64,000 bases of DNA, from positions 124,001 to 188,000 of the forward strand of contig NZ_JAHCST010000004.1 of NCBI RefSeq assembly GCF_018476525.1. Direction: 5' to 3'. Numbering within the stretch: position 1 is the stretch's first letter; each line of letters starts with the position of its first letter. This document shows positions 1 through 64,000 of this stretch, in pieces. The notes under the pieces were generated by a model. The model was not told where the DNA came from and did no database searches. It saw only the letters and a list, made by a program, of their open reading frames with translations. This DNA is from Acrocarpospora catenulata (lineage in GTDB: Bacteria > Actinomycetota > Actinomycetes > Streptosporangiales > Streptosporangiaceae). A program made the translations under genes and the position numbers.

Positions 1-900
1 CGGAACATCTCCAACGGCTACATCGGCGTGCAGAACGACGGCGGCGGTCTCGTCATCAACTACCGCAACATCCGCATCAAGACCGACGGCGGGCCGCCGC
101 CCAACCCCACCGACATCGCGCAGGGCAAGCCGACCACCGCCTCCAGTGTGGAGAGCGGCAGCGCCCACGTGGCCGCCAACGCCACCGACGGCAACGCCGC
201 CACCCGGTGGGGCAGCGCGTACGCCGACCCGCAGTGGATCCAGGTCGACCTCGGCCAGACGTACGACATCAGCAGGGTCCGCCTGAACTGGGAGGCCGCC
301 TACGGCCGGGCCTACCAGATCCAGACCTCGCCCAACGGCAGCACCTGGACGAACATCTACTCGACCACCACCGGCGACGGCGGCGTGGACGACCTCACGC
401 TCTCCGGAACCGGCCGGTACGTCCGGGTCTACGGAACCCAGCGCGCCCTCACCCAGTACGGCTACTCCCTCTGGGACCTGAACGTCTTCGGCACCCCGGC
501 CGGCTCGACGCAACCGCTCTCCCGGAACAAGCCGGTCACGGTCTCCAGCGTGGAGCCGGGCAGCGCGCACGTCGGACCCAACGCGGTGGACGGCAACACC
601 GCCACCCGTTGGGGCAGCGCCTACGCCGACCCGCAGTGGATCTACGTCGACCTGGGCGCCTCGTACAGCATCAGCCGGGTCCGGCTCAGCTGGGAGGCCG
701 CCTACGGCAAGGCGTACCAGATCCAGACCTCACCCAACGCGAGCACCTGGACCACGGTCTACTCCACCACCACCGGCGACGGCGGCGTGGACGACGTCAA
801 CGTGACCGGCATCGGCCGTTACGTCCGCGTCTACGGCACCCAGCGCGGGCTGCCCCAGTACGGCTACTCCCTCTGGGAGTTCGACGTCTACGGCTCCTGA
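1..900 (+). CDS. C-terminal part of secreted DUF1080-type protein with two F5/8C domains (5' end outside window)
   Basis: The frame is open from the first base, so the start lies upstream. The first ~25 residues (GYIGVQNDGGG, then NIRIK) match the closing strand of DUF1080/3-keto-disaccharide hydrolase beta-sandwich domains. Two F5/8 type C (discoidin, CBM32-like) domains follow, at about bases 118-495 and 520-897, each with a WGSAYADPQWI segment, a VDLG strand and a C-terminal GYSLW motif. The role is probably extracellular glycan binding or processing; the catalytic part is not visible. The stop is 31 bp before the likely start of the next gene, which carries the same F5/8C modules, so the two probably form one carbohydrate-utilisation unit. 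The DUF1080 call rests on a short tail only. Confidence 0.8.
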   Translation, partial: RNISNGYIGVQNDGGGLVINYRNIRIKTDGGPPPNPTDIAQGKPTTASSVESGSAHVAANATDGNAATRWGSAYADPQWIQVDLGQTYDISRVRLNWEAAYGRAYQIQTSPNGSTWTNIYSTTTGDGGVDDLTLSGTGRYVRVYGTQRALTQYGYSLWDLNVFGTPAGSTQPLSRNKPVTVSSVEPGSAHVGPNAVDGNTATRWGSAYADPQWIYVDLGASYSISRVRLSWEAAYGKAYQIQTSPNASTWTTVYSTTTGDGGVDDVNVTGIGRYVRVYGTQRGLPQYGYSLWEFDVYGS

Positions 901-931
901 CACCCCCCACGAACTTTTCTCTGGAGTGCAC

Positions 932-3900
932 GTGTTCATTCGCCGCGCCCTTTCCGCGCTGCTGTTACCCATCCTGGCGGGCACCGCGCTCGCCACGCTC
1001 CCCGCGTCCCCCGCGGCCGCGGCCCCGCCCCCGACCAGCGGGTTCGAGAAGGTCAAGCTGGACGGCGGCCTGTCCATGGGCGAGCCGATCGAGCTGTCGG
1101 TGCTGCCGGACGGCAAGGTCCTCTACATCAACCGGGGCACCTCGGCCGGCGGCGGCCAGGTCCGCCTCTACAACCCGGCCACCCAGACCACCACGGTGGC
1201 GCTCACCCTCCAGCTGGACGCCCGTTTCGAGGACGGCCTGATCGGCATCACCCTGCACCCGCAGTTCGCCACCAACCGCTGGGTGTTCCTGTTCTACTCG
1301 CCGAAGGTGACCCCGCTGGTGAACCGCATCTCCCGGTTCACCTTCAACACCTCGACCAACGTGCTCGACCCGGCCGGCGAGGTCAAGATCATCGAATGGC
1401 CGACCGAGCGGAACCTCTGCTGCCACTCGGCCGGGTCGATGAGCTGGGATACCAACAACAACCTGTACTTCGCGGTGGGCGACAACACCAACTCCGGCGG
1501 TGACTCGGCGGGCATGGCGCCCATCGACGAGCGGACCAGCCGCGACCCGCAGTACGACGCCCAGCGCACCTCGGGCAACACCAACGACCTGCGGGGCAAG
1601 ATCAACCGCATCCACCCGGAGAACGGCGGCGGCTACACCGTCCCGGCGGGGAACCTGTTCCCCGTGGGCACCACGTTGACCAAGCCCGAGATCTACATCA
1701 TGGGCGTGCGGAACCCGTACCGGATCTGGGTCGACAAGAAGGCGAACAACACCCTGTACTGGGGCGAGGTCGGGCCGGACGCCGGGGCCACCATCCCGAA
1801 CCGGGGCCCGGCGGCCTACGACGAGTTCAACCGGGCGACCGTTCCCGGCAACTACGGCTGGCCGTACTGCGGCGGGCCGAACGTGGCCTACAACGACTGG
1901 GACTTCGCGGCCAACGCGCCCAGGGGCTGGTTCCCCTGCGGCGGCAACACCGGGCCGGTGAACAACTCGCCGCGCAACACCGGCATGCAGCAGCTCCCGC
2001 CCACCAAGGGCGCGCTGGTCTGGGAGCAGCACGGCGGCAGCGTGGACTGGCCGGCCCTGGACAACCCGAACGGCTGCGGCTCGCCCAACCACACCGAGGT
2101 CTACCACTACGACCCGAACCTGGTCTCGGACGTGAAGTGGCCGCAGTACTACGACAACAAGCTGCTCATCTCCGAGTACTGCCGTAACTGGATCAAGGAG
2201 GTCCAGTTCAACAACGGCAACCCCGTCACCGGCACGCCGACCATCATCGAACCGGTCCTGGCGGGCATGAACCTCGTGCATCCCATCGACATGGAGTTCG
2301 GCCCGGACGGCTCGCTCTACCTGCTGGAGTACGGCAGCGGCTACTTCTCCGGAGCCGCCGACGCCGGCCTCTACAAGATCAATTACGTCCAGGGCGGCCG
2401 GGCCCCGATCGCCCAGGCCGGCGCCAGCGTGGACAACGGCCTGGCCCCGCTGACCGTGAACTTCTCCAGCGCGGGCAGCACCGACCCCGACGGCGACGCC
2501 ATCACCTACGCCTGGGACTTCGACAACAACGGCACCACCGACTCCACGGCGGCCAACCCGTCCTTCACCTATACCACCGTGGGCGACAAGCGGGCCCGGC
2601 TGACCGTACGGGACCCGGGCGGGCGCACCGGCACGACGGTCATCCCGATCGTGGTCGGCAACAACCGGCCGGTGGTGAGCCTCAACGGCATCCCCGCGGG
2701 CGGTATGTACAGCTGGGGCGAGAACATCACCATGACCGCCTCGGCCACCGACGCCCAGGACGGCACGATCCCGTGCGGCTCGGTCATCGTCCGGGCCGCC
2801 CTCGGCCACCAGGAGCACGCGCACGAGGAGGGCGAGGGGACCGGGTGCGGGGCCACCTTCAACACCGGCCCGATCCACGCCGGCCTGGACGCGGTGCAGT
2901 TCTTCGTGTTCCGCGCCGGCTACACCGACCGGGGCGCGACCGGCACGGTACCGCTGACCGGCGAGCGGGAGATCACGGTCTGGCCCAAGCAGTGGCAGGC
3001 CGAGCACTTCGTGTCCATGAACGGCCCCCGGGTGGTCGACCAGGCCGCCGCCGAGGGCGGCAAGCGCCTCGGCGACATCCAGAACGGCGAGTGGGTCCGC
3101 CACCACGCGGTCAGCCTGAAGGGCATCACCGGCGTCAAGGCCCGGGTGAGCTCGGCCAACGCGGGCGGCGTGCTGTCCTTCCGTTTCGACTCCCCGACCG
3201 GCCCCGAGGTGGCCCGGCTGACCGTCGGCAGCACCGGCGGCTGGGACAACTACACCGAGGTCACCGCCCCGGTCACCAAGCCCGACGACAACACCCACGA
3301 CCTGTACCTGGTGTTCACCGGCGCAACCGGGACCGCCCTGTACGACGTGGACAGCTACACCTTCACCGGCCCCGGCGTGAGCACACCCGGCGGCGGCAAC
3401 CCCGGCGGCGACCTCGCCCAGGGCAAGCCGGTGACCGTGTCCAGCACCGAGGCGGGCGCCAACGTGGCGGCCAACGCGGTGGACGGCAACTCCGCCACCC
3501 GGTGGAGCAGCGCGTACGCCGACCCGCAGTGGATCCAGGTGGACCTGGGCGCGTCGTACGACCTCAACCGGGTCCGCCTGAACTGGGAGGCCGCCTACGG
3601 CCGGGCCTACCAGGTCCAGGTCTCCCCCAACGGCAGCACCTGGACCAACGTCTACTCCACCACCACGGGTGACGGCGGCGTGGACGACCTCACGGTCTCC
3701 GGAACCGGCCGGTACGTCCGGGTGTACGGCACCCAGCGCGCCCTCACCCAGTACGGCTACTCCCTCTGGGACCTGAACGTCTACGGCACCCCGGCCGGCG
3801 GGACCACCCTGCTCTCCCAGGGCCGCCAGGTCACCGTCTCCAGCACGGAGGCGGGCGCCAACGTCGCGGCCAACGCGGTGGACGGGAACACGGCCACCCG

Positions 3901-4192
3901 GTGGAGCAGCACGTACGCCGACCCGCAGTGGATCCAGGTGGACCTGGGCAGCTCCCGCACGATCAGCCGGGTCCGGCTGAACTGGGAGGCCGCCTACGGC
4001 AAGGCGTACCAGATCCAGACCTCACAGAACGCCTCGACCTGGACGGACGTCTACTCGACCACGACTGGCGACGGCGGCATCGACGACCTCACCGTGAACG
4101 GCACCGGACGGTACGTCCGGGTCTACGGCACCCAGCGTGGGCTGACCCAGTACGGCTACTCGCTCTGGGAGTTCGAGGTCTTCGGCACCTGA
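932..4192 (+). CDS. Secreted PQQ-dependent sugar dehydrogenase-like protein with PKD, CBM6 and two F5/8C domains
   Basis: 1086 aa if started at the GTG at 932, which has GGAG five bases upstream; the GTG at 926 overlaps that SD. The N-terminus is a clear Sec signal peptide (RR, hydrophobic stretch, AAAA cleavage region). Residues ~35-490 form a glucose/sorbosone-dehydrogenase-type six-bladed propeller (TLHPQFATNRWVF, GDNTNSGGDSAG, YIMGVRNPYR, EFGPDGSLYLLEYG). A PKD domain follows at ~495-580 (DPDGD, YAWDFDNNG), then a bridging Ig-like region, a CBM6-like module at ~690-815 (WQAEHF, GEWV, YDVDSYTF), and two F5/8C modules at ~830-1086. Family members oxidise sugars with PQQ or act as carbohydrate-binding propellers. 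The substrate cannot be told. The F5/8C copies are very close to those of the preceding gene. Confidence 0.85.
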   Translation: MFIRRALSALLLPILAGTALATLPASPAAAAPPPTSGFEKVKLDGGLSMGEPIELSVLPDGKVLYINRGTSAGGGQVRLYNPATQTTTVALTLQLDARFEDGLIGITLHPQFATNRWVFLFYSPKVTPLVNRISRFTFNTSTNVLDPAGEVKIIEWPTERNLCCHSAGSMSWDTNNNLYFAVGDNTNSGGDSAGMAPIDERTSRDPQYDAQRTSGNTNDLRGKINRIHPENGGGYTVPAGNLFPVGTTLTKPEIYIMGVRNPYRIWVDKKANNTLYWGEVGPDAGATIPNRGPAAYDEFNRATVPGNYGWPYCGGPNVAYNDWDFAANAPRGWFPCGGNTGPVNNSPRNTGMQQLPPTKGALVWEQHGGSVDWPALDNPNGCGSPNHTEVYHYDPNLVSDVKWPQYYDNKLLISEYCRNWIKEVQFNNGNPVTGTPTIIEPVLAGMNLVHPIDMEFGPDGSLYLLEYGSGYFSGAADAGLYKINYVQGGRAPIAQAGASVDNGLAPLTVNFSSAGSTDPDGDAITYAWDFDNNGTTDSTAANPSFTYTTVGDKRARLTVRDPGGRTGTTVIPIVVGNNRPVVSLNGIPAGGMYSWGENITMTASATDAQDGTIPCGSVIVRAALGHQEHAHEEGEGTGCGATFNTGPIHAGLDAVQFFVFRAGYTDRGATGTVPLTGEREITVWPKQWQAEHFVSMNGPRVVDQAAAEGGKRLGDIQNGEWVRHHAVSLKGITGVKARVSSANAGGVLSFRFDSPTGPEVARLTVGSTGGWDNYTEVTAPVTKPDDNTHDLYLVFTGATGTALYDVDSYTFTGPGVSTPGGGNPGGDLAQGKPVTVSSTEAGANVAANAVDGNSATRWSSAYADPQWIQVDLGASYDLNRVRLNWEAAYGRAYQVQVSPNGSTWTNVYSTTTGDGGVDDLTVSGTGRYVRVYGTQRALTQYGYSLWDLNVYGTPAGGTTLLSQGRQVTVSSTEAGANVAANAVDGNTATRWSSTYADPQWIQVDLGSSRTISRVRLNWEAAYGKAYQIQTSQNASTWTDVYSTTTGDGGIDDLTVNGTGRYVRVYGTQRGLTQYGYSLWEFEVFGT

Positions 4193-4206
4193 TCCTTCCC
4201 CCAAAC

Positions 4207-4256
4207 GGCCTCCACGGCGCCGCGCCCCTCCCCCCAAGTCCGGCGCCGTGGAGGCC
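4207..4256. terminator. Bidirectional intrinsic-type terminator hairpin
   Basis: Perfect 16-bp arms (GGCCTCCACGGCGCCG and its reverse complement at 4241-4256) with an 18-nt C-rich loop. It lies between two convergent genes, the modular dehydrogenase on + and modC on -. There is no strong U-tract, which is common for actinobacterial terminators. Confidence 0.75.
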
Positions 4257-4260
4257 CCTC

Positions 4261-5292
4261 TCAAGCCGGATACGCGTGGGTCTCCGCCGCCTTGACGGAG
4301 GCCCACACGTGCGTCCCGGGGGTGAGATCGAGCTCCGCCACGGCAGCCGGGGTGATGTCGGCGACGGCGGCGATCGGCCCCTCCAGGTGGATGCGCACGT
4401 TGTCCCCGTGCCGTTCCACGCCGTCGATCCTGGCCTCCCAGACGTTGCGCGGGGTGCCGTCCGGGCGGCTGCGGTAGAGGGCCACCGCGCTGGGGGAAAA
4501 GGCCACGAAGGCGGGCCCGTCCAGCGGTTCCGCGACGGTGAACACCACCCCGTCCACCTCGACCGCCCGGCCCTGCGCGGTGCCCCGGTAGAGGTTGAGG
4601 CCGACCAGGCGGGCCACGTAGTCGGTGCGCGGACGGCGGGCCACTTCGGCGGGCGTGCCCGCCTGCACCACCGCGCCGGCCTCGATCACGATCAGCCGGT
4701 CGGCCAGCACCATGGCGTCCAGCGGATCATGGGTGACCAGCACGGTGGCGCCTTCGAAGGCGTCCAGGTGGCGGCGGAGGTGGGCGCGGATCTCCAGCCG
4801 GGTGTGCGCGTCCAGCGCGGCCAGCGGTTCGTCCAGCAGGAGCAGCCGGGGGTGGATGGCCAGCGCCCTGGCCAGCGCGACCCGCTGGGCCTGCCCGCCG
4901 GAGAGCTGCCCGGGGCGGGCGCCCGTGTGCCCGGCCAGGCCGACCCGGGCCAGCCAGTCGGCGGCGGCGCGGCGGGCGGCGGCCTTGCCAGCGCCCTGGC
5001 AGCGCAGCCCGAAGGCCACGTTGTCCAGCGCGGACAGGTGCGGGAAGAGCAGGTAGTCCTGGAAGACCATGCCGATCGGCCGGTTCTCGGGAGGCAGCGC
5101 GCGCAGTTCCGCGCCGTCCAGGACGATCTCCCCCTCGGTGAGCCGGGTGAGCCCGGCCAGCAGGCGGAGCGCGGTGGTCTTCCCGGCGCCGTTGGGACCG
5201 AGCAGGGCGACCACCTCCCCCCAGGCCACGTCGAGGTCGAGGGTCAGGCGGAAGGCCGGCCGTACCAGGCGCAGGCGGGCGGACAGGCTCAC
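4261..5292 (-). CDS. modC: Molybdate ABC transporter ATP-binding protein ModC
   Basis: 343 aa. Cytoplasmic ATPase that drives molybdate import through ModB. The ABC domain spans ~1-230 with Walker A GPNGAGKTT, signature LSGGQ, Walker B LLLLDEP and a switch His (VLVTHD). A C-terminal TOBE/Mop-like region lies at ~270-340. The GTG at 5292 overlaps the modB stop by 4 nt (GTGA), which fixes the start; the frame is open further upstream, but that stretch is antisense-like and covered by modB. Last gene of the HTH-Mop/modA/modB/modC operon. Sulfate or tungstate importers are related, but the ModA-type binding protein and the Mop regulator favour molybdate. Confidence 0.9.
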   Translation of the reverse strand: MSLSARLRLVRPAFRLTLDLDVAWGEVVALLGPNGAGKTTALRLLAGLTRLTEGEIVLDGAELRALPPENRPIGMVFQDYLLFPHLSALDNVAFGLRCQGAGKAAARRAAADWLARVGLAGHTGARPGQLSGGQAQRVALARALAIHPRLLLLDEPLAALDAHTRLEIRAHLRRHLDAFEGATVLVTHDPLDAMVLADRLIVIEAGAVVQAGTPAEVARRPRTDYVARLVGLNLYRGTAQGRAVEVDGVVFTVAEPLDGPAFVAFSPSAVALYRSRPDGTPRNVWEARIDGVERHGDNVRIHLEGPIAAVADITPAAVAELDLTPGTHVWASVKAAETHAYPA

Positions 5293-6089
5293 GGGCTGGT
5301 CACCCACCGGTCCCGCAGGCTGGCCAGGATGACCACTGAGACCGCGAGCAACACCAGGCTGAGCACGATGGCGGCCTCGGGCTCGGTCTCCAGGGCCAGG
5401 TAGACGGCGAGCGGCATGGTCTGGGTGGTGCCGGGGAAGTTCCCGGCGAAGGTGATGGTGGCCCCGAACTCGCCGAGCGCCCGCGCCCAGCAGAGCACCG
5501 CCCCCGCGACCACGCCCGGCGCGACCAGCGGCAGGGTCACCCGGCGGAAGATCGTCCAGCGGGAGGCGCCGAGCGTGGCGGCGGCCTCCTCGAAGCGCGG
5601 GTCGGCGGCGCGCAGCGCGCCCTCCACGCTGATCACCAGGAACGGCATGGCCACGAACGCCTCCGCCACCACCACCCCGGCCGTGGTGAACGGCAGCGTC
5701 ACCCCGAACGTGGACTCCAGCCACTGGCCGACCAGTCCGCGCCGGCCCAGCGCCAGCAGCAGCGCCACCCCTCCCACCACCGGCGGCAGCACCAGCGGCA
5801 CGGTCACCAGCGCTCGGACCACCCGGCGTCCGGGGAAGGACAGCCGGGCCAGGCACCAGGCCAGTGGCACCCCGAGCACCAGGCAGATCGCCGTGGCCAG
5901 GGTGGCGGTGACCAGGGAGAGTCGCAGCGCCTCCAGCACCTGGGGTTCGGTGAGCCGCCGCCCGAGCGTGGACCAGGGAGCCCTGATCAGCAGCCCGGCC
6001 AGCGGCAGCACCAGGAACACCAGCCCCAGGACGGCGGGGAGCACCAGCACCCACGGCAGCCGTCCCGGAACTGAGGCACGCTCGCTCAC
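5289..6089 (-). CDS. modB: Molybdate ABC transporter permease ModB
   Basis: 266 aa integral membrane permease with about six hydrophobic segments, the first at ~12-33. The cytoplasmic EAA loop is recognisable (EEAAATLGASRWTIFRRVTLPL) and docks ModC. Typical length for ModB/CysT-type permeases. The GTG at 6089 overlaps the modA stop by 4 nt, and the gene ends with a 4-nt overlap onto modC, so all three are translationally coupled. Together with ModA and ModC it imports molybdate for molybdenum-cofactor enzymes. Confidence 0.9.
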   Translation of the reverse strand: MSERASVPGRLPWVLVLPAVLGLVFLVLPLAGLLIRAPWSTLGRRLTEPQVLEALRLSLVTATLATAICLVLGVPLAWCLARLSFPGRRVVRALVTVPLVLPPVVGGVALLLALGRRGLVGQWLESTFGVTLPFTTAGVVVAEAFVAMPFLVISVEGALRAADPRFEEAAATLGASRWTIFRRVTLPLVAPGVVAGAVLCWARALGEFGATITFAGNFPGTTQTMPLAVYLALETEPEAAIVLSLVLLAVSVVILASLRDRWVTSP

Positions 6090-6856
6090 GGCGCCTGGAA
6101 GCCCGCCTTGGTCAGCACGTCCTTACCCTGCGGGGACAGGACCAGCTCGACGAACTGCCGGGCCAGGTCGGACGCGGGGGCCTTGCTCAGGGGCGCGATC
6201 GGGTAGTCGTTGATGGCCTGGTCGGCCTCGGGGAAGGGGATGCCGGTGACCTTCCCGGCCGAGGCGATCACGTCGGTCTGGTAGACCAGCGCCGCGTCCA
6301 CCTCACCCAGCTCCACCTTGGTCAGCGTAGCCTTGACGTCCTGCTCCAGGGTGACGGGGGTGACCTTCAGCCCGGCCGCGTCCAGCGCCTTGACCGCGGC
6401 GGCCCCGCAGGGCACCTGCTCGGCGCAGAGCGCGACCTTGACCTTCGGGTCGGTGAGGTCCTTGAGCGACTCGATCTTGGCGGGGTTGTCCGGCGGGACG
6501 GCGATCTGCAGTTTGTTCTTCACGAACACGGTCGGATTCGCGGCCAGGCCCGCGTCGGTGACGGTCTTCATGGTGGCCGGGCTGGCGGCGGCGAACACGT
6601 CGGCGGGCGCGCCCTGGGTGATCTGGGTGGCCAGGGTCGCGCTGGAGCCGAAGTTGAACTTCACGGTGGTCCCCGGGTGCGCGGCCTCGAAGGCCTTGCC
6701 CAGTTCGGTGAAGGTCTCGGTCAGGGAGGCCGCCGCGAACACGGTGGCCGCCGCGGCGGGGGCGCCGGCGGCGGGGGTGGCCGTCTCCTCGCCGGAGCCG
6801 CAGGCGGACACGGCTAAGACGGCGGCGAGGACCAGTCCGGATACGCGCCTGAACAA
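6086..6856 (-). CDS. modA: Molybdate-binding lipoprotein ModA
   Basis: 256 aa periplasmic-type solute-binding protein anchored as a lipoprotein: positive N-terminus, hydrophobic core and lipobox LAVSAC. Family motifs are present: VFAAASLTETF near the N-terminus, GSSATLATQI, and GAPADVFAAAS. It captures the oxyanion and delivers it to ModB. The start is TTG at 6856, preceded by AGGAGGT at good spacing, which makes the rare start convincing. The gene begins 9 nt after the stop of the HTH-Mop regulator, so the two are co-transcribed. Confidence 0.92.
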   Translation of the reverse strand: MFRRVSGLVLAAVLAVSACGSGEETATPAAGAPAAAATVFAAASLTETFTELGKAFEAAHPGTTVKFNFGSSATLATQITQGAPADVFAAASPATMKTVTDAGLAANPTVFVKNKLQIAVPPDNPAKIESLKDLTDPKVKVALCAEQVPCGAAAVKALDAAGLKVTPVTLEQDVKATLTKVELGEVDAALVYQTDVIASAGKVTGIPFPEADQAINDYPIAPLSKAPASDLARQFVELVLSPQGKDVLTKAGFQAP

Positions 6857-6865
6857 AGGGACCTC

Positions 6866-7264
6866 CTACGTACTCTGATCTGGGATCTCCACGACGACGT
6901 TGGTGGACTTGATCACCCCGATCGCGACGACCCCGGGCGCCAGACCCAGCTCGTCGGCGGCCTGGCGGCTCATCAGAGACGTGACCCGGTGCGGCCCGGC
7001 GGCGATCTCCACCTGCGCCATCACCGAATCCTTGATCACCTCGGTCACGATGCCGCGGAACCGGTTCCGCGCCGAGGACTGCCCTCCGCCGTTCCCAGGG
7101 TCGAGCTGGGCCCGCGCGAAGGCCGCCAGATCGGAGCCCTCCAGGACGCGGTGCCCGTTCTCGTCCCGGCGTGCCGGGACGCGACCCCCGTCCACCCAGC
7201 GACGCAGGGTGTCGGAGCTGACCCCGAGCAGCGCCGCCGCCTCACTGATCCGGAACGTCGTCAC
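6866..7264 (-). CDS. HTH (MerR/excisionase-type) regulator with C-terminal Mop/TOBE domain
   Basis: 132 aa. Residues 1-50 are a helix-turn-helix of the MerR/excisionase type (ISEAAALLGVSSDTLRRWVDGG). Residues ~65-130 are a single Mop/TOBE domain (NRFRGIVTEVIKD through GVIKSTNVVVE) of the kind that binds molybdate. The natural reading is a molybdate-responsive regulator of its own operon, functionally like ModE but with a different DNA-binding domain. It heads the modABC operon, 9 nt before modA. The GTG at 7264 is the only convincing start. The DNA upstream holds CCTTG/CAAGG elements that could be its operator. Whether it represses or activates cannot be read from sequence. Confidence 0.85.
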   Translation of the reverse strand: MTTFRISEAAALLGVSSDTLRRWVDGGRVPARRDENGHRVLEGSDLAAFARAQLDPGNGGGQSSARNRFRGIVTEVIKDSVMAQVEIAAGPHRVTSLMSRQAADELGLAPGVVAIGVIKSTNVVVEIPDQST

Positions 7265-7279
7265 AAGACCTCACCTTAC

Positions 7280-7319
7280 CCTTGCACATTCAAGGCAATA
7301 CGGCCGCCCAACCTTGCAA
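7280..7319. promoter_or_regulatory. Candidate operator of the mod operon (CCTTG/CAAGG repeats)
   Basis: CCTTG-N6-CAAGG at 7280-7295 is followed by a further CCTTG containing the palindrome TTGCAA at 7312-7319. The elements lie 15-55 bp upstream of the HTH-Mop regulator start. Repeated short elements suit a small MerR/BldC-like HTH. The motif is seen directly; the regulatory role is inferred. Confidence 0.4.
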
Positions 7320-7375
7320 CAGCATCGTGATTCGGCATCCCAACCTGGCATTTGCCGATGGACTCCGGCAGCCGA

Positions 7376-8659
7376 TCAGAAGTACCGCAGCCAGACGTAG
7401 ATCCAGGCCAGCACGGTGCTCAGCAGCGTCACCAGGATGCCGTACCTGGTGAACTGCCAGAAGCTGATGCGGTGCCCGGTCCGGGCGGCGATGCCGAGGG
7501 CGACCACGTTCGGGCTGGCCGCCACCGCGGTGCCGTTGCCGCTGAAGTCGGCGCCGAGTGCGAAGGCCCACCAGAGCGCCTGGCCGGTCTGCGGATCGGG
7601 GGCGTGGGCCACCACACCCTCGACGACCGGGGCCATCGTGGCGGTGTAGGGGATGTTGTCGAAGAAGGCGCCGAGCGCGCTGGAGCCGAAGAGCAGCGCC
7701 GTCGCCGCCAGGAAGTACTCCCCGACGAAGGCGTCGGAAACCCAGCGTCCGGCGGTCTCGATGACACCGGTGTGGCTCAGGCCCGCCACCATGACGAACA
7801 GGCCCATGAAGAAGACCAGGGTGTGCCACTCGACCTCGCGCAGCACGTCCTCGATCTCGACCCTGGCCACCAGCACCATCACCCCGGCGCCGACCAGGGC
7901 CACGATCGAGGGCGCCACGTGCAACACGGCGTGCAGCGCGAACCCGGCCACCACCCCGGCGAGCACGACGAGGCAGCGCACCAGCAGGCGGGTGTCGGTG
8001 ATCGCCCGCCGCTCGTCCAGCATCATCACCTCGGCCACCCGGTCCGCCCGGTACTCGAAGGACTTGCGGAACAGCAGCCGGGTGAACAGCACGAACAGCA
8101 CGAAGATGATCGTCACCACCGGCGCCATGTGTACCAGGAAGTCGTTGAAGGTCAGCCCCGCCCGGCTGCCGATGATGATGTTGGGCGGGTCCCCGATGAG
8201 AGTCGCGGCCCCGCCGATGTTGGCGGCCAGCACCTCCGCGATCAGGTACGGCCTGGCCGAGATGCCCAGCCGGTCGCAGACCACCACGGTGACCGGCGCG
8301 ACCAGCATGATCGTGGTCACGTTGTCCAGGAACGGCGAGGCGATGGCGGTGATCACCATGAACATCACCATCAGCCGGTACGGCTCGCCCTTGGCCTTCT
8401 TGGCCGCCCAGATGGCCAGGAAGTCGAAGATGCCGGTCTGTTTGATCACCCCAACGATGATCATCATGCCGAGCAGCAGGAAGATGACGTTCCAGTCGAT
8501 GCCCTCGTGCTCGGAGTAGAAGACGTCCGACCCGGGAATCAGCCCGAGCACGGCCATCGCCCCGGCACCGATGAGCACCACCGCGACCTTGTTGGCCTTT
8601 TCGGTGGCGATGAAGTAGAAAGCGACAACGAAGATCGCGAGTGCGATCAGTCCGCTCAT
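7376..8659 (-). CDS. ArsB/NhaD-type (ion transporter superfamily) permease
   Basis: 427 aa polytopic membrane protein with about eleven hydrophobic segments. It has the hallmarks of the ArsB/NhaD/SLC13-like superfamily: [16 protein letters not shown] and [17 protein letters not shown] in the first half, and a matching [14 protein letters not shown] and [11 protein letters not shown] pair in the second, reflecting inverted repeats. Substrate could be arsenite/antimonite, Na+/H+ or a carboxylate; the sequence does not decide, and no ars genes adjoin it. The ATG at 8659 overlaps the upstream CBS gene stop by 4 nt, so the two are coupled and the CBS protein may modulate the transporter. Confidence 0.82.
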
Positions 8660-9141
8660 GGGGGCGAACCCGGCAGCGGGTCGGACTCACCCGGCGCGTC
8701 CAGCGCCAGGCTGGTGAGCAGCCGCTCCAGCGTGATCGCCCCGGTCAGCGCGCCGGTCCGGTCCACCACCGCGACCAGCGGCGTGCGCAGCCTGGCCATG
8801 AGCACGGCCACCTCCAGCAGGGTGGCGTCCGGCGGCACGGTCACCGGCTTGGCCGCGTGCCCGGGCAGGCAGTCCATCACGGTCAGGTGACCAAGACCAC
8901 GCCAGAACAGGTCCGCATGCGGCTCGTCCACGGTTCGGGCCAGCGCCGACCCCTCCTGGAACGCCCCCGGCACCACGAGCCGGAGCACCTGGGTGTCGGG
9001 CAGCACCGTCACCGGCCGGGAGCGGTCGTCCACCACGATCAGGCCGGGCAGCCGCCCGAGCGCCATCACCCGGAGGGCCTTGGCCACCGGGTCGTGGAAG
9101 GTCACGGTCGGCAGGGTCACGGCGATGTCGCGTGCCCGCAT
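8656..9141 (-). CDS. Two-CBS-domain protein coupled to the transporter
   Basis: 161 aa from the ATG at 9141, which has AGGAG about 7 nt upstream. An in-frame ATG at 9186 with GGAGGAG nine bases upstream is a real alternative adding 15 residues. Two CBS motifs fill the protein: MRARDIAV to VVDDRSRPV at ~1-60, and [14 protein letters not shown] to [11 protein letters not shown] at ~85-150. CBS pairs bind adenine nucleotides and regulate attached or partner proteins. The 4-nt overlap with the permease downstream makes it a likely regulatory partner. Confidence 0.78.
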
Positions 9142-9347
9142 CGTTTGCTCCTGTAGGTCGTGATCTGTGGTCCCTGACGAGCTCATGAGGTCACTCTCCT
9201 CCGCCGTACGGGTTCGCCCAGTCTGGGCAGTACCTGTCACCTGCGGCTATCAGGTCCCGCACCCATCTGCACGGGGGTAGGACATGCAGTGAGATGGGTG
9301 GCCGACCGGATGGACGGAACCGGCCCCGGCACGATGGGGTGGTGAAG

Positions 9348-10397
9348 ATGAGCGAGCAGAGCACCCGTCCGAGCACGCCCGCACAGGCGCTGTTCCGTCG
9401 GCTGATCGTGATCAACGGGTTGGTGTTCACCACGGCCACGGCGGTGCTCGCCCTCTCCCCCGCCACCGTGTCCGCGCCGATCCTGCCCAAGGAGGTGCTC
9501 GTCCTGGGGGTCGGCCTGATCGTGATCCTGGCCGCCAACGCGCTGCTGCTGCGGCGCAGCCTGGCCCCGCTGAACGAGCTCACCGCGCTGATGCGCCGGG
9601 TCGACCTGCTGCAGACCGGGGACCGGCTGACCGAGAGCGGCAACGGCGACCTGACCGACCTGATCGCCACCTTCAACGCCATGCTCGACCGGCTGGAGGC
9701 CGAACGCGGGGCCAGCAGCGCGCACGCGCTGGCCGCCCAGGAGGGGGAACGGCAGCGCATCGCCCGCGAGCTGCACGACGAGATCGGGCAGAGCCTCACC
9801 GTGGTGCTGCTCTCCCTCAAACGCGCGGTGGACCAGGCCCCCGACCACCTGCGCGAACCCCTCCAGACGGTCCAGGAGTCGGTCAGGACCAGCCTGGACG
9901 AGGTCCGCCAGGTGGCCCGCCGCCTCCGGCCCGGCGTGCTGGAGGACCTCGGCCTGCACGCCGCGCTGATCGCCCTGGGCAGCGACTTCTCGGCGAGCAG
10001 CGGGGTGCGTCTGACCCGCAGGGTGGCCCACGACCTGCCGGAACTGAGCAGTGAGGTCGAGTTGGTGCTCTACCGGATCGCCCAGGAGAGCCTGACCAAC
10101 GTGGCCCGCCACGCCGGGGCCGACCAGGTGACCCTCACGCTCACCGCCGCCGGCGGCGAGCTGATGCTGCGCATCGCCGACGACGGCCGCGGCGGGGCGG
10201 TGTCCACCGGGGCTGGCATCCGGGGCATGCGCGAACGAGCCCTGCTCATCGGCGCCCGCCTGACCATCACCTCACCCCCCGGCGGCGGCACCGACGTCCG
10301 CCTCACGGTCCCCCTCACCAGACGCACCACCGATCCCGCCCCTTCACCTGGCCCTTCACCGGACGCCTCACTGCGCCGAACCGGAGCTGACCTCTGA
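9348..10397 (+). CDS. NarL-type two-component sensor histidine kinase
   Basis: 349 aa. Two transmembrane segments (~14-35 and ~43-62) enclose only a few external residues, then a HAMP linker at ~63-115. A HisKA_3 dimerisation domain carries the phosphoacceptor His in ERQRIARELHDEIGQ, and a HATPase_c domain is at ~240-330 (ESLTNVARHA, DDGRG, GIRGMRERA). With almost no extracellular loop it probably senses membrane or cytoplasmic signals. Start ATG 9348 has GGGG eight bases upstream; GTG 9342 is possible. The stop shares one base with the ATG of the response regulator, so they are co-translated. The C-terminal tail is Pro/Ser-rich. Confidence 0.9.
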   Translation: MSEQSTRPSTPAQALFRRLIVINGLVFTTATAVLALSPATVSAPILPKEVLVLGVGLIVILAANALLLRRSLAPLNELTALMRRVDLLQTGDRLTESGNGDLTDLIATFNAMLDRLEAERGASSAHALAAQEGERQRIARELHDEIGQSLTVVLLSLKRAVDQAPDHLREPLQTVQESVRTSLDEVRQVARRLRPGVLEDLGLHAALIALGSDFSASSGVRLTRRVAHDLPELSSEVELVLYRIAQESLTNVARHAGADQVTLTLTAAGGELMLRIADDGRGGAVSTGAGIRGMRERALLIGARLTITSPPGGGTDVRLTVPLTRRTTDPAPSPGPSPDASLRRTGADL

Positions 10398-11047
10398 TGC
10401 ACCCGACTCGGATCCTGCTCGCCGACGACCACGCCCTGGTCCGGCACGGCCTGCGGCTGATCCTCGACGCCGAACCCGACCTCACCGTGGTCGCCGAGGC
10501 CGCCGACGGGGCAGAGGCGGTCGACGCCGCCGCCGCGGGAGACGTGGATCTGGCCATCCTGGACATCGCCATGCCCCGGATGACCGGCATCCAGGCGGCC
10601 CGCGAGATCAACCGCCGCGCCCCCGGCATCCGCATCCTGATCCTGTCCATGTACGACAACGAGCAGTACTTCTTCGAATCCCTCAAAGCGGGCGCCTCCG
10701 GCTACGTCCTCAAATCAGTGGCCGACCGCGACCTCCTGGAGGCCTGCCGCGCCGCCATGCGCGGCGAACCCTTCCTCTACCCCGGCGCGGTCACCGCCCT
10801 CATCCGCGACTACCTCCTCCGCGCCCGCCAGGGCGAACGCCTCCCCGACAACATCCTCACCCCCCGCGAGGAGGAGATCCTCAAACTGATCGCCGAAGGC
10901 AACTCCGCCCGCGAGATCGCCGAAACCCTGGTCATCAGCGTCAAGACGGTCGACCGCCACCGCGCCAACATCCTGGCGAAACTGGGCATGCGCGACCGTC
11001 TCGACCTGACCCGCTACGCCATCCGCGCGGGCCTCATCGAACCCTGA
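10397..11047 (+). CDS. NarL/LuxR-family response regulator
   Basis: 216 aa. The receiver domain spans ~1-120 with acidic pocket DD at 10-11, phospho-acceptor Asp56 (AILDIAMP) and conserved Lys in GYVLKS. A LuxR-type HTH lies at ~150-210 (LTPREEEILKLIAEG, ISVKTVDRHRANILAKLG). It is the cognate partner of the histidine kinase immediately upstream, whose stop overlaps this start by 1 nt. Targets are unknown. The gene ends 4 nt before the convergent FG-GAP gene. Confidence 0.93.
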   Translation: MHPTRILLADDHALVRHGLRLILDAEPDLTVVAEAADGAEAVDAAAAGDVDLAILDIAMPRMTGIQAAREINRRAPGIRILILSMYDNEQYFFESLKAGASGYVLKSVADRDLLEACRAAMRGEPFLYPGAVTALIRDYLLRARQGERLPDNILTPREEEILKLIAEGNSAREIAETLVISVKTVDRHRANILAKLGMRDRLDLTRYAIRAGLIEP

Positions 11048-11051
11048 AATA

Positions 11052-12200
11052 TCAGGGGATGGGGTGGTTGGCCACCCAGAAGGCGTCGGGGGTTCTCTTG
11101 AAGGCCACCGGCAGGGAGCTCCAGCCCGCCCCGCCGGTCAGCGCGGCATCGGACAGGCCGTCGCCGTCGAAGTCGCCGCCCGCCGCCTTGACCCCGGGAA
11201 GGGCGGCCCAGCGTTCGAAGTCACCTACGCTGTAGGTCCGCGAGTGGATGGTGTTGTAGGGCGGGACCACGTCCTGGCCGTACGCGGTGATCTGCGTCGT
11301 GTTCGAGTCTCCGACCACGAGCCAGTCGTCCCGCTTGCCCACCCCTACGTTGAAGTAGTAGTCCCCGGCCAGCGTCTGCGCACCGGGCTTGCTCGACAGA
11401 GTGTTCAGGTCAGACCTCGCCACCTGCGCCGTGAAGTCACCATTCCCCTTGGACAACAGGTTGTGGACGTCGCCGCCGTGGGTGTTGGAGCCGACCTGGG
11501 TCAGGTCAGCCCTGCCGTCTCCGTCGAAATCACCGCTGAGGATCTTGGCCTTCGGGTCGGAAACCCAGTCCAGCCACCACCTGTGCACCGGCCTGTTGGT
11601 AATGGTGAAGCTGTAGTTGGTGGTGGCGAAGGCGACCGGGAGCGTGGTCCAGTGGGCGGGGCCGGTGAGCATCAGATCGGTCAGGCCGTCCGCGTTGACG
11701 TCGCCCGCGGCCAGCTTGGCGGCCGGGTCACTGGCCCAGAGGAACCAGTCGCCGGGGGCGGAGTAGTTGACCACGTTGAAGGTCCCGTCGCCGTTGGACA
11801 GGGCCACCTTGACGACGTACCAGAACAGGTCCGGCCCGGTCATGATCAGGTCGGCTTTCTGGTCGCCGTTGACGTCCCCGACCGCGATCTTGGCTTTGGG
11901 CTCGGCGGCCCACGTCGCCCAGTTGGCCCCGATGGGCGCGTTGGTGACGTTGAAGGTCCCGTCACCGTTGGAGAACGCCACCGGCAGGCTGGACCAGCCA
12001 TACGGCCCGGTCATGGCCAGGTCGTCGTACCCATCGTTGTTGAAGTCCCCCGCGTACACCTTCGCGGCTGGATCGGTGGCCCAGGTGGCCCAGTGGCTGA
12101 CCATCGCGTTGGCCGGAGCGGCCCCGGCCACCGCCACGCCCGTGGTAGCGAGGGCGACCGCCACAGCGACCAGCCCACGCAGCATGCTCTTCTTCGACAC
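11052..12200 (-). CDS. Secreted FG-GAP/VCBS-repeat protein
   Basis: 382 aa. The N-terminus is a Sec signal peptide (MSKK, Ala/Val-rich core, ANA cleavage region). The rest is about seven FG-GAP-like repeats, each with a Ca-binding loop of the type GDFNNDGYDDL, GDVNGDQKADL, GDVNADGLTDL, GDFDGDGRADL or GDFDGDGLSDA, giving an integrin-alpha-like beta-propeller. The recurrent W-(L/T)-W and SLPVAF motifs make the blades similar. No catalytic domain is attached. Probably extracellular binding or structural. GTG at 12200 is the likely start; the nearest SD (AGGAAGG) is rather distant. Four 10-bp repeats lie 60-100 bp upstream. Confidence 0.82.
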   Translation of the reverse strand: MSKKSMLRGLVAVAVALATTGVAVAGAAPANAMVSHWATWATDPAAKVYAGDFNNDGYDDLAMTGPYGWSSLPVAFSNGDGTFNVTNAPIGANWATWAAEPKAKIAVGDVNGDQKADLIMTGPDLFWYVVKVALSNGDGTFNVVNYSAPGDWFLWASDPAAKLAAGDVNADGLTDLMLTGPAHWTTLPVAFATTNYSFTITNRPVHRWWLDWVSDPKAKILSGDFDGDGRADLTQVGSNTHGGDVHNLLSKGNGDFTAQVARSDLNTLSSKPGAQTLAGDYYFNVGVGKRDDWLVVGDSNTTQITAYGQDVVPPYNTIHSRTYSVGDFERWAALPGVKAAGGDFDGDGLSDAALTGGAGWSSLPVAFKRTPDAFWVANHPIP

Positions 12201-12260
12201 GGCTACGACTTACCTTCCTGCTAAGAACGACAGAGTTCACCCAGAAACACCTCCCTTCAT

Positions 12261-12300
12261 GGCGTTCCACAACGTTCCACGGCGTTCCATCGCGTTCCAC
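12261..12300. repeat. Four tandem 10-bp repeats, core CGTTCCA
   Basis: Four consecutive decamers (ggCGTTCCAc, aaCGTTCCAc, ggCGTTCCAt, cgCGTTCCAc) in exact 10-bp register, about one helical turn. They lie 61-100 bp upstream of the FG-GAP gene and downstream of the NRPS operon. The position suits a promoter-proximal activator or repressor array; the function is inferred. Confidence 0.7.
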
Positions 12301-12388
12301 ACAGTCGCCCTCAGCACGGCGCTGTTGGGAGGCGGCGGTTCCAGGCGGGTGATCAGGAAAGTCGGCATCGGCTGAAAATTCCCCTGAT

Positions 12389-15300
12389 TTACGCTCCGGC
12401 CAGCTTGGCCGCCTCGTCCTCTGACATTTGCTCCAGTTCGGCGGTGAGGAGGTCCTCGATTGCGTGGGCCAGGTCGGTCACTGTACGGCGGGTGAACAGG
12501 GTTCGGATTGGTATGTCCAGGTCGATGGTGGCGCGGAGGCGGGCGGCTACCCGGACGGCGATCAGGGAGTGGCCGCCGACGGTGAAGAAGTCGTCTCTGG
12601 CGCCGATTTTGTCCAGGCCGAGGACCTCTGACCAGATTTCGGCGACCAGGCGTTCGGCGTCGGTGGAGGGCTCGACGTAGGCGGCGGCGCGGTCGGGGAC
12701 GGGGTCGGGGAGGGACTTGCGGTCGATCTTGCCGCTGATGGTCAGGGGGAGGGTGGGGAGTCTGGTCCAGAGGGCGGGCATCATGTACTGCGGGAGTGTG
12801 CGTTCCAGCTGCTCACGGACTTCGGTGAGGTCGGCGGGGCCCACGACGTACGCGATGAGGATCTCGCCGCGGGCCACCACGGCGGCCTGGGTCACGCCGG
12901 GGCAGGCCAGGATGGCGGCCTCGATTTCGCCGGGTTCGATGCGGAAGCCGCGGACCTTGAGCTGGTTGTCGAGGCGGCCGAGGAATTCGATCTGGCCGTC
13001 GGCGCGCCAGCGGGCGCGGTCGCCGGTGCGGTAGAGGCGACCTCCGCCGAAGGGGTCGGGCACGAATCGTTCGGCGGTGAGGCCGGGCCTGCGGTGGTAG
13101 CCGGTGGCCACGCCCGCGCCGCCGATCAGGAGTTCGCCGGGCACGCCGGTGGGGGCGATCTCACCGGCCGCGTCCAGCACGTACACCTGGGTGTTGGCGA
13201 TCGGCGCGCCGATCCGGGGGTCCCCGGGGTCGGCCGGGACCTCCCAGGTGGTGGACCAGATCGTGGTCTCGGTGGGGCCGTACACGTTGAGCAGTCGGCG
13301 CAGACGGGGGCGCAGGTCGCGGGCGAGTTCGTCCGGGAGGGCCTCGCCGCCGACCAAGCCGGTGATGGCGGGGTCGGCGAAACCGGCTTCGATGAGCACC
13401 CGCCAGCCGGAGGGGGTGGCCTGGATGTGGGTGATGCCGGTGTCCTTGATCAGGGCCAGTTGGGCGGCGCCGTCTACAGCGCTGTCCCGGTCGACGATCA
13501 CCGCACGGCCGCCGGTGATGAGCGGGAGGTAGAGCTCCAGGGCCGAGATGTCGAAGGAGACGGAGGACAGGACCATCCACACGTGCTCCGGCCCGACAGC
13601 CAGCAGGTCGTTGAAGCCGACCAGCAGGTTGACCAGGGCGGAATGCGGGATCACGACACCCTTGGGGCGGCCGGTGGAGCCGGAGGTGTAGAGCAGGTAG
13701 GCCGGATCGTCAGGGCCACCACGACCAGGCTGGGCCTCTCCAGGGCTCTTCGCATCCTCGTCCTGGGGATGAGCGGCGTGGCCGGCCGGTGGAGCCGCCA
13801 TCGCCTCGGCCAGATCCACCGTGGGGAGGTCGTCGGGCAGCCGGTCGCGCAGGGTGGGCTCGGTGAGGGCGAGCGCCGCCCCCGAGTCCGCCACCAGGTA
13901 CGCGATGCGCGCCTCCGGGTTCTCCGGGTCGATGGGCAGGTAGGCCGCCCCCGTCCTGAGCACGCCGAGCAGGGCGGGCAGCAGCGCCGCCGACCGGTTC
14001 AGGCAGAGCGCGACCACCGTTCCCGGCCCGGCTCCCTCGGCGGCCAGCCGTCCGGCTACCCGTCCCGCGGCGGTGTCCAACTCCCGGTAGGTGAGGGTGA
14101 CGCCACCGATCGCGGCGACGGCGTCAGGTGTGCGTGCCACCTGGGCCTGGAAGAGGCTGAGCAGGGTGGCCGGTTCGGGCAGCGGGCGGCCGGTGGCGTT
14201 CCACGCACGGACCAACTGGTCCCGCTCGGCCGCGTCGAGCAGGGGTAGCCGGGAGAGCTGAGCGGTGGGCTCGGCCGCGATGCCGTGCAGCAGCACCTGG
14301 AAACGCTCGAACAGCGAGGCGACGGTGGCCCGGTCGAACAGTTCGGTGCTGTAGCGGACGATGGCCGCCAGTTCGCCGCTGTCGTCGCCCGCCCACCACA
14401 GGTCGACGGTGAGGTCGTTGCGTACCCAGTGCCAGCCGTGTGGGAACGGCGTCGCCAGCAGCCCGCCGACGGAGTGCGTGCGCTCCAGTTCGGTGGCGTG
14501 CAGGGTGAGGGTGGTCTGGTAGAAGGGCGTGGTGCTGAGGTCGCGGCCGACGTCGAGTTCGTCGACCAGTCGCTCGAAGGGCACCGTACGGCGGGTCAGC
14601 GCGCCGAGCAGGGCGAGCTTGGTCCGCCGGAGGAACTCGGTGAAGGCCGGGTCGCCGGACAGGTCGCCGCGGAGCACGAGCATGCCGGAGAGGTTGGCCA
14701 CCAGGTTCTTGGCCTGGTCGGTGTCCCGGCCCGCGTCGGGCACGCCGACGCAGAGGTCATCCTGGCCGGTGTGGCGGGCCAGCAGGACCTGGTACGCGGC
14801 GAGCAGCACGGTGAAGAGCGTGCACCGTTCGCGTTTGGCCAGCTCGGCCAGTGCGGCGGCGAGCGGGGCGGCGATCCGGAAGGCGATCTCGTCACCGTAG
14901 CCCCGGCGTTCGGCCGGGCGAGGGTGGTCGGTCGGCAACTCCAGGGTGGGCGGGTCGGCCAGCCGGTCCACCCAGTAGGCCAGGTCCTTGGGGTTCACCT
15001 CGGGCGGTGGCGGGATCTCCAGGGGAAGCGGGGGCGGTGCCGTACCTTCGTAGCACGCGGTGAAGTCGGACATGAGCACGTCGAGGGACCAGCCGTCGGC
15101 GGCGATGTGGTGGAGGACGAAGGCGAGCACGTGCACGTCCGGGGCCAGGCTGAGCACGGTGACCCGGAAGGGGATCTCGGCGCCGAGGTCGAAGGGCCGG
15201 TTGGTGCGTTCGGCGACCAGCCGTACGGCTTCCGCCTCGTCAGCTTCCAGCCACTCCATCGGGACCGGGGCGGGTGGGTCCACCACGGCCACGGGGCCGC

Positions 15301-15481
15301 CGTCCACCTCGGGGAAACGGGTGCGCAGGGTGGCGTGCCGGGCCGAGACGGCGGTCACCGCGCGTGCCAGGGCGTCGCGGTCGAGGGGACCGGTGAGCCG
15401 CCGCACCCGGTGCAGGTTGAAGGAGGCGTCCGCGGGGTCGAAGCGCTGCAGGAACCAGACGCGCAGCTGAGCGGGGGTCAT
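12389..15481 (-). CDS. Nonribosomal peptide synthetase, one module C-A-T (predicted Gly)
   Basis: 1030 aa. The condensation domain at ~1-425 has intact HHIAADG. The adenylation domain at ~440-920 contains YTSGSTGRPKG, NVYGPTETTIW, YRTGDRARW and ISGKIDR. The carrier domain is at ~940-1010 with phosphopantetheine Ser in GGHSL (~972). There is no thioesterase or epimerase. Reading the pocket residues by manual alignment to PheA gives D-I-L-Q-L-G-V-I-W-K, one substitution from my recollection of the classic glycine code. ATG 15481 overlaps the glycosyltransferase stop by 4 nt, so this is the last gene of the operon. It probably acts before the upstream C-A-T-TE protein, which supplies chain release. 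Confidence 0.9.
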   Translation of the reverse strand: MTPAQLRVWFLQRFDPADASFNLHRVRRLTGPLDRDALARAVTAVSARHATLRTRFPEVDGGPVAVVDPPAPVPMEWLEADEAEAVRLVAERTNRPFDLGAEIPFRVTVLSLAPDVHVLAFVLHHIAADGWSLDVLMSDFTACYEGTAPPPLPLEIPPPPEVNPKDLAYWVDRLADPPTLELPTDHPRPAERRGYGDEIAFRIAAPLAAALAELAKRERCTLFTVLLAAYQVLLARHTGQDDLCVGVPDAGRDTDQAKNLVANLSGMLVLRGDLSGDPAFTEFLRRTKLALLGALTRRTVPFERLVDELDVGRDLSTTPFYQTTLTLHATELERTHSVGGLLATPFPHGWHWVRNDLTVDLWWAGDDSGELAAIVRYSTELFDRATVASLFERFQVLLHGIAAEPTAQLSRLPLLDAAERDQLVRAWNATGRPLPEPATLLSLFQAQVARTPDAVAAIGGVTLTYRELDTAAGRVAGRLAAEGAGPGTVVALCLNRSAALLPALLGVLRTGAAYLPIDPENPEARIAYLVADSGAALALTEPTLRDRLPDDLPTVDLAEAMAAPPAGHAAHPQDEDAKSPGEAQPGRGGPDDPAYLLYTSGSTGRPKGVVIPHSALVNLLVGFNDLLAVGPEHVWMVLSSVSFDISALELYLPLITGGRAVIVDRDSAVDGAAQLALIKDTGITHIQATPSGWRVLIEAGFADPAITGLVGGEALPDELARDLRPRLRRLLNVYGPTETTIWSTTWEVPADPGDPRIGAPIANTQVYVLDAAGEIAPTGVPGELLIGGAGVATGYHRRPGLTAERFVPDPFGGGRLYRTGDRARWRADGQIEFLGRLDNQLKVRGFRIEPGEIEAAILACPGVTQAAVVARGEILIAYVVGPADLTEVREQLERTLPQYMMPALWTRLPTLPLTISGKIDRKSLPDPVPDRAAAYVEPSTDAERLVAEIWSEVLGLDKIGARDDFFTVGGHSLIAVRVAARLRATIDLDIPIRTLFTRRTVTDLAHAIEDLLTAELEQMSEDEAAKLAGA

Positions 15482-16731
15482 GCCGTCTCTCCAATGATCA
15501 GTTTGCGGCCGAGCGCCAGCTGTTCTGCGCGGGTCAGCAGGTGCCGCGCCGAGTAGGCGACCTGGCGTCCCGCCAGTTCCTCGACGGCCTCGGCGGCGAC
15601 GGTCAGGCCGTCGGCGGCGGTGCAGAGCGCGGTGGCGCGGCGGCGGGTCTCCGCGTCGGCCAGAGCGTCCGAGATCAGAGAGGCGATCTCGGGGACGTTC
15701 CACCGCTGCTCCGGCAGCCAGGAGCCGAGCCCGGCCGCGCTGAGCCTGGCGCCGTTCTCCGAGCGGTCGAAGCCGTGCGCCAGCACCACCTGGGGCGTGC
15801 CCGCGGCCACCCCGCGGATCATGGTGCCGATGCCGCCGTGGTGCACCACCGCCCCCACCCGGGGCATCACCTGGGGGAACGGCAGCCGGGGGAACCAGCG
15901 CATGCCGTCCGGCAGCCGTGCCGGCACCAGATCCCGGTGGCGTACGGCGAGCAGGGCCGGACGCCCCGCCAACTGGCACGCCTCGACGGCGACCTCGTAG
16001 AACCGCCGGTGCAGCATGCGCCCGGTTCCCCCGGTGACCAGCACTGCTCCCTGGTCGAGGAGTTCGGCCGCCTCCGGCGGCAGTTCGGTGCCCTCGGTGT
16101 CGTCGCCGAGCGGCGCCCCCATCAGCCGGACCCGGCGCGGCGCCGGGGTGCCCGCCTTGTCGAACCATTCCGGCCAGAGCGCCAGATCCAGGTGGGCGGA
16201 GGCGAACCAGGCCGTCCAGTCGCCCACCGGGGGCAGGCCGAGACCCGCCCTGATGGCGTTCAGCCGGTCGGCCATCGTGGTCTGGTACATGTGCGCGATG
16301 CCGCGCTCCGACATGTACTGGATGGGGGTGACCGCCACCCAGACGGCCGGCGCGTCCAGGGCCTCGGCCGCGAAGAGCGTGGACATGGCGGTGGTGTGCC
16401 GCCCGACCAGGACGGTCTCGCCCGGGACATACCGTTCCATCATCCGGCCCGCCTCGAAGGCGATCTGCTCGAACAGGCCGTTCCGCTCGTAGTAGGCCCG
16501 CCACCGCTCCAGCCCGGCGGCCAGCAGCGGCGGGGTGTCCGCCAGGTTCCGTTCGTACGCCTCCGGCGTGTCGATGGCCGTGAACGACAGCCCGGCACGC
16601 TCGGCGGTCGGCCCGAAGGGGGCGTGGGTCAGCATCTCCACCTCGTGCCCGCGTTCCCTGAGGACCCGGCCGAGGGCCACGAACGGCAGCACGTCGCCGT
16701 GGCTGCCGTGGGTGGCCATGATCACCCTCAC
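15478..16731 (-). CDS. GT1-family (UGT-like) glycosyltransferase of the NRPS operon
   Basis: 417 aa, the usual length for GT-B natural-product glycosyltransferases such as those of glycopeptides and macrolides. The N-terminal acceptor domain begins MATHGSHGDVLPFVALG. The C-terminal nucleotide-sugar domain has the diagnostic AVVHHGGIGTMIRGVAAGTPQVV followed by an FDRSENGARL donor region. It most likely transfers a sugar from an NDP-sugar to the peptide or its carrier-bound precursor in the cytoplasm. GTG 16731 overlaps the carrier protein stop by 4 nt and its own stop overlaps the next NRPS, so it is firmly part of the pathway. No sugar-nucleotide biosynthesis genes lie nearby, suggesting a common cellular sugar donor. 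Confidence 0.88.
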   Translation of the reverse strand: MRVIMATHGSHGDVLPFVALGRVLRERGHEVEMLTHAPFGPTAERAGLSFTAIDTPEAYERNLADTPPLLAAGLERWRAYYERNGLFEQIAFEAGRMMERYVPGETVLVGRHTTAMSTLFAAEALDAPAVWVAVTPIQYMSERGIAHMYQTTMADRLNAIRAGLGLPPVGDWTAWFASAHLDLALWPEWFDKAGTPAPRRVRLMGAPLGDDTEGTELPPEAAELLDQGAVLVTGGTGRMLHRRFYEVAVEACQLAGRPALLAVRHRDLVPARLPDGMRWFPRLPFPQVMPRVGAVVHHGGIGTMIRGVAAGTPQVVLAHGFDRSENGARLSAAGLGSWLPEQRWNVPEIASLISDALADAETRRRATALCTAADGLTVAAEAVEELAGRQVAYSARHLLTRAEQLALGRKLIIGETA

Positions 16732-17039
16732 TGGCGGTCCTGCCCGCCAAGCAGCGCCCGGATCTCGCCGCCCGGCAGGCGGTCCACCTCGGCGAGCAGG
16801 TCGGCCACGTCCTCCTCCTCGCGGCTCTCCTGGATCGCCCTGGCCGCCGCCGCGACCGTGAGATCCTCGGCGAAGAGCACCTCGATCGGCAGCGAGACGC
16901 CGAACTCGCTCTCCACCCGGGCCAGGAACTGCACCATCGCCAGCGACTGCCCGCCGAGTTCGAAGAAATCGTCGGACGGTGAGCTGACCTCGACGCCGAG
17001 GATCTCGCGCCAGAGCCGCATGACCTGCTGTTCGTTCAC
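16728..17039 (-). CDS. Free-standing peptidyl carrier protein
   Basis: 103 aa. A single PP-binding domain with phosphopantetheine attachment Ser at ~31 (DDFFELGGQSLAMVQFL) and an acidic C-terminal extension. GTG 17039 overlaps the stop of the NRPS-MFS gene by 4 nt, which fixes the start. No adenylation domain is fused, so it must be charged in trans by one of the two A domains or by an enzyme outside the operon. It may hold a starter unit or the substrate seen by the adjacent glycosyltransferase. No phosphopantetheinyl transferase is in the window. Confidence 0.88.
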   Translation of the reverse strand: MNEQQVMRLWREILGVEVSSPSDDFFELGGQSLAMVQFLARVESEFGVSLPIEVLFAEDLTVAAAARAIQESREEEDVADLLAEVDRLPGGEIRALLGGQDRQ

Positions 17040-20000
17040 GACTTGCCCTCCGTGGTGCGGCTTTGCAGAAGCTGGTATCCGAGCACGTCGTCTGGGGTGG
17101 CGTCGGGGACGGTGTGGTCGAACTGCCACAGGCCGCGCAGCCGGGTGGCCACCAGCACGCTGACCGCCATGACCAGGCCGAACAGCAGGTACATGAAGGC
17201 GATGCCGCGCCCTTCCCCGGTGCCGATCAGCGCGCCGACCGTGTCGGCCAGCGCGCCGCCCTCGGCCAGCAGCGGCTCGAAGAAGGCAGTGCCGTACGGG
17301 GCGACCAGTCCGAACCCGATGGGCAGGGTGGAGAAGGCGACCAACTGGTTGAGGGCGAAGACCCGGCCGTGGAACCGCTGCGGCACCTTGACCTGGATGA
17401 TCGTCGCGTAGATGCCGTTCAGCAGGGTCAGCGAGGCGAACATGCCGAACACGCCGACCGCGATCACCGCCAGGTTCTCCCTGGCTCCGACGACCAGCGC
17501 GAACAGCGCCAGCGACAGGGTGGCCAGCAACTGGCCGCGCAGCCGCAGCCGCCGGGGTCCTCCCCACAGGGTCATGGTCAGGCCGCTGAGGAAGACGCCG
17601 AGCCCGCCGAAGAAGGTGACCCTGCCCACGTCGGAGAGTTCGGCGAAGGAGAGCACGAGCGGGGAGACCAGCAGGAAGAGCGGGGACATGAACAGGTTGA
17701 CCACGGCGAAGAAGAGCAGCATGCGCCGGATGCCGAGATGGCCCCAGGTGTACCGGAAGCCCTGCACCATCTCGGTGAGCACGCTTTCCCGGCGCTGGTG
17801 CGGCATGGTCCGGGGGAACTTGATCACCAGGACGACGGTGATCGCCACCGTGTAGCTGACCACGTCGATGACGAGGATGCCGCCCAGCCCGATCACCGAC
17901 AGCAGCCCGGCCGCGGCGAGCGGCACCACCAGCTGGGACACGCCGGTGGCCATGCCGACCACGCCGTTGGCGTGGCCGAGGAAGCGTTTGGGCACCAGCT
18001 GCGGGATGGCCGAGGTGTAGGCCACCCGCTGGAAGGTGAGCGACATGGAGAGCACCACCAGCAGCGGGTAGATCTGCCAGATCTGGAGGTTGTCCGTCCA
18101 GACCAGCAGTCCCAGGATCAGCTGGGTGGACCCGGCGGCCGCGTCGCTGATGGCCAGCACCTTCCGCCGGTTGAACCGGTCGACCACGGCCCCGGCCAGC
18201 GGGGCCACCAGCAGGCCCGGCACCAGGCCGAGCACCGAGAAGAGCGCGAAGTTGGCCAGCGAGCCGGTGGTCAGGTAGATCCAGATCGGGATGGCGAACT
18301 CGGTCAGCGCCGAGCCGGTCATCGAGACCAGCTGCCCGGCCGCCAGCATCAGGAAGCGCCGCATGCTGGGCGGTGGCCCCACCTCGGGTACGGCTCCCGC
18401 CGCGCCGCCGGCCCGCCTGGACAGTCCCTGCAGCCACCAGGTCTCCTGGCCGGTCTGCCGCTCGATCGTGGCCGTGTCGTCCGCCGCGATGGCCGGATGC
18501 ACGGTGGTCACGATGGCGGCCAGCTCCTCCGCCCGATATTTCAGGAAATAGTGGGCGGCTTCATCGAGGACCACGCAGCCGGCCACCGGGGAGAGGCAGT
18601 GCCACTCCCGGTACCGCTCCTGGTAGTACTCCATGATCGGGTCCCGCTCCCCGGCCACCGCGATCACCGGCGCCCGCAACTGCTCGGCCCCCTCCTCGAA
18701 GAGCTTCGCGAAGTACCGCTCGGCCTCCCGGGTGCCGCGCCGCCGGTTGCCGACGATGAGCTCAAGCTCTTCCTGCTCGAACTCCGAGACGTCCAGACCC
18801 GCCGCGACCAGCCCGTTCACCCGGGCCTGGTCACCGCCGAGGTCCTCCAGCCACTCCCCGACCCTGGCGAAGGCCCCGCGCGGCCGGGCGAACGGGAAGA
18901 CTCCGCCCAGGTAGATGGCCTCGATCTCGCGCCCCTTGGCCTCCAGCCGCCGGGCGATCTCGGCGCAGAGCGTGGTGCCGACGCCGCAGTGGCCGTACAG
19001 GACCAGCGGGCCCTGCACGGTGGCGATGATCTCGGTGGCGCACTCCTCGGCCACCTCGAGCAGCGGCCTGGGCTGCTCGCCCAGCTCGTGGCCGGGTACG
19101 CCGATGGAGTAGAGCGCCCAGTCCTCGGGCATCGCGTCCGCGAGCGGCTTGTAGATGACCGCGCTGCCCCCGCCGTACGGCGCGCAGACCAGGGTGGCGG
19201 TGGTGGCCCGTGCGGGGGTGAGCCGGTGGAGCAGGCCGCCAGAGGAGTCGCCGCCGGAGTCGATCAACCGGGCCAGCTCGCGTACGGTCGGATACTTGAA
19301 CAGCTCCATCAGGGTGACCGTGTGCCCGGCCTTCCGCAGCCGGGCCACCACCTGCATGGCCAGCAGCGAGTGCCCGCCCAGGTCGAAGAAGTCGTCCAGC
19401 GCGCCGACCCGGTCCAGGCCCAGCACGGCGGCCCAGATCTCCGCGACCGTCTCCTCCACCGGCGTGGCCGGCGGGGTGAACTCGCCCTCCCGGGTGTCGC
19501 CGGGGTCGGGCAGCGCGGCCCGGTCCACCTTGCCGTGCGACTTCAGCGGCAGCCGGTCCAGCCAGACGTACCGGACGGGGACCATGTAGTCGGGTAACCG
19601 CTCCTTCAGCCAGGCGCGCAGGTCGGCGCCTGCCTCCTCCTCACCCACCAGGTAGGCCACCAGGCGCTGGCCGCGCAGCTCCACCACGGTGAGCGCGACG
19701 GCGGGGTGCTCGGCCAGCACGGTCTCCACCTCGCCGAGTTCGACCCGGTAGCCGCGGACCTTGACCTGGAGGTCGCGGCGGCCCAGGAACTGCAGCGCGC
19801 CGTCCGGGAGCCAGCGGCCCAGGTCGCCGGTGCGGTAGACGCGGGCGCCTGGCCTGCCGTACGGGTCAGGGAGGAACTTCTCGGCGGTGAGGCCGGGGCG
19901 GCCGAGGTAGCCGACGGCGAGGCGGTCGCCGCCCAGGTAGATCTCCCCTGGCACCCCGGCGGGGACCGGGCGCATGCGCTCGTCCAGGACGTAGACCCGG

Positions 20001-22369
20001 GCCCCGGGGAGCGGGCGGCCGATGGGCAGCGTGGCCTGGCCGCTCTGGCCGCGTGGCACGGCGAAGGTGGTGACGCCGACGGTGGCCTCGGTGGGGCCGT
20101 AGTGGTTGATCACCGTGCAGTGTTCGGCCAGCTCGCTGGCCCAGCCGACGGTGGACGCCTCGCCGCCCAGGATGAGCAGCCTGGCCGGGAGGAGTTCGGC
20201 GGGGTCGGCCTCGGCGAGCAGGGCGGCCAGGTGGGACGGAGTGATCTTGAGGTAGTCCGGCCGGGCCCGCCGGAAGTAGGCGAGCAGGTCGGGGGCGGCG
20301 GTGCGGGACGGGATCAGGTGCAGGCAGCCGCCGGTCATCAGCGACAGGTAGAAGACCGTGACGCCGAAGTCGAAGGCGAGCGACTGTGGCAGCGCGTACA
20401 CGCCGCCGGGCTCGACGGCGAAGCGTTCGCGCACCCCGGCCAGGTAGACCAGCACCTCACGGTGGCGGACGGCGACGCCCTTCGGCCGTCCGGTGGTGCC
20501 CGAGGTGTAGATCACGTACGCCAGGTCGTCGGCGGTGACCCCGCTGTCCACGGGGGTGTCCGGGCAGTCGGGGGCGTCCGGGGGGATCTGCGTGACGTCC
20601 ACCGGCAGGGACCCCACCGCGATCCGCACCCCCGCGTCCGCGACCATGTACGCCAGCCGCTCGGCCGGTTGCTCCGGATCCAGCGGCACGTACGCCGCCC
20701 CCGACTTGAGCACCCCGAGCAGCGCGACCGCCAGTTCGGCGGACTGCTCCAGCGCCACCGCGACCCGGTCGCCGGGATGTACGCCGAGCTCGCGGAGCCG
20801 GTGCGCGAGCCGGTTGGCGCGCCGCTCCAGGTCGGCGTAGCTCACCGTGTCGGCGTCGAAGACGACGGCGGGGGCATCCGGCCTGGCGGAGTCGACCAGG
20901 TCGTGCAGGAGCTCGGCGGGCAGCGGCCGGGGTGCGCTGGACTCGCCGAGGGTCAGTACATGGGCGGTCTCCTCCCGGGGCACCCAGTCCAGTTCGGAGA
21001 GCCGCCTATGGGGATTGGCCACGATGCTCTGGAGCAGGGTGCGCAGCGAGTCGGCCAGCCGGGCGACGCTCTCCGGCAGGAACAGGTCGGGGTTGTAGAT
21101 GAACGTCCCGTCCAGTTCCCCCTCGGCCTCCCACAGGTAGAGCGCCAGGTCGAACCGGCTCACCTCGATGTCCATGCCGAACGGCGAGACATCCAGGCCC
21201 AGCGACTCCGCACCCTGGGCCACGTAGTTCTGCAGCGCGAACATCACCTGGAAGACCGCCGAGCGGCTGACGTCCCGCTCCACCTTGAGCTCGTTGACCA
21301 GCTGGTCGAAGGGCGTCTCCTGGTGGGAGTAGGCGTCCAGGCAGTCGTCGCGTACCTGGATGAGGAACTCGGTGAAGGTCGGGTCGCCGTCCAGGTCGGC
21401 GCGCATGGCCAGGGTGTTGACGAACATGCCGGCCATGCCGTCCAGCTCGGGCAGGCCGCGCCCGCTCACCGGGCTGCCGACGGCGAAGTCCCGCTGCCCG
21501 GACCAGCGGCCCAGCAGCACCTGGAGGGCCGCCAGCAGCGCCATGTACGGCGTGGCCCCGTGGCTCGCGCTCAGCTCCGCGATCCCGGCGGTGATCCCCG
21601 CGTCCAGGTGCAGACCGTGGCCCCGCCCGGCGGTGGTCTGCTCGGGCGGCCGGGGGAAGTCGGCGGGCAACTCCAGCGGGGGCACGCCCTTGAGCCGCTC
21701 CGACCAGTACCGCAGGTCCCGCTGGTAGGCCGGGGTGCCCTCGCGCTCACGCTGCCAGATCGCGTGGTCGCCGTACTGCACGGGCAGCGGGCGCAGCGGG
21801 GACTCCCGGCCCTCCCGGAACGCGGCGTGCAGCTGGATCAGTTCACGGAGCAGGATCTCCCCGGACCAGCCGTCGGTGATCGCGTGATGCGCGGACATCA
21901 GCAGCACGTGGTCACCAGGGGCGAGCCGGATCAGCAGCACCCGGAGCAGCCCGCCGGCGGTCAGGTCGAAGGTACGGGCCAGCTGGGCCGAGACCAGCTG
22001 TCTCGCCTCCTCCTCGGAACCGGCCGTGACCAGCAGGAACTCGGTGGACGGCTGGTCGTCCACGACCACCTGGGGCAGCCCGTCCTCGGAGGTGACCAAG
22101 CGCATGCGCAGGCTCTCGTGGCGCCGGGTCACCTCGGCGACCGCCTGGCGGAAGGCGTCCTCGTCCAGGTCACCGCCGAGCCGGACGACGAACGGGATGG
22201 TGTACGCCGTGGTGCCTGGCCGGTACTGCTCCAGGAACCAGAGGCGCTCCTGGGCCCGCGAGAGCGGCGGGGTGGTGCCGGGTGGTCGTGGGGTGACGGT
22301 CGTGGCAGCGGTTCTGCGTTGCAGTCGCTGGGCGAGAAGAGCCTGTTTGGCCGGGGACAGACTGGTCAC
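17036..22369 (-). CDS. NRPS C-A-T-TE fused to a C-terminal MFS transporter (predicted Asp)
   Basis: 1777 aa in one frame. After a short helical N-terminus: condensation ~40-470 (HHAITDG intact); adenylation ~490-955 (YTSGTTGRPKG, NHYGPTEATVG, YRTGDLGRW, SHGKVDR); carrier ~970-1045 with Ser 1001 in GGHSL; alpha/beta thioesterase ~1070-1290; linker; full MFS permease ~1336-1760 with about twelve hydrophobic segments. Manual pocket reading gives D-F-T-K-I-G-H-V-G-K, close to aspartate codes. The TE nucleophile elbow reads GHCGVG, Cys 1128 instead of Ser; the Asp (GERD) and His (DEAAH) partners remain. GTG 22369 has GGAG at five bases. First gene of the operon. The MFS part presumably exports the product directly at the membrane. 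No stop or frameshift interrupts the fusion. Confidence 0.92.
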   Translation of the reverse strand: MTSLSPAKQALLAQRLQRRTAATTVTPRPPGTTPPLSRAQERLWFLEQYRPGTTAYTIPFVVRLGGDLDEDAFRQAVAEVTRRHESLRMRLVTSEDGLPQVVVDDQPSTEFLLVTAGSEEEARQLVSAQLARTFDLTAGGLLRVLLIRLAPGDHVLLMSAHHAITDGWSGEILLRELIQLHAAFREGRESPLRPLPVQYGDHAIWQREREGTPAYQRDLRYWSERLKGVPPLELPADFPRPPEQTTAGRGHGLHLDAGITAGIAELSASHGATPYMALLAALQVLLGRWSGQRDFAVGSPVSGRGLPELDGMAGMFVNTLAMRADLDGDPTFTEFLIQVRDDCLDAYSHQETPFDQLVNELKVERDVSRSAVFQVMFALQNYVAQGAESLGLDVSPFGMDIEVSRFDLALYLWEAEGELDGTFIYNPDLFLPESVARLADSLRTLLQSIVANPHRRLSELDWVPREETAHVLTLGESSAPRPLPAELLHDLVDSARPDAPAVVFDADTVSYADLERRANRLAHRLRELGVHPGDRVAVALEQSAELAVALLGVLKSGAAYVPLDPEQPAERLAYMVADAGVRIAVGSLPVDVTQIPPDAPDCPDTPVDSGVTADDLAYVIYTSGTTGRPKGVAVRHREVLVYLAGVRERFAVEPGGVYALPQSLAFDFGVTVFYLSLMTGGCLHLIPSRTAAPDLLAYFRRARPDYLKITPSHLAALLAEADPAELLPARLLILGGEASTVGWASELAEHCTVINHYGPTEATVGVTTFAVPRGQSGQATLPIGRPLPGARVYVLDERMRPVPAGVPGEIYLGGDRLAVGYLGRPGLTAEKFLPDPYGRPGARVYRTGDLGRWLPDGALQFLGRRDLQVKVRGYRVELGEVETVLAEHPAVALTVVELRGQRLVAYLVGEEEAGADLRAWLKERLPDYMVPVRYVWLDRLPLKSHGKVDRAALPDPGDTREGEFTPPATPVEETVAEIWAAVLGLDRVGALDDFFDLGGHSLLAMQVVARLRKAGHTVTLMELFKYPTVRELARLIDSGGDSSGGLLHRLTPARATTATLVCAPYGGGSAVIYKPLADAMPEDWALYSIGVPGHELGEQPRPLLEVAEECATEIIATVQGPLVLYGHCGVGTTLCAEIARRLEAKGREIEAIYLGGVFPFARPRGAFARVGEWLEDLGGDQARVNGLVAAGLDVSEFEQEELELIVGNRRRGTREAERYFAKLFEEGAEQLRAPVIAVAGERDPIMEYYQERYREWHCLSPVAGCVVLDEAAHYFLKYRAEELAAIVTTVHPAIAADDTATIERQTGQETWWLQGLSRRAGGAAGAVPEVGPPPSMRRFLMLAAGQLVSMTGSALTEFAIPIWIYLTTGSLANFALFSVLGLVPGLLVAPLAGAVVDRFNRRKVLAISDAAAGSTQLILGLLVWTDNLQIWQIYPLLVVLSMSLTFQRVAYTSAIPQLVPKRFLGHANGVVGMATGVSQLVVPLAAAGLLSVIGLGGILVIDVVSYTVAITVVLVIKFPRTMPHQRRESVLTEMVQGFRYTWGHLGIRRMLLFFAVVNLFMSPLFLLVSPLVLSFAELSDVGRVTFFGGLGVFLSGLTMTLWGGPRRLRLRGQLLATLSLALFALVVGARENLAVIAVGVFGMFASLTLLNGIYATIIQVKVPQRFHGRVFALNQLVAFSTLPIGFGLVAPYGTAFFEPLLAEGGALADTVGALIGTGEGRGIAFMYLLFGLVMAVSVLVATRLRGLWQFDHTVPDATPDDVLGYQLLQSRTTEGKS

Positions 22370-23110
22370 TTGCACTCCGAGTGGTCGGTCACAACGCGCT
22401 GCCGTCGACTCGGGATGAGCAGCACGATTGACGCGCTCCCCGTCCGTCGCGATGGATGGGAACGCTCCCACGCCGGTTGAAGGCTAGATTTCGCCGCAGA
22501 CGGCGGTCAAGCATTCACGCATATTTCATTACGATTCATGCTTTATCGGACGTGTCCATGAAATGGCCTGCACTTTCACCTTTGAATGGTGTGCGAGGGT
22601 GCTCGACGCTTGACACGGAACCGGGCGGCCGGGGTGCGCTCCCGGTCGCCCTCCCGCTCTGATTCAGGCTTTACAGCAGGTCAGAGGCAGCTGTTGACGG
22701 CACTCGTACCGAACGAGCCGACCATCGGGCGCCCGCGTCGTCGACGGTTCTTTCGATTCCCCTGGTGCCCGAGAGCGTGACGGTGATCGTGTTCCGGAAA
22801 CGCGCGTTCGGTGTCTTGAGCTCCTCGATACCCGGTCCGCGGGAATATCCACGCCTTGATTGAAGAACGAATAGGCGCACATTCCGATCGTCTCGTGGTT
22901 GCCTGTCGGGCCGGCTCGGGGATCTCACAGCGACTGGTCCGAGGCGGCACAGACCCGGGGTGAGCGGCAGGTGCTCATCGGCCGGCAGGCGCAGGTTGAT
23001 CTTCAGGGGGCTGTCGCCCGGATGATCCGGATTTTAACTATCACCCCGTCTCTCGTCCCGACTTAACGGGGAGTAATCGGACATGTCCTGTTTGTGAGGG
23101 GGAGTTGGGG
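22370..23110. other. 741-bp divergent intergenic region with possible gene remnant
   Basis: It separates the NRPS operon (-) from the polysaccharide deacetylase (+). The part 22480-22600 is AT-richer and carries the candidate NRPS promoter. Between about 22671 and 23028 a minus-strand frame is open for some 119 codons without a start codon near its 5' end. Parts of it read like protein (PLKINLRLPADEHLPL, and GIEELKTPNARFRNTITVTL), which suggests a decayed gene, but I cannot assign it. A GAGGGGGAG ribosome-binding site for the deacetylase is at 23095-23103. I see no convincing intact gene or RNA. Confidence 0.4.
22481..22510 (-). promoter_or_regulatory. Candidate promoter of the NRPS operon
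   Basis: On the minus strand TTGACC (22505-22510) is separated by 18 bp from TAGCCT (22481-22486), a plausible actinobacterial -35/-10 pair. It would give a ~105-nt leader before the GTG at 22369. This is the only gene-free space in front of the operon. Confidence 0.4.
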
Positions 23111-24136
23111 ATGAGAATCGCTCTACTGGTGAGCGGGGCGCTCGTGCTGACCGGCTGCGCGGCGCTGACTGGGTCGAAACATGATGGCAAGCAGGAGGCC
23201 AAGGCGGCGGCCAAACAGGCGGCCAAACCGGTGAACGCGGCGGCAGCCGCCGCGAAGGTGAAGGCCAACGAACTGGGGCAGGTCCCGGTGCTCATGTACC
23301 ACCGCATCGTCGAGAAGCCCACCACACAGGACGACCGCACACCGGCGGACTTCCGCGCCGAGCTGGAGCGCCTGGCCCGTGAGGACTATGTGCCGGTCAC
23401 CGCGGCCGAGTACGTGACAGGCAAGATCGACATCCCGGCGGGCAAACACCCGGTGGTGCTCACCTTCGACGACTCCTCGCCCTCCCAGCTCACCCTGGAC
23501 GGCGCCGGCACCCCGAAGGCCGACACGGCGGTGGCCATCCTCCGCGAGGTGGCCGCCAAGCACCCCGGCTTCCGGCCGGTCGCCACCTTCTACGTGACCC
23601 GTGACATGTTCGGCGAACCCCGCCCCAACATCCAGGCGCAGCTGGTCTCCTGGCTCCGGCAGAACGGCTTCGACCTCGGCAACCACACCAAGGACCACCA
23701 CAGCCTCGGGGGCAAGTCCCAGGAGGCGGTGGCCTCGGACGTGGTGGACGGGCACGAGCTGATCACCAAGCTGAACGGCGGAACCCCGGTCACCATCGCC
23801 CTGCCGTACGGGATCCAGCCCCGGCAGAAGGAATGGGCGCTGAAGGGGAAGAAGGGGTCGGTCTCCTACGACTACGGCGGGGAGTTCCTGGCCGGCTACA
23901 CCCCCGCGCCGTCGCCGTTCAGCAAGGAGTTCGACCCGACCTCGATCCCGCGGATCCGGTCCGGGGACAAGAAGGGGGACTGCTCGCAGTTCTGCTCGTC
24001 GGCCTGGCTGGACCGGCTGAAGGAGATGCCGGGCGAGCGCTACACCTCGGACGGCAACCCCAAGACCGTGGCGATGCCGAAGTTCCAGCAGACCATGCTG
24101 GCGGCGAAGTTCGCTTCCCGGGCACTCGGTTACTGA
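23111..24136 (+). CDS. Polysaccharide deacetylase (NodB homology) lipoprotein
   Basis: 341 aa from ATG 23111 with GAGGGGGAG seven bases upstream. The N-terminus is a lipoprotein signal with lipobox LTGC, followed by an Ala/Lys-rich linker to ~55. The catalytic domain has motif 1 TFDDS (catalytic Asp and metal Asp) and motif 2 GNHTKDHHSL supplying the metal-binding His pair. It likely de-N-acetylates a cell-envelope or extracellular polysaccharide (peptidoglycan, chitin-like or exopolysaccharide) from the outer face of the membrane. Substrate unknown. Its stop abuts, without a gap, the stop of the convergent YiaA-like gene. Confidence 0.88.
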   Translation: MRIALLVSGALVLTGCAALTGSKHDGKQEAKAAAKQAAKPVNAAAAAAKVKANELGQVPVLMYHRIVEKPTTQDDRTPADFRAELERLAREDYVPVTAAEYVTGKIDIPAGKHPVVLTFDDSSPSQLTLDGAGTPKADTAVAILREVAAKHPGFRPVATFYVTRDMFGEPRPNIQAQLVSWLRQNGFDLGNHTKDHHSLGGKSQEAVASDVVDGHELITKLNGGTPVTIALPYGIQPRQKEWALKGKKGSVSYDYGGEFLAGYTPAPSPFSKEFDPTSIPRIRSGDKKGDCSQFCSSAWLDRLKEMPGERYTSDGNPKTVAMPKFQQTMLAAKFASRALGY

Positions 24137-24379
24137 TTAGTTGGAGGTACGGAAGGTGACCGCGGCCGCCTCGTCCTCCTGGCGGTCGCGTACGCACTTG
24201 GCCAGGGTGAAGGTCGAGGTCACCGCGTAGAACACGCCGACGGCAAGGAAGGCCCGGACCCAGGCGTCCACCGGGAGGTAGGCGATGCCCACGGTGAGGG
24301 CGGCGAGGGAGAGCACGAAGGACAGCACGGCCTGCAGGAAGAACGCCCGAGTTGAGGCGTTTCGGGATGGTCTGTTCAT
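24137..24379 (-). CDS. YiaA/YiaB-family two-helix membrane protein
   Basis: 80 aa from ATG 24379; an in-frame ATG at 24388 would add three residues, and neither has a strong SD. Two transmembrane helices (~12-30 and ~36-56) with a short turn (LPVDAWVRAFL) match the YiaAB two-helix domain, a family of unknown function. The charged tail ends at the stop that abuts the deacetylase stop. Confidence 0.75.
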   Translation of the reverse strand: MNRPSRNASTRAFFLQAVLSFVLSLAALTVGIAYLPVDAWVRAFLAVGVFYAVTSTFTLAKCVRDRQEDEAAAVTFRTSN

Positions 24380-24525
24380 GCCGCCCATCGTGCCGGGCCC
24401 GCCGGCCCCGCCGCCTGAGCTGGACTACTCAAGTTACTGGTGAGTAGTAGTCGCGATTCGCCCATGAAACCCGGGTTTTTCCATGATCATGTACGTCGGC
24501 GTGCCCAACTTGATGGCGGCCGGAT

Positions 24526-24542
24526 GACAACTTAAGGTTGTC
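24526..24542. promoter_or_regulatory. Palindromic candidate operator GACAAC-N5-GTTGTC
   Basis: Perfect 6-bp inverted repeat around TTAAG, ending two bases before the ATG of the HTH/zinc-finger gene. Binding here would block transcription or translation start, so autoregulation by the HTH product is plausible. No SD is visible between it and the ATG, which suggests a leaderless message. Confidence 0.5.
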
Positions 24543-24544
24543 TT

Positions 24545-24952
24545 ATGGAGCCATCAGAGTTACTGGCGCGGGCGCGGTCACGTGCCGCCAACCCCTCTGA
24601 CCCGCTGGACACCCTGGCCGCGGCGCGACTCCTCAGCGAGGAGCTCAACCGGGACGCTGACGCGCTGCTCGACCTGGCGGTCCACGACGCCCGCGCGGCG
24701 GGCACCTCGTGGACCGCGATCGGGGACCGGCTCGGGGTCTCCAAGCAGGCCGCCAGGAAACGCTTCGCCAAGCCCTTCAAGCACCCCTTCGCCGCCCGGC
24801 GCACCCGCAGGGAAGCGGCCTGCTCGTTCTGCCGGAAGCCGCCAGGGCCGCGGGTGCACATGGTGCACGGCGAGGCCGGGCGCATCTGCGCCGACTGCGT
24901 GGCGCTGGCGGGGGAGATCGTCGCGGACCTGAAGGCGAAGTCGCGGAACTGA
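24545..24952 (+). CDS. Small HTH protein with ClpX-type C4 zinc finger
   Basis: 135 aa. Residues ~1-70 are helical with an HTH-like WTAIGDRLGVSKQAARKRF. Residues ~92-130 hold CSFCRKPPGP and ICADCVALAGEIV, the C-x2-C ... C-x2-C pattern of the ClpX N-terminal zinc-binding domain, but no AAA+ ATPase follows. The ClpX ZBD recruits adaptors and substrates, so this could be a DNA-binding protein linked to Clp proteolysis or a regulator using the finger for dimerisation; both are inference. It is preceded by a GACAAC palindrome and converges with kynU, the two stops abutting. Confidence 0.8.
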   Translation: MEPSELLARARSRAANPSDPLDTLAAARLLSEELNRDADALLDLAVHDARAAGTSWTAIGDRLGVSKQAARKRFAKPFKHPFAARRTRREAACSFCRKPPGPRVHMVHGEAGRICADCVALAGEIVADLKAKSRN

Positions 24953-26170
24953 TCACGTGACGGTGAGGCGCCGCTGGTAGCGGTCCTCCCGCCAGAGTTC
25001 CTTGCCGAGCACCTCGGCCAGCATGTCGGCGGCGTCGTAGACGTCCACGTACCGGTTGTAGAGCGGGGCGAAGCCGAAGCGCATGATGTCCGGGGCGCGG
25101 AAGTCGCCGTGCACGCCGCGGTCGATCAGCGCGCGCATGATGGGGTAGCTGTGCTCGTGCCGGAAGCACACCTGGCTGCCCCGTTCGACCGGGTCGCGCG
25201 GGGTGGCCAGTTCCAGGCCGAGTCCCTCGGTGAGCGCGATGAACAGTTCGGTGAGGGCCACACTCTTGGCCCGGATCGAGCGCATGTCCACCTTCGCCCA
25301 GATCTCCAGGGAGGCGTTGAGCGCGGCAAAGGAGATCACCGGGGGGCTGCCGACCGCGAACCGGCGTACGCCGTCGGCCGGGCGGTAGTCGGGTTCGAAG
25401 TCGAACGGCGCGGCATGGCCGTGCCAGCCGGAGATCGCGTTCCTGGCCGCCTCCTGGTGCTGGGCCGCCACGTACAGGTAGGCGGGGGCGCCGGGGCCGC
25501 CGTTGAGGTACTTGTACGTGCAGCCCACCGCGAAGTCCACCCCGGTCACGTCCACCGGGAGGGCGCCGGTGCTGTGGCAGAGGTCCCAGACGACCAGGGC
25601 GCCGGCCGCCCTGACCTGCTCGGTGATGGCGGTCATGTCGCGGATCGCGCCGGTGCGGTAGTCCACGTGCGAGATGAGCACCACCGCCACGTCCGGGCCG
25701 AGCACGTCGGCCAGGCTCCGCTCGGGGCCGGTCTCGCGGATCTCACGGTCGAAGGTGGCGGCGACGCCCTGCACGACGTACCGGTCGGTGGGGAACTCCC
25801 CGGCGTCGCAGACGATCACTCGGCGGTCCGGGCGGAGGCGGAGCGCGGCGGAGAGCACCTTGAAGATGGAGATGGAGGTGGAGTCGCCCGCGAGCACCTC
25901 GCCCGGGGCCGCGCCGATCAGCTGGCCGATGCGGTCGCCGGTGCTCTGCGGCAGGTCCCACCAGCCCGCGGTGTTCCAGCTGGCGCCCAGGTGCCGGCCC
26001 CACTCCACGCCCACCGTGTGAGCCACCCGTTCCACCGCGCGTTTGGGCAGCGCGCCCAGCGAGTTGCCGAGCAGATAGACCACCCCGTCGGGGAGCACGA
26101 ACTCGTCCCGGTAGTCACGCAGGGGGTCGGCGGCGTCGAGCGCGGCACAGCCGGCGCGGGTGATACTCAT
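24953..26170 (-). CDS. kynU: Kynureninase
   Basis: 405 aa PLP enzyme of aspartate-aminotransferase fold, cleaving kynurenine or 3-hydroxykynurenine to anthranilate or 3-hydroxyanthranilate plus alanine. Supporting segments are YLLGNSLGALPKRA, GDSTSISIFKVLSAALRLRP, VWDLCHSTGALPVDV (PLP-binding Asp) and the Schiff-base Lys in CTYKYLNGGPGAPAYLYV, plus a substrate-binding RFAVGSPP region. Length is normal. Start ATG 26170; upstream in-frame sequence is not conserved-looking. No kynA, kynB or tryptophan genes adjoin it, so the role (tryptophan catabolism or supply of a secondary-metabolite precursor) is open. Confidence 0.93.
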   Translation of the reverse strand: MSITRAGCAALDAADPLRDYRDEFVLPDGVVYLLGNSLGALPKRAVERVAHTVGVEWGRHLGASWNTAGWWDLPQSTGDRIGQLIGAAPGEVLAGDSTSISIFKVLSAALRLRPDRRVIVCDAGEFPTDRYVVQGVAATFDREIRETGPERSLADVLGPDVAVVLISHVDYRTGAIRDMTAITEQVRAAGALVVWDLCHSTGALPVDVTGVDFAVGCTYKYLNGGPGAPAYLYVAAQHQEAARNAISGWHGHAAPFDFEPDYRPADGVRRFAVGSPPVISFAALNASLEIWAKVDMRSIRAKSVALTELFIALTEGLGLELATPRDPVERGSQVCFRHEHSYPIMRALIDRGVHGDFRAPDIMRFGFAPLYNRYVDVYDAADMLAEVLGKELWREDRYQRRLTVT

Positions 26171-26541
26171 GGCCCCATCATTCCCGTAAATTTCACGACT
26201 CGGCCAGTGTGAAGGTGCCATAACCTGCCCGGAAAACCGGACGAAAACCTATGATCACATCTCGTGGCCGTTGAGCGGTGCGGTAACGGAGCGTCACAGA
26301 TCATCGGGGCCGGGCGACCACGGAGCGTTAGGTCACCCGGAGATCACGGTAGCCGCGTTCCGTGTCTTCCGACCCGGCGGTTTCCGCCTCCCCCACCGCC
26401 ACAACCAGGAGCGGGAGGAGATTGCACGATGCCCTTCCCGCATCCTTTCCGAGCCGCCACCTTCCTGTCACTTCTGCGACTTTCGCCGTGCGAGACAGCG
26501 GAGGGTGACACGATCTTCCAGCGAGCCAAAAGGACACAGTC
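26171..26541. other. 371-bp intergenic region between kynU and vanZ-like gene
   Basis: Divergent region that must hold promoters for both flanking genes. An ATG at 26429 with GGGAGGAG eight bases upstream opens a 61-codon frame running to 26614 and overlapping the VanZ-like gene by 73 bp. Its product has no recognisable features, so it is at best a leader peptide. An AAGGA SD for the VanZ gene is at ~26530. Confidence 0.35.
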
Positions 26542-27093
26542 ATGTTGCTGGCATGGCGTATGTGGGGACATATCATTCTTTTCAGCCTTTTGGCGGCCCC
26601 GGTGGTCCTCCTGACCGCCTATTTGATGGCCAGACAACGCGCTAGTTCGGGCACGCCGCACCCCTTCCGGACAGCCTTCGCGGACGTGCTGATGGTTGCC
26701 GGAACCCTCCCCTGGCTGTGGATGATCCTTACTCCGGGTGCTCGTTCGACGCCGGAGCGGTGGACAAGCCTGGTCCCGCTGCGCGATCTTCACGTGCTGA
26801 CGCAGGGGCCTTTCGGGGTTCTGGTGGTGCAGGTCGGAGGCAATCTGTTGGTCTTCGCCGCGCTCGGCGCGTTGCTCCCGATCAGATCGGCGCGGCTGGC
26901 CCGGCTCACCGCCGTGGCGGCCGTCGCGGCGGCGGCGTCGCTCACCGTTGAAGTACTTCAGTACGTCCTAGCCCTGCACCGAGTGTCGTCGATCGATGAC
27001 GTTCTGCTGAACGTAACGGGGGCCGTGCTAGCCGCGATCATGACTAAGCGTTGGTGGGCTCCACCAATACCGGAGGGGACCGTTCCACAATAA
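26542..27093 (+). CDS. VanZ-like family membrane protein
   Basis: 183 aa with four to five hydrophobic segments (~8-28, 45-62, 88-112, 118-140, 150-170). The VanZ-like signature is in the C-terminal half: VQVGGNLLVFAALGALLP, then LTVEVLQYVLALHRVSSIDDVLLN, with the conserved Glu-x3-Tyr and Asp-Asp followed by Asn. VanZ in enterococci gives low-level teicoplanin resistance; most actinobacterial homologues have no defined role. ATG 26542 has an AAGGA eight bases upstream. Confidence 0.88.
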   Translation: MLLAWRMWGHIILFSLLAAPVVLLTAYLMARQRASSGTPHPFRTAFADVLMVAGTLPWLWMILTPGARSTPERWTSLVPLRDLHVLTQGPFGVLVVQVGGNLLVFAALGALLPIRSARLARLTAVAAVAAAASLTVEVLQYVLALHRVSSIDDVLLNVTGAVLAAIMTKRWWAPPIPEGTVPQ

Positions 27094-27244
27094 CGGTCCG
27101 GATTAATACCCCAAGATCGCAACATCCGCCCACTTCGCAAAAAATAGCCCCGGGACCAACCCACGACTCTGTGCGATCGTGGACAAGACGGGGCAAGTTC
27201 TCTGGAGACGCTAACTCCCCGTCGGTGACAGAGGGTGATCAAAC

Positions 27245-27997
27245 GTGACGGAATCCCCGGTGCATCACGAGCCCCCCATCTACCGGCGTATCGCCGACGG
27301 TCTGCGTAGCCAGATCCTGTCCGGCGAACTCCGGGACGGGGATCGGCTACCGGGCGAGAACGCACTCATGGCCGAGTACGGCATCGCGCGTGCCACCGCA
27401 CGGCAGGCGCTTGCCGTACTGATCAATGAGGGTTTGGCAGTGCCGCGGCGAGGATCGGGGGTCTATGTGAGGCTATTTCGGCCTATCAGACGACATGGTT
27501 CACGGCGGCTCTCCCGCGAACAGTGGGGACAGGGCCGGGCGATCTGGGATTCGGACACCAGAGGTCGCGCGTACACGGTGGACGAGGTCCACATCGAGCG
27601 TCTCACCGCGGCCGAGGAGATCGGGCGGGTGCTCGACACCGACGAGGTCTGGGTCCGGCGACGGCGTTATTCGGTGGACAACCGTCCTGTCCAGCTGGCC
27701 GCGTCCCACTTTCCGGCCGACCTGGTGGAGGGAACCGCGATCACCCTCCCCGACACCGGGCCCGGCGGCGTCTACGCCCGGTTGGGCGACCTCGGTTACT
27801 CTCCGGTGCATTTCACCGAGGAGGTACGGGCCCGGATGCCGTCACCCACGGAAACAGAGTTACTCCGGTTGCCGGCGGGCAACCCGATCCTGATCGTGGC
27901 ACGTACGGCGTACTCCGCAGGAGGGATTCCGGTCGAGGTCAACGAGATGACTATGGACGCCGCCGCCTATGTACTCCAGTACGACTTTGACGCCTGA
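27245..27997 (+). CDS. GntR/HutC-family transcriptional regulator with UTRA domain
   Basis: 250 aa. N-terminal winged HTH at ~10-75 (YRRIADGLRSQILSGEL, RLPGENALMAEYGIARATARQAL, RRGSGVYV). C-terminal UTRA effector domain at ~95-245 (EIGRVLDTDEVWVRRRRYSVD, PVEVNEMTMDAAAYVLQYDF). HutC-type regulators bind sugars, amino acids or other small ligands. GTG start 27245 with GAGGG upstream. The only downstream co-oriented gene is a 72-aa small protein after a 164-bp gap; a CCACGA-N10-TCGTGG inverted repeat sits upstream at about 27161-27182 and could be its operator. Confidence 0.9.
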   Translation: MTESPVHHEPPIYRRIADGLRSQILSGELRDGDRLPGENALMAEYGIARATARQALAVLINEGLAVPRRGSGVYVRLFRPIRRHGSRRLSREQWGQGRAIWDSDTRGRAYTVDEVHIERLTAAEEIGRVLDTDEVWVRRRRYSVDNRPVQLAASHFPADLVEGTAITLPDTGPGGVYARLGDLGYSPVHFTEEVRARMPSPTETELLRLPAGNPILIVARTAYSAGGIPVEVNEMTMDAAAYVLQYDFDA

Positions 27998-28161
27998 GTC
28001 AAGTTGACATGTCGGACGATAGGTGGACCTGTCCGTCCCGATCATTGATTTCTCTAGAGATGTCGCGCACCTTGTGGGTGAGACGTCAAGCCAACTGGCC
28101 CAGATCGGCATGGGTCGCGGGTGAAGGTGCCCGGGCGTCTCGGCGAGGGAAAGGTGGGCGG

Positions 28162-28380
28162 ATGTCCTTTGACCGGCATCTTGCCGAGATTGCCCGCGAA
28201 TATCCGGAATGGACAATCTGGCGGAGCGACGCGGGGCGGTGGTGGGCCACCCGGCACCACCCCCTCACCCCCGCTCAACGAGAGGCCGGCTGCGCGATGA
28301 CCATCGACGCGGACGAACCGGAGGAGCTGCGCGAACAACTCGAAGAACAGGAGGAACGTGCCAAATCCGCCGACCCTTAA
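28162..28380 (+). CDS. Small acidic protein downstream of GntR regulator
   Basis: 72 aa from ATG 28162 with AGGTGGG closely upstream. Composition is Trp-rich in the middle (EYPEWTIWRSDAGRWWATRHH) with an acidic, Glu-rich predicted helix at the C-terminus. I recall similar small unknown proteins next to GntR regulators in Streptosporangiales, but have no function for them. Upstream DNA holds TTGACA at 28004 and a TCTCTAGAGA palindrome at ~28051, so it may have its own regulated promoter. A strong terminator follows 16 bp downstream. Confidence 0.65.
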   Translation: MSFDRHLAEIAREYPEWTIWRSDAGRWWATRHHPLTPAQREAGCAMTIDADEPEELREQLEEQEERAKSADP

Positions 28381-28395
28381 ACCCCACCCTTGAAC

Positions 28396-28436
28396 CACAG
28401 AAGCCCCCGACCCAATCGGGGGCGGGGGCTTCTGTG
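28396..28436 (+). terminator. Intrinsic-type terminator
   Basis: Perfect 14-bp arms (CACAGAAGCCCCCG and its reverse complement at 28423-28436) around a 13-nt loop, directly after the small GntR-linked gene. Confidence 0.8.
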
Positions 28437-28453
28437 CTGATTGCTGTGTCATT

Positions 28454-28520
28454 GCGATGCTGCGCATCGCGGCGAGTGCGCACTGTGTGATGGCGATGCT
28501 GCGCATCGCGGCGAGTGCGC
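28454..28520. repeat. 28-bp direct repeat pair, each containing a hairpin
   Basis: Two identical 28-bp copies at 28454-28481 and 28493-28520, 39 bp apart. Each contains GCGATG-ctgcg-CATCGC, a 6-bp inverted repeat, so the pair looks REP/BIME-like. It lies in a 374-bp gene-free stretch (28381-28754) whose remainder shows only a loose GGTGCC...GGCACC inverted repeat and no gene. Confidence 0.75.
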
Positions 28521-28754
28521 TCACGTCCGGTGCCTTCCCTCCTCCGCTCTGGTCGCTGCGCTCCCGGCGCTCCGTCAGTCCAGGCACCGGCGCGCACTCG
28601 CGGGCAAGTGGCTTCGTCATAAGCCTTGAATGCCGTTGATGGAGGAGATCTCAAGACCCCCGTGGAGGCGCGTCCACTGGTGCCAGCCGCATAGAGCGCC
28701 TTCACGGGTACCAAACCCCTCCTCCACGCGACAGGGAGCCCATGGGCTTGCGGG

Positions 28755-29285
28755 CTACCTGTCGTGTACTTCGGCGGCCTGGTGGCGGCTGGCCTTTGAG
28801 ATGTAGCGGTCTGGGGTTTGGGCGAAGCTGGCTTGGTCGGAGTCGGTGAGATCGCGGAGGGGGCGGGCGGGGGTGCCGGCGGCCAGGACGCCGGAGGGGA
28901 TGTGGGTGCCGGGGGTGACGACGGAGCCGGCGGCTATGAGGGTGCCGGCGCCTATTCGGGAGCCGTTGAGGAGGATGGCGCCTATGCCGATCAAGGCGCC
29001 GGATTCGATGTGGGCGCCGTGGATGGTGGCTTTGTGGCCCACGGAGACGCGCGGTTCCAGGATTGCGGGGTAGCCGGGGTCGGCGTGGAGGCAGCAGAGG
29101 TCCTGGATGTTGGAGTCAGCCCCTATTTCTATGCGTTCGTCGTCGGCGCGGAGGACGGAGTTGTACCAGATGTTGACGCGGGGGCCGAGGGTGACCTGAC
29201 CGACGACGACAGCGGTGGGGGCCAGCCAGGCGGTTGGATCGATTGAAGGGATGGCGTTGTCGTCGAGGGCGGCTATGTAGGGCAT
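28755..29285 (-). CDS. Gamma-carbonic anhydrase family protein
   Basis: 176 aa left-handed beta-helix protein built from hexapeptide repeats (IGADSNIQD, VSVGHKATIHGA, IGIGAILLNGS, IGAGTLIAAGS). Three metal-ligand His are in place (CLHADP, GHKA, IHGA), along with LRADDERI and NIQD. Family trimers bind Zn or Fe and either hydrate CO2 or act as acyl carnitine-type (CaiE/PaaY-like) proteins; actinobacterial members are mostly uncharacterised. Codon use is less GC-biased toward the 3' end than in neighbours. Start ATG 29285. Confidence 0.87.
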   Translation of the reverse strand: MPYIAALDDNAIPSIDPTAWLAPTAVVVGQVTLGPRVNIWYNSVLRADDERIEIGADSNIQDLCCLHADPGYPAILEPRVSVGHKATIHGAHIESGALIGIGAILLNGSRIGAGTLIAAGSVVTPGTHIPSGVLAAGTPARPLRDLTDSDQASFAQTPDRYISKASRHQAAEVHDR

Positions 29286-29438
29286 TGGATCACGATCTCA
29301 CGAGTTGTTATTAGCGCTATACGGGGTGTATTGGATATTTCCGCAAGGAGGTGGGGCGTTCAGGTTGCGGTCGGGGTCGGATAGCAGGAAAGTCGTGTCC
29401 TGACCTGCATACCGCCTTTCGACTCCCCCAGGGCTCTC

Positions 29439-30518
29439 ATGACGAACCAGACTGATCACTTCCCCGAACTCTTGAGCGACGACTCTTTCGAGGTCGTCAT
29501 GCGTGGTTACAGCCGCCGCCAGGTGCACGACTGGATCAACCGTAGCCGCAACCAGATCCGTGACCTGGAGGAGCGGCTGGCCAGGACCATCGACCAGGCC
29601 GAGCAGAGCAGGCTGGAACTGGCCGACGCGCGGCGGAAGCTGACCGAGGCCCCCCAGAACCCGGACGAGCTCGGCGAGCGGCTGAGCCAGATCCTCAAGC
29701 TCGCGCACGAGGAGGCGGCGGCCAACAAGGAGGCCTCCCAGAACGACGCCAGCCGCATGCGGGACGCGGCGCAGGCCGAGGCCGAGCGGGTGGTGGCGGC
29801 GGCCAAGGAGCAGGCCGAGTCGATCCGGACCGCCGCGCAGGAGGAGGCCGAGCGGCGCATCCACGACGCGACCGCCTCCGCCGAGCGGCTGCTCTCCCAG
29901 GCGGGGGCCGAGGCCGAGGAGAAGGTGGCGACCGCCAACGCCGAGGCCGAGGAGACCCTGCGGGACGCGCGCGGCGAGGCCGAGCGGCGGGTGACGACGG
30001 CCACGATGGAGGCCGAGCGGCTGGTGTCCGAGGCGCAGTCGCTGGCGCACTCCACCCTCACCTCCGCCCAGCAGCGGGCCAGCACGCTGGACGAGCACAC
30101 CGGGCGCCGGGTGGTCTACCTGACCGACACCCACACCGAGGTGGTCCGGCGGCTGAACGAGATCGGCGCGGTGCTCGGCGACCTGCTTCAGCGGGAGAAC
30201 TCGGCCGGGCCGCTGATCGACGAGGCCGCGGTGCTGCCGCCGGCCCCGTCGGTGACCGACCCCGGGTTCAACGGCGAGGAGGCGGCCACGGCCAGCGCGG
30301 TACGGAAGACGACCCCGCCCGCCCCGGCCCAGGACCGCTCCCCGGTGGCCGAGCTGGCCCGGCCGAAGCCGGTGGAGGCCGTCGAGCCGCCCGCGTACGA
30401 GAGCGTCGAGGAGCCGGACGTCCGGGTGACGATCGACCACCGCGGCCCGATCCGCGAGCCCGAGCCGTTCCACCCGGCCGTCCAGAGCGAGGACGGCGAC
30501 CCGATGGCCCGCCCGTAA
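29439..30518 (+). CDS. DivIVA-like coiled-coil protein
   Basis: 359 aa. The N-terminal ~20-50 (FEVVMRGYSRRQVHDWI) matches the DivIVA membrane-curvature motif region. A long Ala/Glu/Arg coiled coil extends from ~45 to ~235 with repeated AEAE(E/R) heptad blocks. The Pro-rich acidic C-terminus from ~260 is probably disordered. In Streptomyces, proteins of this class (DivIVA, Scy, FilP) organise polar growth. This is likely a cytoskeletal or septum/pole-associated paralogue, but which one is not decidable. ATG 29439 has AGGG seven bases upstream. Confidence 0.82.
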   Translation: MTNQTDHFPELLSDDSFEVVMRGYSRRQVHDWINRSRNQIRDLEERLARTIDQAEQSRLELADARRKLTEAPQNPDELGERLSQILKLAHEEAAANKEASQNDASRMRDAAQAEAERVVAAAKEQAESIRTAAQEEAERRIHDATASAERLLSQAGAEAEEKVATANAEAEETLRDARGEAERRVTTATMEAERLVSEAQSLAHSTLTSAQQRASTLDEHTGRRVVYLTDTHTEVVRRLNEIGAVLGDLLQRENSAGPLIDEAAVLPPAPSVTDPGFNGEEAATASAVRKTTPPAPAQDRSPVAELARPKPVEAVEPPAYESVEEPDVRVTIDHRGPIREPEPFHPAVQSEDGDPMARP

Positions 30519-30575
30519 CGCCACCGGAGGAAAGCCTCCGACCGGTCAGCGAGCGAAAGCCGAACCGCACGTCAC

Positions 30576-30605
30576 CGAGCGCCCGTCCTACCCGGCGGGC
30601 GCTCG
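30576..30605. terminator. Terminator between convergent genes
   Basis: CGAGCGCCCG-N10-CGGGCGCTCG, perfect 10-bp arms, between the DivIVA-like gene and the PIG-V-like gene. A second small hairpin (CGGAGG-aaag-CCTCCG) is at 30525-30540. Confidence 0.7.
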
Positions 30606-30611
30606 CCGCTG

Positions 30612-31781
30612 TCAGCCCACCCAGGCGCCGGTCGTGAAATTACCGACGTTGATGGCCATGACGGGGGCTGCGATCGACACGTACGCCATGAAGACCCATG
30701 GACGGCGCGCTCCGGTGATCCCCACCGAGATGTACAGCGGCCACCAGAGCAGGGAAGCGCGGCCCACGGACATGTAGAACGAGGACATGGCCAGCAGGGC
30801 GACCGCCTGGGGGGCCAGATAGCCGAACTCGGCCCAGCGGCGGCGGACCACCTGCCAGATGATGAGCAGGACGAGGACGAAGGCGGCGAGGATCTCCTCC
30901 CGGTAGGAGGTCTGCAGGACGCCTTCCTCCAGGGAGCGGTTCCAGGTGTTGACGAGCACCTGCCAGGGCCACTCCGCGTACCGTCCCCAGTACTCGGCCT
31001 CGACGTTCTTCCAGGCCATCCAGTCGCCCGTACGGTTCCACTGGTAGATCATGTACGCCAGCACGGGCAATCCGGGCACGGCCAGCCACGGCAGCTTCTT
31101 CCAGCCACCGGGAGAGCGCAGGCCGTTCTCCGCGACCAGGAACATCACCGCGAGACCGAGGGCCAGGAAGAGCCCGGAGATGCGGATCGAGGCGGCCAGA
31201 GCGGCCAGCACGGCGGCCCACCCCCACCGGCCGCGCCGGGCCATCAGCCAGGCGGGGATGGCCAGCGCGAGGAACGGGGCCTCGGAGTAGCCGGCGAGCA
31301 TGAAGACGGCGAACGGGCTCAGGAAGAAGGCCAGGACCGTCCAGGTGCCGGTGCCGGGGCGGTAGGAGTCGCTGAGCCGGGACAGGGTGACCGCCACGAT
31401 CGCGCTGCCGACCAGGGAGACCAGCACGATGGCCAGGCTCCAGTCGTCGATGAACCAGTGCAGGTCGCGCAGGAGGAGCGGCAGCCCGGGGAAGAAGGCG
31501 GCGAGCTTGGGCGCGTCGGTCATCCCGGGCGCGCCGTCGTAGCCGTACTGGGCGATGATGATGAAGTTGTCGGAGTCCCAGGGCGTCAGCCGGTCGAGCA
31601 GCGGCGCCTCGGTACGGCCGGGGGCGGCCAGCACCATGTAGATGTAGGTCGCCACATGCCAGAAGAACCAGATGAGCAGGGCCGTGCGGTCGCCCGGAGT
31701 GCCCAGCCACCTCGGCAGGGTACGGGTCGGCGCGGTCTCTGTCAGGTCCTCAGCCTGCCGGGTCTCGGTCACGAAGGACAT
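30612..31781 (-). CDS. PIG-V-like mannosyltransferase family membrane protein (GT-C)
   Basis: 389 aa from ATG 31781, with about nine transmembrane segments. The segment RLTPWDSDNFIIIAQYGYDG contains the acidic WDSD of the first external loop typical of the GT-C PIG-V family. FFPGLPLLLRD and LAGYSEAPFLALAIPAWLMARRGRW also match actinobacterial PIG-V-like mannosyltransferases, which use a polyprenyl-phosphate sugar. Acceptor unknown; a glycan or protein glycosylation role at the membrane is inferred. No SD is visible before the ATG, so a leaderless transcript is possible. Divergent from the 31942 gene. Confidence 0.78.
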   Translation of the reverse strand: MSFVTETRQAEDLTETAPTRTLPRWLGTPGDRTALLIWFFWHVATYIYMVLAAPGRTEAPLLDRLTPWDSDNFIIIAQYGYDGAPGMTDAPKLAAFFPGLPLLLRDLHWFIDDWSLAIVLVSLVGSAIVAVTLSRLSDSYRPGTGTWTVLAFFLSPFAVFMLAGYSEAPFLALAIPAWLMARRGRWGWAAVLAALAASIRISGLFLALGLAVMFLVAENGLRSPGGWKKLPWLAVPGLPVLAYMIYQWNRTGDWMAWKNVEAEYWGRYAEWPWQVLVNTWNRSLEEGVLQTSYREEILAAFVLVLLIIWQVVRRRWAEFGYLAPQAVALLAMSSFYMSVGRASLLWWPLYISVGITGARRPWVFMAYVSIAAPVMAINVGNFTTGAWVG

Positions 31782-31941
31782 CGAAGTAGATTGCCCGCGC
31801 ACGTGCCAAGGGCATTCGGGTCCCGATTCGCAGGTCATCGCCGTTTACGCAGGTGAGAGTAGTGAAACTTTCACCGGCTATGTCCCTGCGAGTCCGGATA
31901 TTGGGACGGGCAAAGCCCGGTGGAAGTTCTACGATTGCCGC

Positions 31942-33306
31942 GTGCCATGGGATGGTTTCGCCGCGATGGAGCGCGACGTGCGCGCCATGGTCGCCGATCC
32001 CCGGTGGCCGCTGACCCCGGCCCCGAGCCGGGCCGAGGCGATCTCCCGGCGCGCCCTGGTCACCCCGGACGGCACCTGCTGGCTGTTCGGCGCGTACGCC
32101 CGGTGGTACCGGCTGGACCGGGACGGCCAGTGGCACCTGGCCGCGCCCCCGGCCGCCCAGGCGCCCCGGCTGGCCGCCCGCCCGGCCGCCATCGCGGTGC
32201 CGTACTGGCTGGTGCCGACCGGGCCGGACTTCTCGGTGGACCGGGGCTCCACCCAGGCGTTCGTGGGGCCCGACGTGCCGCGCGAGGTGGTGGAGGGCGT
32301 GCGGGCGCTGATGGTGGCCCACCGGGGGCTGCGCAGGGAGGACTTCCCGCTCGCCTCGGGCGCGTTCCGGCACGTCTTCGCCGCCGAGGTGGCCAGCACG
32401 GTGGCCACCGTCTGGGGCACCGTGATGTGGTGCGCGTACGCCCCGGCCTTCGACGGCAACGAGCAGATGCTGTCGATGTTCGGCGAGTTCCTGGCCCGCC
32501 CGCTGCCCGGCGACGACTGGGTGCGCTGGCTGCCCCCGGTGTCCCTCACCGACCTGGTGGACCTGTACGCCGAGCGCAGCCGCTCCGGCGCCCCCGAGGC
32601 GGGCCTGCGGCTGGTCCGGCTGATGGCGGAGACGGCCACCGCGCTCCGCGCCGACCCCCGGTTCCGGCCGCGCGCCGACGCCCTGGTGGCCATGGTGCAG
32701 CCGCTGGCCACCCAGCCCTGGCTGGACCACACCGCGCTGCGCTCCGGCGCGGTGGCGCAGACCTGGCTGCTGCGCTGCCCGCCCAACCTGGCCGCCGCCG
32801 CACTCGCCGAGGTCTCCCCCGGCGATCATTTCCGGCATGTCCTGTACGACCTGGTGGAGGCGCTGGCGTACGTGGCGGAGCAGGGCGAGGACCCGCGCAT
32901 GGTGGCGGCGGCGCTGCTGGCGGCGGACGTGAACGCGGTCACCGCCGAGGCGGTGACCTACCTGTACCCGTGGATGGACGACGAGCTGCGCCAGGCGCTC
33001 TACATCGCGCTGGCCGACCAGGGCCACCCGCTGCGGGACTGGTGGCCGGTGGACGGGCGGCTGCCGGAGCGGCTCACCCCGCCGGACAGGTCCACCGCCG
33101 CCGCGCTGCTCGGCTCGGCGTACGCGACCGGCCTGGCCTGGTGCGAGCTGGCGGGGGCGACCCCGCCGGAGACGGGTTTCCCGGTGACGGCGGCGGTCGG
33201 CCAGTGCCTGACGCACACCCGGGACGACCCGCCGCCGGAGCCGACCACGACGCCCCGCGAACGGATCACCAACGAGACCACATCCGACTGGCTCTACCAC
33301 AACTAA
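31942..33306 (+). CDS. Hypothetical protein, 454 aa
   Basis: I do not recognise this family. From GTG 31942 the protein is 454 aa, with no signal peptide or membrane segment. The N-terminal ~100 residues include ALVTPDGTCWLFGAYARWYRLDRDGQWHLAAPP, a W/Y-rich beta segment. The rest is alpha-helical and Ala-rich (EAVTYLYPWMDDELRQALYIALADQGHPLRDWW). The frame is open further upstream, but there the sequence runs over the divergent PIG-V gene start, so an internal start is preferred. ATG 31966 with GGGATGG eight bases upstream is an alternative. Codon pattern is strongly coding. Confidence 0.75.
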   Translation: MPWDGFAAMERDVRAMVADPRWPLTPAPSRAEAISRRALVTPDGTCWLFGAYARWYRLDRDGQWHLAAPPAAQAPRLAARPAAIAVPYWLVPTGPDFSVDRGSTQAFVGPDVPREVVEGVRALMVAHRGLRREDFPLASGAFRHVFAAEVASTVATVWGTVMWCAYAPAFDGNEQMLSMFGEFLARPLPGDDWVRWLPPVSLTDLVDLYAERSRSGAPEAGLRLVRLMAETATALRADPRFRPRADALVAMVQPLATQPWLDHTALRSGAVAQTWLLRCPPNLAAAALAEVSPGDHFRHVLYDLVEALAYVAEQGEDPRMVAAALLAADVNAVTAEAVTYLYPWMDDELRQALYIALADQGHPLRDWWPVDGRLPERLTPPDRSTAAALLGSAYATGLAWCELAGATPPETGFPVTAAVGQCLTHTRDDPPPEPTTTPRERITNETTSDWLYHN

Positions 33307-33526
33307 CCGGATAGGTCCCTCTTACCCCACAAATAGGGATATTTCATCCTTTAGCAATAAGGCCGCGCGGACCTCGGAGAATTCATCGAATTGTGATCTC
33401 AGAATCCGGGAAATGGTCAGTGGAGGGGCGCCCGCCGGCAGGAATGGTCCCGATGGGCCATGTCGCGGAAAGACACACGGACGTAACCTCGATGTGGGTG
33501 TGGGCTGCGGAAGGAAGGACGACGCG

Positions 33527-33688
33527 GTGGGGCACGACGACCTGGACTCTCGGGTCCATGACCGTGTCGCGTTGGACGAGATCGCGCTCTACGCCGAGGT
33601 GCTGGCGGCCGTGAACTACACGGATGACCGACTGACCTTGGAGGAGCTCGACAACGCGCTCGGGTTGCGGACTTCGGCGAGACGCTGA
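33527..33688 (+). CDS. Small conserved-looking acidic protein, 53 aa
   Basis: GTG 33527 is preceded by AAGGAAGGA at good spacing. The product (LDEIALYAEVLAAVNYTDDRLTLEELDNALGL) is an acidic two-helix protein without Cys or membrane segment. An intrinsic terminator follows 30 bp after the stop, supporting a real short transcription unit. Function unknown. The frame extends upstream to about 33413 but that part looks non-coding. Confidence 0.65.
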   Translation: MGHDDLDSRVHDRVALDEIALYAEVLAAVNYTDDRLTLEELDNALGLRTSARR

Positions 33689-33718
33689 GGTTCACGCTGA
33701 AGTTCGTTCGCGGAACTG

Positions 33719-33754
33719 ATCCCGGACTCCCTGAGGGGTCCGGGATAGTTTTTT
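33719..33754 (+). terminator. Intrinsic terminator with T-run
   Basis: ATCCCGGAC ... GTCCGGGAT stem (33719-33746) followed by AG and six T. A textbook rho-independent terminator for the small gene upstream on +. Confidence 0.85.
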
Positions 33755-33820
33755 GGGCCCCCGTGGTCACCCGGGGCCTGACCGGGCGGCCTGTGGACCG
33801 TGCCCGGACTAGTCCTTCTA

Positions 33821-34894
33821 TCACACCCGGGAGCGAAGTCCGTACATGAGCTCCTGCCAGCGCGCCGCCACCGCGGGCCCCGCGTGCGCGGCCGCGGTCT
33901 CCAGGGCGCCGGACGCCAGCGTCCTGCGCCGCCGCTCATCGTCCACCAGAGCGAGCAGAGCGCCCGCGTACGCCTCCGTCTCGCCCTCCCCCTGCTGGAC
34001 CAGCACGCTGTCCCTTCCGGGCCGTACGAAGTCACTCAGGCCGCGCGGGCCGTCGAAGCCGACCACGGGCACGCCGCAGCCGAGCGCCTCCACCACGGTC
34101 ATGCCGAGCACCTCGTCCCTGGACGGCACGGCCACGATGGACGCCTTGGCGAACTCGCCAGGCAGGTCCGGCGTGGTGCCCATGAAGTAGACGTGGTTGT
34201 GCAGGCTCAACTCGGCCACCAGGGCGCGCAGCCGCTTCTCCTCCGAGCCGGAGCCGTACAGCCGCAGCCGCCAGTCGGGGCGCTTGTCGGCCACCACGGC
34301 GAAGGCCCTGATCAGCCGGTCGAACGCCTTGGGGGCCACCCAGCGCCCGCCCGCGCTGATGATGCGGTTGTCCATCCTGGACCGCGGCCAGGGGCCGGCC
34401 GGGAGCGCGTCGGGGATGGTGTGCACCGAGAGATCGTCGTCCAGCAGGCGGGACCACTCCTCGCGGCCGTTCTCGGTGTTGGTGACCACCGCGTCCAGGC
34501 GCGGATAGTACCTTCGGACCGGTCCAGGTATGGCGGGTCTGGTCCACTCGCGGGCGATCCGGACCACCTCGCGCGGCGCGTACCTGGCGGACTGCACGCT
34601 GAGCCCCGGGCGGGCGGTGACCAGCACGTCGGCCCTGAGCGCGCGCAGCGCCCGCCAGAGGGCCACCTCGGTGCGGACCTGGCCGCGCGGCAGCAGGTGG
34701 CGGCCGGGGCGGGCGTCCACCAGGTAACGCAGCCGGACACGGCCGTCGACCGGGAAGAACGGGGTGTCCCTGGTGCGCTTGACGCTGATGATCTCTACGT
34801 CCTGCCGCTCGGCGAGCGCGGCGGCCAGGTTGAGGGTCGCCCTGACGTCACCGCGCATACCGTACGCGGAGGGCATCAGGAAGGTGACCTTCAC
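33821..34894 (-). CDS. GT4-family glycosyltransferase
   Basis: 357 aa GT-B fold enzyme. N-terminal VTFLMPSAYGMRGDVRATLNLA is the acceptor-domain glycine-rich strand. The C-terminal donor domain has a GRWVAPKAFDRLIRAF, LRLYGSGSEEKRLRAL, FMGTTPDLPGEFAKA series and the EX7E-type motif in PSRDEVLGMTVVEALGCGVPVVGFD. Likely cell-envelope polysaccharide or teichoic-acid-type glycan synthesis in the cytoplasm. GTG 34894 overlaps the stop of the upstream hypothetical gene by 4 nt, so the two are co-translated. Confidence 0.88.
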   Translation of the reverse strand: MKVTFLMPSAYGMRGDVRATLNLAAALAERQDVEIISVKRTRDTPFFPVDGRVRLRYLVDARPGRHLLPRGQVRTEVALWRALRALRADVLVTARPGLSVQSARYAPREVVRIAREWTRPAIPGPVRRYYPRLDAVVTNTENGREEWSRLLDDDLSVHTIPDALPAGPWPRSRMDNRIISAGGRWVAPKAFDRLIRAFAVVADKRPDWRLRLYGSGSEEKRLRALVAELSLHNHVYFMGTTPDLPGEFAKASIVAVPSRDEVLGMTVVEALGCGVPVVGFDGPRGLSDFVRPGRDSVLVQQGEGETEAYAGALLALVDDERRRRTLASGALETAAAHAGPAVAARWQELMYGLRSRV

Positions 34895-35679
34895 GCGCCG
34901 ACCTCGAGCTGGAGCTGGTCGTTGGCGGTGTAGCTGGGTTTGATCGGCACGCCGTCCACCCGGGTGGCCGGGTAGTGCACCCGGCGGCGTTTGCCCTCCA
35001 CGTCGTCCAGGCTGGCGCCGAGCGGCAGCGGGCGGTCCAGGCCGTCCACCTCCAGGGAGGGCTCCCAGACCCCGGCCGCGTCCGGGGTGGCGGCCAGCAC
35101 GTCGACCAGGGAGAGCGCGGCGTGGAACCGCACGCCCTGGACGGTGGCCAGGACCGTCACGGTGGTGTCGCTGTGCCGGAGGGCCAGCCGGGCGGGGTGG
35201 TGCCGGTCGTCGTCGTCGAGGCCGGTGTAGGCGAGCAGGCCGGTCACCTCGAACCGGCCCTCGCGGAACCAGACCGCGCGCACGTCGGCGACCGGGCCCG
35301 CTTCGCTGATCTTGATGGCCAGGAAGCCGTTGAGGGTGCGGTAGGCGCGGTAGGCCATGGTGCGGCGGCCCAGCGCGTACGCGTCGAGGCGGTCCAGGGA
35401 GAAGCCGGGGTCCACGCTGCGCATGCGGGTGCGCGGGCCGTTCTCCTGCAGGTAGGCGTCCCACCGGCCGGGCACCAGGGAAAGCGGCGCCAGCGAGACC
35501 GCCACGCTGGCCTCACGGGCGCGGCGGCCGGGGGTGCCGAGCATGACCCGGCGTTCCACTCCGCTGCCGCGATGCCGGAGCACCAGCTGGGTGCCCGCGG
35601 CGAGGGGCTCATCGATCGCCATCCGCAGGGAGAGCACGTCGGCCAGCGTCACTTCGGCGTCGGTGACGACCACACCCAC
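34891..35679 (-). CDS. Hypothetical protein coupled to GT4 glycosyltransferase
   Basis: 262 aa, predicted mainly beta-strand (VTLADVLSLRMAIDEPLAAGTQLVLRHRG, DRHHPARLALRHSDTTVTVLATV). No signal peptide or membrane helix. It resembles the beta-sandwich accessory domains attached to wall-polymer glycosyltransferases (inference from pattern only). GTG 35679 has GGAGGGGG about eight bases upstream. The 4-nt overlap with the GT4 gene implies a joint role in a surface glycan. Confidence 0.68.
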   Translation of the reverse strand: MGVVVTDAEVTLADVLSLRMAIDEPLAAGTQLVLRHRGSGVERRVMLGTPGRRAREASVAVSLAPLSLVPGRWDAYLQENGPRTRMRSVDPGFSLDRLDAYALGRRTMAYRAYRTLNGFLAIKISEAGPVADVRAVWFREGRFEVTGLLAYTGLDDDDRHHPARLALRHSDTTVTVLATVQGVRFHAALSLVDVLAATPDAAGVWEPSLEVDGLDRPLPLGASLDDVEGKRRRVHYPATRVDGVPIKPSYTANDQLQLEVGA

Positions 35680-35816
35680 CGTCCAGCCCCCTCCCCGTTG
35701 ATTGAGCCAACGTTGAGGTTACCGTGATTTTCCCGTTATGTGGAGAAAGAAGAGCGTGGGAATTACCCGCACACAACTCTCTGACCTGGCCCCCTACAGC
35801 CAGTGTTCCCACATGG

Positions 35817-37916
35817 TCAGCCTTTTACCGACTTGATCAATAGCTGGGCCACGTCGACCACTTCCACCGATTCCTTGGCCGCCCCGGCGTTCTTCTTCTC
35901 GTTGATCGCATCGCCCAGCATCACCAGACAGAACGGGCAAGCCGTGGAAACGGTGTCCGGATCGGTGGTCAGCGCCTCCTCCACCCGCTCGGTGTTGATG
36001 CGCTTGCCGATGCGCTCCTCCATCCACATCCGGGCACCGCCCGCGCCGCAGCAGAAGCCACGGTCCTTGCACCGGTGCATCTCCTGCGCCTGGATGCCGG
36101 GCACCTTGGCCATGATGTCGCGAGGCTGGGCGTAGACCTTGTTGTGACGGCCGAGGAAGCACGGGTCGTGGTAGGTGATCTTCTCCTCGATCGGGGTGAC
36201 CGGCACCAGCCGCCCGGTGTCCACCAGATGGGACAGCAGCTGGGTGTGGTGCACCACCTCGTAGGTGCCGCCCAGCTGCGGGTACTCGTTGGCCAGGGTG
36301 TTGAAGCAGTGCGGGCAGGTGGCCACGATCTTCTTGACCCCGGCCTCGTTGAGGGTCTCGATGTTCTGCTGGGCCAGCATGTTGAACAGGAACTCCATGC
36401 CCAGCCGGCGGGCCGGGTCACCCGTGCAGGCCTCCATCGGGCCGAGCACCGCGAACTTGACCCCGGCGATGTGCAGCAGCTCGGCCACCGCCTTGGTGGT
36501 GCGCTTGGCCCGGTCCTCCAGCGCGCCGGCGCAGCCGACCCAGAACAGGTACTCGGCGTCGGCGGGCATCTTGTCCTCCACGACCTCGACCTCGAAGTCG
36601 AGCTCGGCGATCCAGTCGGCGCGCTTCATCTCCGACATGCCCCACGGGTTGCCCTTGTTCTCCAGGTTCTTCAGCATCACCCCCGCCTCCGACGGGAACG
36701 ACGACTCGATCATCACCTGGTAGCGGCGCATGTCCAGGATGTGGTCGATGTGCTCGATGTCCACCGGGCACTGCTCGACACAGGCGCCGCAGTTCGTACA
36801 CGACCACAGCACGTCCGGGTGGATCACCCCGTCCTCGCCCACCAGCGGCTTGTCCAGCAGGGCCAGCACGTCCTCGCCCTGCTTGGCCCGCTCCTCCTGA
36901 CCCATCAGCAGATACGGCGCGATCGCGAAAGCGTGGTCACGCTGGTCCAGGATGAGCATCTTCGGCGACAGCGGCTTGTCGGTGTTCCAGGCCGGGCACT
37001 GGGACTGGCAACGCCCGCACTCGGTGCAGGTGTAGAAGTCCAGGAAGCCCTTCCAGGTGGTGTCGGCGATCGTGCCCCGGCCGAACACGTCGACCTCGGG
37101 GTCGGCCTCCTCGAAGTCCAGCAGCTTGCCGCCGCTGCGCATCGGCTGGGCGGGGCCGTTGCCGTCGGGGCGGCGGGAGAACAGCACGTTGAGCGGCGCG
37201 GTGAAGATGTGCAGGTGCTTGGAGTGCACGACGATGATCAGGAAGACCAGCATGACGCCGATGTGCAGCAGCAGCCCGATCTCCTCCAGCACCATGCTGG
37301 TGGGCAGGATCTGGGCCACCGCGTCGGAGACGAAGGCGCCGGAGGCGTAGGGGGAGTTGCCGGTGTTGACCGCGGCGCCGCGGAACAGGAACATCGTCCA
37401 GATCACGTTGAAGATCATGAACAGGATCAGCCAGGCGCCGCCCAGGTGGGATCCGGAGAACCGGGACCGCCGGCCGAGCTTCGCGGGAGCGTTCTTGATC
37501 CGGATGACCGCGAAGGCGATCAGGCCGATCAGGGCGGCCAGCGCGATGAAGTCCTGGAGGAAGCCGAGGACCGGCCAGGTGCCGATCAGCGGGATGTGGA
37601 AGTTCGGCCGCCCGGTCACCATGCCCTGGATGAGCGCGCCGTACGCCTCGATGTAGACGGTCAGCAGGATGATGAACGCCCACATGACGAAGAAGTGCGC
37701 CACCCCCGAGGGCGTCCACTTGAGCAGCTTCTTCTGCCCGAACACCTCACTCAGCTGGGCCTTGATCTCCGGCACCAGGTTCTGGCGCAGGTAGGCGACA
37801 CGTTCGGGCGCGGGCTGGCCGACGGTGGCCAGCCGGTACAGGAACAGCACCCGCCGGGCCGCCACGGCAACCGTCACGACCGTCATGACCAGCCCGATTA
37901 TCGCTACCCAGAGCAC
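35817..37916 (-). CDS. etfD: EtfD-like membrane Fe-S oxidoreductase
   Basis: 699 aa. The N-terminal half has about five to six transmembrane helices (to ~250) of the NarI/HdrE-like cytochrome type. Two 4Fe-4S ferredoxin motifs follow (CTECGRCQSQCP and CTNCGACVEQCP), then two CCG domains (GCAGALE, CPHCFNTL, HDPCFLGRHNK, CCGAGGARMW) as in HdrD/GlpC. This matches the actinobacterial protein called EtfD in mycobacteria, which passes electrons from electron-transfer flavoprotein in fatty-acid oxidation to menaquinone. GTG 37916 has AAGGAGG five bases upstream, a very strong SD. No etfAB genes adjoin it. The symbol is by homology in architecture. Confidence 0.85.
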   Translation of the reverse strand: MLWVAIIGLVMTVVTVAVAARRVLFLYRLATVGQPAPERVAYLRQNLVPEIKAQLSEVFGQKKLLKWTPSGVAHFFVMWAFIILLTVYIEAYGALIQGMVTGRPNFHIPLIGTWPVLGFLQDFIALAALIGLIAFAVIRIKNAPAKLGRRSRFSGSHLGGAWLILFMIFNVIWTMFLFRGAAVNTGNSPYASGAFVSDAVAQILPTSMVLEEIGLLLHIGVMLVFLIIVVHSKHLHIFTAPLNVLFSRRPDGNGPAQPMRSGGKLLDFEEADPEVDVFGRGTIADTTWKGFLDFYTCTECGRCQSQCPAWNTDKPLSPKMLILDQRDHAFAIAPYLLMGQEERAKQGEDVLALLDKPLVGEDGVIHPDVLWSCTNCGACVEQCPVDIEHIDHILDMRRYQVMIESSFPSEAGVMLKNLENKGNPWGMSEMKRADWIAELDFEVEVVEDKMPADAEYLFWVGCAGALEDRAKRTTKAVAELLHIAGVKFAVLGPMEACTGDPARRLGMEFLFNMLAQQNIETLNEAGVKKIVATCPHCFNTLANEYPQLGGTYEVVHHTQLLSHLVDTGRLVPVTPIEEKITYHDPCFLGRHNKVYAQPRDIMAKVPGIQAQEMHRCKDRGFCCGAGGARMWMEERIGKRINTERVEEALTTDPDTVSTACPFCLVMLGDAINEKKNAGAAKESVEVVDVAQLLIKSVKG

Positions 37917-37988
37917 AGGTCCTCCTTGTCCGGCACAACACACCCACGTTATCCCAGACCATAGAACAAAGCTCTGTACCGCCCTCGC

Positions 37989-38564
37989 TCAGGGGTCCAG
38001 GTAGCGCTGGATGGTCGGCGCGAGCAGCGCGACCAGCTCCTCCGGGTCCGCCGAGGCGACCGGCTCCAGCTTGATGATGTAGCGGGCCATCACGATCCCG
38101 AACAGCTGGGCGAAGGCCGCCTCCATCCGGATCAGCGGAACCCCCAGCGCCTCCCCCACCCGGCCAAGCAAGGCCCCCGTCAGGAACTCGCGGACCATGG
38201 CCGCGGTCGGTTCGTGGGACATCGCGGTCCGGATCAGCCCGATCACCGTCTCCCTGGCCTGCGGGTCGGCGGTGAACGCCAGCACGAACCGGATCAGCCG
38301 CTCCCCCGCGGCTTCCCGCGGCCCGCTGACGATCAGCGGCACGGCCACCGCCGGGTCTATGGGCAGCCGCATGGCCGCCACGAAGACGCCCTGCTTGGTG
38401 TCGAAGTAGTGGTGGACCAGGGCGGGATCGACCCCCGCCTCGCGGGCGATGCCCCGGATGGTGGCCTTGTCGAAGCCCTTCTCCGCGAAGACCGCCCGCG
38501 CCGCGACCAGGATCTCGCCACGGGTGTCGGTGGAACCTGGGCGGCGGCCGGTGCGACGGCTCAC
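37989..38564 (-). CDS. TetR/AcrR-family transcriptional regulator
   Basis: 191 aa. TetR_N HTH at ~15-60 (ILVAARAVFAEKGFDKATIRGIAREAGVDPALVHHYFDTKQGVF). The C-terminal helical ligand domain ends in a short YLDP tail. GTG 38564 overlaps the methyltransferase stop by 4 nt, so it is the second gene of a two-gene operon. The frame is open far upstream, but that part is antisense to the methyltransferase. Ligand and targets unknown. Confidence 0.9.
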   Translation of the reverse strand: MSRRTGRRPGSTDTRGEILVAARAVFAEKGFDKATIRGIAREAGVDPALVHHYFDTKQGVFVAAMRLPIDPAVAVPLIVSGPREAAGERLIRFVLAFTADPQARETVIGLIRTAMSHEPTAAMVREFLTGALLGRVGEALGVPLIRMEAAFAQLFGIVMARYIIKLEPVASADPEELVALLAPTIQRYLDP

Positions 38565-39418
38565 CGGCCCTCCCCCTCGGTCAGCCCGACGGCGAGTTGT
38601 TTGAGCTCCTTGAGATCGTCCGGCTCGGCCACCGCGACGGGCGGGTCGGTCGGCTCCGGCGTCAGCGGCTTGCGGCCGACCGCGAGGTAGACCCGCATCG
38701 GGATGGTCAGGTCGCCGTCCGGGAAGACCCGGAGCAGCTCGCCGCGCTCCCGGTCGATCAACCGGTCCGCGTGCGCCAGGTTCAGCGCCGCCACGTACGA
38801 ATGGGAGCGCAGGTCGGTCAGGAAGTCCTCCAGCTGAATCCGGCGGATCCAGTGCACCCAGCGCTCGGCCACCGGCAGGCCGGCCGCGGCCATGGCGGCC
38901 CCGATCGGGGGCATGCTCCAGCCGGGCAGGGCGGGACCGGTGTAGCCGGGGCAGTCGGCCAGCCGGACCTGGCAGGCGGCCAGCCAGTCGGCCTTGCCGG
39001 CGTCCACCGTGTTCCACCAGCCGGCGATGGCCCCGCCGGGGCGGACCACCCGGATCGCCTCGGCGATGGAGACCGTGCGGTCCAGCCAGTGCCAGGACTG
39101 GGCGTAGGTGACCAGGTCGGCCAGGTCGTCGCGGAGCGGCAGCGCGTTGCCGTCGGCCAGCAGCGCGGCGCCCTCGCTGCGGGAGCGCAGGTAGGCCAGC
39201 ATGCGACCGGCCCGGTCCACGGCCACCACCCGGACGCCCCGGTCCAGCAGGCCGCGGGTGGAGATGCCGGTGCCGGCGCCCACGTCCACCGCGAGCGCGC
39301 CCTCGAAGCGCACCCCCGACAGCTCGCCCAGCGCGGCATACAGGGCAGGCGGGTACTCCGGGCGCGCGGCGTCGTAGGCCTCGGCCACCCGGTCGACGTC
39401 GAAGACGAGGTGGCTCAT
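38561..39418 (-). CDS. Class I SAM-dependent methyltransferase
   Basis: 285 aa. Rossmann motif I VDVGAGTGISTRGLLDRG at ~44, motif II VVAVDRAGRM, and a post-I DGNALPLRDDLADLVTYAQSWHWLD segment typical of the Methyltransf_11 group. Substrate unknown. Upstream DNA (39419-39490) is a patchwork of short repeats around TCTGCGGGTTCT and CTCATCTGGCGG. Followed by the overlapping TetR gene. Confidence 0.85.
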   Translation of the reverse strand: MSHLVFDVDRVAEAYDAARPEYPPALYAALGELSGVRFEGALAVDVGAGTGISTRGLLDRGVRVVAVDRAGRMLAYLRSRSEGAALLADGNALPLRDDLADLVTYAQSWHWLDRTVSIAEAIRVVRPGGAIAGWWNTVDAGKADWLAACQVRLADCPGYTGPALPGWSMPPIGAAMAAAGLPVAERWVHWIRRIQLEDFLTDLRSHSYVAALNLAHADRLIDRERGELLRVFPDGDLTIPMRVYLAVGRKPLTPEPTDPPVAVAEPDDLKELKQLAVGLTEGEGR

Positions 39419-39488
39419 CTGCGGGTTCTGTGGATTCTGCGGGTTCTCATCTGTGTGTTCTCATTCGGCGGCCCTCACTTGGCGGCGC

Positions 39489-40364
39489 TCATCTGGCGGC
39501 CGAGGAGGCGGCGAAGTGGAGCCGGGCGAAGGCCAGCGCCTCAGCGAGATCGTCGATCCGCTCGGCGCGGCCGACCGCCTTCCTCGTGTTGATCTCCAGC
39601 ACGATGAGGCCACCATAACCCGCGGTGGCCAGGCGCTCCAGCATCTGCGCGCACGGCTGGGTGCCCCTGCCGGGGACCAGGTGCTCGTCCTTGTTGGTGC
39701 CGGTGCCGTCGGCCAGGTGCAGGTGGGCCAGCCGGTCGCCCAGCTTGGCGGCCATCTCCATGGCGTCGGAACCGGACACGGCGGTGTGCGACAGGTCCAG
39801 GGTGACCTCGGGGAAGTCGTGGTTGACCGGGTTCCAGTCCGGCGCGTACGGCACCACCTCGCCGCCCCGGGCGCGCAGCGGGAACATGTTCTCCACCGCG
39901 AACACCACGTCGCTCTCCTCCCGCATCCTGGCCAGGCCGACCTCGAAGTCCCTGGCGTAGTCGCGCTGCCAGCGGAACGGCGGGTGCACCACCACGGTCC
40001 GCGCGCCCAGCCGCTGGGCGGCCTTCCTGGCCCGTTCCAGCTTGGCCCACGGGTCGCGCCCCCAGACCCGCTGGGTGACCAGCAGGCAGGGCGCGTGGAT
40101 GGCCAGCACCGGCAGTTGGTAGTGGTCGCGGAGTCGCTCCAGAACGTCGATGTCCTGGCTGACCGGGTCCTGACCGACCATGATCTCGACTCCGTCGTAC
40201 CCGAGACGGGACGCGAGCTCGAAGGCGTCGGGCGTGCGTTCGGGGTAGACCGAGGCGGTGGACAAGGCGATCTTGGCATCCGGGACCCGCACGGTCGCCG
40301 GCTCTTCCCTACCGATATAGGTTCGCTCACCGGACGCCGCGCGCTCATTGGCTCGCTCGCTCAC
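39489..40364 (-). CDS. Sugar phosphate isomerase/epimerase (AP endonuclease 2-like TIM barrel)
   Basis: 291 aa. TIM-barrel segments: [101 protein letters not shown]. The Glu, Asp, His and Glu metal ligands are all in place. Proteins of this family isomerise ketoses or act as endonuclease-IV relatives; the exact substrate is open. GTG 40364 gives a Ser/Arg-rich 25-residue lead; a later GTG at ~40294 would start just before the barrel. Divergent from the methyltransferase at 40434. Confidence 0.83.
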
Positions 40365-40433
40365 AGTCCCAGACTAAGCGGGGGTCGGCCGAAGCGGGCC
40401 GTCGGCACGAGGTACACGACATATCGTGGCGCC

Positions 40434-41132
40434 ATGCCGCGCATTCCGCAGGGGGCCATCCCCAGCCCGAACATCTGGCACCACCCGCAGGTCTACGAGC
40501 TGGAGAACCGGGCCATCGATCCCGACAAGGCCGTGGAGAAGGCCATCCGCGAGGTACGCCCCTGGGACGGCGGCACCGTGCTGGACATCGGCTGCGGCAC
40601 CGGCTACCACCTGCCGGAGTACGCGGCGAGCGCGACCCGGGTGATCGGTGTGGAGCCCCATCCCGAACTGGTCGAGCTGGCCGTCCGGCGCTGCCGTCCG
40701 CTGGCCAACGTCCAGGTGTGCACGGCCACCGCGCAGGCGCTGCCGGTGCCGGACGCGAGTGTGGACGTGGCGGTGGCCCGGTGGGCGTACTTCTTCGGTC
40801 CCGGGTGCGAGCCGGGGCTGCGTGAGCTGTCCCGGGTGCTGCGGCGGGGCGGGGCCGCCTTCGTGGTGGACGTGGACGCCGCCAAGGGGGCCTTCGGGGC
40901 GTGGTTCCTGGCCAGCGTGCCGAGTTACTCCGTACCGGCCGTGGAGGACTTCTGGTCGCGGCGGGGGTGGCAGCGGCGGGAGCTGGACCTGCGTATGGCG
41001 TTCAGCTCGCGGGCGGATCTGGAGGCGGTGCTGCGGATCGAGTTCACGCCGCGGGTGGCGGCGCGGGCCATCAGGGAGACTGCCGGGCTGGAGATCGCGT
41101 ATCCGGCCGTGTTGCGGTGGCGGCGGTACTGA
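40434..41132 (+). CDS. Class I SAM-dependent methyltransferase
   Basis: 232 aa from ATG 40434. Motif I VLDIGCGTGYHLPEY at ~45, motif II VIGVEPHPELVELA, then ATAQALPVPDASVDVAVARWAYFFGPG and a VLRRGGAAFVVDVD strand. Conserved N-terminus (MPRIPQGAIPSPNIWHHPQVYE) is characteristic of an actinobacterial group of unknown substrate. No SD precedes the ATG, hinting at a leaderless transcript. It ends 31 bp before radA on the same strand and may be co-transcribed. Confidence 0.85.
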   Translation: MPRIPQGAIPSPNIWHHPQVYELENRAIDPDKAVEKAIREVRPWDGGTVLDIGCGTGYHLPEYAASATRVIGVEPHPELVELAVRRCRPLANVQVCTATAQALPVPDASVDVAVARWAYFFGPGCEPGLRELSRVLRRGGAAFVVDVDAAKGAFGAWFLASVPSYSVPAVEDFWSRRGWQRRELDLRMAFSSRADLEAVLRIEFTPRVAARAIRETAGLEIAYPAVLRWRRY

Positions 41133-41163
41133 GAATGTCGGGGGCGGCCGGTAGCCTCCCGGC

Positions 41164-42597
41164 GTGAGCAAAGCTGCGAAGCCGTCGTACCGGTGCGGCG
41201 AGTGCGGGTGGGTCACCGTCAAGTGGGTGGGCCGGTGCGGCGAGTGCCAGGCCTGGGGCACCGTCGAGGAGTCCGGCACCCGGCAGGGCGTGACCGTGGT
41301 CAAGGGAGGCGCGGTCACCGCGCCCGCCGTGCCGATCGGGCAGGTCAAGGCCGAGACGGCGCATGCCCGGCCGACCGGCGTGGGCGAGCTGGACCGGGTG
41401 CTCGGCGGCGGCCTGGTGCCCGGCGCGGTGGTGCTGCTGGCCGGCGAGCCGGGCATCGGCAAGTCGACGCTGCTGCTGGAGGCGGCCGCCAAGACCGCGC
41501 GGCACGAGACGGTGCTGTACGTGACGGGAGAGGAGTCGGCGGCCCAGGTCCGGCTGCGGGCCGACCGCATCGGGGCGGTGCAGGACCGGTTGTACCTGGC
41601 GGCGGAGACCGATCTCGGGGCGCTGGTCACCCATGTGGAGAAGGTGCAGCCGCGGCTGCTGATCGTGGACTCGGTGCAGACCATCGGGTCGGCCGAGGCG
41701 ACCGGGGTGCCCGGCGGGGTCACCCAGGTCCGGGAGGTGGCCGGGAACCTGACCCGGCTGGCCAAGGAGCGCGGCATGGCCACCGTGCTGGTCGGCCACG
41801 TCACCAAGGACGGCTCCATCGCCGGGCCCCGGGTGCTGGAGCACCTGGTGGACGTGGTGCTGCACTTCGAGGGCGACCGGAACTCGCGGCTGCGCATGGT
41901 CCGGGCGATCAAGAACAGGTTCGGGCCGATCGAGGAGGTCGGCTGCTTCGACCTGCACGAGCGGGGCATCACCGGGATCACCGACCCGAGCGGGTTGTTC
42001 GTGTCCCGGCATCCAGAGCCGGTGCCCGGCACCTGTGTGACCGTCACCATCGAGGGCACCCGGCCGATCCCGGCCGAGTTGCAGGCCCTGGTCGGCCCGA
42101 CCGAGGCGCCGCAGCCCCGGCGGACCTCCTCCGGCCTGGACTCCTACCGGGTGGCCATGGTGCTGGCCGTGCTGGAACGGCGGCTGAACGCCAAGATCGG
42201 CAAATGCGACGTGTTCACCGCGACCGTGGGCGGCATCCGGCTCACCGACCCTGCGGTGGACCTGGCGCTGATGCTCTCGGTGGTCAGCGCGGCCGGGGAC
42301 AAGCCGCTGCCGCACGGGCTGGTCGCGCTCGGCGAGGTCGGCCTGGCCGGGGAGTTAAGGCCGGTCAGGGACGTGCGACGGCGGCTGGCCGAGGCGGCGC
42401 GGCTGGGCTTCACCCGGGCGCTGGTGCCCGCCGGCTCGCTGGCCGGGGAGACGTTGCGGCTGGACCCGCCGCCAGGCCGGAGCGACGCGGTGGCGGTCCG
42501 CGACCGGGGCGGCGTGCGGACCACGCCGAACTTCTCGCCCGGTTTCGACGTTACCGAGGCGGAGAACGTTTGGGATGCCTTGACGCACATCCGGTGA
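41164..42597 (+). CDS. radA: DNA repair protein RadA (Sms)
   Basis: 477 aa. N-terminal C4 zinc finger (CGECGW and CGECQAW), RecA-like core with Walker A GEPGIGKSTLL and Walker B LLIVDSVQT, the diagnostic KNRFG motif (AIKNRFGPIEEVG), and a C-terminal Lon-protease-like domain (LMLSVVSAAGDKPL, LGEVGLAGELRPV). RadA is a branch-migration helicase in recombinational repair. GTG 41164. In actinobacteria radA is usually followed directly by disA; here an IS605-type element begins 17 bp after the radA stop. Confidence 0.96.
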   Translation: MSKAAKPSYRCGECGWVTVKWVGRCGECQAWGTVEESGTRQGVTVVKGGAVTAPAVPIGQVKAETAHARPTGVGELDRVLGGGLVPGAVVLLAGEPGIGKSTLLLEAAAKTARHETVLYVTGEESAAQVRLRADRIGAVQDRLYLAAETDLGALVTHVEKVQPRLLIVDSVQTIGSAEATGVPGGVTQVREVAGNLTRLAKERGMATVLVGHVTKDGSIAGPRVLEHLVDVVLHFEGDRNSRLRMVRAIKNRFGPIEEVGCFDLHERGITGITDPSGLFVSRHPEPVPGTCVTVTIEGTRPIPAELQALVGPTEAPQPRRTSSGLDSYRVAMVLAVLERRLNAKIGKCDVFTATVGGIRLTDPAVDLALMLSVVSAAGDKPLPHGLVALGEVGLAGELRPVRDVRRRLAEAARLGFTRALVPAGSLAGETLRLDPPPGRSDAVAVRDRGGVRTTPNFSPGFDVTEAENVWDALTHIR

Positions 42598-42720
42598 GCA
42601 ACCGGTTACGCCGTTGACCCGCTCCCCGCCCTGAAAACGGGGATTCCCGTGCCGTTTACGCGGCAGCTCGCGGCGCGCCGCGAGCTATGGAACGGGGTGC
42701 TTGACGCTTCACCGACCCGG
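42598..42720 (-). ncRNA. Predicted TnpB omega RNA (right-end scaffold plus guide)
   Basis: TnpB guide RNAs derive from the 3' part of tnpB and the right end, with the guide from flanking DNA. Here the scaffold would include the tnpB 3' end and hairpin 42624-42644, ending at TCAA. The guide would then begin CGGCGTAACCGGTTGC, copied from the DNA downstream of radA. Inferred from family knowledge; RNA boundaries are not visible. Confidence 0.4.
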
Positions 42721-43969
42721 GCAACCCCGAGTCTCCACGCCCTGAGACGACCGGCCCGGCCGCCTGTCCTCTGGCCTTGATGCATTTTGCGGCGTTCACG
42801 TCGGCGTGCTCGGTATGCCCGCAGGTGGTGCAGCGGAAGAGGGCTTGGCTCTCGCGGCTCTTCGCGTCCGCCTTCCCGCAGGCTGGAGCCGAGCATGTCT
42901 GGGACGTGTAGGCAGCAGGAACCTTTCCGATGACGCAGCCGGTATAGCGGGCCTTGGACCGCAACGCGACCTCCAGCCCATACCAGGCCTTATCCAAGAT
43001 CGCCTTATTGAGGCCGGACTTTTGAGCGACTCGCGAACCCGGCTCCTCGACCGTGCCGGACGCCGAGGCGGTCATGCCACGGACGCCCAGATCCTCCAAG
43101 ACGATGTGCCCGTAGTCGCGGGTGAGCCGGTGCGCGGTCTGGGCGTTGAAGTCCGCCCGGCGCCACCGAACCCGCCGCATGATCTCCCCCACCTCGCCGG
43201 CCACCACCTTGCGCCGGGCCGAGCCCTTCTTCGCACGGGCCAACCGGCGTTGCAGCCGCAGACACCGCTCCGCCTCACCGGCCGACAGGTAGCCCAGATC
43301 GGCCTCGCGGCCGGCCTTTTCCTCCTTCGGGGGCACCGGTGAGGACACGCCGGACTCGCCGGCATGGCGGCGGTCGAAGAACTCCCCGTCGGAGGTGACG
43401 GCAGCCGTCACCACCCCCCGGTCCACCCCCACCACCTGGTCGGGGCGCGCATGCCTGTCCATTCGCGTGATGCCGTCCTCGACCAGGAACGAGACGAACC
43501 AGTGCTTACCGTCGCGCGAGATGGTCGCGGACTTCACGGTCTCGCCCAGCGGGCGCGACATGCGGAACCTCACCCACCCGAACTTGGGCAGGAACACTCG
43601 CCCCCACTTGCGGTTGATCTTCTCGACCGGGATGTGCCTGGCGGTCGGGTACCGAAACGACGGCGTCCACTTCGCCTTGCTCTTCCAGCGGACCTTCCAG
43701 GTGCCGTGCCTGCGGCACGCCTCGTCCAAATCCTTGAGCGTCTGCTGGATGACCTGGGCGGGAGCGTCGGCCAGCCAGGTGAACTCGCCCTTGGCGTCGG
43801 CGAGTTGCCCGCACTGCTCGGCGTAGCCGATGGAGGCGCCCCTGCGCCGATAGGCGCGGCGCTGTTCCAGGCCGGTGTTCCACACCGACCGGCAGATCCC
43901 GGCCACCCGCTCGGCGAACAGCTTCTGCCCGAAGTCCAACTCCAGCCGGTACTTACGCCCCGTCAGCAT
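42656..43969 (-). CDS. tnpB: TnpB/InsQ RNA-guided endonuclease
   Basis: 437 aa from ATG 43969, which has GGGAGGTG five bases upstream. N-terminal HTH-like region (RYRLE-type start, AGICRSVWNTGLEQRRAY). The RuvC nuclease triad is present: Asp in VVGVDRGVV, Glu in IVLEDLGVRGM, Asp in HADVNAAKC. A C4 zinc finger (TCSAPACG and CTTCG-type pair) lies between the last two. The protein therefore looks catalytically intact. TnpB cleaves DNA at sites next to the transposon target motif (here probably TTAC) using an RNA from the element's right end, favouring retention of the IS after excision. Divergent from tnpA. Confidence 0.93.
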   Translation of the reverse strand: MLTGRKYRLELDFGQKLFAERVAGICRSVWNTGLEQRRAYRRRGASIGYAEQCGQLADAKGEFTWLADAPAQVIQQTLKDLDEACRRHGTWKVRWKSKAKWTPSFRYPTARHIPVEKINRKWGRVFLPKFGWVRFRMSRPLGETVKSATISRDGKHWFVSFLVEDGITRMDRHARPDQVVGVDRGVVTAAVTSDGEFFDRRHAGESGVSSPVPPKEEKAGREADLGYLSAGEAERCLRLQRRLARAKKGSARRKVVAGEVGEIMRRVRWRRADFNAQTAHRLTRDYGHIVLEDLGVRGMTASASGTVEEPGSRVAQKSGLNKAILDKAWYGLEVALRSKARYTGCVIGKVPAAYTSQTCSAPACGKADAKSRESQALFRCTTCGHTEHADVNAAKCIKARGQAAGPVVSGRGDSGLPGSVKRQAPRSIARGAPRAAA

Positions 43970-44034
43970 GCGAACACCTCCCTTGCCGCCTGCCGCCCAC
44001 ATCTCACAGACTCGAACACGTTAGCATCTGGTCT

Positions 44035-44451
44035 ATGGCTCAGGATGCCGAATTTCGGCGTGGTAGACATGTGTTTTTCGCGATGCATGTCCATCTGGTC
44101 TTCGTGACCAAATATCGCGGGAACGTCTTCGATAACGAGATGCTGCGCCGCTGCGAAGAAATCATGATCGAGGTGTGCGACGGCTTCGAGGCCGAGCTAC
44201 GCGAGTTCAACGGCGAAGACGATCACGTTCATCTGCTGGTCCACTACCCGCCCAAAGTCGCCATCAGCAAACTGGTCAACTCGTTGAAGGGCGTGTCCTC
44301 GCACTACCTGCGCAAGGAGTTCACCGGCCGGGTCAACCGCGCGGTCATGGACGGCCAGTTTTGGTCCCCCAGCTACTTCGCCGCCTCCTGCGGCGGAGCC
44401 CCACCGACCATCATCAAGGCCTACATCGAACAGCAACGCCGCCCAGCCTGA
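44035..44451 (+). CDS. tnpA: IS200/IS605-family Y1 transposase TnpA
   Basis: 138 aa HUH single-strand transposase. The HUH motif is HVHLL in [14 protein letters not shown], and the nucleophilic Tyr is in the C-terminal helix [14 protein letters not shown]-terminal [18 protein letters not shown] and [11 protein letters not shown] segments are diagnostic. Typical length, no frameshift. It catalyses excision and insertion of one DNA strand using the subterminal hairpins. Starts 65 bp from tnpB on the opposite strand. Confidence 0.95.
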
Positions 44452-44506
44452 GGTTCTGGGTCCGCACTTCGCGCTCCGGGACGGGGACCGCATTCGTCCA
44501 TGGCCT

Positions 44507-44523
44507 GAAAGCCGAGGGCTTTC
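44507..44523. repeat. IS left-end hairpin
   Basis: GAAAGCC-gag-GGCTTTC, perfect 7-bp stem with a 3-nt loop, 12 nt inside the deduced left cleavage site. Position and shape match the TnpA recognition hairpin of IS200/IS605 elements. Confidence 0.65.
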
Positions 44524-44603
44524 TGCGGACCTTCGGTAAACTGGACCGCGCCATGGGTCTGTGGAGAGACCGTCTGGGCGCGAGACCAGCGGGGGTCACT
44601 GAC

Positions 44604-45689
44604 GTGCATGACAGCAAGGGACTGGAGGAGCGCCGCAGAACCACCCTGGCCGCGCTCGCCCCCGGGACGGCTCTGCGCGACGGGCTGGAGCGCATCCTGC
44701 GCGGCCACACCGGCGGCCTGATCGTGCTCGGTTACGACAAGGCCGTGGAGGAGCTCTGCACCGGCGGTTTCGAGCTGGACGTGGAGTTCGCCGCCACCCG
44801 GCTCAGGGAGCTGGCCAAAATGGACGGGGCCATCGTGCTCAACGGGGAGGACCTGCGGATCGTGCGGGCGGCGGTGCACCTGGTGCCCGACCCGGCCATC
44901 CCCACCGACGAGTCCGGCACCCGGCACCGGACCGCGCAGCGGGTGGCCCGGCAGACCGGCCACCCGGTCATCGCGATCAGCAAGTCGATGCGGATCATCG
45001 CGCTCTACCTGGGCGGGATTCGGTACGTGCTGGAGGAGTCGGCCGCCATCCTGTCCAAGGCCAACCAGGCGCTGGCCACCCTGGAGCGGTACAAGCTCCG
45101 CCTGGACGAGGTGTCCGGCACGCTCTCCGCGCTGGAGATCGAGGACCTGGTCACCGTGCGGGACGTGACCGCCGTGGTGCAGCGCCTGGAGATGGTCCGC
45201 CGGATCGCCGGCGAGATCGAGGAGTACGTGGTGGAGCTCGGCACCGACGGGCGGCTGATCTCGCTCCAGCTGGACGAGCTGGTCGGGGGGGTCGAGGAGG
45301 ATCGGGCGCTGATCGTCAGGGACTACCTGCCCAACGGGAACGGGCGGCGGCCGCGCCGGTTCGAGGACGCGGTGCGGGATCTGGACGGGCTCTCCTCGCT
45401 CGACCTGCTCGACCTCACGACCGTCTCGCAGATCCTCGGCTACAGCGGTCCTGACGCGCTGGACGGGCCGGTGAGCCCGCGCGGCTTCCGGCTGCTGGCC
45501 CGGGTGCCGCGCCTGCCGAGCACCATCGTCGATCGTCTGGTGGACCATTTCGGGAGCCTGCAGAAGCTGCTGGCCGCCAGTACCGACGATCTTCAGGTGG
45601 TCGGCGGGGTGGGCGAGACCCGGGCCCGCACCGTGCGCGAAGGGCTCTCCCGGCTGGCCGAGTCCTCCATCCTCGAGCGGTACGTCTAG
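44604..45689 (+). CDS. disA: DNA integrity scanning diadenylate cyclase DisA
   Basis: 361 aa from GTG 44604, close to the usual ~357. The N-terminal DAC domain has DGA ([13 protein letters not shown]) and RHR ([12 protein letters not shown]) motifs for c-di-AMP synthesis. A central helical linker follows, and the C-terminal HhH DNA-binding region is at ~295-360 ([40 protein letters not shown]). It makes c-di-AMP, coupled to DNA integrity and osmotic or spore control. ATG 44552 in frame is an alternative start, 16 bp inside the IS-proximal flank. The IS insertion upstream separates it from radA, so its transcription may now depend on the IS or on a new promoter. Confidence 0.95.
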
Positions 45690-45694
45690 CGGGT

Positions 45695-46465
45695 TCAGCG
45701 CAGTTCGAAGACATTGCGGGCGCTGCGGAGGGTGCCCACCCTGGCCACGGCCGCGTAGGTGCCCTTGGCTGCGGCCTGACGCTTGGCGGTGCAGTCCACG
45801 CCCGAGTGGTGGCGGTCCCACTGGATGTCCCGTACGTACGGCACGCCGAGGCGGAGCATCTGGCGGTCGGTGCCCTCGCCGCTCACGCAGTCCGCCGTGG
45901 ACCAGACTCGTTCGCCTCCCGAGGTGACGCGCATCTCCAGTGCCCGTGGGCCGAGATCCACCACGCACGGCACCGGCCCGATGTTCACCACGGTCAGCAG
46001 GAACCCCGGGTTGAGTCCCGCGCCGTAACTCTGCTGGCTTCCCCGCAGGCTGAGCACCAGGTCATCGAGCCGGCACTCCTCTCCCGGCTTCCGCTGCACG
46101 GCCGACGGTCTGAGACTCGGCTTCGCCGACGGCGCCCCCGACTGCTGCGCACTTCCCGACGCCTGGCTTCCCGATGCCTGGTTTCCTGACGCCTGACTTC
46201 CTGACGCCTGGCTACCCGACGCCTGATTGCCCGAGGCCTGGCTACCCGACGGCTGGGGCGTGGCCGCCGGTGACGGCAACGACACCGCCATCGCGTCCGC
46301 GGTCCCCGGCCCCGGCTTCGCACTGCTCACCGGCTTGTCCGACCCCGTCGCACAAGCCCAGGCCACCACCGCCACCACCACAAGCATGCCGGTCAACACC
46401 GACACCCGCCGACGCCAGTAGACGTCCGCCCCCTCCACACCACCACGGAACGTGTCCGGATCCAT
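45695..46465 (-). CDS. Membrane-anchored protein with (S/N)QASG repeats
   Basis: 256 aa from ATG 46465; GTG 46471 is possible. A cytoplasmic N-terminus (MDPDTFRGG) is followed by one transmembrane segment at ~22-40 (VLTGMLVVVAVVAWACA). The extracellular linker carries seven 5-residue repeats of the QASG(S/N) type, then a ~130-residue domain with four Cys (EECRLDD, VPCVVDLG, TADCVSG, GVDCTAK) suggesting two disulfides. The domain resembles DUF4232-like exported beta proteins, but I am not certain. No catalytic motif. Convergent with disA, 5 bp apart. Confidence 0.72.
   Translation of the reverse strand: MDPDTFRGGVEGADVYWRRRVSVLTGMLVVVAVVAWACATGSDKPVSSAKPGPGTADAMAVSLPSPAATPQPSGSQASGNQASGSQASGSQASGNQASGSQASGSAQQSGAPSAKPSLRPSAVQRKPGEECRLDDLVLSLRGSQQSYGAGLNPGFLLTVVNIGPVPCVVDLGPRALEMRVTSGGERVWSTADCVSGEGTDRQMLRLGVPYVRDIQWDRHHSGVDCTAKRQAAAKGTYAAVARVGTLRSARNVFELR
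46152..46256. repeat. Seven 15-bp tandem repeats encoding (S/N)QASG
   Basis: Seven in-frame 15-bp units (type cttcccgacgcctgg) with one to four differences each, inside the membrane-anchored protein gene. The copy number could change by slippage without a frameshift. Confidence 0.85.
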
Positions 46466-46611
46466 ACGCACAGTATGGAGAGTCGTGGTCCCCCCAGTAG
46501 ACTCGCCTCGCCGAAGAGATCAATATCCGTCCCCCACCCCATCCCCAATCCAACGCCCACCCCTCTAAACACCCCACAAACCCACCCAAAACCCCTGCTC
46601 ACCCTACTTCT

Positions 46612-46626
46612 CCCACCCACCCACCC
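46612..46626 (-). other. Perfect G-quadruplex motif (G3T)3G3
   Basis: CCCACCCACCCACCC on +, so GGGTGGGTGGGTGGG on the minus strand, in the 256-bp gap between two minus-strand genes. The surrounding 46505-46640 is almost G-free on +, with further G3-G5 runs on the minus strand. It lies just 3' of the FadD-like gene and upstream of the membrane-anchored protein gene. Folding is predicted from sequence only. Confidence 0.7.
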
Positions 46627-46721
46627 TTCTGACCCCTCCGGGTCCGGGCCCGGCTCCGCCGGGACGGATGGTTGCTGTGGAACTCTCACCGGCCCTACGG
46701 CGAGCGTGCGGAGGGGACGTC

Positions 46722-48470
46722 TCAGCCGCCGTACAGTTCCTCGATCTGCTTGGCGTAGTCGCGCATCACGAGGTTGCGCTTCACCTTGAGGGACGGGGTG
46801 AGGTGGCCGGATTCCTCGGTGAGGTCGTTTTCCAGGATGATGAACTTCTTGATCTGCTCGGCCTTGGAGACCATGCGGTTGGCGTTGTCGATGGCCGCCT
46901 GGACCTCTGTGCGGAGTTCCTCGTCGGAGAGGGTGACCTGGGCCATCGCCTCGGGGTCGAGGGTGACCAGCGCGCCGATGAACGGGCGGTCGTCGCCGAC
47001 CACCATGACCTGGCTGATCAGGCGGTGCGCCCGGATGCTGTCCTCCAGCGGCCCGGGGGCCACGTTCTTCCCGGCCGCCGTGACCAGGATCTCCTTCTTC
47101 CGCCCGGTGATCTTGAGGTAGCCGTCCTTGTCGAGCTCCCCGACGTCCCCGGTGTGGAACCACCCGTCAGAATCGATCACTTCCCGGGTGGCGGCCTCGT
47201 TGTTCCAGTACCCCTTGAAGACGTGCCGCCCCTTGACCAGGATCTCCCCGTCGTCGTCGATCCCGATGGTCACCCCGGGGAACGGCTTCCCGACCGTGCC
47301 CACCTTGTTGGCCCCGGGAATGTTCACGGTCGACGGCGCGGAGGTCTCCGTCAGCCCCCAGCCTTCGAACACCTCGATGCCGACCCCGCGGAAGAAGTGC
47401 CCGAGCCGCTCACCCAGCGCCGACCCGCCGGACACGGCCGCCGACAGCCGGCCCCCGGTCGCCGCCCGCAGCTTGGTGTAGACGAGCCGGTCGAACAGGG
47501 CGTGCTTGAGCCGCAGCCCGAGCCCGGCCCCGCCCGCGCTCTCCGCCTTGCTCCACTCGATCGCGGTGGCCGCCGCGGCGTGGAAGATCTTCCCCTTGCC
47601 CTCGCCGGTGGCCTTCTGCTCGGCGCCGTTGTAGACCTTCTCGAACACCCGGGGCACACCGAGCAGGAAGGTCGGCTTGAAGCTCTGCAGGTCGGGCGCG
47701 ACGTTCTTCATGTTCGGGGTGTGCGCCAGCACCGTCCGCGTCTCCAGCAGCACGATCTGCACCATCCGCGCGAAGCTGTGCGCCAGCGGCAGGAAGAGCA
47801 GCGCGGCCCGCCCGTCCACCGTGAACAGCCGCTCCAACGGCCCGAAGGCCACGTTCCTGGCGGTGAACACCAGGTTGTCGTGGGTGATCTCGCAGCCCTT
47901 GGGCAGCCCGGTGGTGCCCGAGGTGTAGATGATGGTGGCCAGGTCGTGGCCGCCCCGCGCGGTGCGCCGCTCGGTCAGCGTCTCCTCGCTCACCTCGGCG
48001 CCGGACTCGGCCAGCGCGTCCAGCCCGCCGCCCTCGATGTTCCAGATCATCGGCAGGTCGGGGGCCGCCTCGCGGACCGTCTCCTCGTGCGCGGCGGTCT
48101 CCACGAAGGCCGCCTTGGCGCCGCTGTCGGAGAGGATCCACTTGACCTGCTCGACCGAGCTGGTCTCGTAGATGGGCACGCCGACGCCGCCGGCCGCCCA
48201 GATCGCGTAGTCGACGACCGTCCACTCGTACCGGGTGCGGGACATCAGCGCGATCCGGTCGCCGGGCTGGATCCCCGCCGCGATCAGGCCGCGGGCCACG
48301 CCGGCCACCGCGTCCCGGAACTCGGCGGCGCTGACCGCCACCCATTCCTCGCCGACCTTGCGGCTGATGCAGGGAGCGCCGGGTTCTTCGGCGCCCCGCT
48401 GGAACACCGTGTCGGCGCAGTTGGCCGACAGGGGGACGTCCACCAGCACGGGAACGCTGTACTCGCGCAC
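46722..48470 (-). CDS. Long-chain fatty acid-CoA ligase (FadD15/AMP-binding type)
   Basis: 582 aa ANL-superfamily enzyme activating a fatty acid with ATP and CoA. Core motifs: IIYTSGTTGLPKGCEITH (P-loop), FLPLAHSFARMVQ, EGWGLTETSA, GWFHTGDVGELDKDG, and the C-terminal GRKKEILVTAAGKNVAP with catalytic Lys-region LTPSLKVKRN. Architecture matches the FadD15-like actinobacterial group and the bubblegum type. GTG 48470 has AAGGAG five bases upstream. Could feed beta-oxidation (with the EtfD-like protein) or lipid synthesis; not decidable. Confidence 0.92.
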   Translation of the reverse strand: MREYSVPVLVDVPLSANCADTVFQRGAEEPGAPCISRKVGEEWVAVSAAEFRDAVAGVARGLIAAGIQPGDRIALMSRTRYEWTVVDYAIWAAGGVGVPIYETSSVEQVKWILSDSGAKAAFVETAAHEETVREAAPDLPMIWNIEGGGLDALAESGAEVSEETLTERRTARGGHDLATIIYTSGTTGLPKGCEITHDNLVFTARNVAFGPLERLFTVDGRAALLFLPLAHSFARMVQIVLLETRTVLAHTPNMKNVAPDLQSFKPTFLLGVPRVFEKVYNGAEQKATGEGKGKIFHAAAATAIEWSKAESAGGAGLGLRLKHALFDRLVYTKLRAATGGRLSAAVSGGSALGERLGHFFRGVGIEVFEGWGLTETSAPSTVNIPGANKVGTVGKPFPGVTIGIDDDGEILVKGRHVFKGYWNNEAATREVIDSDGWFHTGDVGELDKDGYLKITGRKKEILVTAAGKNVAPGPLEDSIRAHRLISQVMVVGDDRPFIGALVTLDPEAMAQVTLSDEELRTEVQAAIDNANRMVSKAEQIKKFIILENDLTEESGHLTPSLKVKRNLVMRDYAKQIEELYGG

Positions 48471-48638
48471 AGTTACTCCTTCGGGGCACCGCTGGGTAAA
48501 TTTGCACCGGACGCTACCCTGAGAAGTTACGCATTGGTAGGTCCGTCACCCAGGCGTTATCCGGGCAATTTCACGCTATCAGCGCCACTGTCGCCCATGA
48601 CCCCGCGACGCGCACCGTGTCGGAAGCCTCCGGTTACC

Positions 48639-49415
48639 ATGAGCGCCATGCGGGTGCACGTGGTCAGCGACGTCCACGGCAGAACCGATGCGCTGGCCCG
48701 TGCCGGCGAGGGCGCCGACGCCCTGGTCTGCCTGGGTGATCTCATACTCTTCATCGACTACGCCGACCACGCGCAGGGCATCTTCCCCTCGCTGTTCGGC
48801 GCCGAGCGGGCCACCGAGTTCATCCGGCTGCGCACCGCCGGCCGGTTCGACGAGGCCCGCGCGATGTCGGCCACGCTCTGGGCCGCCCTCGGCGGCGACC
48901 CCCGCGAGCACATCGAGCGCGCGGTCCGCGCCCAGTACACCGAGATCTTCGCCGCGATGCCCCGGCCCGCGTACCTGACCTACGGCAACGTGGACGTCCC
49001 CCGGCTCTGGGGTGAGTACGTCCAGGACGGCCACCACGTGCTGGACGGGCAGACGGCCGAGATCGGCGGGCTCACCTTCGGGTTCGTGGGGGGCGGGCTG
49101 CACACGCCGTACCGGACGCCGTACGAGATCGACGAGGAGGAGTTCGCGGCGAAGGTCGAGGCGGTCGGCGCGGTGGACGTGCTCTGCGCGCACATCCCGC
49201 CCGCCGTGCCCGAGCTGCTGTACGACACCGTGGCCCGGCGCTTCGAGCGCGGCAGCGAGGCCATCCTGGCGGCCATCCGGCGCACCCAGCCCCGGTACGC
49301 GCTCTTCGGCCACGTGCACCAGCCGCTGGTGCCGCGTACCAGGATCGGGCGCACCGAATGCGTGAACGTTGGGCATTTCCGGCGCCGTGGCACACCGTAC
49401 GTTCTTGAATGGTGA
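48639..49415 (+). CDS. Metallophosphoesterase
   Basis: 258 aa from ATG 48639 (in-frame ATG 48648 would remove three residues; neither has a clear SD). Calcineurin-like motifs: VVSDVHGR (D-x-H), CLGDL (GD-x2), YGNVDVPR (GN-x-D in place of GNHD), AHIPP and FGHVHQPL (GH-x-H). A metal-dependent phosphohydrolase with unknown substrate. Co-oriented 14 bp before the SRPBCC gene, heading a run of plus-strand genes to 54283. Confidence 0.83.
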   Translation: MSAMRVHVVSDVHGRTDALARAGEGADALVCLGDLILFIDYADHAQGIFPSLFGAERATEFIRLRTAGRFDEARAMSATLWAALGGDPREHIERAVRAQYTEIFAAMPRPAYLTYGNVDVPRLWGEYVQDGHHVLDGQTAEIGGLTFGFVGGGLHTPYRTPYEIDEEEFAAKVEAVGAVDVLCAHIPPAVPELLYDTVARRFERGSEAILAAIRRTQPRYALFGHVHQPLVPRTRIGRTECVNVGHFRRRGTPYVLEW

Positions 49416-49429
49416 AGTACGGTTAGGCC

Positions 49430-49867
49430 ATGGCTGACCGCACCACGTCGAGCATCACGATCGGCGCCGCCCCCGAGAAGATCATGGCCGTGATCGCCGA
49501 CTTCGAGGCGTACCCGGAATGGGCCGGTCAGATGAAGTCGGCCCGGATCCTCACCACCGACGCGGCCGGCCGCCCGGAGACCGTGCGCTTCGTCCTGGAC
49601 GCGGGTGTGATCAGCGACGAGTACACCCTCCGCTACGACTGGGACGGCGAGACCGGGGTCTCCTGGCACATCGCCGACGGCGGGCGCATGGTGTCCGGCC
49701 TGACCGGCAGCTACCGGTTGAATCCCCGCAACAGCGACACCGAGGTCGTCTACGAGCTCGCGGTCGACCTGAAAGTGCCGATGATCGGCATGATCAAGCG
49801 CAAGGCCGAGAAGGTCATCGTCGACACGGCTCTGAAAGGGCTGAAGAAACGCGTCGAACGCGCATGA
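49430..49867 (+). CDS. SRPBCC-family (polyketide cyclase/dehydrase-like) protein
   Basis: 145 aa START-like fold: ITIGAAPEKIMAVIADFEAYPEWAGQMKSARIL at the N-terminus and a C-terminal long helix (MIKRKAEKVIVDTALKGLKKRVE). Hydrophobic-ligand binding or enzymatic roles are both known in the family. Its stop overlaps the ArsA-like ATPase start by 4 nt (ATGA), linking it to the next genes. This arrangement is, from memory, common in actinobacteria upstream of a ROK glucokinase. Confidence 0.87.
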   Translation: MADRTTSSITIGAAPEKIMAVIADFEAYPEWAGQMKSARILTTDAAGRPETVRFVLDAGVISDEYTLRYDWDGETGVSWHIADGGRMVSGLTGSYRLNPRNSDTEVVYELAVDLKVPMIGMIKRKAEKVIVDTALKGLKKRVERA

Positions 49868-51012
49868 GGGTCCTGCTCTTCACGGGGAAGGGCGGCGTCG
49901 GCAAGACCACGGCCGCCGCGGCGACCGCCACGCTGGCCGCCAGGCGCGGGCTGAAGACCCTGGTGGTCTCCACCGACACCGCCCACTCGCTGGCCGACGC
50001 CCTCGACGCGCCGCCCGCCGTCGAGCCGGTGGAGGCCGCCCCCGGCCTCTACCTCCAGCAGGTCGACACCCAGCGCGCGATGGAACGCCACTGGGGTGAC
50101 CTCCAGGAGTACGCGCGCACGGCCTTCCACGAGCTCGGCCTGGACGAGATCACCTCCGAGGAGGTGACCGTGCTGCCCGGCGCCGAGGAGATCATCGCCC
50201 TGCTTGAGCTGCGCGAGCAGGCCCGCGCCGGCCGCTGGGACGTGATCGTCGTGGACTGCGCGCCCACCGCGGAGACGCTGCGCCTGCTCGCCCTGCCCGA
50301 GGTGCTGGACTGGCACGTCAACCGGTTGCTCCCGGTCGGCCGCCGCCTGGTGAAGGCGCTCGGGCCGATCTTCCGCCATGTCGCCAAGGTGAGCGCCCCC
50401 GAGGAGAAGGTGATCTCCGCGGGGGAGCGGCTGCACCGCGGCCTGATGGCCGTGCGCGAACTGCTCACCGGCGACAACGCCTCGGTGCGCCTGGTGCTCA
50501 CCCCCGAGGCGGTGGTGGTCGCCGAGGCCCGCCGCACCCTGACCTCCCTGAGCCTGTACGGCTACCGCGTGGACGCCGTGATCGCCAACCGGGTCTTCCC
50601 CGCCGATGGGGCCGACGAGTGGCGCTCCCGCTGGGTGGCGGCCCAGGCCCGGCAGCTGGCCGAGGTGCACGAGTCGTTCGCCCCGCTGCCCGTGCTGCGG
50701 GCGCCGTACCTGGCGGCCGAACCCGTCGGCGTGGCCGCGCTGGCCGAGGTCGGCGTCGAGCTGTACGGCACGCACGACCCGTTCGGCCCACCCGTCGCCG
50801 AGCCCCCGATGCGGATCACCGCCGACGAGCTGGTGCTCCGGCTGCCGCTGGCCGACCGCTCGGAGGTCGACCTGGCCCGCAAGCGCGACGAGCTGATCGT
50901 CACCGCCGGGTCGTACCGCCGCATCATCGCGCTGCCCGCCGCGCTGGCCCGGCGAACGGTGGCTTCGGCGGCGCTCCAGGACGGCTGCCTCCGGGTAACG
51001 TTCGAGATATGA
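49864..51012 (+). CDS. ArsA-like ATPase (TRC40/GET3 family)
   Basis: 382 aa, single ATPase domain. Deviant Walker A GKGGVGKTT at the N-terminus, switch I STDTAHSLADAL, and Walker B-like VIVVDCAPTAETLRLL. The C-terminal ~70 residues (ITADELVLRLPLADRSEVDLARKRDELIVTAG) form an ArsA_HSP20-like small domain. No metal-binding Cys triad of true arsenite pumps is seen, and no ars genes flank it, so a chaperone or membrane-targeting role is likelier than arsenite efflux. ATG 49864 and the stop are both in 4-nt overlaps with neighbours. Confidence 0.88.
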   Translation: MRVLLFTGKGGVGKTTAAAATATLAARRGLKTLVVSTDTAHSLADALDAPPAVEPVEAAPGLYLQQVDTQRAMERHWGDLQEYARTAFHELGLDEITSEEVTVLPGAEEIIALLELREQARAGRWDVIVVDCAPTAETLRLLALPEVLDWHVNRLLPVGRRLVKALGPIFRHVAKVSAPEEKVISAGERLHRGLMAVRELLTGDNASVRLVLTPEAVVVAEARRTLTSLSLYGYRVDAVIANRVFPADGADEWRSRWVAAQARQLAEVHESFAPLPVLRAPYLAAEPVGVAALAEVGVELYGTHDPFGPPVAEPPMRITADELVLRLPLADRSEVDLARKRDELIVTAGSYRRIIALPAALARRTVASAALQDGCLRVTFEI

Positions 51013-51428
51013 CGGAAAGCAATGATCGGCCGGATCCGCTCGGGGCGGCGGCCGATGAGGCGAAACGCCTGTTCGACTCACTGCAGCAGCGGGTCGGCCG
51101 GGAGATCGGGAAGGGCTTCGTCCGCGGGGCCGGCAGCGGGTTCGGCGGCATGTTCGCCCCGCCACCCCCTACCACGCGTCAAGAAGATGTGTGGGCGGAG
51201 GCGGTTTCCGGGCATGATCACGAGGAGTACATCTGCCGGGCCTGCCCGGTCTGCCGGGTGATCGCCGCGCGCAAGGAGAAGGATGCGCGGGGTGACGTCA
51301 CCGACCACCTGATCGCGGCGGGGGGCGAACTGCTCGCCGCCTTCCGGCAGGCGGTCGACGCCCTGCAGGGCCCGCCCGCACCCCGGCGGCCGGATGACCC
51401 GAAAGTAGAGCACATCGACTTGGGCTGA
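51009..51428 (+). CDS. DUF5304-like small protein with CxxCPxC motif
   Basis: 139 aa from ATG 51009, overlapping the ArsA-like stop by 4 nt. The N-terminal half is a Gly-rich helix region (GREIGKGFVRGAGSGFGG). A HDHEEYICRACPVCRVIAA segment with C-x2-C-x2-C plus His/Asp suggests a metal or redox site, followed by a helix and a basic Pro tail. It matches what I recall of DUF5304 proteins next to glucokinase in Streptomyces; function unknown. 18 bp before the glucokinase gene. Confidence 0.75.
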   Translation: MTESNDRPDPLGAAADEAKRLFDSLQQRVGREIGKGFVRGAGSGFGGMFAPPPPTTRQEDVWAEAVSGHDHEEYICRACPVCRVIAARKEKDARGDVTDHLIAAGGELLAAFRQAVDALQGPPAPRRPDDPKVEHIDLG

Positions 51429-51446
51429 TCTCCGGAAGAGGGACCT

Positions 51447-52391
51447 ATGGCGCTGACCATCGGCATTGACATCGGCGGAACGAAGGTCGCGGCCGGGGTG
51501 GTGGACGAGGACGGCAAGATCCTGGAGAGCCTGCAACGCCCCACTCCCGCCGACAATCCCGAGCTGGTCGCCGGAACCGTCGCCGAGGTGGTCAAGGACC
51601 TGGCCTCCCGGCACGAGGTGGAGGCGGTCGGCGTCGGCGCCGCGGGGTTCGTGGACGAGACCCGGTCCATCGTCAGGTTCGCCCCCAACCTGGCCTGGCG
51701 CGAGGAGCCCTTGCAGCGCAAGGTGGCCGAACTGGTCGGGCTGCCGGTGGTGGTGGAGAACGACGCCAACGCCACCGTCTGGGGGGAGTACCGGTTCGGC
51801 GCCGGGCGCGGCGAGACGCACGTGGTGTGCGTGACCGTCGGCACCGGCATCGGCGGCGGGGTCGTGCTGGACGGCGCGCTCTACCGGGGCCGGTGGGGCA
51901 TGGGCGGCGAGCTCGGCCACATGCAGACCGTGCCGGAGGGCAAGCTCTGCGGCTGCGGCAACCTCGGCTGCTGGGAGCAGTACGCCAGCGGCAACGCCCT
52001 GGTCGCCGAGGCCCGGCGGCTGGCCACCGCCGACCCCGGCCGGGCGGCCACCCTGCTGGCCATCGCCGGAGGGACCCCCGAGCAGATCGACGGCGCCGAG
52101 ATCACCGACGCCGCCCGGGACGGGGACCCGGTCGCCCTGGAGGCCTTCGACTGGCTGGCCGGCTGGCTCGCCCAGGGCCTGGCCGACCTGGCCGCCGTGC
52201 TCGACCCCGGCTGCTTCATCATGGGCGGAGGCGTGTCCCGCGCCGCCGACCTCTGGCTGGACCGGGTCCGGGAGCGGTACGCGGAAAAGCTCACCGGCCG
52301 GGGCCACCGGCCACTGGCCGCGATCCGGACCGCCGAACTGGGCCCGGCCGCGGGGCTGGTCGGGGCCGCCGATCTGGCGCGCATGCCCTGA
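51447..52391 (+). CDS. glkA: ROK-family glucokinase
   Basis: 314 aa. N-terminal phosphate-binding IGIDIGGTKVAAGVVD; sugar-binding ENDANATVWGEYRFG (catalytic Asp) and GGELGHMQ; ROK zinc motif CGCGNLGCWEQYASG; second ATP motif GTGIGGG. Length is normal for the actinobacterial ROK glucokinases that phosphorylate glucose and, in Streptomyces, take part in carbon catabolite repression. ATG 51447 with GGAAGAGGG-type SD. Last of the metallophosphoesterase/SRPBCC/ArsA/DUF5304/glk run. Confidence 0.93.
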   Translation: MALTIGIDIGGTKVAAGVVDEDGKILESLQRPTPADNPELVAGTVAEVVKDLASRHEVEAVGVGAAGFVDETRSIVRFAPNLAWREEPLQRKVAELVGLPVVVENDANATVWGEYRFGAGRGETHVVCVTVGTGIGGGVVLDGALYRGRWGMGGELGHMQTVPEGKLCGCGNLGCWEQYASGNALVAEARRLATADPGRAATLLAIAGGTPEQIDGAEITDAARDGDPVALEAFDWLAGWLAQGLADLAAVLDPGCFIMGGGVSRAADLWLDRVRERYAEKLTGRGHRPLAAIRTAELGPAAGLVGAADLARMP

Positions 52392-52404
52392 TGGTCGGGG
52401 TCTG

Positions 52405-53079
52405 ATGATCAGGGTCGCGTCCTACAACGTGCGCGGCCTGCGAGACGATCGCGCGGCGCTGGCCAGGGTCATCGCCGCCCTCCGGGCTGACGTGCTCTGC
52501 CTCCAGGAGGTGCCGCTGCGGCGGGGGCCGCTCGAGGCCGTCACCGGCATGCGGCTGGTGATCGGGCGGAAGGTGGCCGTGCTGGTCGCCGACGGCGTGA
52601 CAGTGCTGTACGCCGGGTGGCACCGGCTGCGCTGGTTCCCCGGTCTGGAGCGGCGGGCGGTGGCCGTCGCGGTGGTGGAGGCCGCGGGGCTGCGGCTGGC
52701 GGTCGGTTCGGTCCATCTCGACCTGCACCAGGGGGCCAGGGTCGCGCACGCCCCCGAGGTGCTCGCCCGGGTCGAGGCGGCGGCCGCGCGGTTCGGGGCG
52801 CTGCCGGTGCTGGCGGGGGACGTCAACGAGCAGCCGGGGCAGCCCTGCTGGCGGTATCTGGCCGGGCGGCTGACCGACGCGTACGCGGTGGCGCCGCGCG
52901 GCGACGGGTGCACGTTCCCTTCTCGACGACCGGACAAGCGCATCGACGCGATCTTCGTTGGGCCGGGACTGGCGGTACGGGCCTGTGGCACCACCGACCC
53001 GGCCCCCACCCCCGATGACCTGCGCAGAGCCACCGACCACCTGCCGGTGGTGGCGGAAATAGACCAACTGCGGGAATAA
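52405..53079 (+). CDS. Endonuclease/exonuclease/phosphatase family protein
   Basis: 224 aa EEP fold, near the minimum size. Motifs: VASYNVRGL (Asn), VLCLQEV (catalytic Glu), VGSVHLDLHQG, VLAGDVNEQPG (Asp/Asn) and a C-terminal ATDHLPVVAEI (Asp-His). All catalytic positions are intact. Substrate may be DNA, a sphingolipid-like or inositol phosphate, or none known. Start ATG 52405, 14 bp after glkA, likely co-transcribed. Confidence 0.85.
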   Translation: MIRVASYNVRGLRDDRAALARVIAALRADVLCLQEVPLRRGPLEAVTGMRLVIGRKVAVLVADGVTVLYAGWHRLRWFPGLERRAVAVAVVEAAGLRLAVGSVHLDLHQGARVAHAPEVLARVEAAAARFGALPVLAGDVNEQPGQPCWRYLAGRLTDAYAVAPRGDGCTFPSRRPDKRIDAIFVGPGLAVRACGTTDPAPTPDDLRRATDHLPVVAEIDQLRE

Positions 53080-53140
53080 ATCAGACCGAGGCTTCTGATC
53101 CGAATTACGGTCTCTCGCCCCCTGGCCGCCCGCCGACCCG

Positions 53141-53152
53141 TACGATTTGCTC
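53141..53152 (+). promoter_or_regulatory. Candidate -10 element for a leaderless transcript
   Basis: TACGAT at 53141-53146 lies six bases before the ATG at 53153, with no SD between. The spacing places the transcription start at or next to the start codon. Confidence 0.5.
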
Positions 53153-54283
53153 ATGCCCCGCTGCCTGACCCGGCGCGTGGTGCCGTTGAGCGCGCTTCTC
53201 GTCGGTCTGTCGGCCGGTAACCTCCCCCATGCGATTCCGACCGCGCACGCGCAACCGCACCCCGCCGCCCCCGCGAGCACCGCCGACGAGACCGTACGGC
53301 GGGCCGGCGACGCGCGCCTGGGCAGCAGCGGCTCCCTCGCCGACGTCACCGCCGTGTCCGAAACCAACATTTGGGCCGTCGGACAGGAGGGCCTCTGGGA
53401 CGTCTGGCGGAACCGCGGAGTGGTCACCCACTGGGACGGCCGGTCCTGGACCGAGGTGAGCGCCCGGGGGGACGTGACCGGGGTCGGGGCGCTGCGCTCG
53501 ATCAGCGCGGTCTCGGCCGGTGAGCTCTGGGTGGTCGGGGACGGGCACGACGGCATGCCGTACGTCGGGAAGGGGGGCCCGGGCGGGTTCGACCGGGTGG
53601 CGGTGCCGGCGGTGCGCGGCGGGGACTGGCTGCGGGGCGTCGCCGCGCAGCCGGGCAAGGTGGTCGCGGTCGGCAGCCGGGCCGGGAAGAGCCTGATCGC
53701 CACCGGCGCCGGGGCGTGGACCGCCGTGCTCGGGCCGCCGGGCGCGCTGCACGGGGTGGCCCTGAAGGGCAAGGACGGCTGGGCGGTCGGCGACACCGGC
53801 ACCCGGCCGCTGGTGATGCGGCTGACCGGCTCCGGCTGGAAGCAGGTGTCGGCGCCGAACGTGCCCGGCGGCTACCTGCGGGACGTCTACCTGCAGAGCG
53901 GCAGGCGGGCGGTCGCGGTGGGCGCGGTCTTCCAGGGCGACGAGAACGTCGAGCCGCTGATCATGCGCTGGGACGGCAAACGCTGGACCCGCGACAAGCT
54001 ACCCATCCCCGAGGCCGAGCTGTACGGGGTGAGCGGGGACGGCAAGGGCCGCTACTGGGCCTCCGGCTACGACCCGGCCAATCCGGGGGAGGCGTTCCTG
54101 CTCAAGTACACCGGCGGCCGGTGGGAGCCGCTGCGCGGCGAGCCCGCCGAGGAGGGGCGGCTGGTGCGCATGCGGGCGGTGACCCGGACCGGCGAGCTGA
54201 CCATGGCGGTCGGGCACGCCTTCGGCGCCGACGGCCGCTACGACGACCTGGTGGAATCCTTCGGACCCGCCACCCAGCGGTGA
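53153..54283 (+). CDS. Secreted beta-propeller-like protein
   Basis: 376 aa from ATG 53153. Signal peptide at 1-~34 (RRVVPLSALLVGLSAG, AHA cleavage region). The mature part is a series of ~40-residue repeats with alternating W-(A/V)-VG motifs (NIWAVGQEG, ELWVVGDGHDG, GWAVGDTG, GRYWASGYD, TMAVGHAFG), as in galactose-oxidase or YCF48-like propellers without catalytic residues. Probably extracellular binding or structural. Convergent with the membrane protein at 54291. Confidence 0.78.
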   Translation: MPRCLTRRVVPLSALLVGLSAGNLPHAIPTAHAQPHPAAPASTADETVRRAGDARLGSSGSLADVTAVSETNIWAVGQEGLWDVWRNRGVVTHWDGRSWTEVSARGDVTGVGALRSISAVSAGELWVVGDGHDGMPYVGKGGPGGFDRVAVPAVRGGDWLRGVAAQPGKVVAVGSRAGKSLIATGAGAWTAVLGPPGALHGVALKGKDGWAVGDTGTRPLVMRLTGSGWKQVSAPNVPGGYLRDVYLQSGRRAVAVGAVFQGDENVEPLIMRWDGKRWTRDKLPIPEAELYGVSGDGKGRYWASGYDPANPGEAFLLKYTGGRWEPLRGEPAEEGRLVRMRAVTRTGELTMAVGHAFGADGRYDDLVESFGPATQR

Positions 54284-54290
54284 CCCGGTC

Positions 54291-54725
54291 CTAGACGACG
54301 GCTCCGTCGTCCCAGCCGGAATCCCCGGGAGGACCGTCCCCCATCCGGACCACCAATGCGACGAACCCGCCGATGAACGCGGCCACCGCAGTGAAGACGA
54401 TCCACGGGTCCATCGGCCAGCGGAGCAGGGCCGCGAGCAGTAAATAGGCCGGTCCGCCGAACAGCGCCAGCCAGGACACCTTGGTGATGGCGTCCGCCTT
54501 GGGCAGCGGCGGCGGCGGGGGCGGCACGTAGTGGTCGCCGTCGTCCGCGACCTCCGGCTGGTCGGTGCTCTCCGGCTCGTCGGGTTCCCCGGGCTCAGGC
54601 TCGGCCCCGGCGGCCACGTTCTCCCGGTCCGGCCATGGCTGATCCGCCGAGCTGTCCTCGGGGGTCTCGTTGTAGGAGGCGACGATCTGACGCCAGACCT
54701 CGTCCTCATCACTCTGTGGCGTCAC
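54291..54725 (-). CDS. Small membrane protein with acidic Pro-rich N-terminus
   Basis: 144 aa from GTG 54725. The first ~75 residues are acidic and disordered, ending in a PPPPPPLP run. Two transmembrane helices follow (~82-102 and ~106-126), with a Gly/Asp tail. No family assigned. It lies 12 bp downstream of the alpha/beta hydrolase on the same strand and may share its message. Confidence 0.7.
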   Translation of the reverse strand: MTPQSDEDEVWRQIVASYNETPEDSSADQPWPDRENVAAGAEPEPGEPDEPESTDQPEVADDGDHYVPPPPPPLPKADAITKVSWLALFGGPAYLLLAALLRWPMDPWIVFTAVAAFIGGFVALVVRMGDGPPGDSGWDDGAVV

Positions 54726-54737
54726 ATCGATCCCAGG

Positions 54738-55502
54738 TCACAAGTCCTTCGTCAAGGGTACAGACGCATGGACGCGGATGAAGTCGAGGCTCCCCGAGAA
54801 GATCGCGGGGGCATCGTTGTCCAGGGTGGCGACGTGGTAGCTGTCCGCGCATTCCCTGACCTCCAGGTTGTCTCCCATTCTGGCCCGCAGGAACGCCACG
54901 CTGGCCGGTTTCACCACATGATCTTCCGGACTGTGAAAGACCAGCACCGGCTGGGTGATCTTCTCGACTTCGGACTGCACGAGCTTCCAGAGCCGGGGCA
55001 GCGTGGCCGCGGCGCGGACCGGGGTGCGATCGTAGCCCAGCTCGTGCTCGCCGGGCTTCTTGATATCGCTGGCGATGCCCGGCACCGACGGCAGCACCCA
55101 CTTGAGCACCGGGGCGAGCAGCAGCAGCGGGTTGTCGTTGACCACCGAGGGGTTCACCACGACGACGCCGCGGATGGCGTCCCCGTGCACCTCGGCCAGG
55201 CGCAACGCCATCGCGCCGCCCATCGACAGGCCCATCACGAACACCTCGGCGCAGGTGGCCTTCAGCTCGGCGTAGGCGCGGTCGAGTTCGGCGTACCAGT
55301 CCTCCCAGCGGGTGCGGTTCATCTCCTGCCAGGTGGTCCCGTGGCCGGGCAGGCGGGGGAGCGCGACGGTCAGCCCGGCCTCGGCCAGGTGCTCGGCCCA
55401 CGGGCGGAGCGACTGCGGCGACCCGGTGAAGCCATGGCAGAGCAGCACTCCGATCGGTCCGCCCTCATGGTGGTACGGCTCGGCGCCGGGCAGCAATGGC
55501 AT
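54738..55502 (-). CDS. Alpha/beta hydrolase (carboxylesterase/monoacylglycerol lipase-like)
   Basis: 254 aa from ATG 55502 with GGAGG four bases upstream. Oxyanion strand VLLCHGFTGSPQSLRPWAEHLA, lid-region LPGHGTTWQEMN, nucleophile elbow GLSMGG, Asp in VFHSPEDHVVKP and catalytic His in DSYHVATLDND. It resembles thermostable carboxylesterase Est30/monoacylglycerol lipases, so short acyl esters are likely. Divergent from plsC across a 117-bp gap, suggesting lipid-related pairing. Confidence 0.88.
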   Translation of the reverse strand: MPLLPGAEPYHHEGGPIGVLLCHGFTGSPQSLRPWAEHLAEAGLTVALPRLPGHGTTWQEMNRTRWEDWYAELDRAYAELKATCAEVFVMGLSMGGAMALRLAEVHGDAIRGVVVVNPSVVNDNPLLLLAPVLKWVLPSVPGIASDIKKPGEHELGYDRTPVRAAATLPRLWKLVQSEVEKITQPVLVFHSPEDHVVKPASVAFLRARMGDNLEVRECADSYHVATLDNDAPAIFSGSLDFIRVHASVPLTKDL

Positions 55503-55619
55503 GTGTCCTCCAGAATTGGCAAGGATTGCCCGATAGTCGCACGTTAGGCCTCGGTCGTGCGAGGGGGCCAGCCGTGCGAAGATGACTGCACCGTGAAAAC
55601 CAGGTAAGGGGTGCGCCGA

Positions 55620-56321
55620 GTGTTCTACTGGGTGGTGAAGGCCATCCTGTGGCCGTTCCTTCACTTCGTGTTCCGTCCGTGGGCGGAGGGTGTGGAGAAC
55701 GTGCCGAAGGAGGGTCCGGTCATCCTGGCGGGGAACCACCTGTCCTTCGCCGACCACTTCTTCGGGGCGCTCTTCCTGCCGCGCAAGGTCATCTCGCTCG
55801 GCAAGTCGGACTACTTCACCGGCAGCGGGATCAAGGGGCTGATCAGCCGGGCCTTCTTCTCCGGGGTCGGGACCGTGCCCATCGACCGTTCGGGTGGCAA
55901 GGCCAGCGAGGCGGCGCTCCGCACCGGCCTGCGCGTCCTCGGCGAGGGCAATGTCCTGGGCATCTACCCCGAGGGTACCCGTTCCCCCGACGGCCGCCTC
56001 TACAAGGGCAAGACCGGTGTCGCCCGACTGGCCCTTGAGTCCCGGGCGCCCGTCATCCCCTGGGCCATGGTCAACACATTCGAGATGATGCCGCCCGGCC
56101 GCGTCATCCCCAAGTTCGGCATCCGCCCCGGCGTCAGGTACGGCAAGCCCCTCGACTTCTCCCGCTACTACGGCATGGAGAACGACTTCCTGGTGCTCCG
56201 CGCGGTCACCGACGAGATCATGTACGCGCTGATGGAGCTCTCCGGCCAGGAGTACGTGGACAAGTACGCGGCCAGCGCCAAGATCGAACTGATCCGCGCC
56301 GCCCGCGAGAGCCAGGGCTAG
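55620..56321 (+). CDS. plsC: 1-acyl-sn-glycerol-3-phosphate acyltransferase (PlsC family)
   Basis: 233 aa from GTG 55620 with AAGGGG eight bases upstream; GTG 55611 would add three residues. Acyltransferase motif I NHLSFAD (H-x4-D), motif II-like GTVPIDRSGG, motif III YPEGTRSPDG, motif IV APVIPWAMVNTFEMMPPG. One N-terminal hydrophobic segment (WVVKAILWPFLHFVF). Transfers an acyl chain to lysophosphatidate or a related acceptor at the membrane. Many paralogues occur in actinomycetes, so the symbol denotes family only. Confidence 0.88.
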   Translation: MFYWVVKAILWPFLHFVFRPWAEGVENVPKEGPVILAGNHLSFADHFFGALFLPRKVISLGKSDYFTGSGIKGLISRAFFSGVGTVPIDRSGGKASEAALRTGLRVLGEGNVLGIYPEGTRSPDGRLYKGKTGVARLALESRAPVIPWAMVNTFEMMPPGRVIPKFGIRPGVRYGKPLDFSRYYGMENDFLVLRAVTDEIMYALMELSGQEYVDKYAASAKIELIRAARESQG

Positions 56322-56396
56322 GGGCGCCAATCGCCCTGTCGTCCGCCAGGTCGGCCGGAGATGGCGGGAGCAGGGGATCAAGCGAGTCGGGAGATT

Positions 56397-56435
56397 GCCG
56401 AGAGCGGGCTGGGCAGATCACCCGCCGCTCTCGGC
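56397..56435. terminator. Terminator hairpin between convergent genes
   Basis: GCCGAGAGCGG ... CCGCTCTCGGC, perfect 11-bp arms, 17-nt loop, between plsC (+) and the collagen-like gene (-). Confidence 0.7.
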
Positions 56436-56455
56436 GCGCTAATCCCGTCGAGTCA

Positions 56456-57190
56456 CTACTTGGTCATCAGCCTGGGGGGCATTGGCAGGAGCGGGCTGAA
56501 CGGCCCACAGCCAACACCCGCACCGAGCACGTTCGGGTCGAACGCGGTCGCAGGGACGACGCACGTCGTGGTCTGCACCGCCTGGGTGCCCGTGACAGGG
56601 TCCCTGGTCAGGATCGTCACCCGCAGAGTGTCGACACCCAGCACGGGGCCGGTGACGTCGACCGTGGCGCACACCACGTTCGCGGGGATGGCGACCCCGG
56701 CGGTGGCCGTCGCATTGTTGGTTTGAGTGAGCTGAATCCATGGTGTGACACGCACCGAGTCGCCGATATGGAGCTGGCCGAGGCGCGGGACATAGGCGGT
56801 GATCACCCGGCCGGCCTCGTCGACGGCCGTGTCGAGACACGCGGTCGGGCCGGGCTGTCCCGGGATGCCCGGCTCGCCCTTCTCGCCGGGCCAGCCACGC
56901 GGGCCCCGCTTACCGGGGTAGCCCCGCGGGCCGCGAGGACCGGGCGTGGACTGGTAGCTCTTCTTCTTTTTGACCCACGGCAGATCCAGCATCCAGTCCG
57001 GCGGGCCGTCAGTGGAGGCCACCTCTGGGGTGGACGGAGTAGTCCGCACTTCGGCCGCCTGAGCCGCCACCTGCCCCGTCAGCGCGACTCCCATGACGGT
57101 CGCCACGACGGCGCACCGCAGGAATCGACGATTTATGAGCAGGTTCCCCAGGAGCCTGCTTTCGCGAGGAATCAATTGATGTCCCCTCAT
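56456..57190 (-). CDS. Secreted collagen-like (Gly-X-Y) protein
   Basis: 244 aa. Basic N-terminus and signal peptide (~22-45, CAVVATVMGVALTGQVAAQAAE). A Lys-rich KKKK segment precedes about eleven uninterrupted Gly-X-Y triplets at ~84-118 (GPRGPRGYPGKRG, GWPGEKGEPGIPG). A C-terminal ~125-residue beta domain with three Cys follows and ends MTK. The triplets have the Pro/Arg/Lys/Glu pattern of stable bacterial collagens. Probably a surface or extracellular trimer. Start ATG 57190 has no good SD. A 9-bp-arm palindrome lies 17 bp upstream. Confidence 0.82.
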   Translation of the reverse strand: MRGHQLIPRESRLLGNLLINRRFLRCAVVATVMGVALTGQVAAQAAEVRTTPSTPEVASTDGPPDWMLDLPWVKKKKSYQSTPGPRGPRGYPGKRGPRGWPGEKGEPGIPGQPGPTACLDTAVDEAGRVITAYVPRLGQLHIGDSVRVTPWIQLTQTNNATATAGVAIPANVVCATVDVTGPVLGVDTLRVTILTRDPVTGTQAVQTTTCVVPATAFDPNVLGAGVGCGPFSPLLPMPPRLMTK

Positions 57191-57206
57191 ATTGGAGTCC
57201 GACTCT

Positions 57207-57229
57207 CATGCATCATCTATTGATGCATG
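57207..57229. promoter_or_regulatory. Palindromic candidate operator upstream of collagen-like gene
   Basis: CATGCATCA-N5-TGATGCATG, perfect 9-bp arms, 17 bp before the ATG at 57190 in an AT-rich stretch. A typical dyad for a dimeric repressor, or a 5'-leader hairpin. Confidence 0.55.
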
Positions 57230-57380
57230 CCAGGGGATACCCCACCCCTTGTCGGTAAATCTCAACTCCACTCGCGGGACAGGCAAACAATCATCACTCG
57301 CCCACATTGTCCCGAAATTTCCCACTATGCAGAAATATGCTGGGAAATGTGGGGGGCGATAAATAGACGTCGATAAATGG

Positions 57381-57409
57381 TCAGGGACCCCGAAACTCGG
57401 GGTCCCTGA
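57381..57409 (-). terminator. Terminator of the MerR/VIT-vWA operon
   Basis: TCAGGGACCCCG-N5-CGGGGTCCCTGA, perfect 12-bp arms, 11 bp after the VIT-vWA stop on the minus strand. Confidence 0.8.
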
Positions 57410-57419
57410 ATAGTGGGAA

Positions 57420-59915
57420 TCAGCGTTTCCAGAAGGGGCGGCGGGTCCGGGAAGGCGGGGCCACCGGGGTTGGAGTGGTGTCCTCGGTCAGCCGGGTCAG
57501 GACATCCAGCGTGTGCTGCCAGAGGCGGGGAAGGTCGAAGTCCGGCCGTTCCGCCCACTGGAGCTCGGAGGCCAGGGTCAGCAGGTCGGGGTGGTTGCTC
57601 GCCATCTGGGCGAGGACCTTGAGGCGGCTGGCCAGATCGGACAGGTAGCGGCGGCGTTCGGGGTCGGGCCGGGTGCCCGCGGCGCGCAGCCGGGCGAGCT
57701 CCTCGACGAGGAGGGCGCGCGCGCCGTTCAGGGGCGGACGCACGGCCTGCTCACGCCCGGGGTGGGGGAGGAGGACGTCGCCGGACCGCTTGCGGGAGCC
57801 TGGGCCGGCCGATTCGGCGGCCGGCTGGGCCACCGGCGGGGGCGGCGGAGACATCGGGGCCGGGAACGCCTGGCCCGGGAACGCCTGGGCCGCGAACGGG
57901 GCGCCCGGGCGCCCCGCGGGCCGGGGCTTGGGCGCCGCCGCAGGCGCCGGGGGCGGGGCGCTCGGGGGCAGGGCGGCTTCGCCGAACCCCTCGTCGGCGG
58001 CGGCGAAGGCGGCACGCATCATCATGGGCGCGGCGGCCGGGGCGGCTCCCGCAGCGACCGGCGACATCGGCTCCCAGCCGGACGGCTGCTCGACCGGCTG
58101 GATCACGTGGTGTTCCGGCCTGCCGTCGGCGACCACCCGGGAGTCCACGGCCACGAACGAGGTGAACCGGCAGAGCACGCCGTAGCGGAGCGAGACGCGG
58201 ACGATCTCCGGCTCCAGTTGCCGGGCGCCGATCGTGTACCGATCCTCCAGCCGCCGGAGCTCACCCCGCGCCCAGACCGCGCGGATCGAGGGCGCCTGGA
58301 CGGTCCGCCCCGCGATGGTCTGCTCCCACGGCTTGCCCTCCGCCGAGGTCCCCCGTACGGCGATCGCCGGTTCGGCCCCGGTGCCCCGGTACCGGCCCCA
58401 CACCTGGAGCGGAACCCCGGGGTAGAAGGACCCGACATGGCTGACGGTCTCCTCGGCGAGGTCGAGGTCGAGACCGGCCAGGGTCAGGTCGGTGACCAGC
58501 GGGGAGCCGATCCGGCGGTGGATGTGCTCCATCGCCTCGTCCAGCCGGTCCTCCGACTCGACCAGCTCGCACCGCCCGGAACCGAGCAGCGCCAGCCGCC
58601 CGAGGAAGCCCGCGTTCACCGCCCGGTCGATGCCCACCGCGTGGACGCGGATGCCGTCGACCCGGGCCCCCACCCGTTCCACGATCTCGTCCTCGTTGCC
58701 TACCTGCCCGTCGGTGACCAGGACCATGACCCGGTCCCGTTCCCGGTCGGCGAGCAGGTCCAGCGCCATCTCCATCGGGGCGAGGATCTCGGTACCGCCC
58801 CGGTCGTTCAGCCGGGCCAGGTGCTCGACCGCCCGGAAGCGGTTGCGGTCGGTGGCCGCCACCAGCCCCTCGCCGGGGAAGGCGAGCTCCACCACGTGGT
58901 CGAAGGAGAGCACCGCGAAACGGTCCCGCGAGGTCAGCGTGTCCACGATCCGCGCGGCGGCCCGGCGGGCGGCGACCATCTTCCAGCCGCCCATGCTCCC
59001 GGAGCGGTCCAGCAGCAGTACCACGTCGCGGGGCGCCGGCAGCGCCGTCACGTCGGCGGGCGGCATGACCGTCAGCGCGAAGGTGCCCTCGGTCCCCTCC
59101 TCGTCCGGGGCGAGCGCGAGCGAGGTGGAGGCGTCGAACCCGAAGCGCAGGATGAAGTCCCGGTCCAGCCGCTCACCCGGCCGGAGGCTGACGGTGACCG
59201 TCTCCCCCTCGGCCGTGTCCACCGTGTGCAGGCTGGACTGGATCTCGCGCAGGGCCAGGCCGGCCGGGTCGATGACGGTGGTCAGCGCGAGCCGTACCGG
59301 ACTGGGGAAGCCGGGCAGCAGGACCGGCGGGGTGATCCGGGAGGCGTCGGGGACGGCGTCGGTGTCCGGTGCGACGCCGGATCCGGACGGGGCGCCGTCC
59401 AGGGGTGCGCCGGGGATGTACCGCGGGGCGACCACCAGCGGGAAGCGGAATTCGGCCGAGCCGTCCTCGTACGGCAGGGGCTGGCTGAGCGCCAGGCGCA
59501 CGGTCACCCGCTCGCCGGGCACGATGTTGCCGACCCGGATGGCGAACACGTCCGGCCGGTCCTCCTCGGCGATGGCCGCGCGGCGGCCCTCCGCCAGGGC
59601 GCGGTCGTAGTCGGCCCTGGCCTCCCCGCGCTCCTTGAGCAGGCCCTCCACCACGTGGCCGTCGGCCTCCATGGTGAACTCGGTGACGGCGGCCCGCGGC
59701 GGCAGCGGGAACACGTACGTCGCCTCCAGCGCGACCTCGTAGGGGTTGCGGAACCCCTGCGCGACCAGCACCCCGGCGGTCAGGCCGCTGATCGTCGCGG
59801 TCACCTCGACGCTCTCCAGCGGCAGGTTGCCCTTCTCGGTCTCCAGCGCGCCGAGCCCCGCGCCGGTGACCGGCACGCAGGCCTCCGGCCGGAGCGGAGT
59901 GATCGGAACGGTCAT
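57420..59915 (-). CDS. VIT and von Willebrand factor A domain protein
   Basis: 831 aa, no signal peptide. VIT domain at ~1-140 (VEVTATISGLTAGVLVAQGFRNPYEVALEATYVFPLP, GNIVPGERVTVRL). vWA domain at ~295-465 with intact MIDAS (LLLDRSGSMGG = D-x-S-x-S, plus ILAPMEMAL Thr/Met region and VTDGQVG). A beta region follows, then a Pro/Ala-rich disordered segment at ~640-720 and a helical C-terminus. Resembles inter-alpha-trypsin inhibitor heavy chains and bacterial VIT-vWA proteins of unknown role, likely a metal-dependent protein-interaction scaffold. ATG 59915 overlaps the MerR stop by 4 nt, so the regulator controls it. Confidence 0.88.
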   Translation of the reverse strand: MTVPITPLRPEACVPVTGAGLGALETEKGNLPLESVEVTATISGLTAGVLVAQGFRNPYEVALEATYVFPLPPRAAVTEFTMEADGHVVEGLLKERGEARADYDRALAEGRRAAIAEEDRPDVFAIRVGNIVPGERVTVRLALSQPLPYEDGSAEFRFPLVVAPRYIPGAPLDGAPSGSGVAPDTDAVPDASRITPPVLLPGFPSPVRLALTTVIDPAGLALREIQSSLHTVDTAEGETVTVSLRPGERLDRDFILRFGFDASTSLALAPDEEGTEGTFALTVMPPADVTALPAPRDVVLLLDRSGSMGGWKMVAARRAAARIVDTLTSRDRFAVLSFDHVVELAFPGEGLVAATDRNRFRAVEHLARLNDRGGTEILAPMEMALDLLADRERDRVMVLVTDGQVGNEDEIVERVGARVDGIRVHAVGIDRAVNAGFLGRLALLGSGRCELVESEDRLDEAMEHIHRRIGSPLVTDLTLAGLDLDLAEETVSHVGSFYPGVPLQVWGRYRGTGAEPAIAVRGTSAEGKPWEQTIAGRTVQAPSIRAVWARGELRRLEDRYTIGARQLEPEIVRVSLRYGVLCRFTSFVAVDSRVVADGRPEHHVIQPVEQPSGWEPMSPVAAGAAPAAAPMMMRAAFAAADEGFGEAALPPSAPPPAPAAAPKPRPAGRPGAPFAAQAFPGQAFPAPMSPPPPPVAQPAAESAGPGSRKRSGDVLLPHPGREQAVRPPLNGARALLVEELARLRAAGTRPDPERRRYLSDLASRLKVLAQMASNHPDLLTLASELQWAERPDFDLPRLWQHTLDVLTRLTEDTTPTPVAPPSRTRRPFWKR

Positions 59916-60574
59916 GACGGTGTCCCTTCGGAAGCGGTGACTGCTGGTGGGGTGATCAGGCCCAGGTCGGCCAGCGCGCGCAGGAGGGGCTGCGCGGCGA
60001 CCGTCACGGCGGCCAGGTCGGTCTGCGACGGTGCCCGGGTGGCACCGTCCAGGACCAGGGCCACTCCTGGGGCAATCCGCACACCGTGCATCAGGGTGGC
60101 TTCTGGCGCCGGTACGGATGGCGCCCGTACGGAGGGGGGCTCCGCGGAGTTCACCTCGGCGCGGGTGGCGGGTGCGCGGGTGGGAGCCGCGGCCCAGAAA
60201 CGTTCCAGGGAGGGTGGGGAGGCATGTTCGGGTTCAGGCGGGTAGCTGGGGTCGGAGAGATCCGCGTTGGGGAGATTCGCGATCGTCTGGAGGGTTGCGT
60301 TGGGTGCTCCGGTCAGTTCGAGCTGGATGTCCGCGATGGACCGGCCGGCCGCCTGGCGGCGTTTGACCGCCACCAGCTGGAGCAGGTGGCGCGGGCCGTA
60401 CAGGGCGACCCGGCCGCGCCGGGCCAGGGGCGGGTCGAGCAGGCCGATCGTGGCGTACCACCGGATGAGGCGTTCGTTGGGCACATCGCGGACCCGGCCG
60501 TTGACGCGCGCCTCGGTGCCCAGCACCTCTGCCGCGCGCTCGGCCAGCTCGCCGATGGTCCAGGTCTCGTCCAT
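59912..60574 (-). CDS. MerR-family transcriptional regulator
   Basis: 220 aa. N-terminal winged HTH at ~5-85 (WTIGELAERAAEVL, RLIRWYATIGLLDPPLARRGRVALYGPRHLLQLVAVKRRQAAGRSIADIQ). An extended Pro/Ala linker and a ~50-residue C-terminal region (GVALVLDGATRAPSQTDLAAVTVAAQPLLRALADLGLI) follow instead of a metal-binding tail. First gene of the operon with the VIT-vWA protein. A double TGACA/TGTCA palindrome sits 11-35 bp upstream of its ATG and is the obvious autoregulatory site. Confidence 0.88.
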   Translation of the reverse strand: MDETWTIGELAERAAEVLGTEARVNGRVRDVPNERLIRWYATIGLLDPPLARRGRVALYGPRHLLQLVAVKRRQAAGRSIADIQLELTGAPNATLQTIANLPNADLSDPSYPPEPEHASPPSLERFWAAAPTRAPATRAEVNSAEPPSVRAPSVPAPEATLMHGVRIAPGVALVLDGATRAPSQTDLAAVTVAAQPLLRALADLGLITPPAVTASEGTPS

Positions 60575-60584
60575 ACCCTCACAA

Positions 60585-60609
60585 TGACACTGTCACGATG
60601 ACAGTGTCA
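60585..60609. promoter_or_regulatory. Operator: tandem TGACA-N-TGTCA palindromes
   Basis: TGACACTGTCA-cga-TGACAGTGTCA: each 11-mer is itself a palindrome, and together they form a perfect 25-bp dyad with four half-sites. It lies between the MerR gene (-) and dps (+), 11 bp from the MerR ATG and 69 bp before the dps ATG. Confidence 0.75.
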
Positions 60610-60678
60610 ACTTCGGAAGAGGTGTCCCAGGTTTCGGGTTGTACCTAACAGTCCATCTCGATGGGAGGAATTCGCTTT

Positions 60679-61146
60679 ATGGCTCCGATAACCAGCCTTC
60701 TGACTCCCGAGAACAAGAAGATCACCGGTACCGCCCTGCAGGGCGCGCTGGTCGAACTCATCGATCTGGCGCTGCTCGCCAAGCAGGCCCACTGGAATGT
60801 GACCGGACGGTTCTTCCGCTCCATCCACCTGCAGCTGGACGACATCGTCAAACTGGCCCGCAAGTACGCCGACGCGGTCGCCGAACGCGCCGCGGCCATC
60901 GGCGTCCATCCGGACGGGCGGGCGGCCACCGTCGCCCACGACAGCCACGTGCCGCACCTGGACGCCGGCGCGATCGAGGACGGCAAGGTCATCGCCGTGA
61001 TGACCGACATCCTGGAGTCGATCATCCGCCGGATGCGGGAGCGCATCGAGGCCACCGAGCGTCCCGACCCGGTCACCCAGGACCTGCTGATCTCCATCAC
61101 CGAGAAGCTCGAAGAGCAGCACTGGATGTTCCAGGCCCAGCGCTAA
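60679..61146 (+). CDS. dps: Dps-family ferritin-like DNA-protection protein
   Basis: 155 aa from ATG 60679 with GGGAGGA nine bases upstream. Four-helix ferritin-like fold. Interfacial ferroxidase ligands are recognisable in KQAHWNVTG, SIHLQLDDIV and ARKYADAVAERAAAIG. C-terminal DLLISITEKLEEQHWMFQAQ closes the bundle. It stores iron, detoxifies H2O2 and can compact DNA. It shares a short divergent region with the MerR operon and its TGACA operator. Its stop overlaps the stop of the convergent KAP gene by 4 nt. Confidence 0.94.
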   Translation: MAPITSLLTPENKKITGTALQGALVELIDLALLAKQAHWNVTGRFFRSIHLQLDDIVKLARKYADAVAERAAAIGVHPDGRAATVAHDSHVPHLDAGAIEDGKVIAVMTDILESIIRRMRERIEATERPDPVTQDLLISITEKLEEQHWMFQAQR

Positions 61147-64000
61147 AGCAGGCGTCTGGCCAGTTCGGCGATGGGCGGGTCCGAGGCGAGCAGGGAGCGC
61201 AGAGGCTCCCACCGGCTCGCCTCGGCCGGTCCTGGCAGTACCTTCCGCGACGCCTCGCCGAACTCGCCCGTCCCGGCCGCCCGTTCGAGCACGCCGAGCA
61301 CCGTCCCGCCCTGCGGGCACTCCCTGGCCAGCACCGACAGCAGCTGCGGCCAGCGGACGGCGAGGGCGGCCAGCTTGGCGACCTCGGCGTCGGTGGCCGG
61401 GCGGGCGCCGGCCAGTTGCTGGCGGTAGGTCACGAACGAGTAGAAGCGGAAGACGTTCACATAGCGCTTGAGCTCCCGGGGATTGCTGGCCGACAGCGCG
61501 GGGAGCGCCGCCTCGATGGCGCGGTAGGCGTTCTCGTCGCTGTAGAGGTCGTCGAAGACCCGGTCGGCGGCGGCCCTGGTCTCCACAGAAAGGCCGCCGA
61601 GGGCCTTCTCCCCGGGAGTGGCGCCCAGTCCTTCCTGCGCCGCGCGGGCGATCGCGTCGAGCGTGCCGGCCCGCGGGCGGCGGGCCCGGATCGCCCGTTC
61701 GATCCGGGCCACCAGCTCGTGGTCCAGGGCGCCCCCGGTGGCGGCCCGCGGTTCCGGGATCGCCACCTTGGGCGCTTCGTGCACCCCCATCAGCGCCCGT
61801 ACGTACGAGGGCAGTTCGGTGTCGTCGTCCAGCAACGGCACTGAGAGCGGCAGCTGCACGATCTTCTCGAGGAACCGCCACCCGATCCCCTCCCGCAGGC
61901 TCTCCGGCATGGCCTCGGCCAGCTCCCGGTACGCCTGCTCCACGTGCGCCGCCACCACCTCCGGCTCCATGGCCAGCAGGAACACGCAGTCCGGGAACTC
62001 CCCGGCGAGAAAGAGGTTGATCGCCTCGATCACCTGGGCCACCGTGCTGGACGAACACCGGTCCAGGTCGTCCACGAACACCACCAGCGGCCGTTCCACC
62101 GAGGCCACCAGCCCGAGCACGTGCCGCATGTCGGTCTGCACCAGGTGCAGGAAACCGGCCCGCGCCCGGTAACCGGGCTCGCTCACCAGGTCGGCGGCGA
62201 ACTCCGGGGCGGGCGCGAACAGGTCGGGCGGCCGGACCAGCGTGGTGAACGCGGTGTCCGCGGACTCGGTCAGGAACCGCGCCAGCCGTACCCAGCCGGT
62301 GACCACGGCCCCGAGCGCGCCCCCCGAGGCGATGACGGCCGCGCCGCCCTCCAGCGCGGGCAGCAGCGGGCTGGCCATCAGGGAGGCCCCCGCCAGTAGC
62401 AGCGCCCCGGCCAGCCCGAGCAGGGCCGGGGCCAGGCGCAGCACGATCAGCCGGTAGGCGCGGCGGCGCACCGCCTCCCGGTCCACCCGGGCCAGGTTGA
62501 GCCGGAGCCAGAACCGCTCCCGCTCTCCCCGGGGCAGCCGCTCGGTGACCTGGGTGATGATCTCGTGGGCCAGCCCGGCCCAGATCTGCTCCCCGTTCTG
62601 GTACATCCACGGGTTGAACCACACGGTGGGCCGCCACCCGGTCATCCCGGGCACGCCCTCCGGCAGCGGCTCCGGCGGTCGTTTGGCCCAGGTGCGGACC
62701 TCCGCGTTGGTGACCCGGTCCGGCGTCGCCGCCGCCCGGGGCCAGAACCGGGTGACCAGGGCGAGCAGCGGGGACGGCGGCCGCGCGGGCAGCGGCCTGG
62801 GCAGCCGGATGGGACCGGGTGACCCGGTGGCCGCCCCCGGGTCCAGATCGTTCTGGATCATCCGCATCAGCGAGGTCTTGCCGGTGCCCCACGGACCCTT
62901 GATCCCGATGGTCAGCGGCGGCCGGGTCTCCGGATGGCGGATGAAGGCGGCCACCGCCTCCGCGTACACCCGGTGGCCGAGCTCGTCGTCGATGGTCCAC
63001 CGGTCGGAGGTGAGCCGGGCCCGCGGCGGCATGCTGCGCCGTCCGGCCCGCCAGCGGCGCAGCACGCCGCCGGCCTCGTCCTGTTCGGCGGGGGTGAGCA
63101 GCGCCCGCCCGACCTCGGCCACGCTCGGATGCGCGAACGGGGTGCCCCGGCCGAGCAGCCGCCACCCGGCCAGCTCCTCGCGCGCCGCCGTCTCGCCCAC
63201 CAGCAGCTGGGCCACCTCGGGGGTGAGCTCCTCGTCCTCGCCCAGCAGCGCCGCCCGCCGGAGCAGGGCCTGGGCGGCGGGGCCGAGCTGCTCGTCGTAC
63301 ACCCGGGTGACCAGCCGGTCCGGCGCGGCGGGTCCGGCGCCGAGCCGCTCCAGCAGCGGGGCCAGCTCGGGCGGGAGGCTTTCCGGCCCGTTGGCGGCGG
63401 GGACCGCCACCGGGATGCCCAGGCCCTCGGCCGAGGTGAACAGGTGCGGCTGGAACTCGGCGTCCTCGCCGAACACGGCCAGCGCGTGGGCCAGCAGGTC
63501 GCCGACCGTGATCACGCCGTCCCGGTCCAGGTCGGCCTCGCCCGCCAGCAGGCCCCCGGCCACCACGTCGGTCAGCGACGGGCTGCCCGGCCGTACCTCG
63601 GCGCCGACGGCCAGGCCGGTGGTGAGGGCGGCGGCGGCCACCCCCGCCGGGGTGAGCAGCGCGCTGACCGCGGGTTCGTCCTCGCTGACGCTGCCGATCC
63701 AGCCGAAGTCCACCAGCATCAGCAGCGCGGCCGCCTCGGAGTTCCCCGCGGTGGCCCCGAACCGGCTGATCAGCGCGGTGAAGTCGGCGCCGCGCCACCC
63801 GGCGGTGCGCGGCCAGCGCACCAGCAGCAGGTCGCCGGGCCTGCCTGCCGCCAGGAAGTCGTCCAGCCGCCGGTGGTCCAGGCTGTCCCTGCTGGGCTGC
63901 GCCTGGACCTCGAAGCCGCAGCCGCGCAGCGCGCTGACCAGACGGCGTTCCGGCGAGGGCCGTCCCGGCTCGTCCGGGTCGAGGAAGACCAGGGCCTTAC
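61143..64000 (-). CDS. Caspase-like domain fused to KAP-family P-loop NTPase (5' end outside window)
   Basis: 951 residues visible; the frame is open to the window edge. Visible residues ~1-190 look like a caspase-like (C14) domain: ALVFLDPDEPG strand, GDLLLVRWPRT at the usual His strand (GDxLLVYFSGHG), LLMLVDFGWIG at the usual DCCxSG strand, and EADLDRDGVITVGDLL, the EF-hand-like loop near the end of bacterial caspases. Both catalytic residues are absent. After a linker, the KAP NTPase has Walker A GPWGTGKTS (~368), WFNPWMYQN, two membrane helices (~518-571) inserted between Walker motifs, and Walker B VFVDDLDRCS (~640). Such architectures are associated with signalling or biological-conflict systems. 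The caspase call is by pattern, so moderate. Confidence 0.82.
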   Translation of the reverse strand, partial: KALVFLDPDEPGRPSPERRLVSALRGCGFEVQAQPSRDSLDHRRLDDFLAAGRPGDLLLVRWPRTAGWRGADFTALISRFGATAGNSEAAALLMLVDFGWIGSVSEDEPAVSALLTPAGVAAAALTTGLAVGAEVRPGSPSLTDVVAGGLLAGEADLDRDGVITVGDLLAHALAVFGEDAEFQPHLFTSAEGLGIPVAVPAANGPESLPPELAPLLERLGAGPAAPDRLVTRVYDEQLGPAAQALLRRAALLGEDEELTPEVAQLLVGETAAREELAGWRLLGRGTPFAHPSVAEVGRALLTPAEQDEAGGVLRRWRAGRRSMPPRARLTSDRWTIDDELGHRVYAEAVAAFIRHPETRPPLTIGIKGPWGTGKTSLMRMIQNDLDPGAATGSPGPIRLPRPLPARPPSPLLALVTRFWPRAAATPDRVTNAEVRTWAKRPPEPLPEGVPGMTGWRPTVWFNPWMYQNGEQIWAGLAHEIITQVTERLPRGERERFWLRLNLARVDREAVRRRAYRLIVLRLAPALLGLAGALLLAGASLMASPLLPALEGGAAVIASGGALGAVVTGWVRLARFLTESADTAFTTLVRPPDLFAPAPEFAADLVSEPGYRARAGFLHLVQTDMRHVLGLVASVERPLVVFVDDLDRCSSSTVAQVIEAINLFLAGEFPDCVFLLAMEPEVVAAHVEQAYRELAEAMPESLREGIGWRFLEKIVQLPLSVPLLDDDTELPSYVRALMGVHEAPKVAIPEPRAATGGALDHELVARIERAIRARRPRAGTLDAIARAAQEGLGATPGEKALGGLSVETRAAADRVFDDLYSDENAYRAIEAALPALSASNPRELKRYVNVFRFYSFVTYRQQLAGARPATDAEVAKLAALAVRWPQLLSVLARECPQGGTVLGVLERAAGTGEFGEASRKVLPGPAEASRWEPLRSLLASDPPIAELARRLL

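Follow-up and report, generated by a model that had tools for sequence, protein, structure and literature searches.

A nonribosomal peptide synthetase terminal module fused in one frame to a predicted MFS exporter in Acrocarpospora catenulata and other actinobacteria

The window analyzed here is a stretch of 64,000 nucleotides from the soil bacterium Acrocarpospora catenulata (contig NZ_JAHCST010000004.1, positions 124,001 to 188,000). Positions 17036..22369 of the window comprise, on the minus strand, one ORF of 1777 aa in which condensation (C), adenylation (A), carrier (T) and thioesterase (TE) domains of a nonribosomal peptide synthetase (NRPS) are followed by an MFS permease, with no stop between TE and MFS. 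The coordinates of the original prediction are thus correct, and the strand is minus; translation of the plus strand yields no gene. The putative start of the fused gene is the GTG at 22369, which has GGAG five bases before it; the gene caller placed the start two codons further upstream. The stop is TGA. Three further genes, all on the minus strand, belong to the same operon: a free-standing carrier protein of 103 aa (16728..17039; PF00550), the start of which overlaps the stop of the fused gene by 4 nt; a glycosyltransferase similar to EryCIII and macrolide glycosyltransferases (15478..16731; PF06722, PF03033), which shares 4 nt with the carrier gene; and, as the last of the four genes, a C-A-T module recognized by Pfam and the gene call (12389..15481), with the code DILQLGVIWK, which we take to be Gly-like. 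A stand-alone A gene is acyl-ligase-like. By the code table that we assume, the predicted A-domain substrates are Gly, a basic residue and one of Asp, Ser and Cys; none of the described compounds known to us matches these features.

Each part of the predicted domain order yielded a Pfam match above the curated cut-off: Condensation (aa 34-470), AMP-binding (aa 495-822, with its C-terminal part at 880-947), PP-binding (aa 974-1036), Thioesterase (aa 1059-1156, profile positions 2-101 of 226) and MFS_1 (aa 1342-1679). The condensation domain (20960..22270; PF00668) carries the catalytic motif HHAITDG, and the carrier domain (19262..19450; PF00550) contains the phosphopantetheine Ser within GGHSL; both the HHxxxDG signature and this Ser are present in 86/86 family members examined, as are the TE active-site motifs. 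The adenylation domain (aa 495-947; 19529..20887; PF00501/PF13193) has the ten-residue code DFTKIGHVGK, which, under the residue numbering and code table that we assume, reads as Asp-like. On the same assumption, the last residues specified by the A domains of the fusions are mostly Asp-, Ser- or Cys-like, and Asp-like in 62/86. The succession of C (HHxxxDG), A, T (GGxSL Ser) and TE domains with their active-site motifs is that of a predicted NRPS terminal elongation module.

The TE (aa 1059-1290; 18500..19195), delineated by alignment to ObiF1 and SulM and by fold, has the putative triad Cys1128-Asp1243-His1273, with Asp1243 at position II and Gly1155 at position I. The nucleophile is Cys in 83 of the 86 proteins and Ser in 3, and the position I Gly, the ObiF1 counterpart of which is at Cys+27, is present in 85/86. 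The spacing between the Asp and the His is 30, as it is, by alignment, in ObiF1 (1254-1284) and SulM (2926-2956). By these aligned residues (the Cys nucleophile and those at positions I and II), the window TE resembles the ObiF/SulM type. ObiF1 is the best match both by sequence (E 4.9e-35) and by fold; SulM is second by fold but ranks behind the type II TE BorB by sequence, and hydrolytic type II TEs, which have the same triad layout, follow closely in the fold search. ObiF1 (ObiF), the obafluorin beta-lactone synthetase (PDB 6n8e), is likewise a C-A-T-TE protein, and its TE has the same Cys, Asp and Gly at these positions. It differs in that an MbtH-like domain instead of an MFS follows the TE and in that it acts on a beta-hydroxy aromatic amino acid (PMC6668435); the identity is 25-28%. 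The TE of the sulfazecin monobactam synthetase SulM (PDB 8w2c/8w2d) shares the Cys nucleophile and the Asp at position II, whereas it has a Gln-Cys-Asn motif in place of the His-Cys-Gly of the window TE, and no MFS is described for SulM (PMC11298585). In a tree built from 46 of 53 rows (four canonical TEs of the same genome with very long branches and three duplicate rows were left out), the fused TEs form one clade (support 96/94; present in 95% of 200 bootstraps), and the five unfused TE relatives found all fall outside it. The split from four type II-like TEs is supported at 100/100, ObiF1 is the sister only at 89/74, SulM groups weakly with unfused TEs (83/54), and the canonical type I TEs are too divergent to be placed.

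The TE is connected to the permease by a linker (aa 1291-1335; 18365..18499) with a conserved TWWLxGxS motif, in which Trp1311 is present in 85/86 proteins and which includes a short strand in the model. The permease (aa 1336-1777; 17039..18364), predicted at the outset to be full-length, is indeed complete, with 12 hydrophobic segments and an MdfA-like fold. Its loops are inside-positive, with 29 Lys/Arg on the cytoplasmic side vs 3 outside; hydropathy, the positive-inside rule and the model jointly predict 12 transmembrane (TM) segments with the N- and C-termini inside, at a low hydropathy threshold that 8 stretches of the soluble part pass as well. Motif A (DRxxRR in the window protein) is conserved as D-R-x-x-R in 86/86, the acidic TM1 residue (Glu1357) in 82/86 and the TM4 Arg (Arg1448) in 86/86; these elements have functional roles in MFS drug:proton antiporters. 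MdfA, SPNS2 and NorA are among the Foldseek hits for the MFS part; a viral structure library yielded nothing informative. The nearest NCBIfam antiporter family is TIGR00900 (2A0121 proton antiporter), with a score of 177.9 bits that lies below the 319.6 cut-off. MdfA/NorA-type transporters are free-standing pumps with broad substrate ranges; the window MFS shares with them the 12 TM fold, motif A, the acidic TM1 residue and the TM4 Arg at about 13-15% identity, but, unlike them, is fused to an NRPS module and has a conserved cytosolic tail (D..VPDA.PDD..G).

The fused design recurs across many actinobacteria. The same genome encodes five more intact C-A-T-TE-MFS fusions (six in all), and every one of its six MFS of this type (607-800 bits) is part of a fusion, with the next MFS at 75 bits. 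As anticipated, homologs with the same fusion exist: the search of species genomes gave 368 relatives, and the best 80 of these, retrieved with a TE-MFS query that favors fused relatives, show the same single-frame order in 80/80 cases. Among hits of a TE-only query, which is free of that bias, 30/30 of those read were fused (one top-scoring hit per genome, from 30 genomes), and the fusion was also found in 6/6 loci chosen because their score was low or their length unusual and in 3/3 plasmid loci, where the matches carry no annotation. Because the junction is open in the five further copies and in all 80 relatives, chance, frameshift and misassembly can be excluded as the origin of the fusion; neither of the findings that would have spoken against the original prediction, a stop or sequencing error at the junction and a lack of fused homologs, was obtained. 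The predicted absence of a start signal at the junction also holds up: a conserved ATG is present at the head of the MFS in 76/86 proteins, but a Shine-Dalgarno-like motif precedes 0/76 of these ATGs, compared with 74/1720 random codons and 43/85 called gene starts. The Cys nucleophile of the thioesterase, the six copies in the genome and the single clade of fused TEs go beyond the original prediction.

Further NRPS genes are present in 84/86 loci. Separate MFS relatives without a fused TE exist, and among nine such genes that were fetched, three overlap genes for C-A-T-reductase terminal modules, which links this type of exporter to chain release. One half-length MFS fragment (L148, G007), with a score like that of the clade, lies after an NRPS gene that lacks a TE; it is perhaps a decayed fusion. 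Between MFS and C-domain distances r is 0.78, compared with 0.57 for the TE and 0.34 for the A core, and no tight co-adaptation of TE and MFS to the last residue is thus visible.

It seems likely that the fusion acts as the last module of a short nonribosomal peptide assembly line and that its own exporter anchors it in the membrane. A carrier acting in trans would present the growing chain to the C domain, the A domain would supply the last residue (predicted to be Asp), and the T domain would pass the chain to the Cys-type TE. Release by the TE would take place at the cytoplasmic face, next to the fused MFS, and the MFS would then export the product, presumably in proton-driven transport via the proton gradient, and the hand-over may be faster or protected through the fusion. 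Of the earlier claim that the fusion tethers peptide release to export, the first part stands, in that membrane tethering of the release module follows from the predicted anatomy, whereas transport of the module's own product by the MFS is plausible, given that the pair is kept together, the fold is exporter-like, and both termini are predicted to be inside.

There is precedent for a transporter joined to an NRPS at the membrane: CesCD tethers the cereulide synthetase CesAB, although in that system protein contacts link the synthetase to an ABC transporter that is a separate entity and not a covalently fused MFS (PMC7527721). CesCD is required for peptide assembly, beyond transport (PMC7527721), and accordingly the MFS part could be mainly an anchor or scaffold for the assembly line, with little or no export. 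The adjacency of other NRPS genes in many loci fits such a scaffold, and so do the poly-lysine and poly-ornithine synthetases (Pls/PosA), NRPS-like enzymes with a C-terminal transmembrane part that is no transporter (PMC10522769). The latter, however, are described with six TM helices in three pairs and large intervening segments proposed to be catalytic, and with no MFS (PMC10522769), a layout absent from the window protein, which has a TE and a 12-segment MFS instead. We consider this scaffold reading unlikely: motif A, the TM4 Arg and the acidic TM1 residue are conserved, and an anchor alone would have no need of 12 TM segments and such residues. Alternatively, the MFS could confer self-resistance, or its cargo could be not the peptide released by the TE but another compound of the cluster, such as a precursor or a glycosylated form. 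The glycosyltransferase in the window operon is compatible with such a cargo, and a GH3 glycosidase in 7/8 loci that combine this glycosyltransferase family with an Asp-like fusion, the window being the eighth, suggests glycosylated forms; but this family, the one counted, occurs in only 9/86 loci, whereas the fusion is in all 86, which makes this option rather improbable. Finally, an artefact, be it a missed stop, sequencing error, frameshift, misassembly or separate translation from an internal MFS start, to which the conserved ATG and a stop or frame change in two matches of another family (G711, G638) might point, is exceedingly improbable and was rejected in view of the open frame in copies and relatives and the lack of Shine-Dalgarno-like motifs.

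The likely reading as an exporter-anchored terminal module invites a further, decidedly speculative and rather doubtful extension by analogy, namely, that these proteins are a large, unstudied family of membrane-tethered Cys-TE terminal modules whose products, chemically reactive rings that are strained or activated, go directly to the fused exporter, with no free electrophile in the cytoplasm. The solved relatives of the Cys-type TE close beta-lactone (ObiF1, PMC6668435) and beta-lactam (SulM, PMC11298585) rings. By extension, Ser-terminal chains might yield beta-lactones, Cys-terminal ones beta-thiolactones, and Asp-terminal ones cyclic anhydrides or hydroxylated lactones; in this view, the fusion would guard against a hazardous product. 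The proximity of hydrolytic type II TEs with the same triad layout counts against strained rings, and so does the presumed prevalence of Asp-like last residues, incapable of a plain four-membered ring.

Among the titles listed in searches of one open-access library, we found no description of an NRPS-TE-MFS fusion or its product. Database proteins automatically named 'non-ribosomal peptide synthetase/MFS transporter' presumably have the same architecture. The azaserine synthetase AzsO was suspected of the same fusion but is described as a Cy-A-CP protein without TE or MFS, with a separate transporter gene (PMC10445470); the biffamycin and biphenomycin papers also report separate MFS genes. If the proposed reading is correct, biosynthesis and export of a natural product would physically reside in one molecule, and the old question of whether release from an assembly line is channeled to a pump would become testable by cutting or mutating a single linker. 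With 368 relatives in species genomes and a Cys-type TE in 83 of the 86 proteins read, the TE-MFS pair may also serve as a tag for genome mining.

The coordinates of the original prediction (17036-22369) stand, with the coding strand being the minus strand: a single ORF of 1777 aa carries Condensation, AMP-binding, PP-binding, Thioesterase and MFS_1 Pfam domains in that order, each above its cut-off, so that a C-A-T-TE module and an MFS transporter do share one frame, as proposed. The ORF is read from a GTG at 22369, from which residues are numbered, with GGAG five bases 5' of it; translation could also begin at either of two other GTG codons in the same frame, at 22375 and 22471. The fused gene is the first in a compact operon of four, with 4-nt overlaps between neighbours, followed by a free-standing carrier protein (16728-17039), a glycosyltransferase (GT, 15478-16731) and a C-A-T module (12389-15481). 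The nearest called gene 5' of the fusion starts at 23111 on the opposite strand, and the intervening ~730 bases are non-coding according to the gene calls, which come from a home-made, non-standard caller relying on third-position GC.

The fused frame is not an artefact. The same genome (10.3 Mb, 181 contigs) encodes five more C-A-T-TE-MFS genes, and the six fusions share 41-71% pairwise identity. A TE-MFS profile scan of genome contigs matched 438 stretches, 368 of them encoding relatives, and the best 80 of these 368 all (80/80) show the single-frame C-A-T-TE-MFS architecture; the query, TE plus MFS with ranking by score, is biased toward fused proteins. A sequencing error or stop between TE and MFS, either of which would have refuted the original prediction, is dismissed by a junction that is open in all five own-genome copies and 80/80 relatives. 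In five of the 80 relatives (loci L063, L073, L082, L083 and L084), the domain HMMs gave doubled C or A matches, taken as split matches of one domain. By record name, the 80 come from Streptomyces, Catellatospora and genera belonging to the Streptosporangiaceae.

A search by TE alone led to the same TE-MFS linkage: in the best match from each of 30 genomes, among the matches listed, MFS lies within the same ORF (30/30), and it is present also in six extra loci chosen because they scored low or had ORFs of unusual length. Two variant heads occur here, a C-T-TE-MFS ORF lacking the A domain (L135:7827-11717) and an A-T-TE-MFS ORF truncated by the contig end (L136:8316-12518). More distant TEs (five domains from four genomes, 106-132 bits) are unfused. 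All six MFS of this kind in the own genome are fused (607-800 bits), the next MFS scoring 75 bits. Related MFS also occur as separate genes, of which nine loci were fetched. In three (L141:9882-15211, L142:9605-15822 and L145:9485-15741), the MFS gene overlaps a C-A-T-reductase gene, a different type of terminal module; this arrangement is a split equivalent of the fusion in which the chain is released in a different way. The remaining six have other neighbours, including L148 (9607-17875), where a half-length MFS fragment with a clade-like score, perhaps a decayed fusion, lies downstream of an NRPS gene without a TE.

The TE-only profile (E <= 1e-30) matched 60/150 genomes of the window's family. 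The TE-MFS profile (E <= 1e-60) matched 14/60 relatives, at least 24/394 genomes of the class (full-length in 21 of these, counted from rows) and at least 57/297 genomes of another family of the class, f20; by row count, the match is full-length in 47 of the 57, spread over two frames in one (G638) and confined to the MFS part in nine. Across the phylum, the TE-only profile (E <= 1e-25) found at least 5/396 genomes, the own genome among them; the phylum, class and f20 counts are lower bounds given that 2 to 7 candidates were scored per genome. Five genomes of the window's genus hold 5 to 8 matches each, partial ones included. Plasmid matches came from five records (three Streptomyces clavuligerus, two Embleya), three of which were read. 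On the S. clavuligerus megaplasmid pSCL4, the fused gene (L102:10675-17277) lies beside more NRPS genes, in a culturable strain.

The window's protein, the five further copies in its genome and the 80 relatives make a set of 86. Of their TEs, 83 have a Cys nucleophile and three a Ser, with the catalytic Asp and His in 86/86 (Cys1128-Asp1243-His1273 in the window). The TEs of ObiF1, the obafluorin beta-lactone synthetase (Cys1146, Asp1254, His1284, Gly1173; PMC6668435), and SulM, the sulfazecin monobactam synthetase (Cys2818, Asp2926, His2956; PMC11298585), have Asp at 'position II' and His 30 residues later. The fused TEs share this layout and, like ObiF1, have Gly at Cys+27 (Gly1155, 85/86). 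The nearest solved proteins by sequence are ObiF1 (E 4.9e-35), the type II TE BorB (2.3e-20) and SulM (1.4e-17); by fold, they are ObiF1 and SulM, closely followed by type II TEs (TE model, pLDDT 80.8). A tree of 46 TEs, 35 of them fused (26 chosen from the 86 and nine others), places the fused ones in a single clade (96/94; 95% of 200 bootstraps) with ObiF1 as its apparent sister (89/74), and SulM groups weakly with the five unfused TEs (83/54). A split at 100/100 sets all of these apart from the four type II-like TEs included (BorB, RifR and two from the own genome). Since SulM and ObiF1 were reported to cluster with type II proof-reading TEs (PMC11298585), the triad layout by itself is no proof of ring closure; the fused TEs may yield hydrolysed, lactone or thiolactone products. 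A basic-type terminal code occurs in the three proteins with Ser TEs (L063, L071, L083) and in no other of the 86, the remaining 83 TEs having Cys; the three form one clade and hence represent one event, not three.

The MFS part has twelve hydrophobic segments (1347 to 1741), a count that leans also on charge alternation and the model, because the threshold was low and eight stretches of the soluble part exceeded it as well. Its loops carry 29 Lys/Arg on the cytoplasmic side vs 3 outside. Motif A D-R-x-x-R and the TM4 Arg are present in 86/86, the TM1 acidic residue in 82/86, and the cytosolic tail shows a conserved pattern, D..VPDA.PDD..G; conservation at Y[QP]ER.R.W (TE) and [VA]KVPQRFH (MFS) is partly selected, as the pattern scan relied on both. 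A T-TE-MFS model from 65/81 eligible rows reached pLDDT 84.5 and pTM 0.80, and its MFS part retrieved MdfA and SPNS2 with Foldseek, NorA lower. Between the catalytic His and the MFS head lie 36 to 123 residues, depending on the protein, with a Trp kept in 85/86. The otherwise variable linker contains a TWWLxGxS motif (18419-18442, aa 1310-1317), a short strand in the model. An ATG at the MFS head (18362-18364), conserved in 76/86 without a Shine-Dalgarno-like motif, is perhaps a relic of the start of a formerly separate MFS gene.

Substrates were predicted from ten-residue A-domain codes; those of the terminal A domain are Asp-like DFTK[IVL]GHVGK (62/86), Ser-like DVWH..L.DK (12/86), Cys-like DLYN[LM]SLIWK (8/86), basic DTEDIGT.IK (3/86) and DLPKVAEVGK (1/86). 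Other C-, A- or T-domain genes are present in 84/86 loci; adjoining modules have mainly Gly-like and basic codes, and a stand-alone, acyl-ligase-like A protein also occurs. 2-oxoacid dehydrogenase E1-alpha, E1-beta and E2 genes, found in 28/86 loci (among others L011:13447-15999, L028:3142-6295 and L013:14381-17396), may lie near the fusion to provide the small carrier proteins with an unusual acyl starter. Nearest to the window's layout are seven Herbidospora loci, with fusion, carrier, GT, C-A-T(Gly) and then a GH3 glycosidase (as at L014:16817-19309); unlike these, the window has no GH3 gene after C-A-T(Gly). GT plus GH3 would be compatible with export of a glycosylated product that is unmasked later. 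MFS distances correlate with those of C (0.78), TE (0.57) and the A core (0.34) in an exploratory comparison of 43 non-redundant rows, uncorrected for shared ancestry, as if the exporter tracked the peptide scaffold more than the last residue.

Taken singly, the NRPS terminal module and the MFS exporter are well known, and 'non-ribosomal peptide synthetase/MFS transporter' is in use as an NCBI automatic annotation name. Among the papers listed by our open-access literature searches, none describes an NRPS-TE-MFS fusion, and as far as such searches show, a standing NRPS-MFS fusion via an ObiF/SulM-like TE is undescribed. The anatomy predicted for the protein is that of a membrane-fixed terminal module whose active sites face the cytosol. 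By analogy, the MFS part may have an anchoring role: in the nearest precedent, the ABC transporter CesCD tethers the cereulide synthetase and is required for synthesis itself (PMC7527721), which makes such a role conceivable. The simplest inference from the retained TE-MFS pair is that the MFS would carry the product of its own module.
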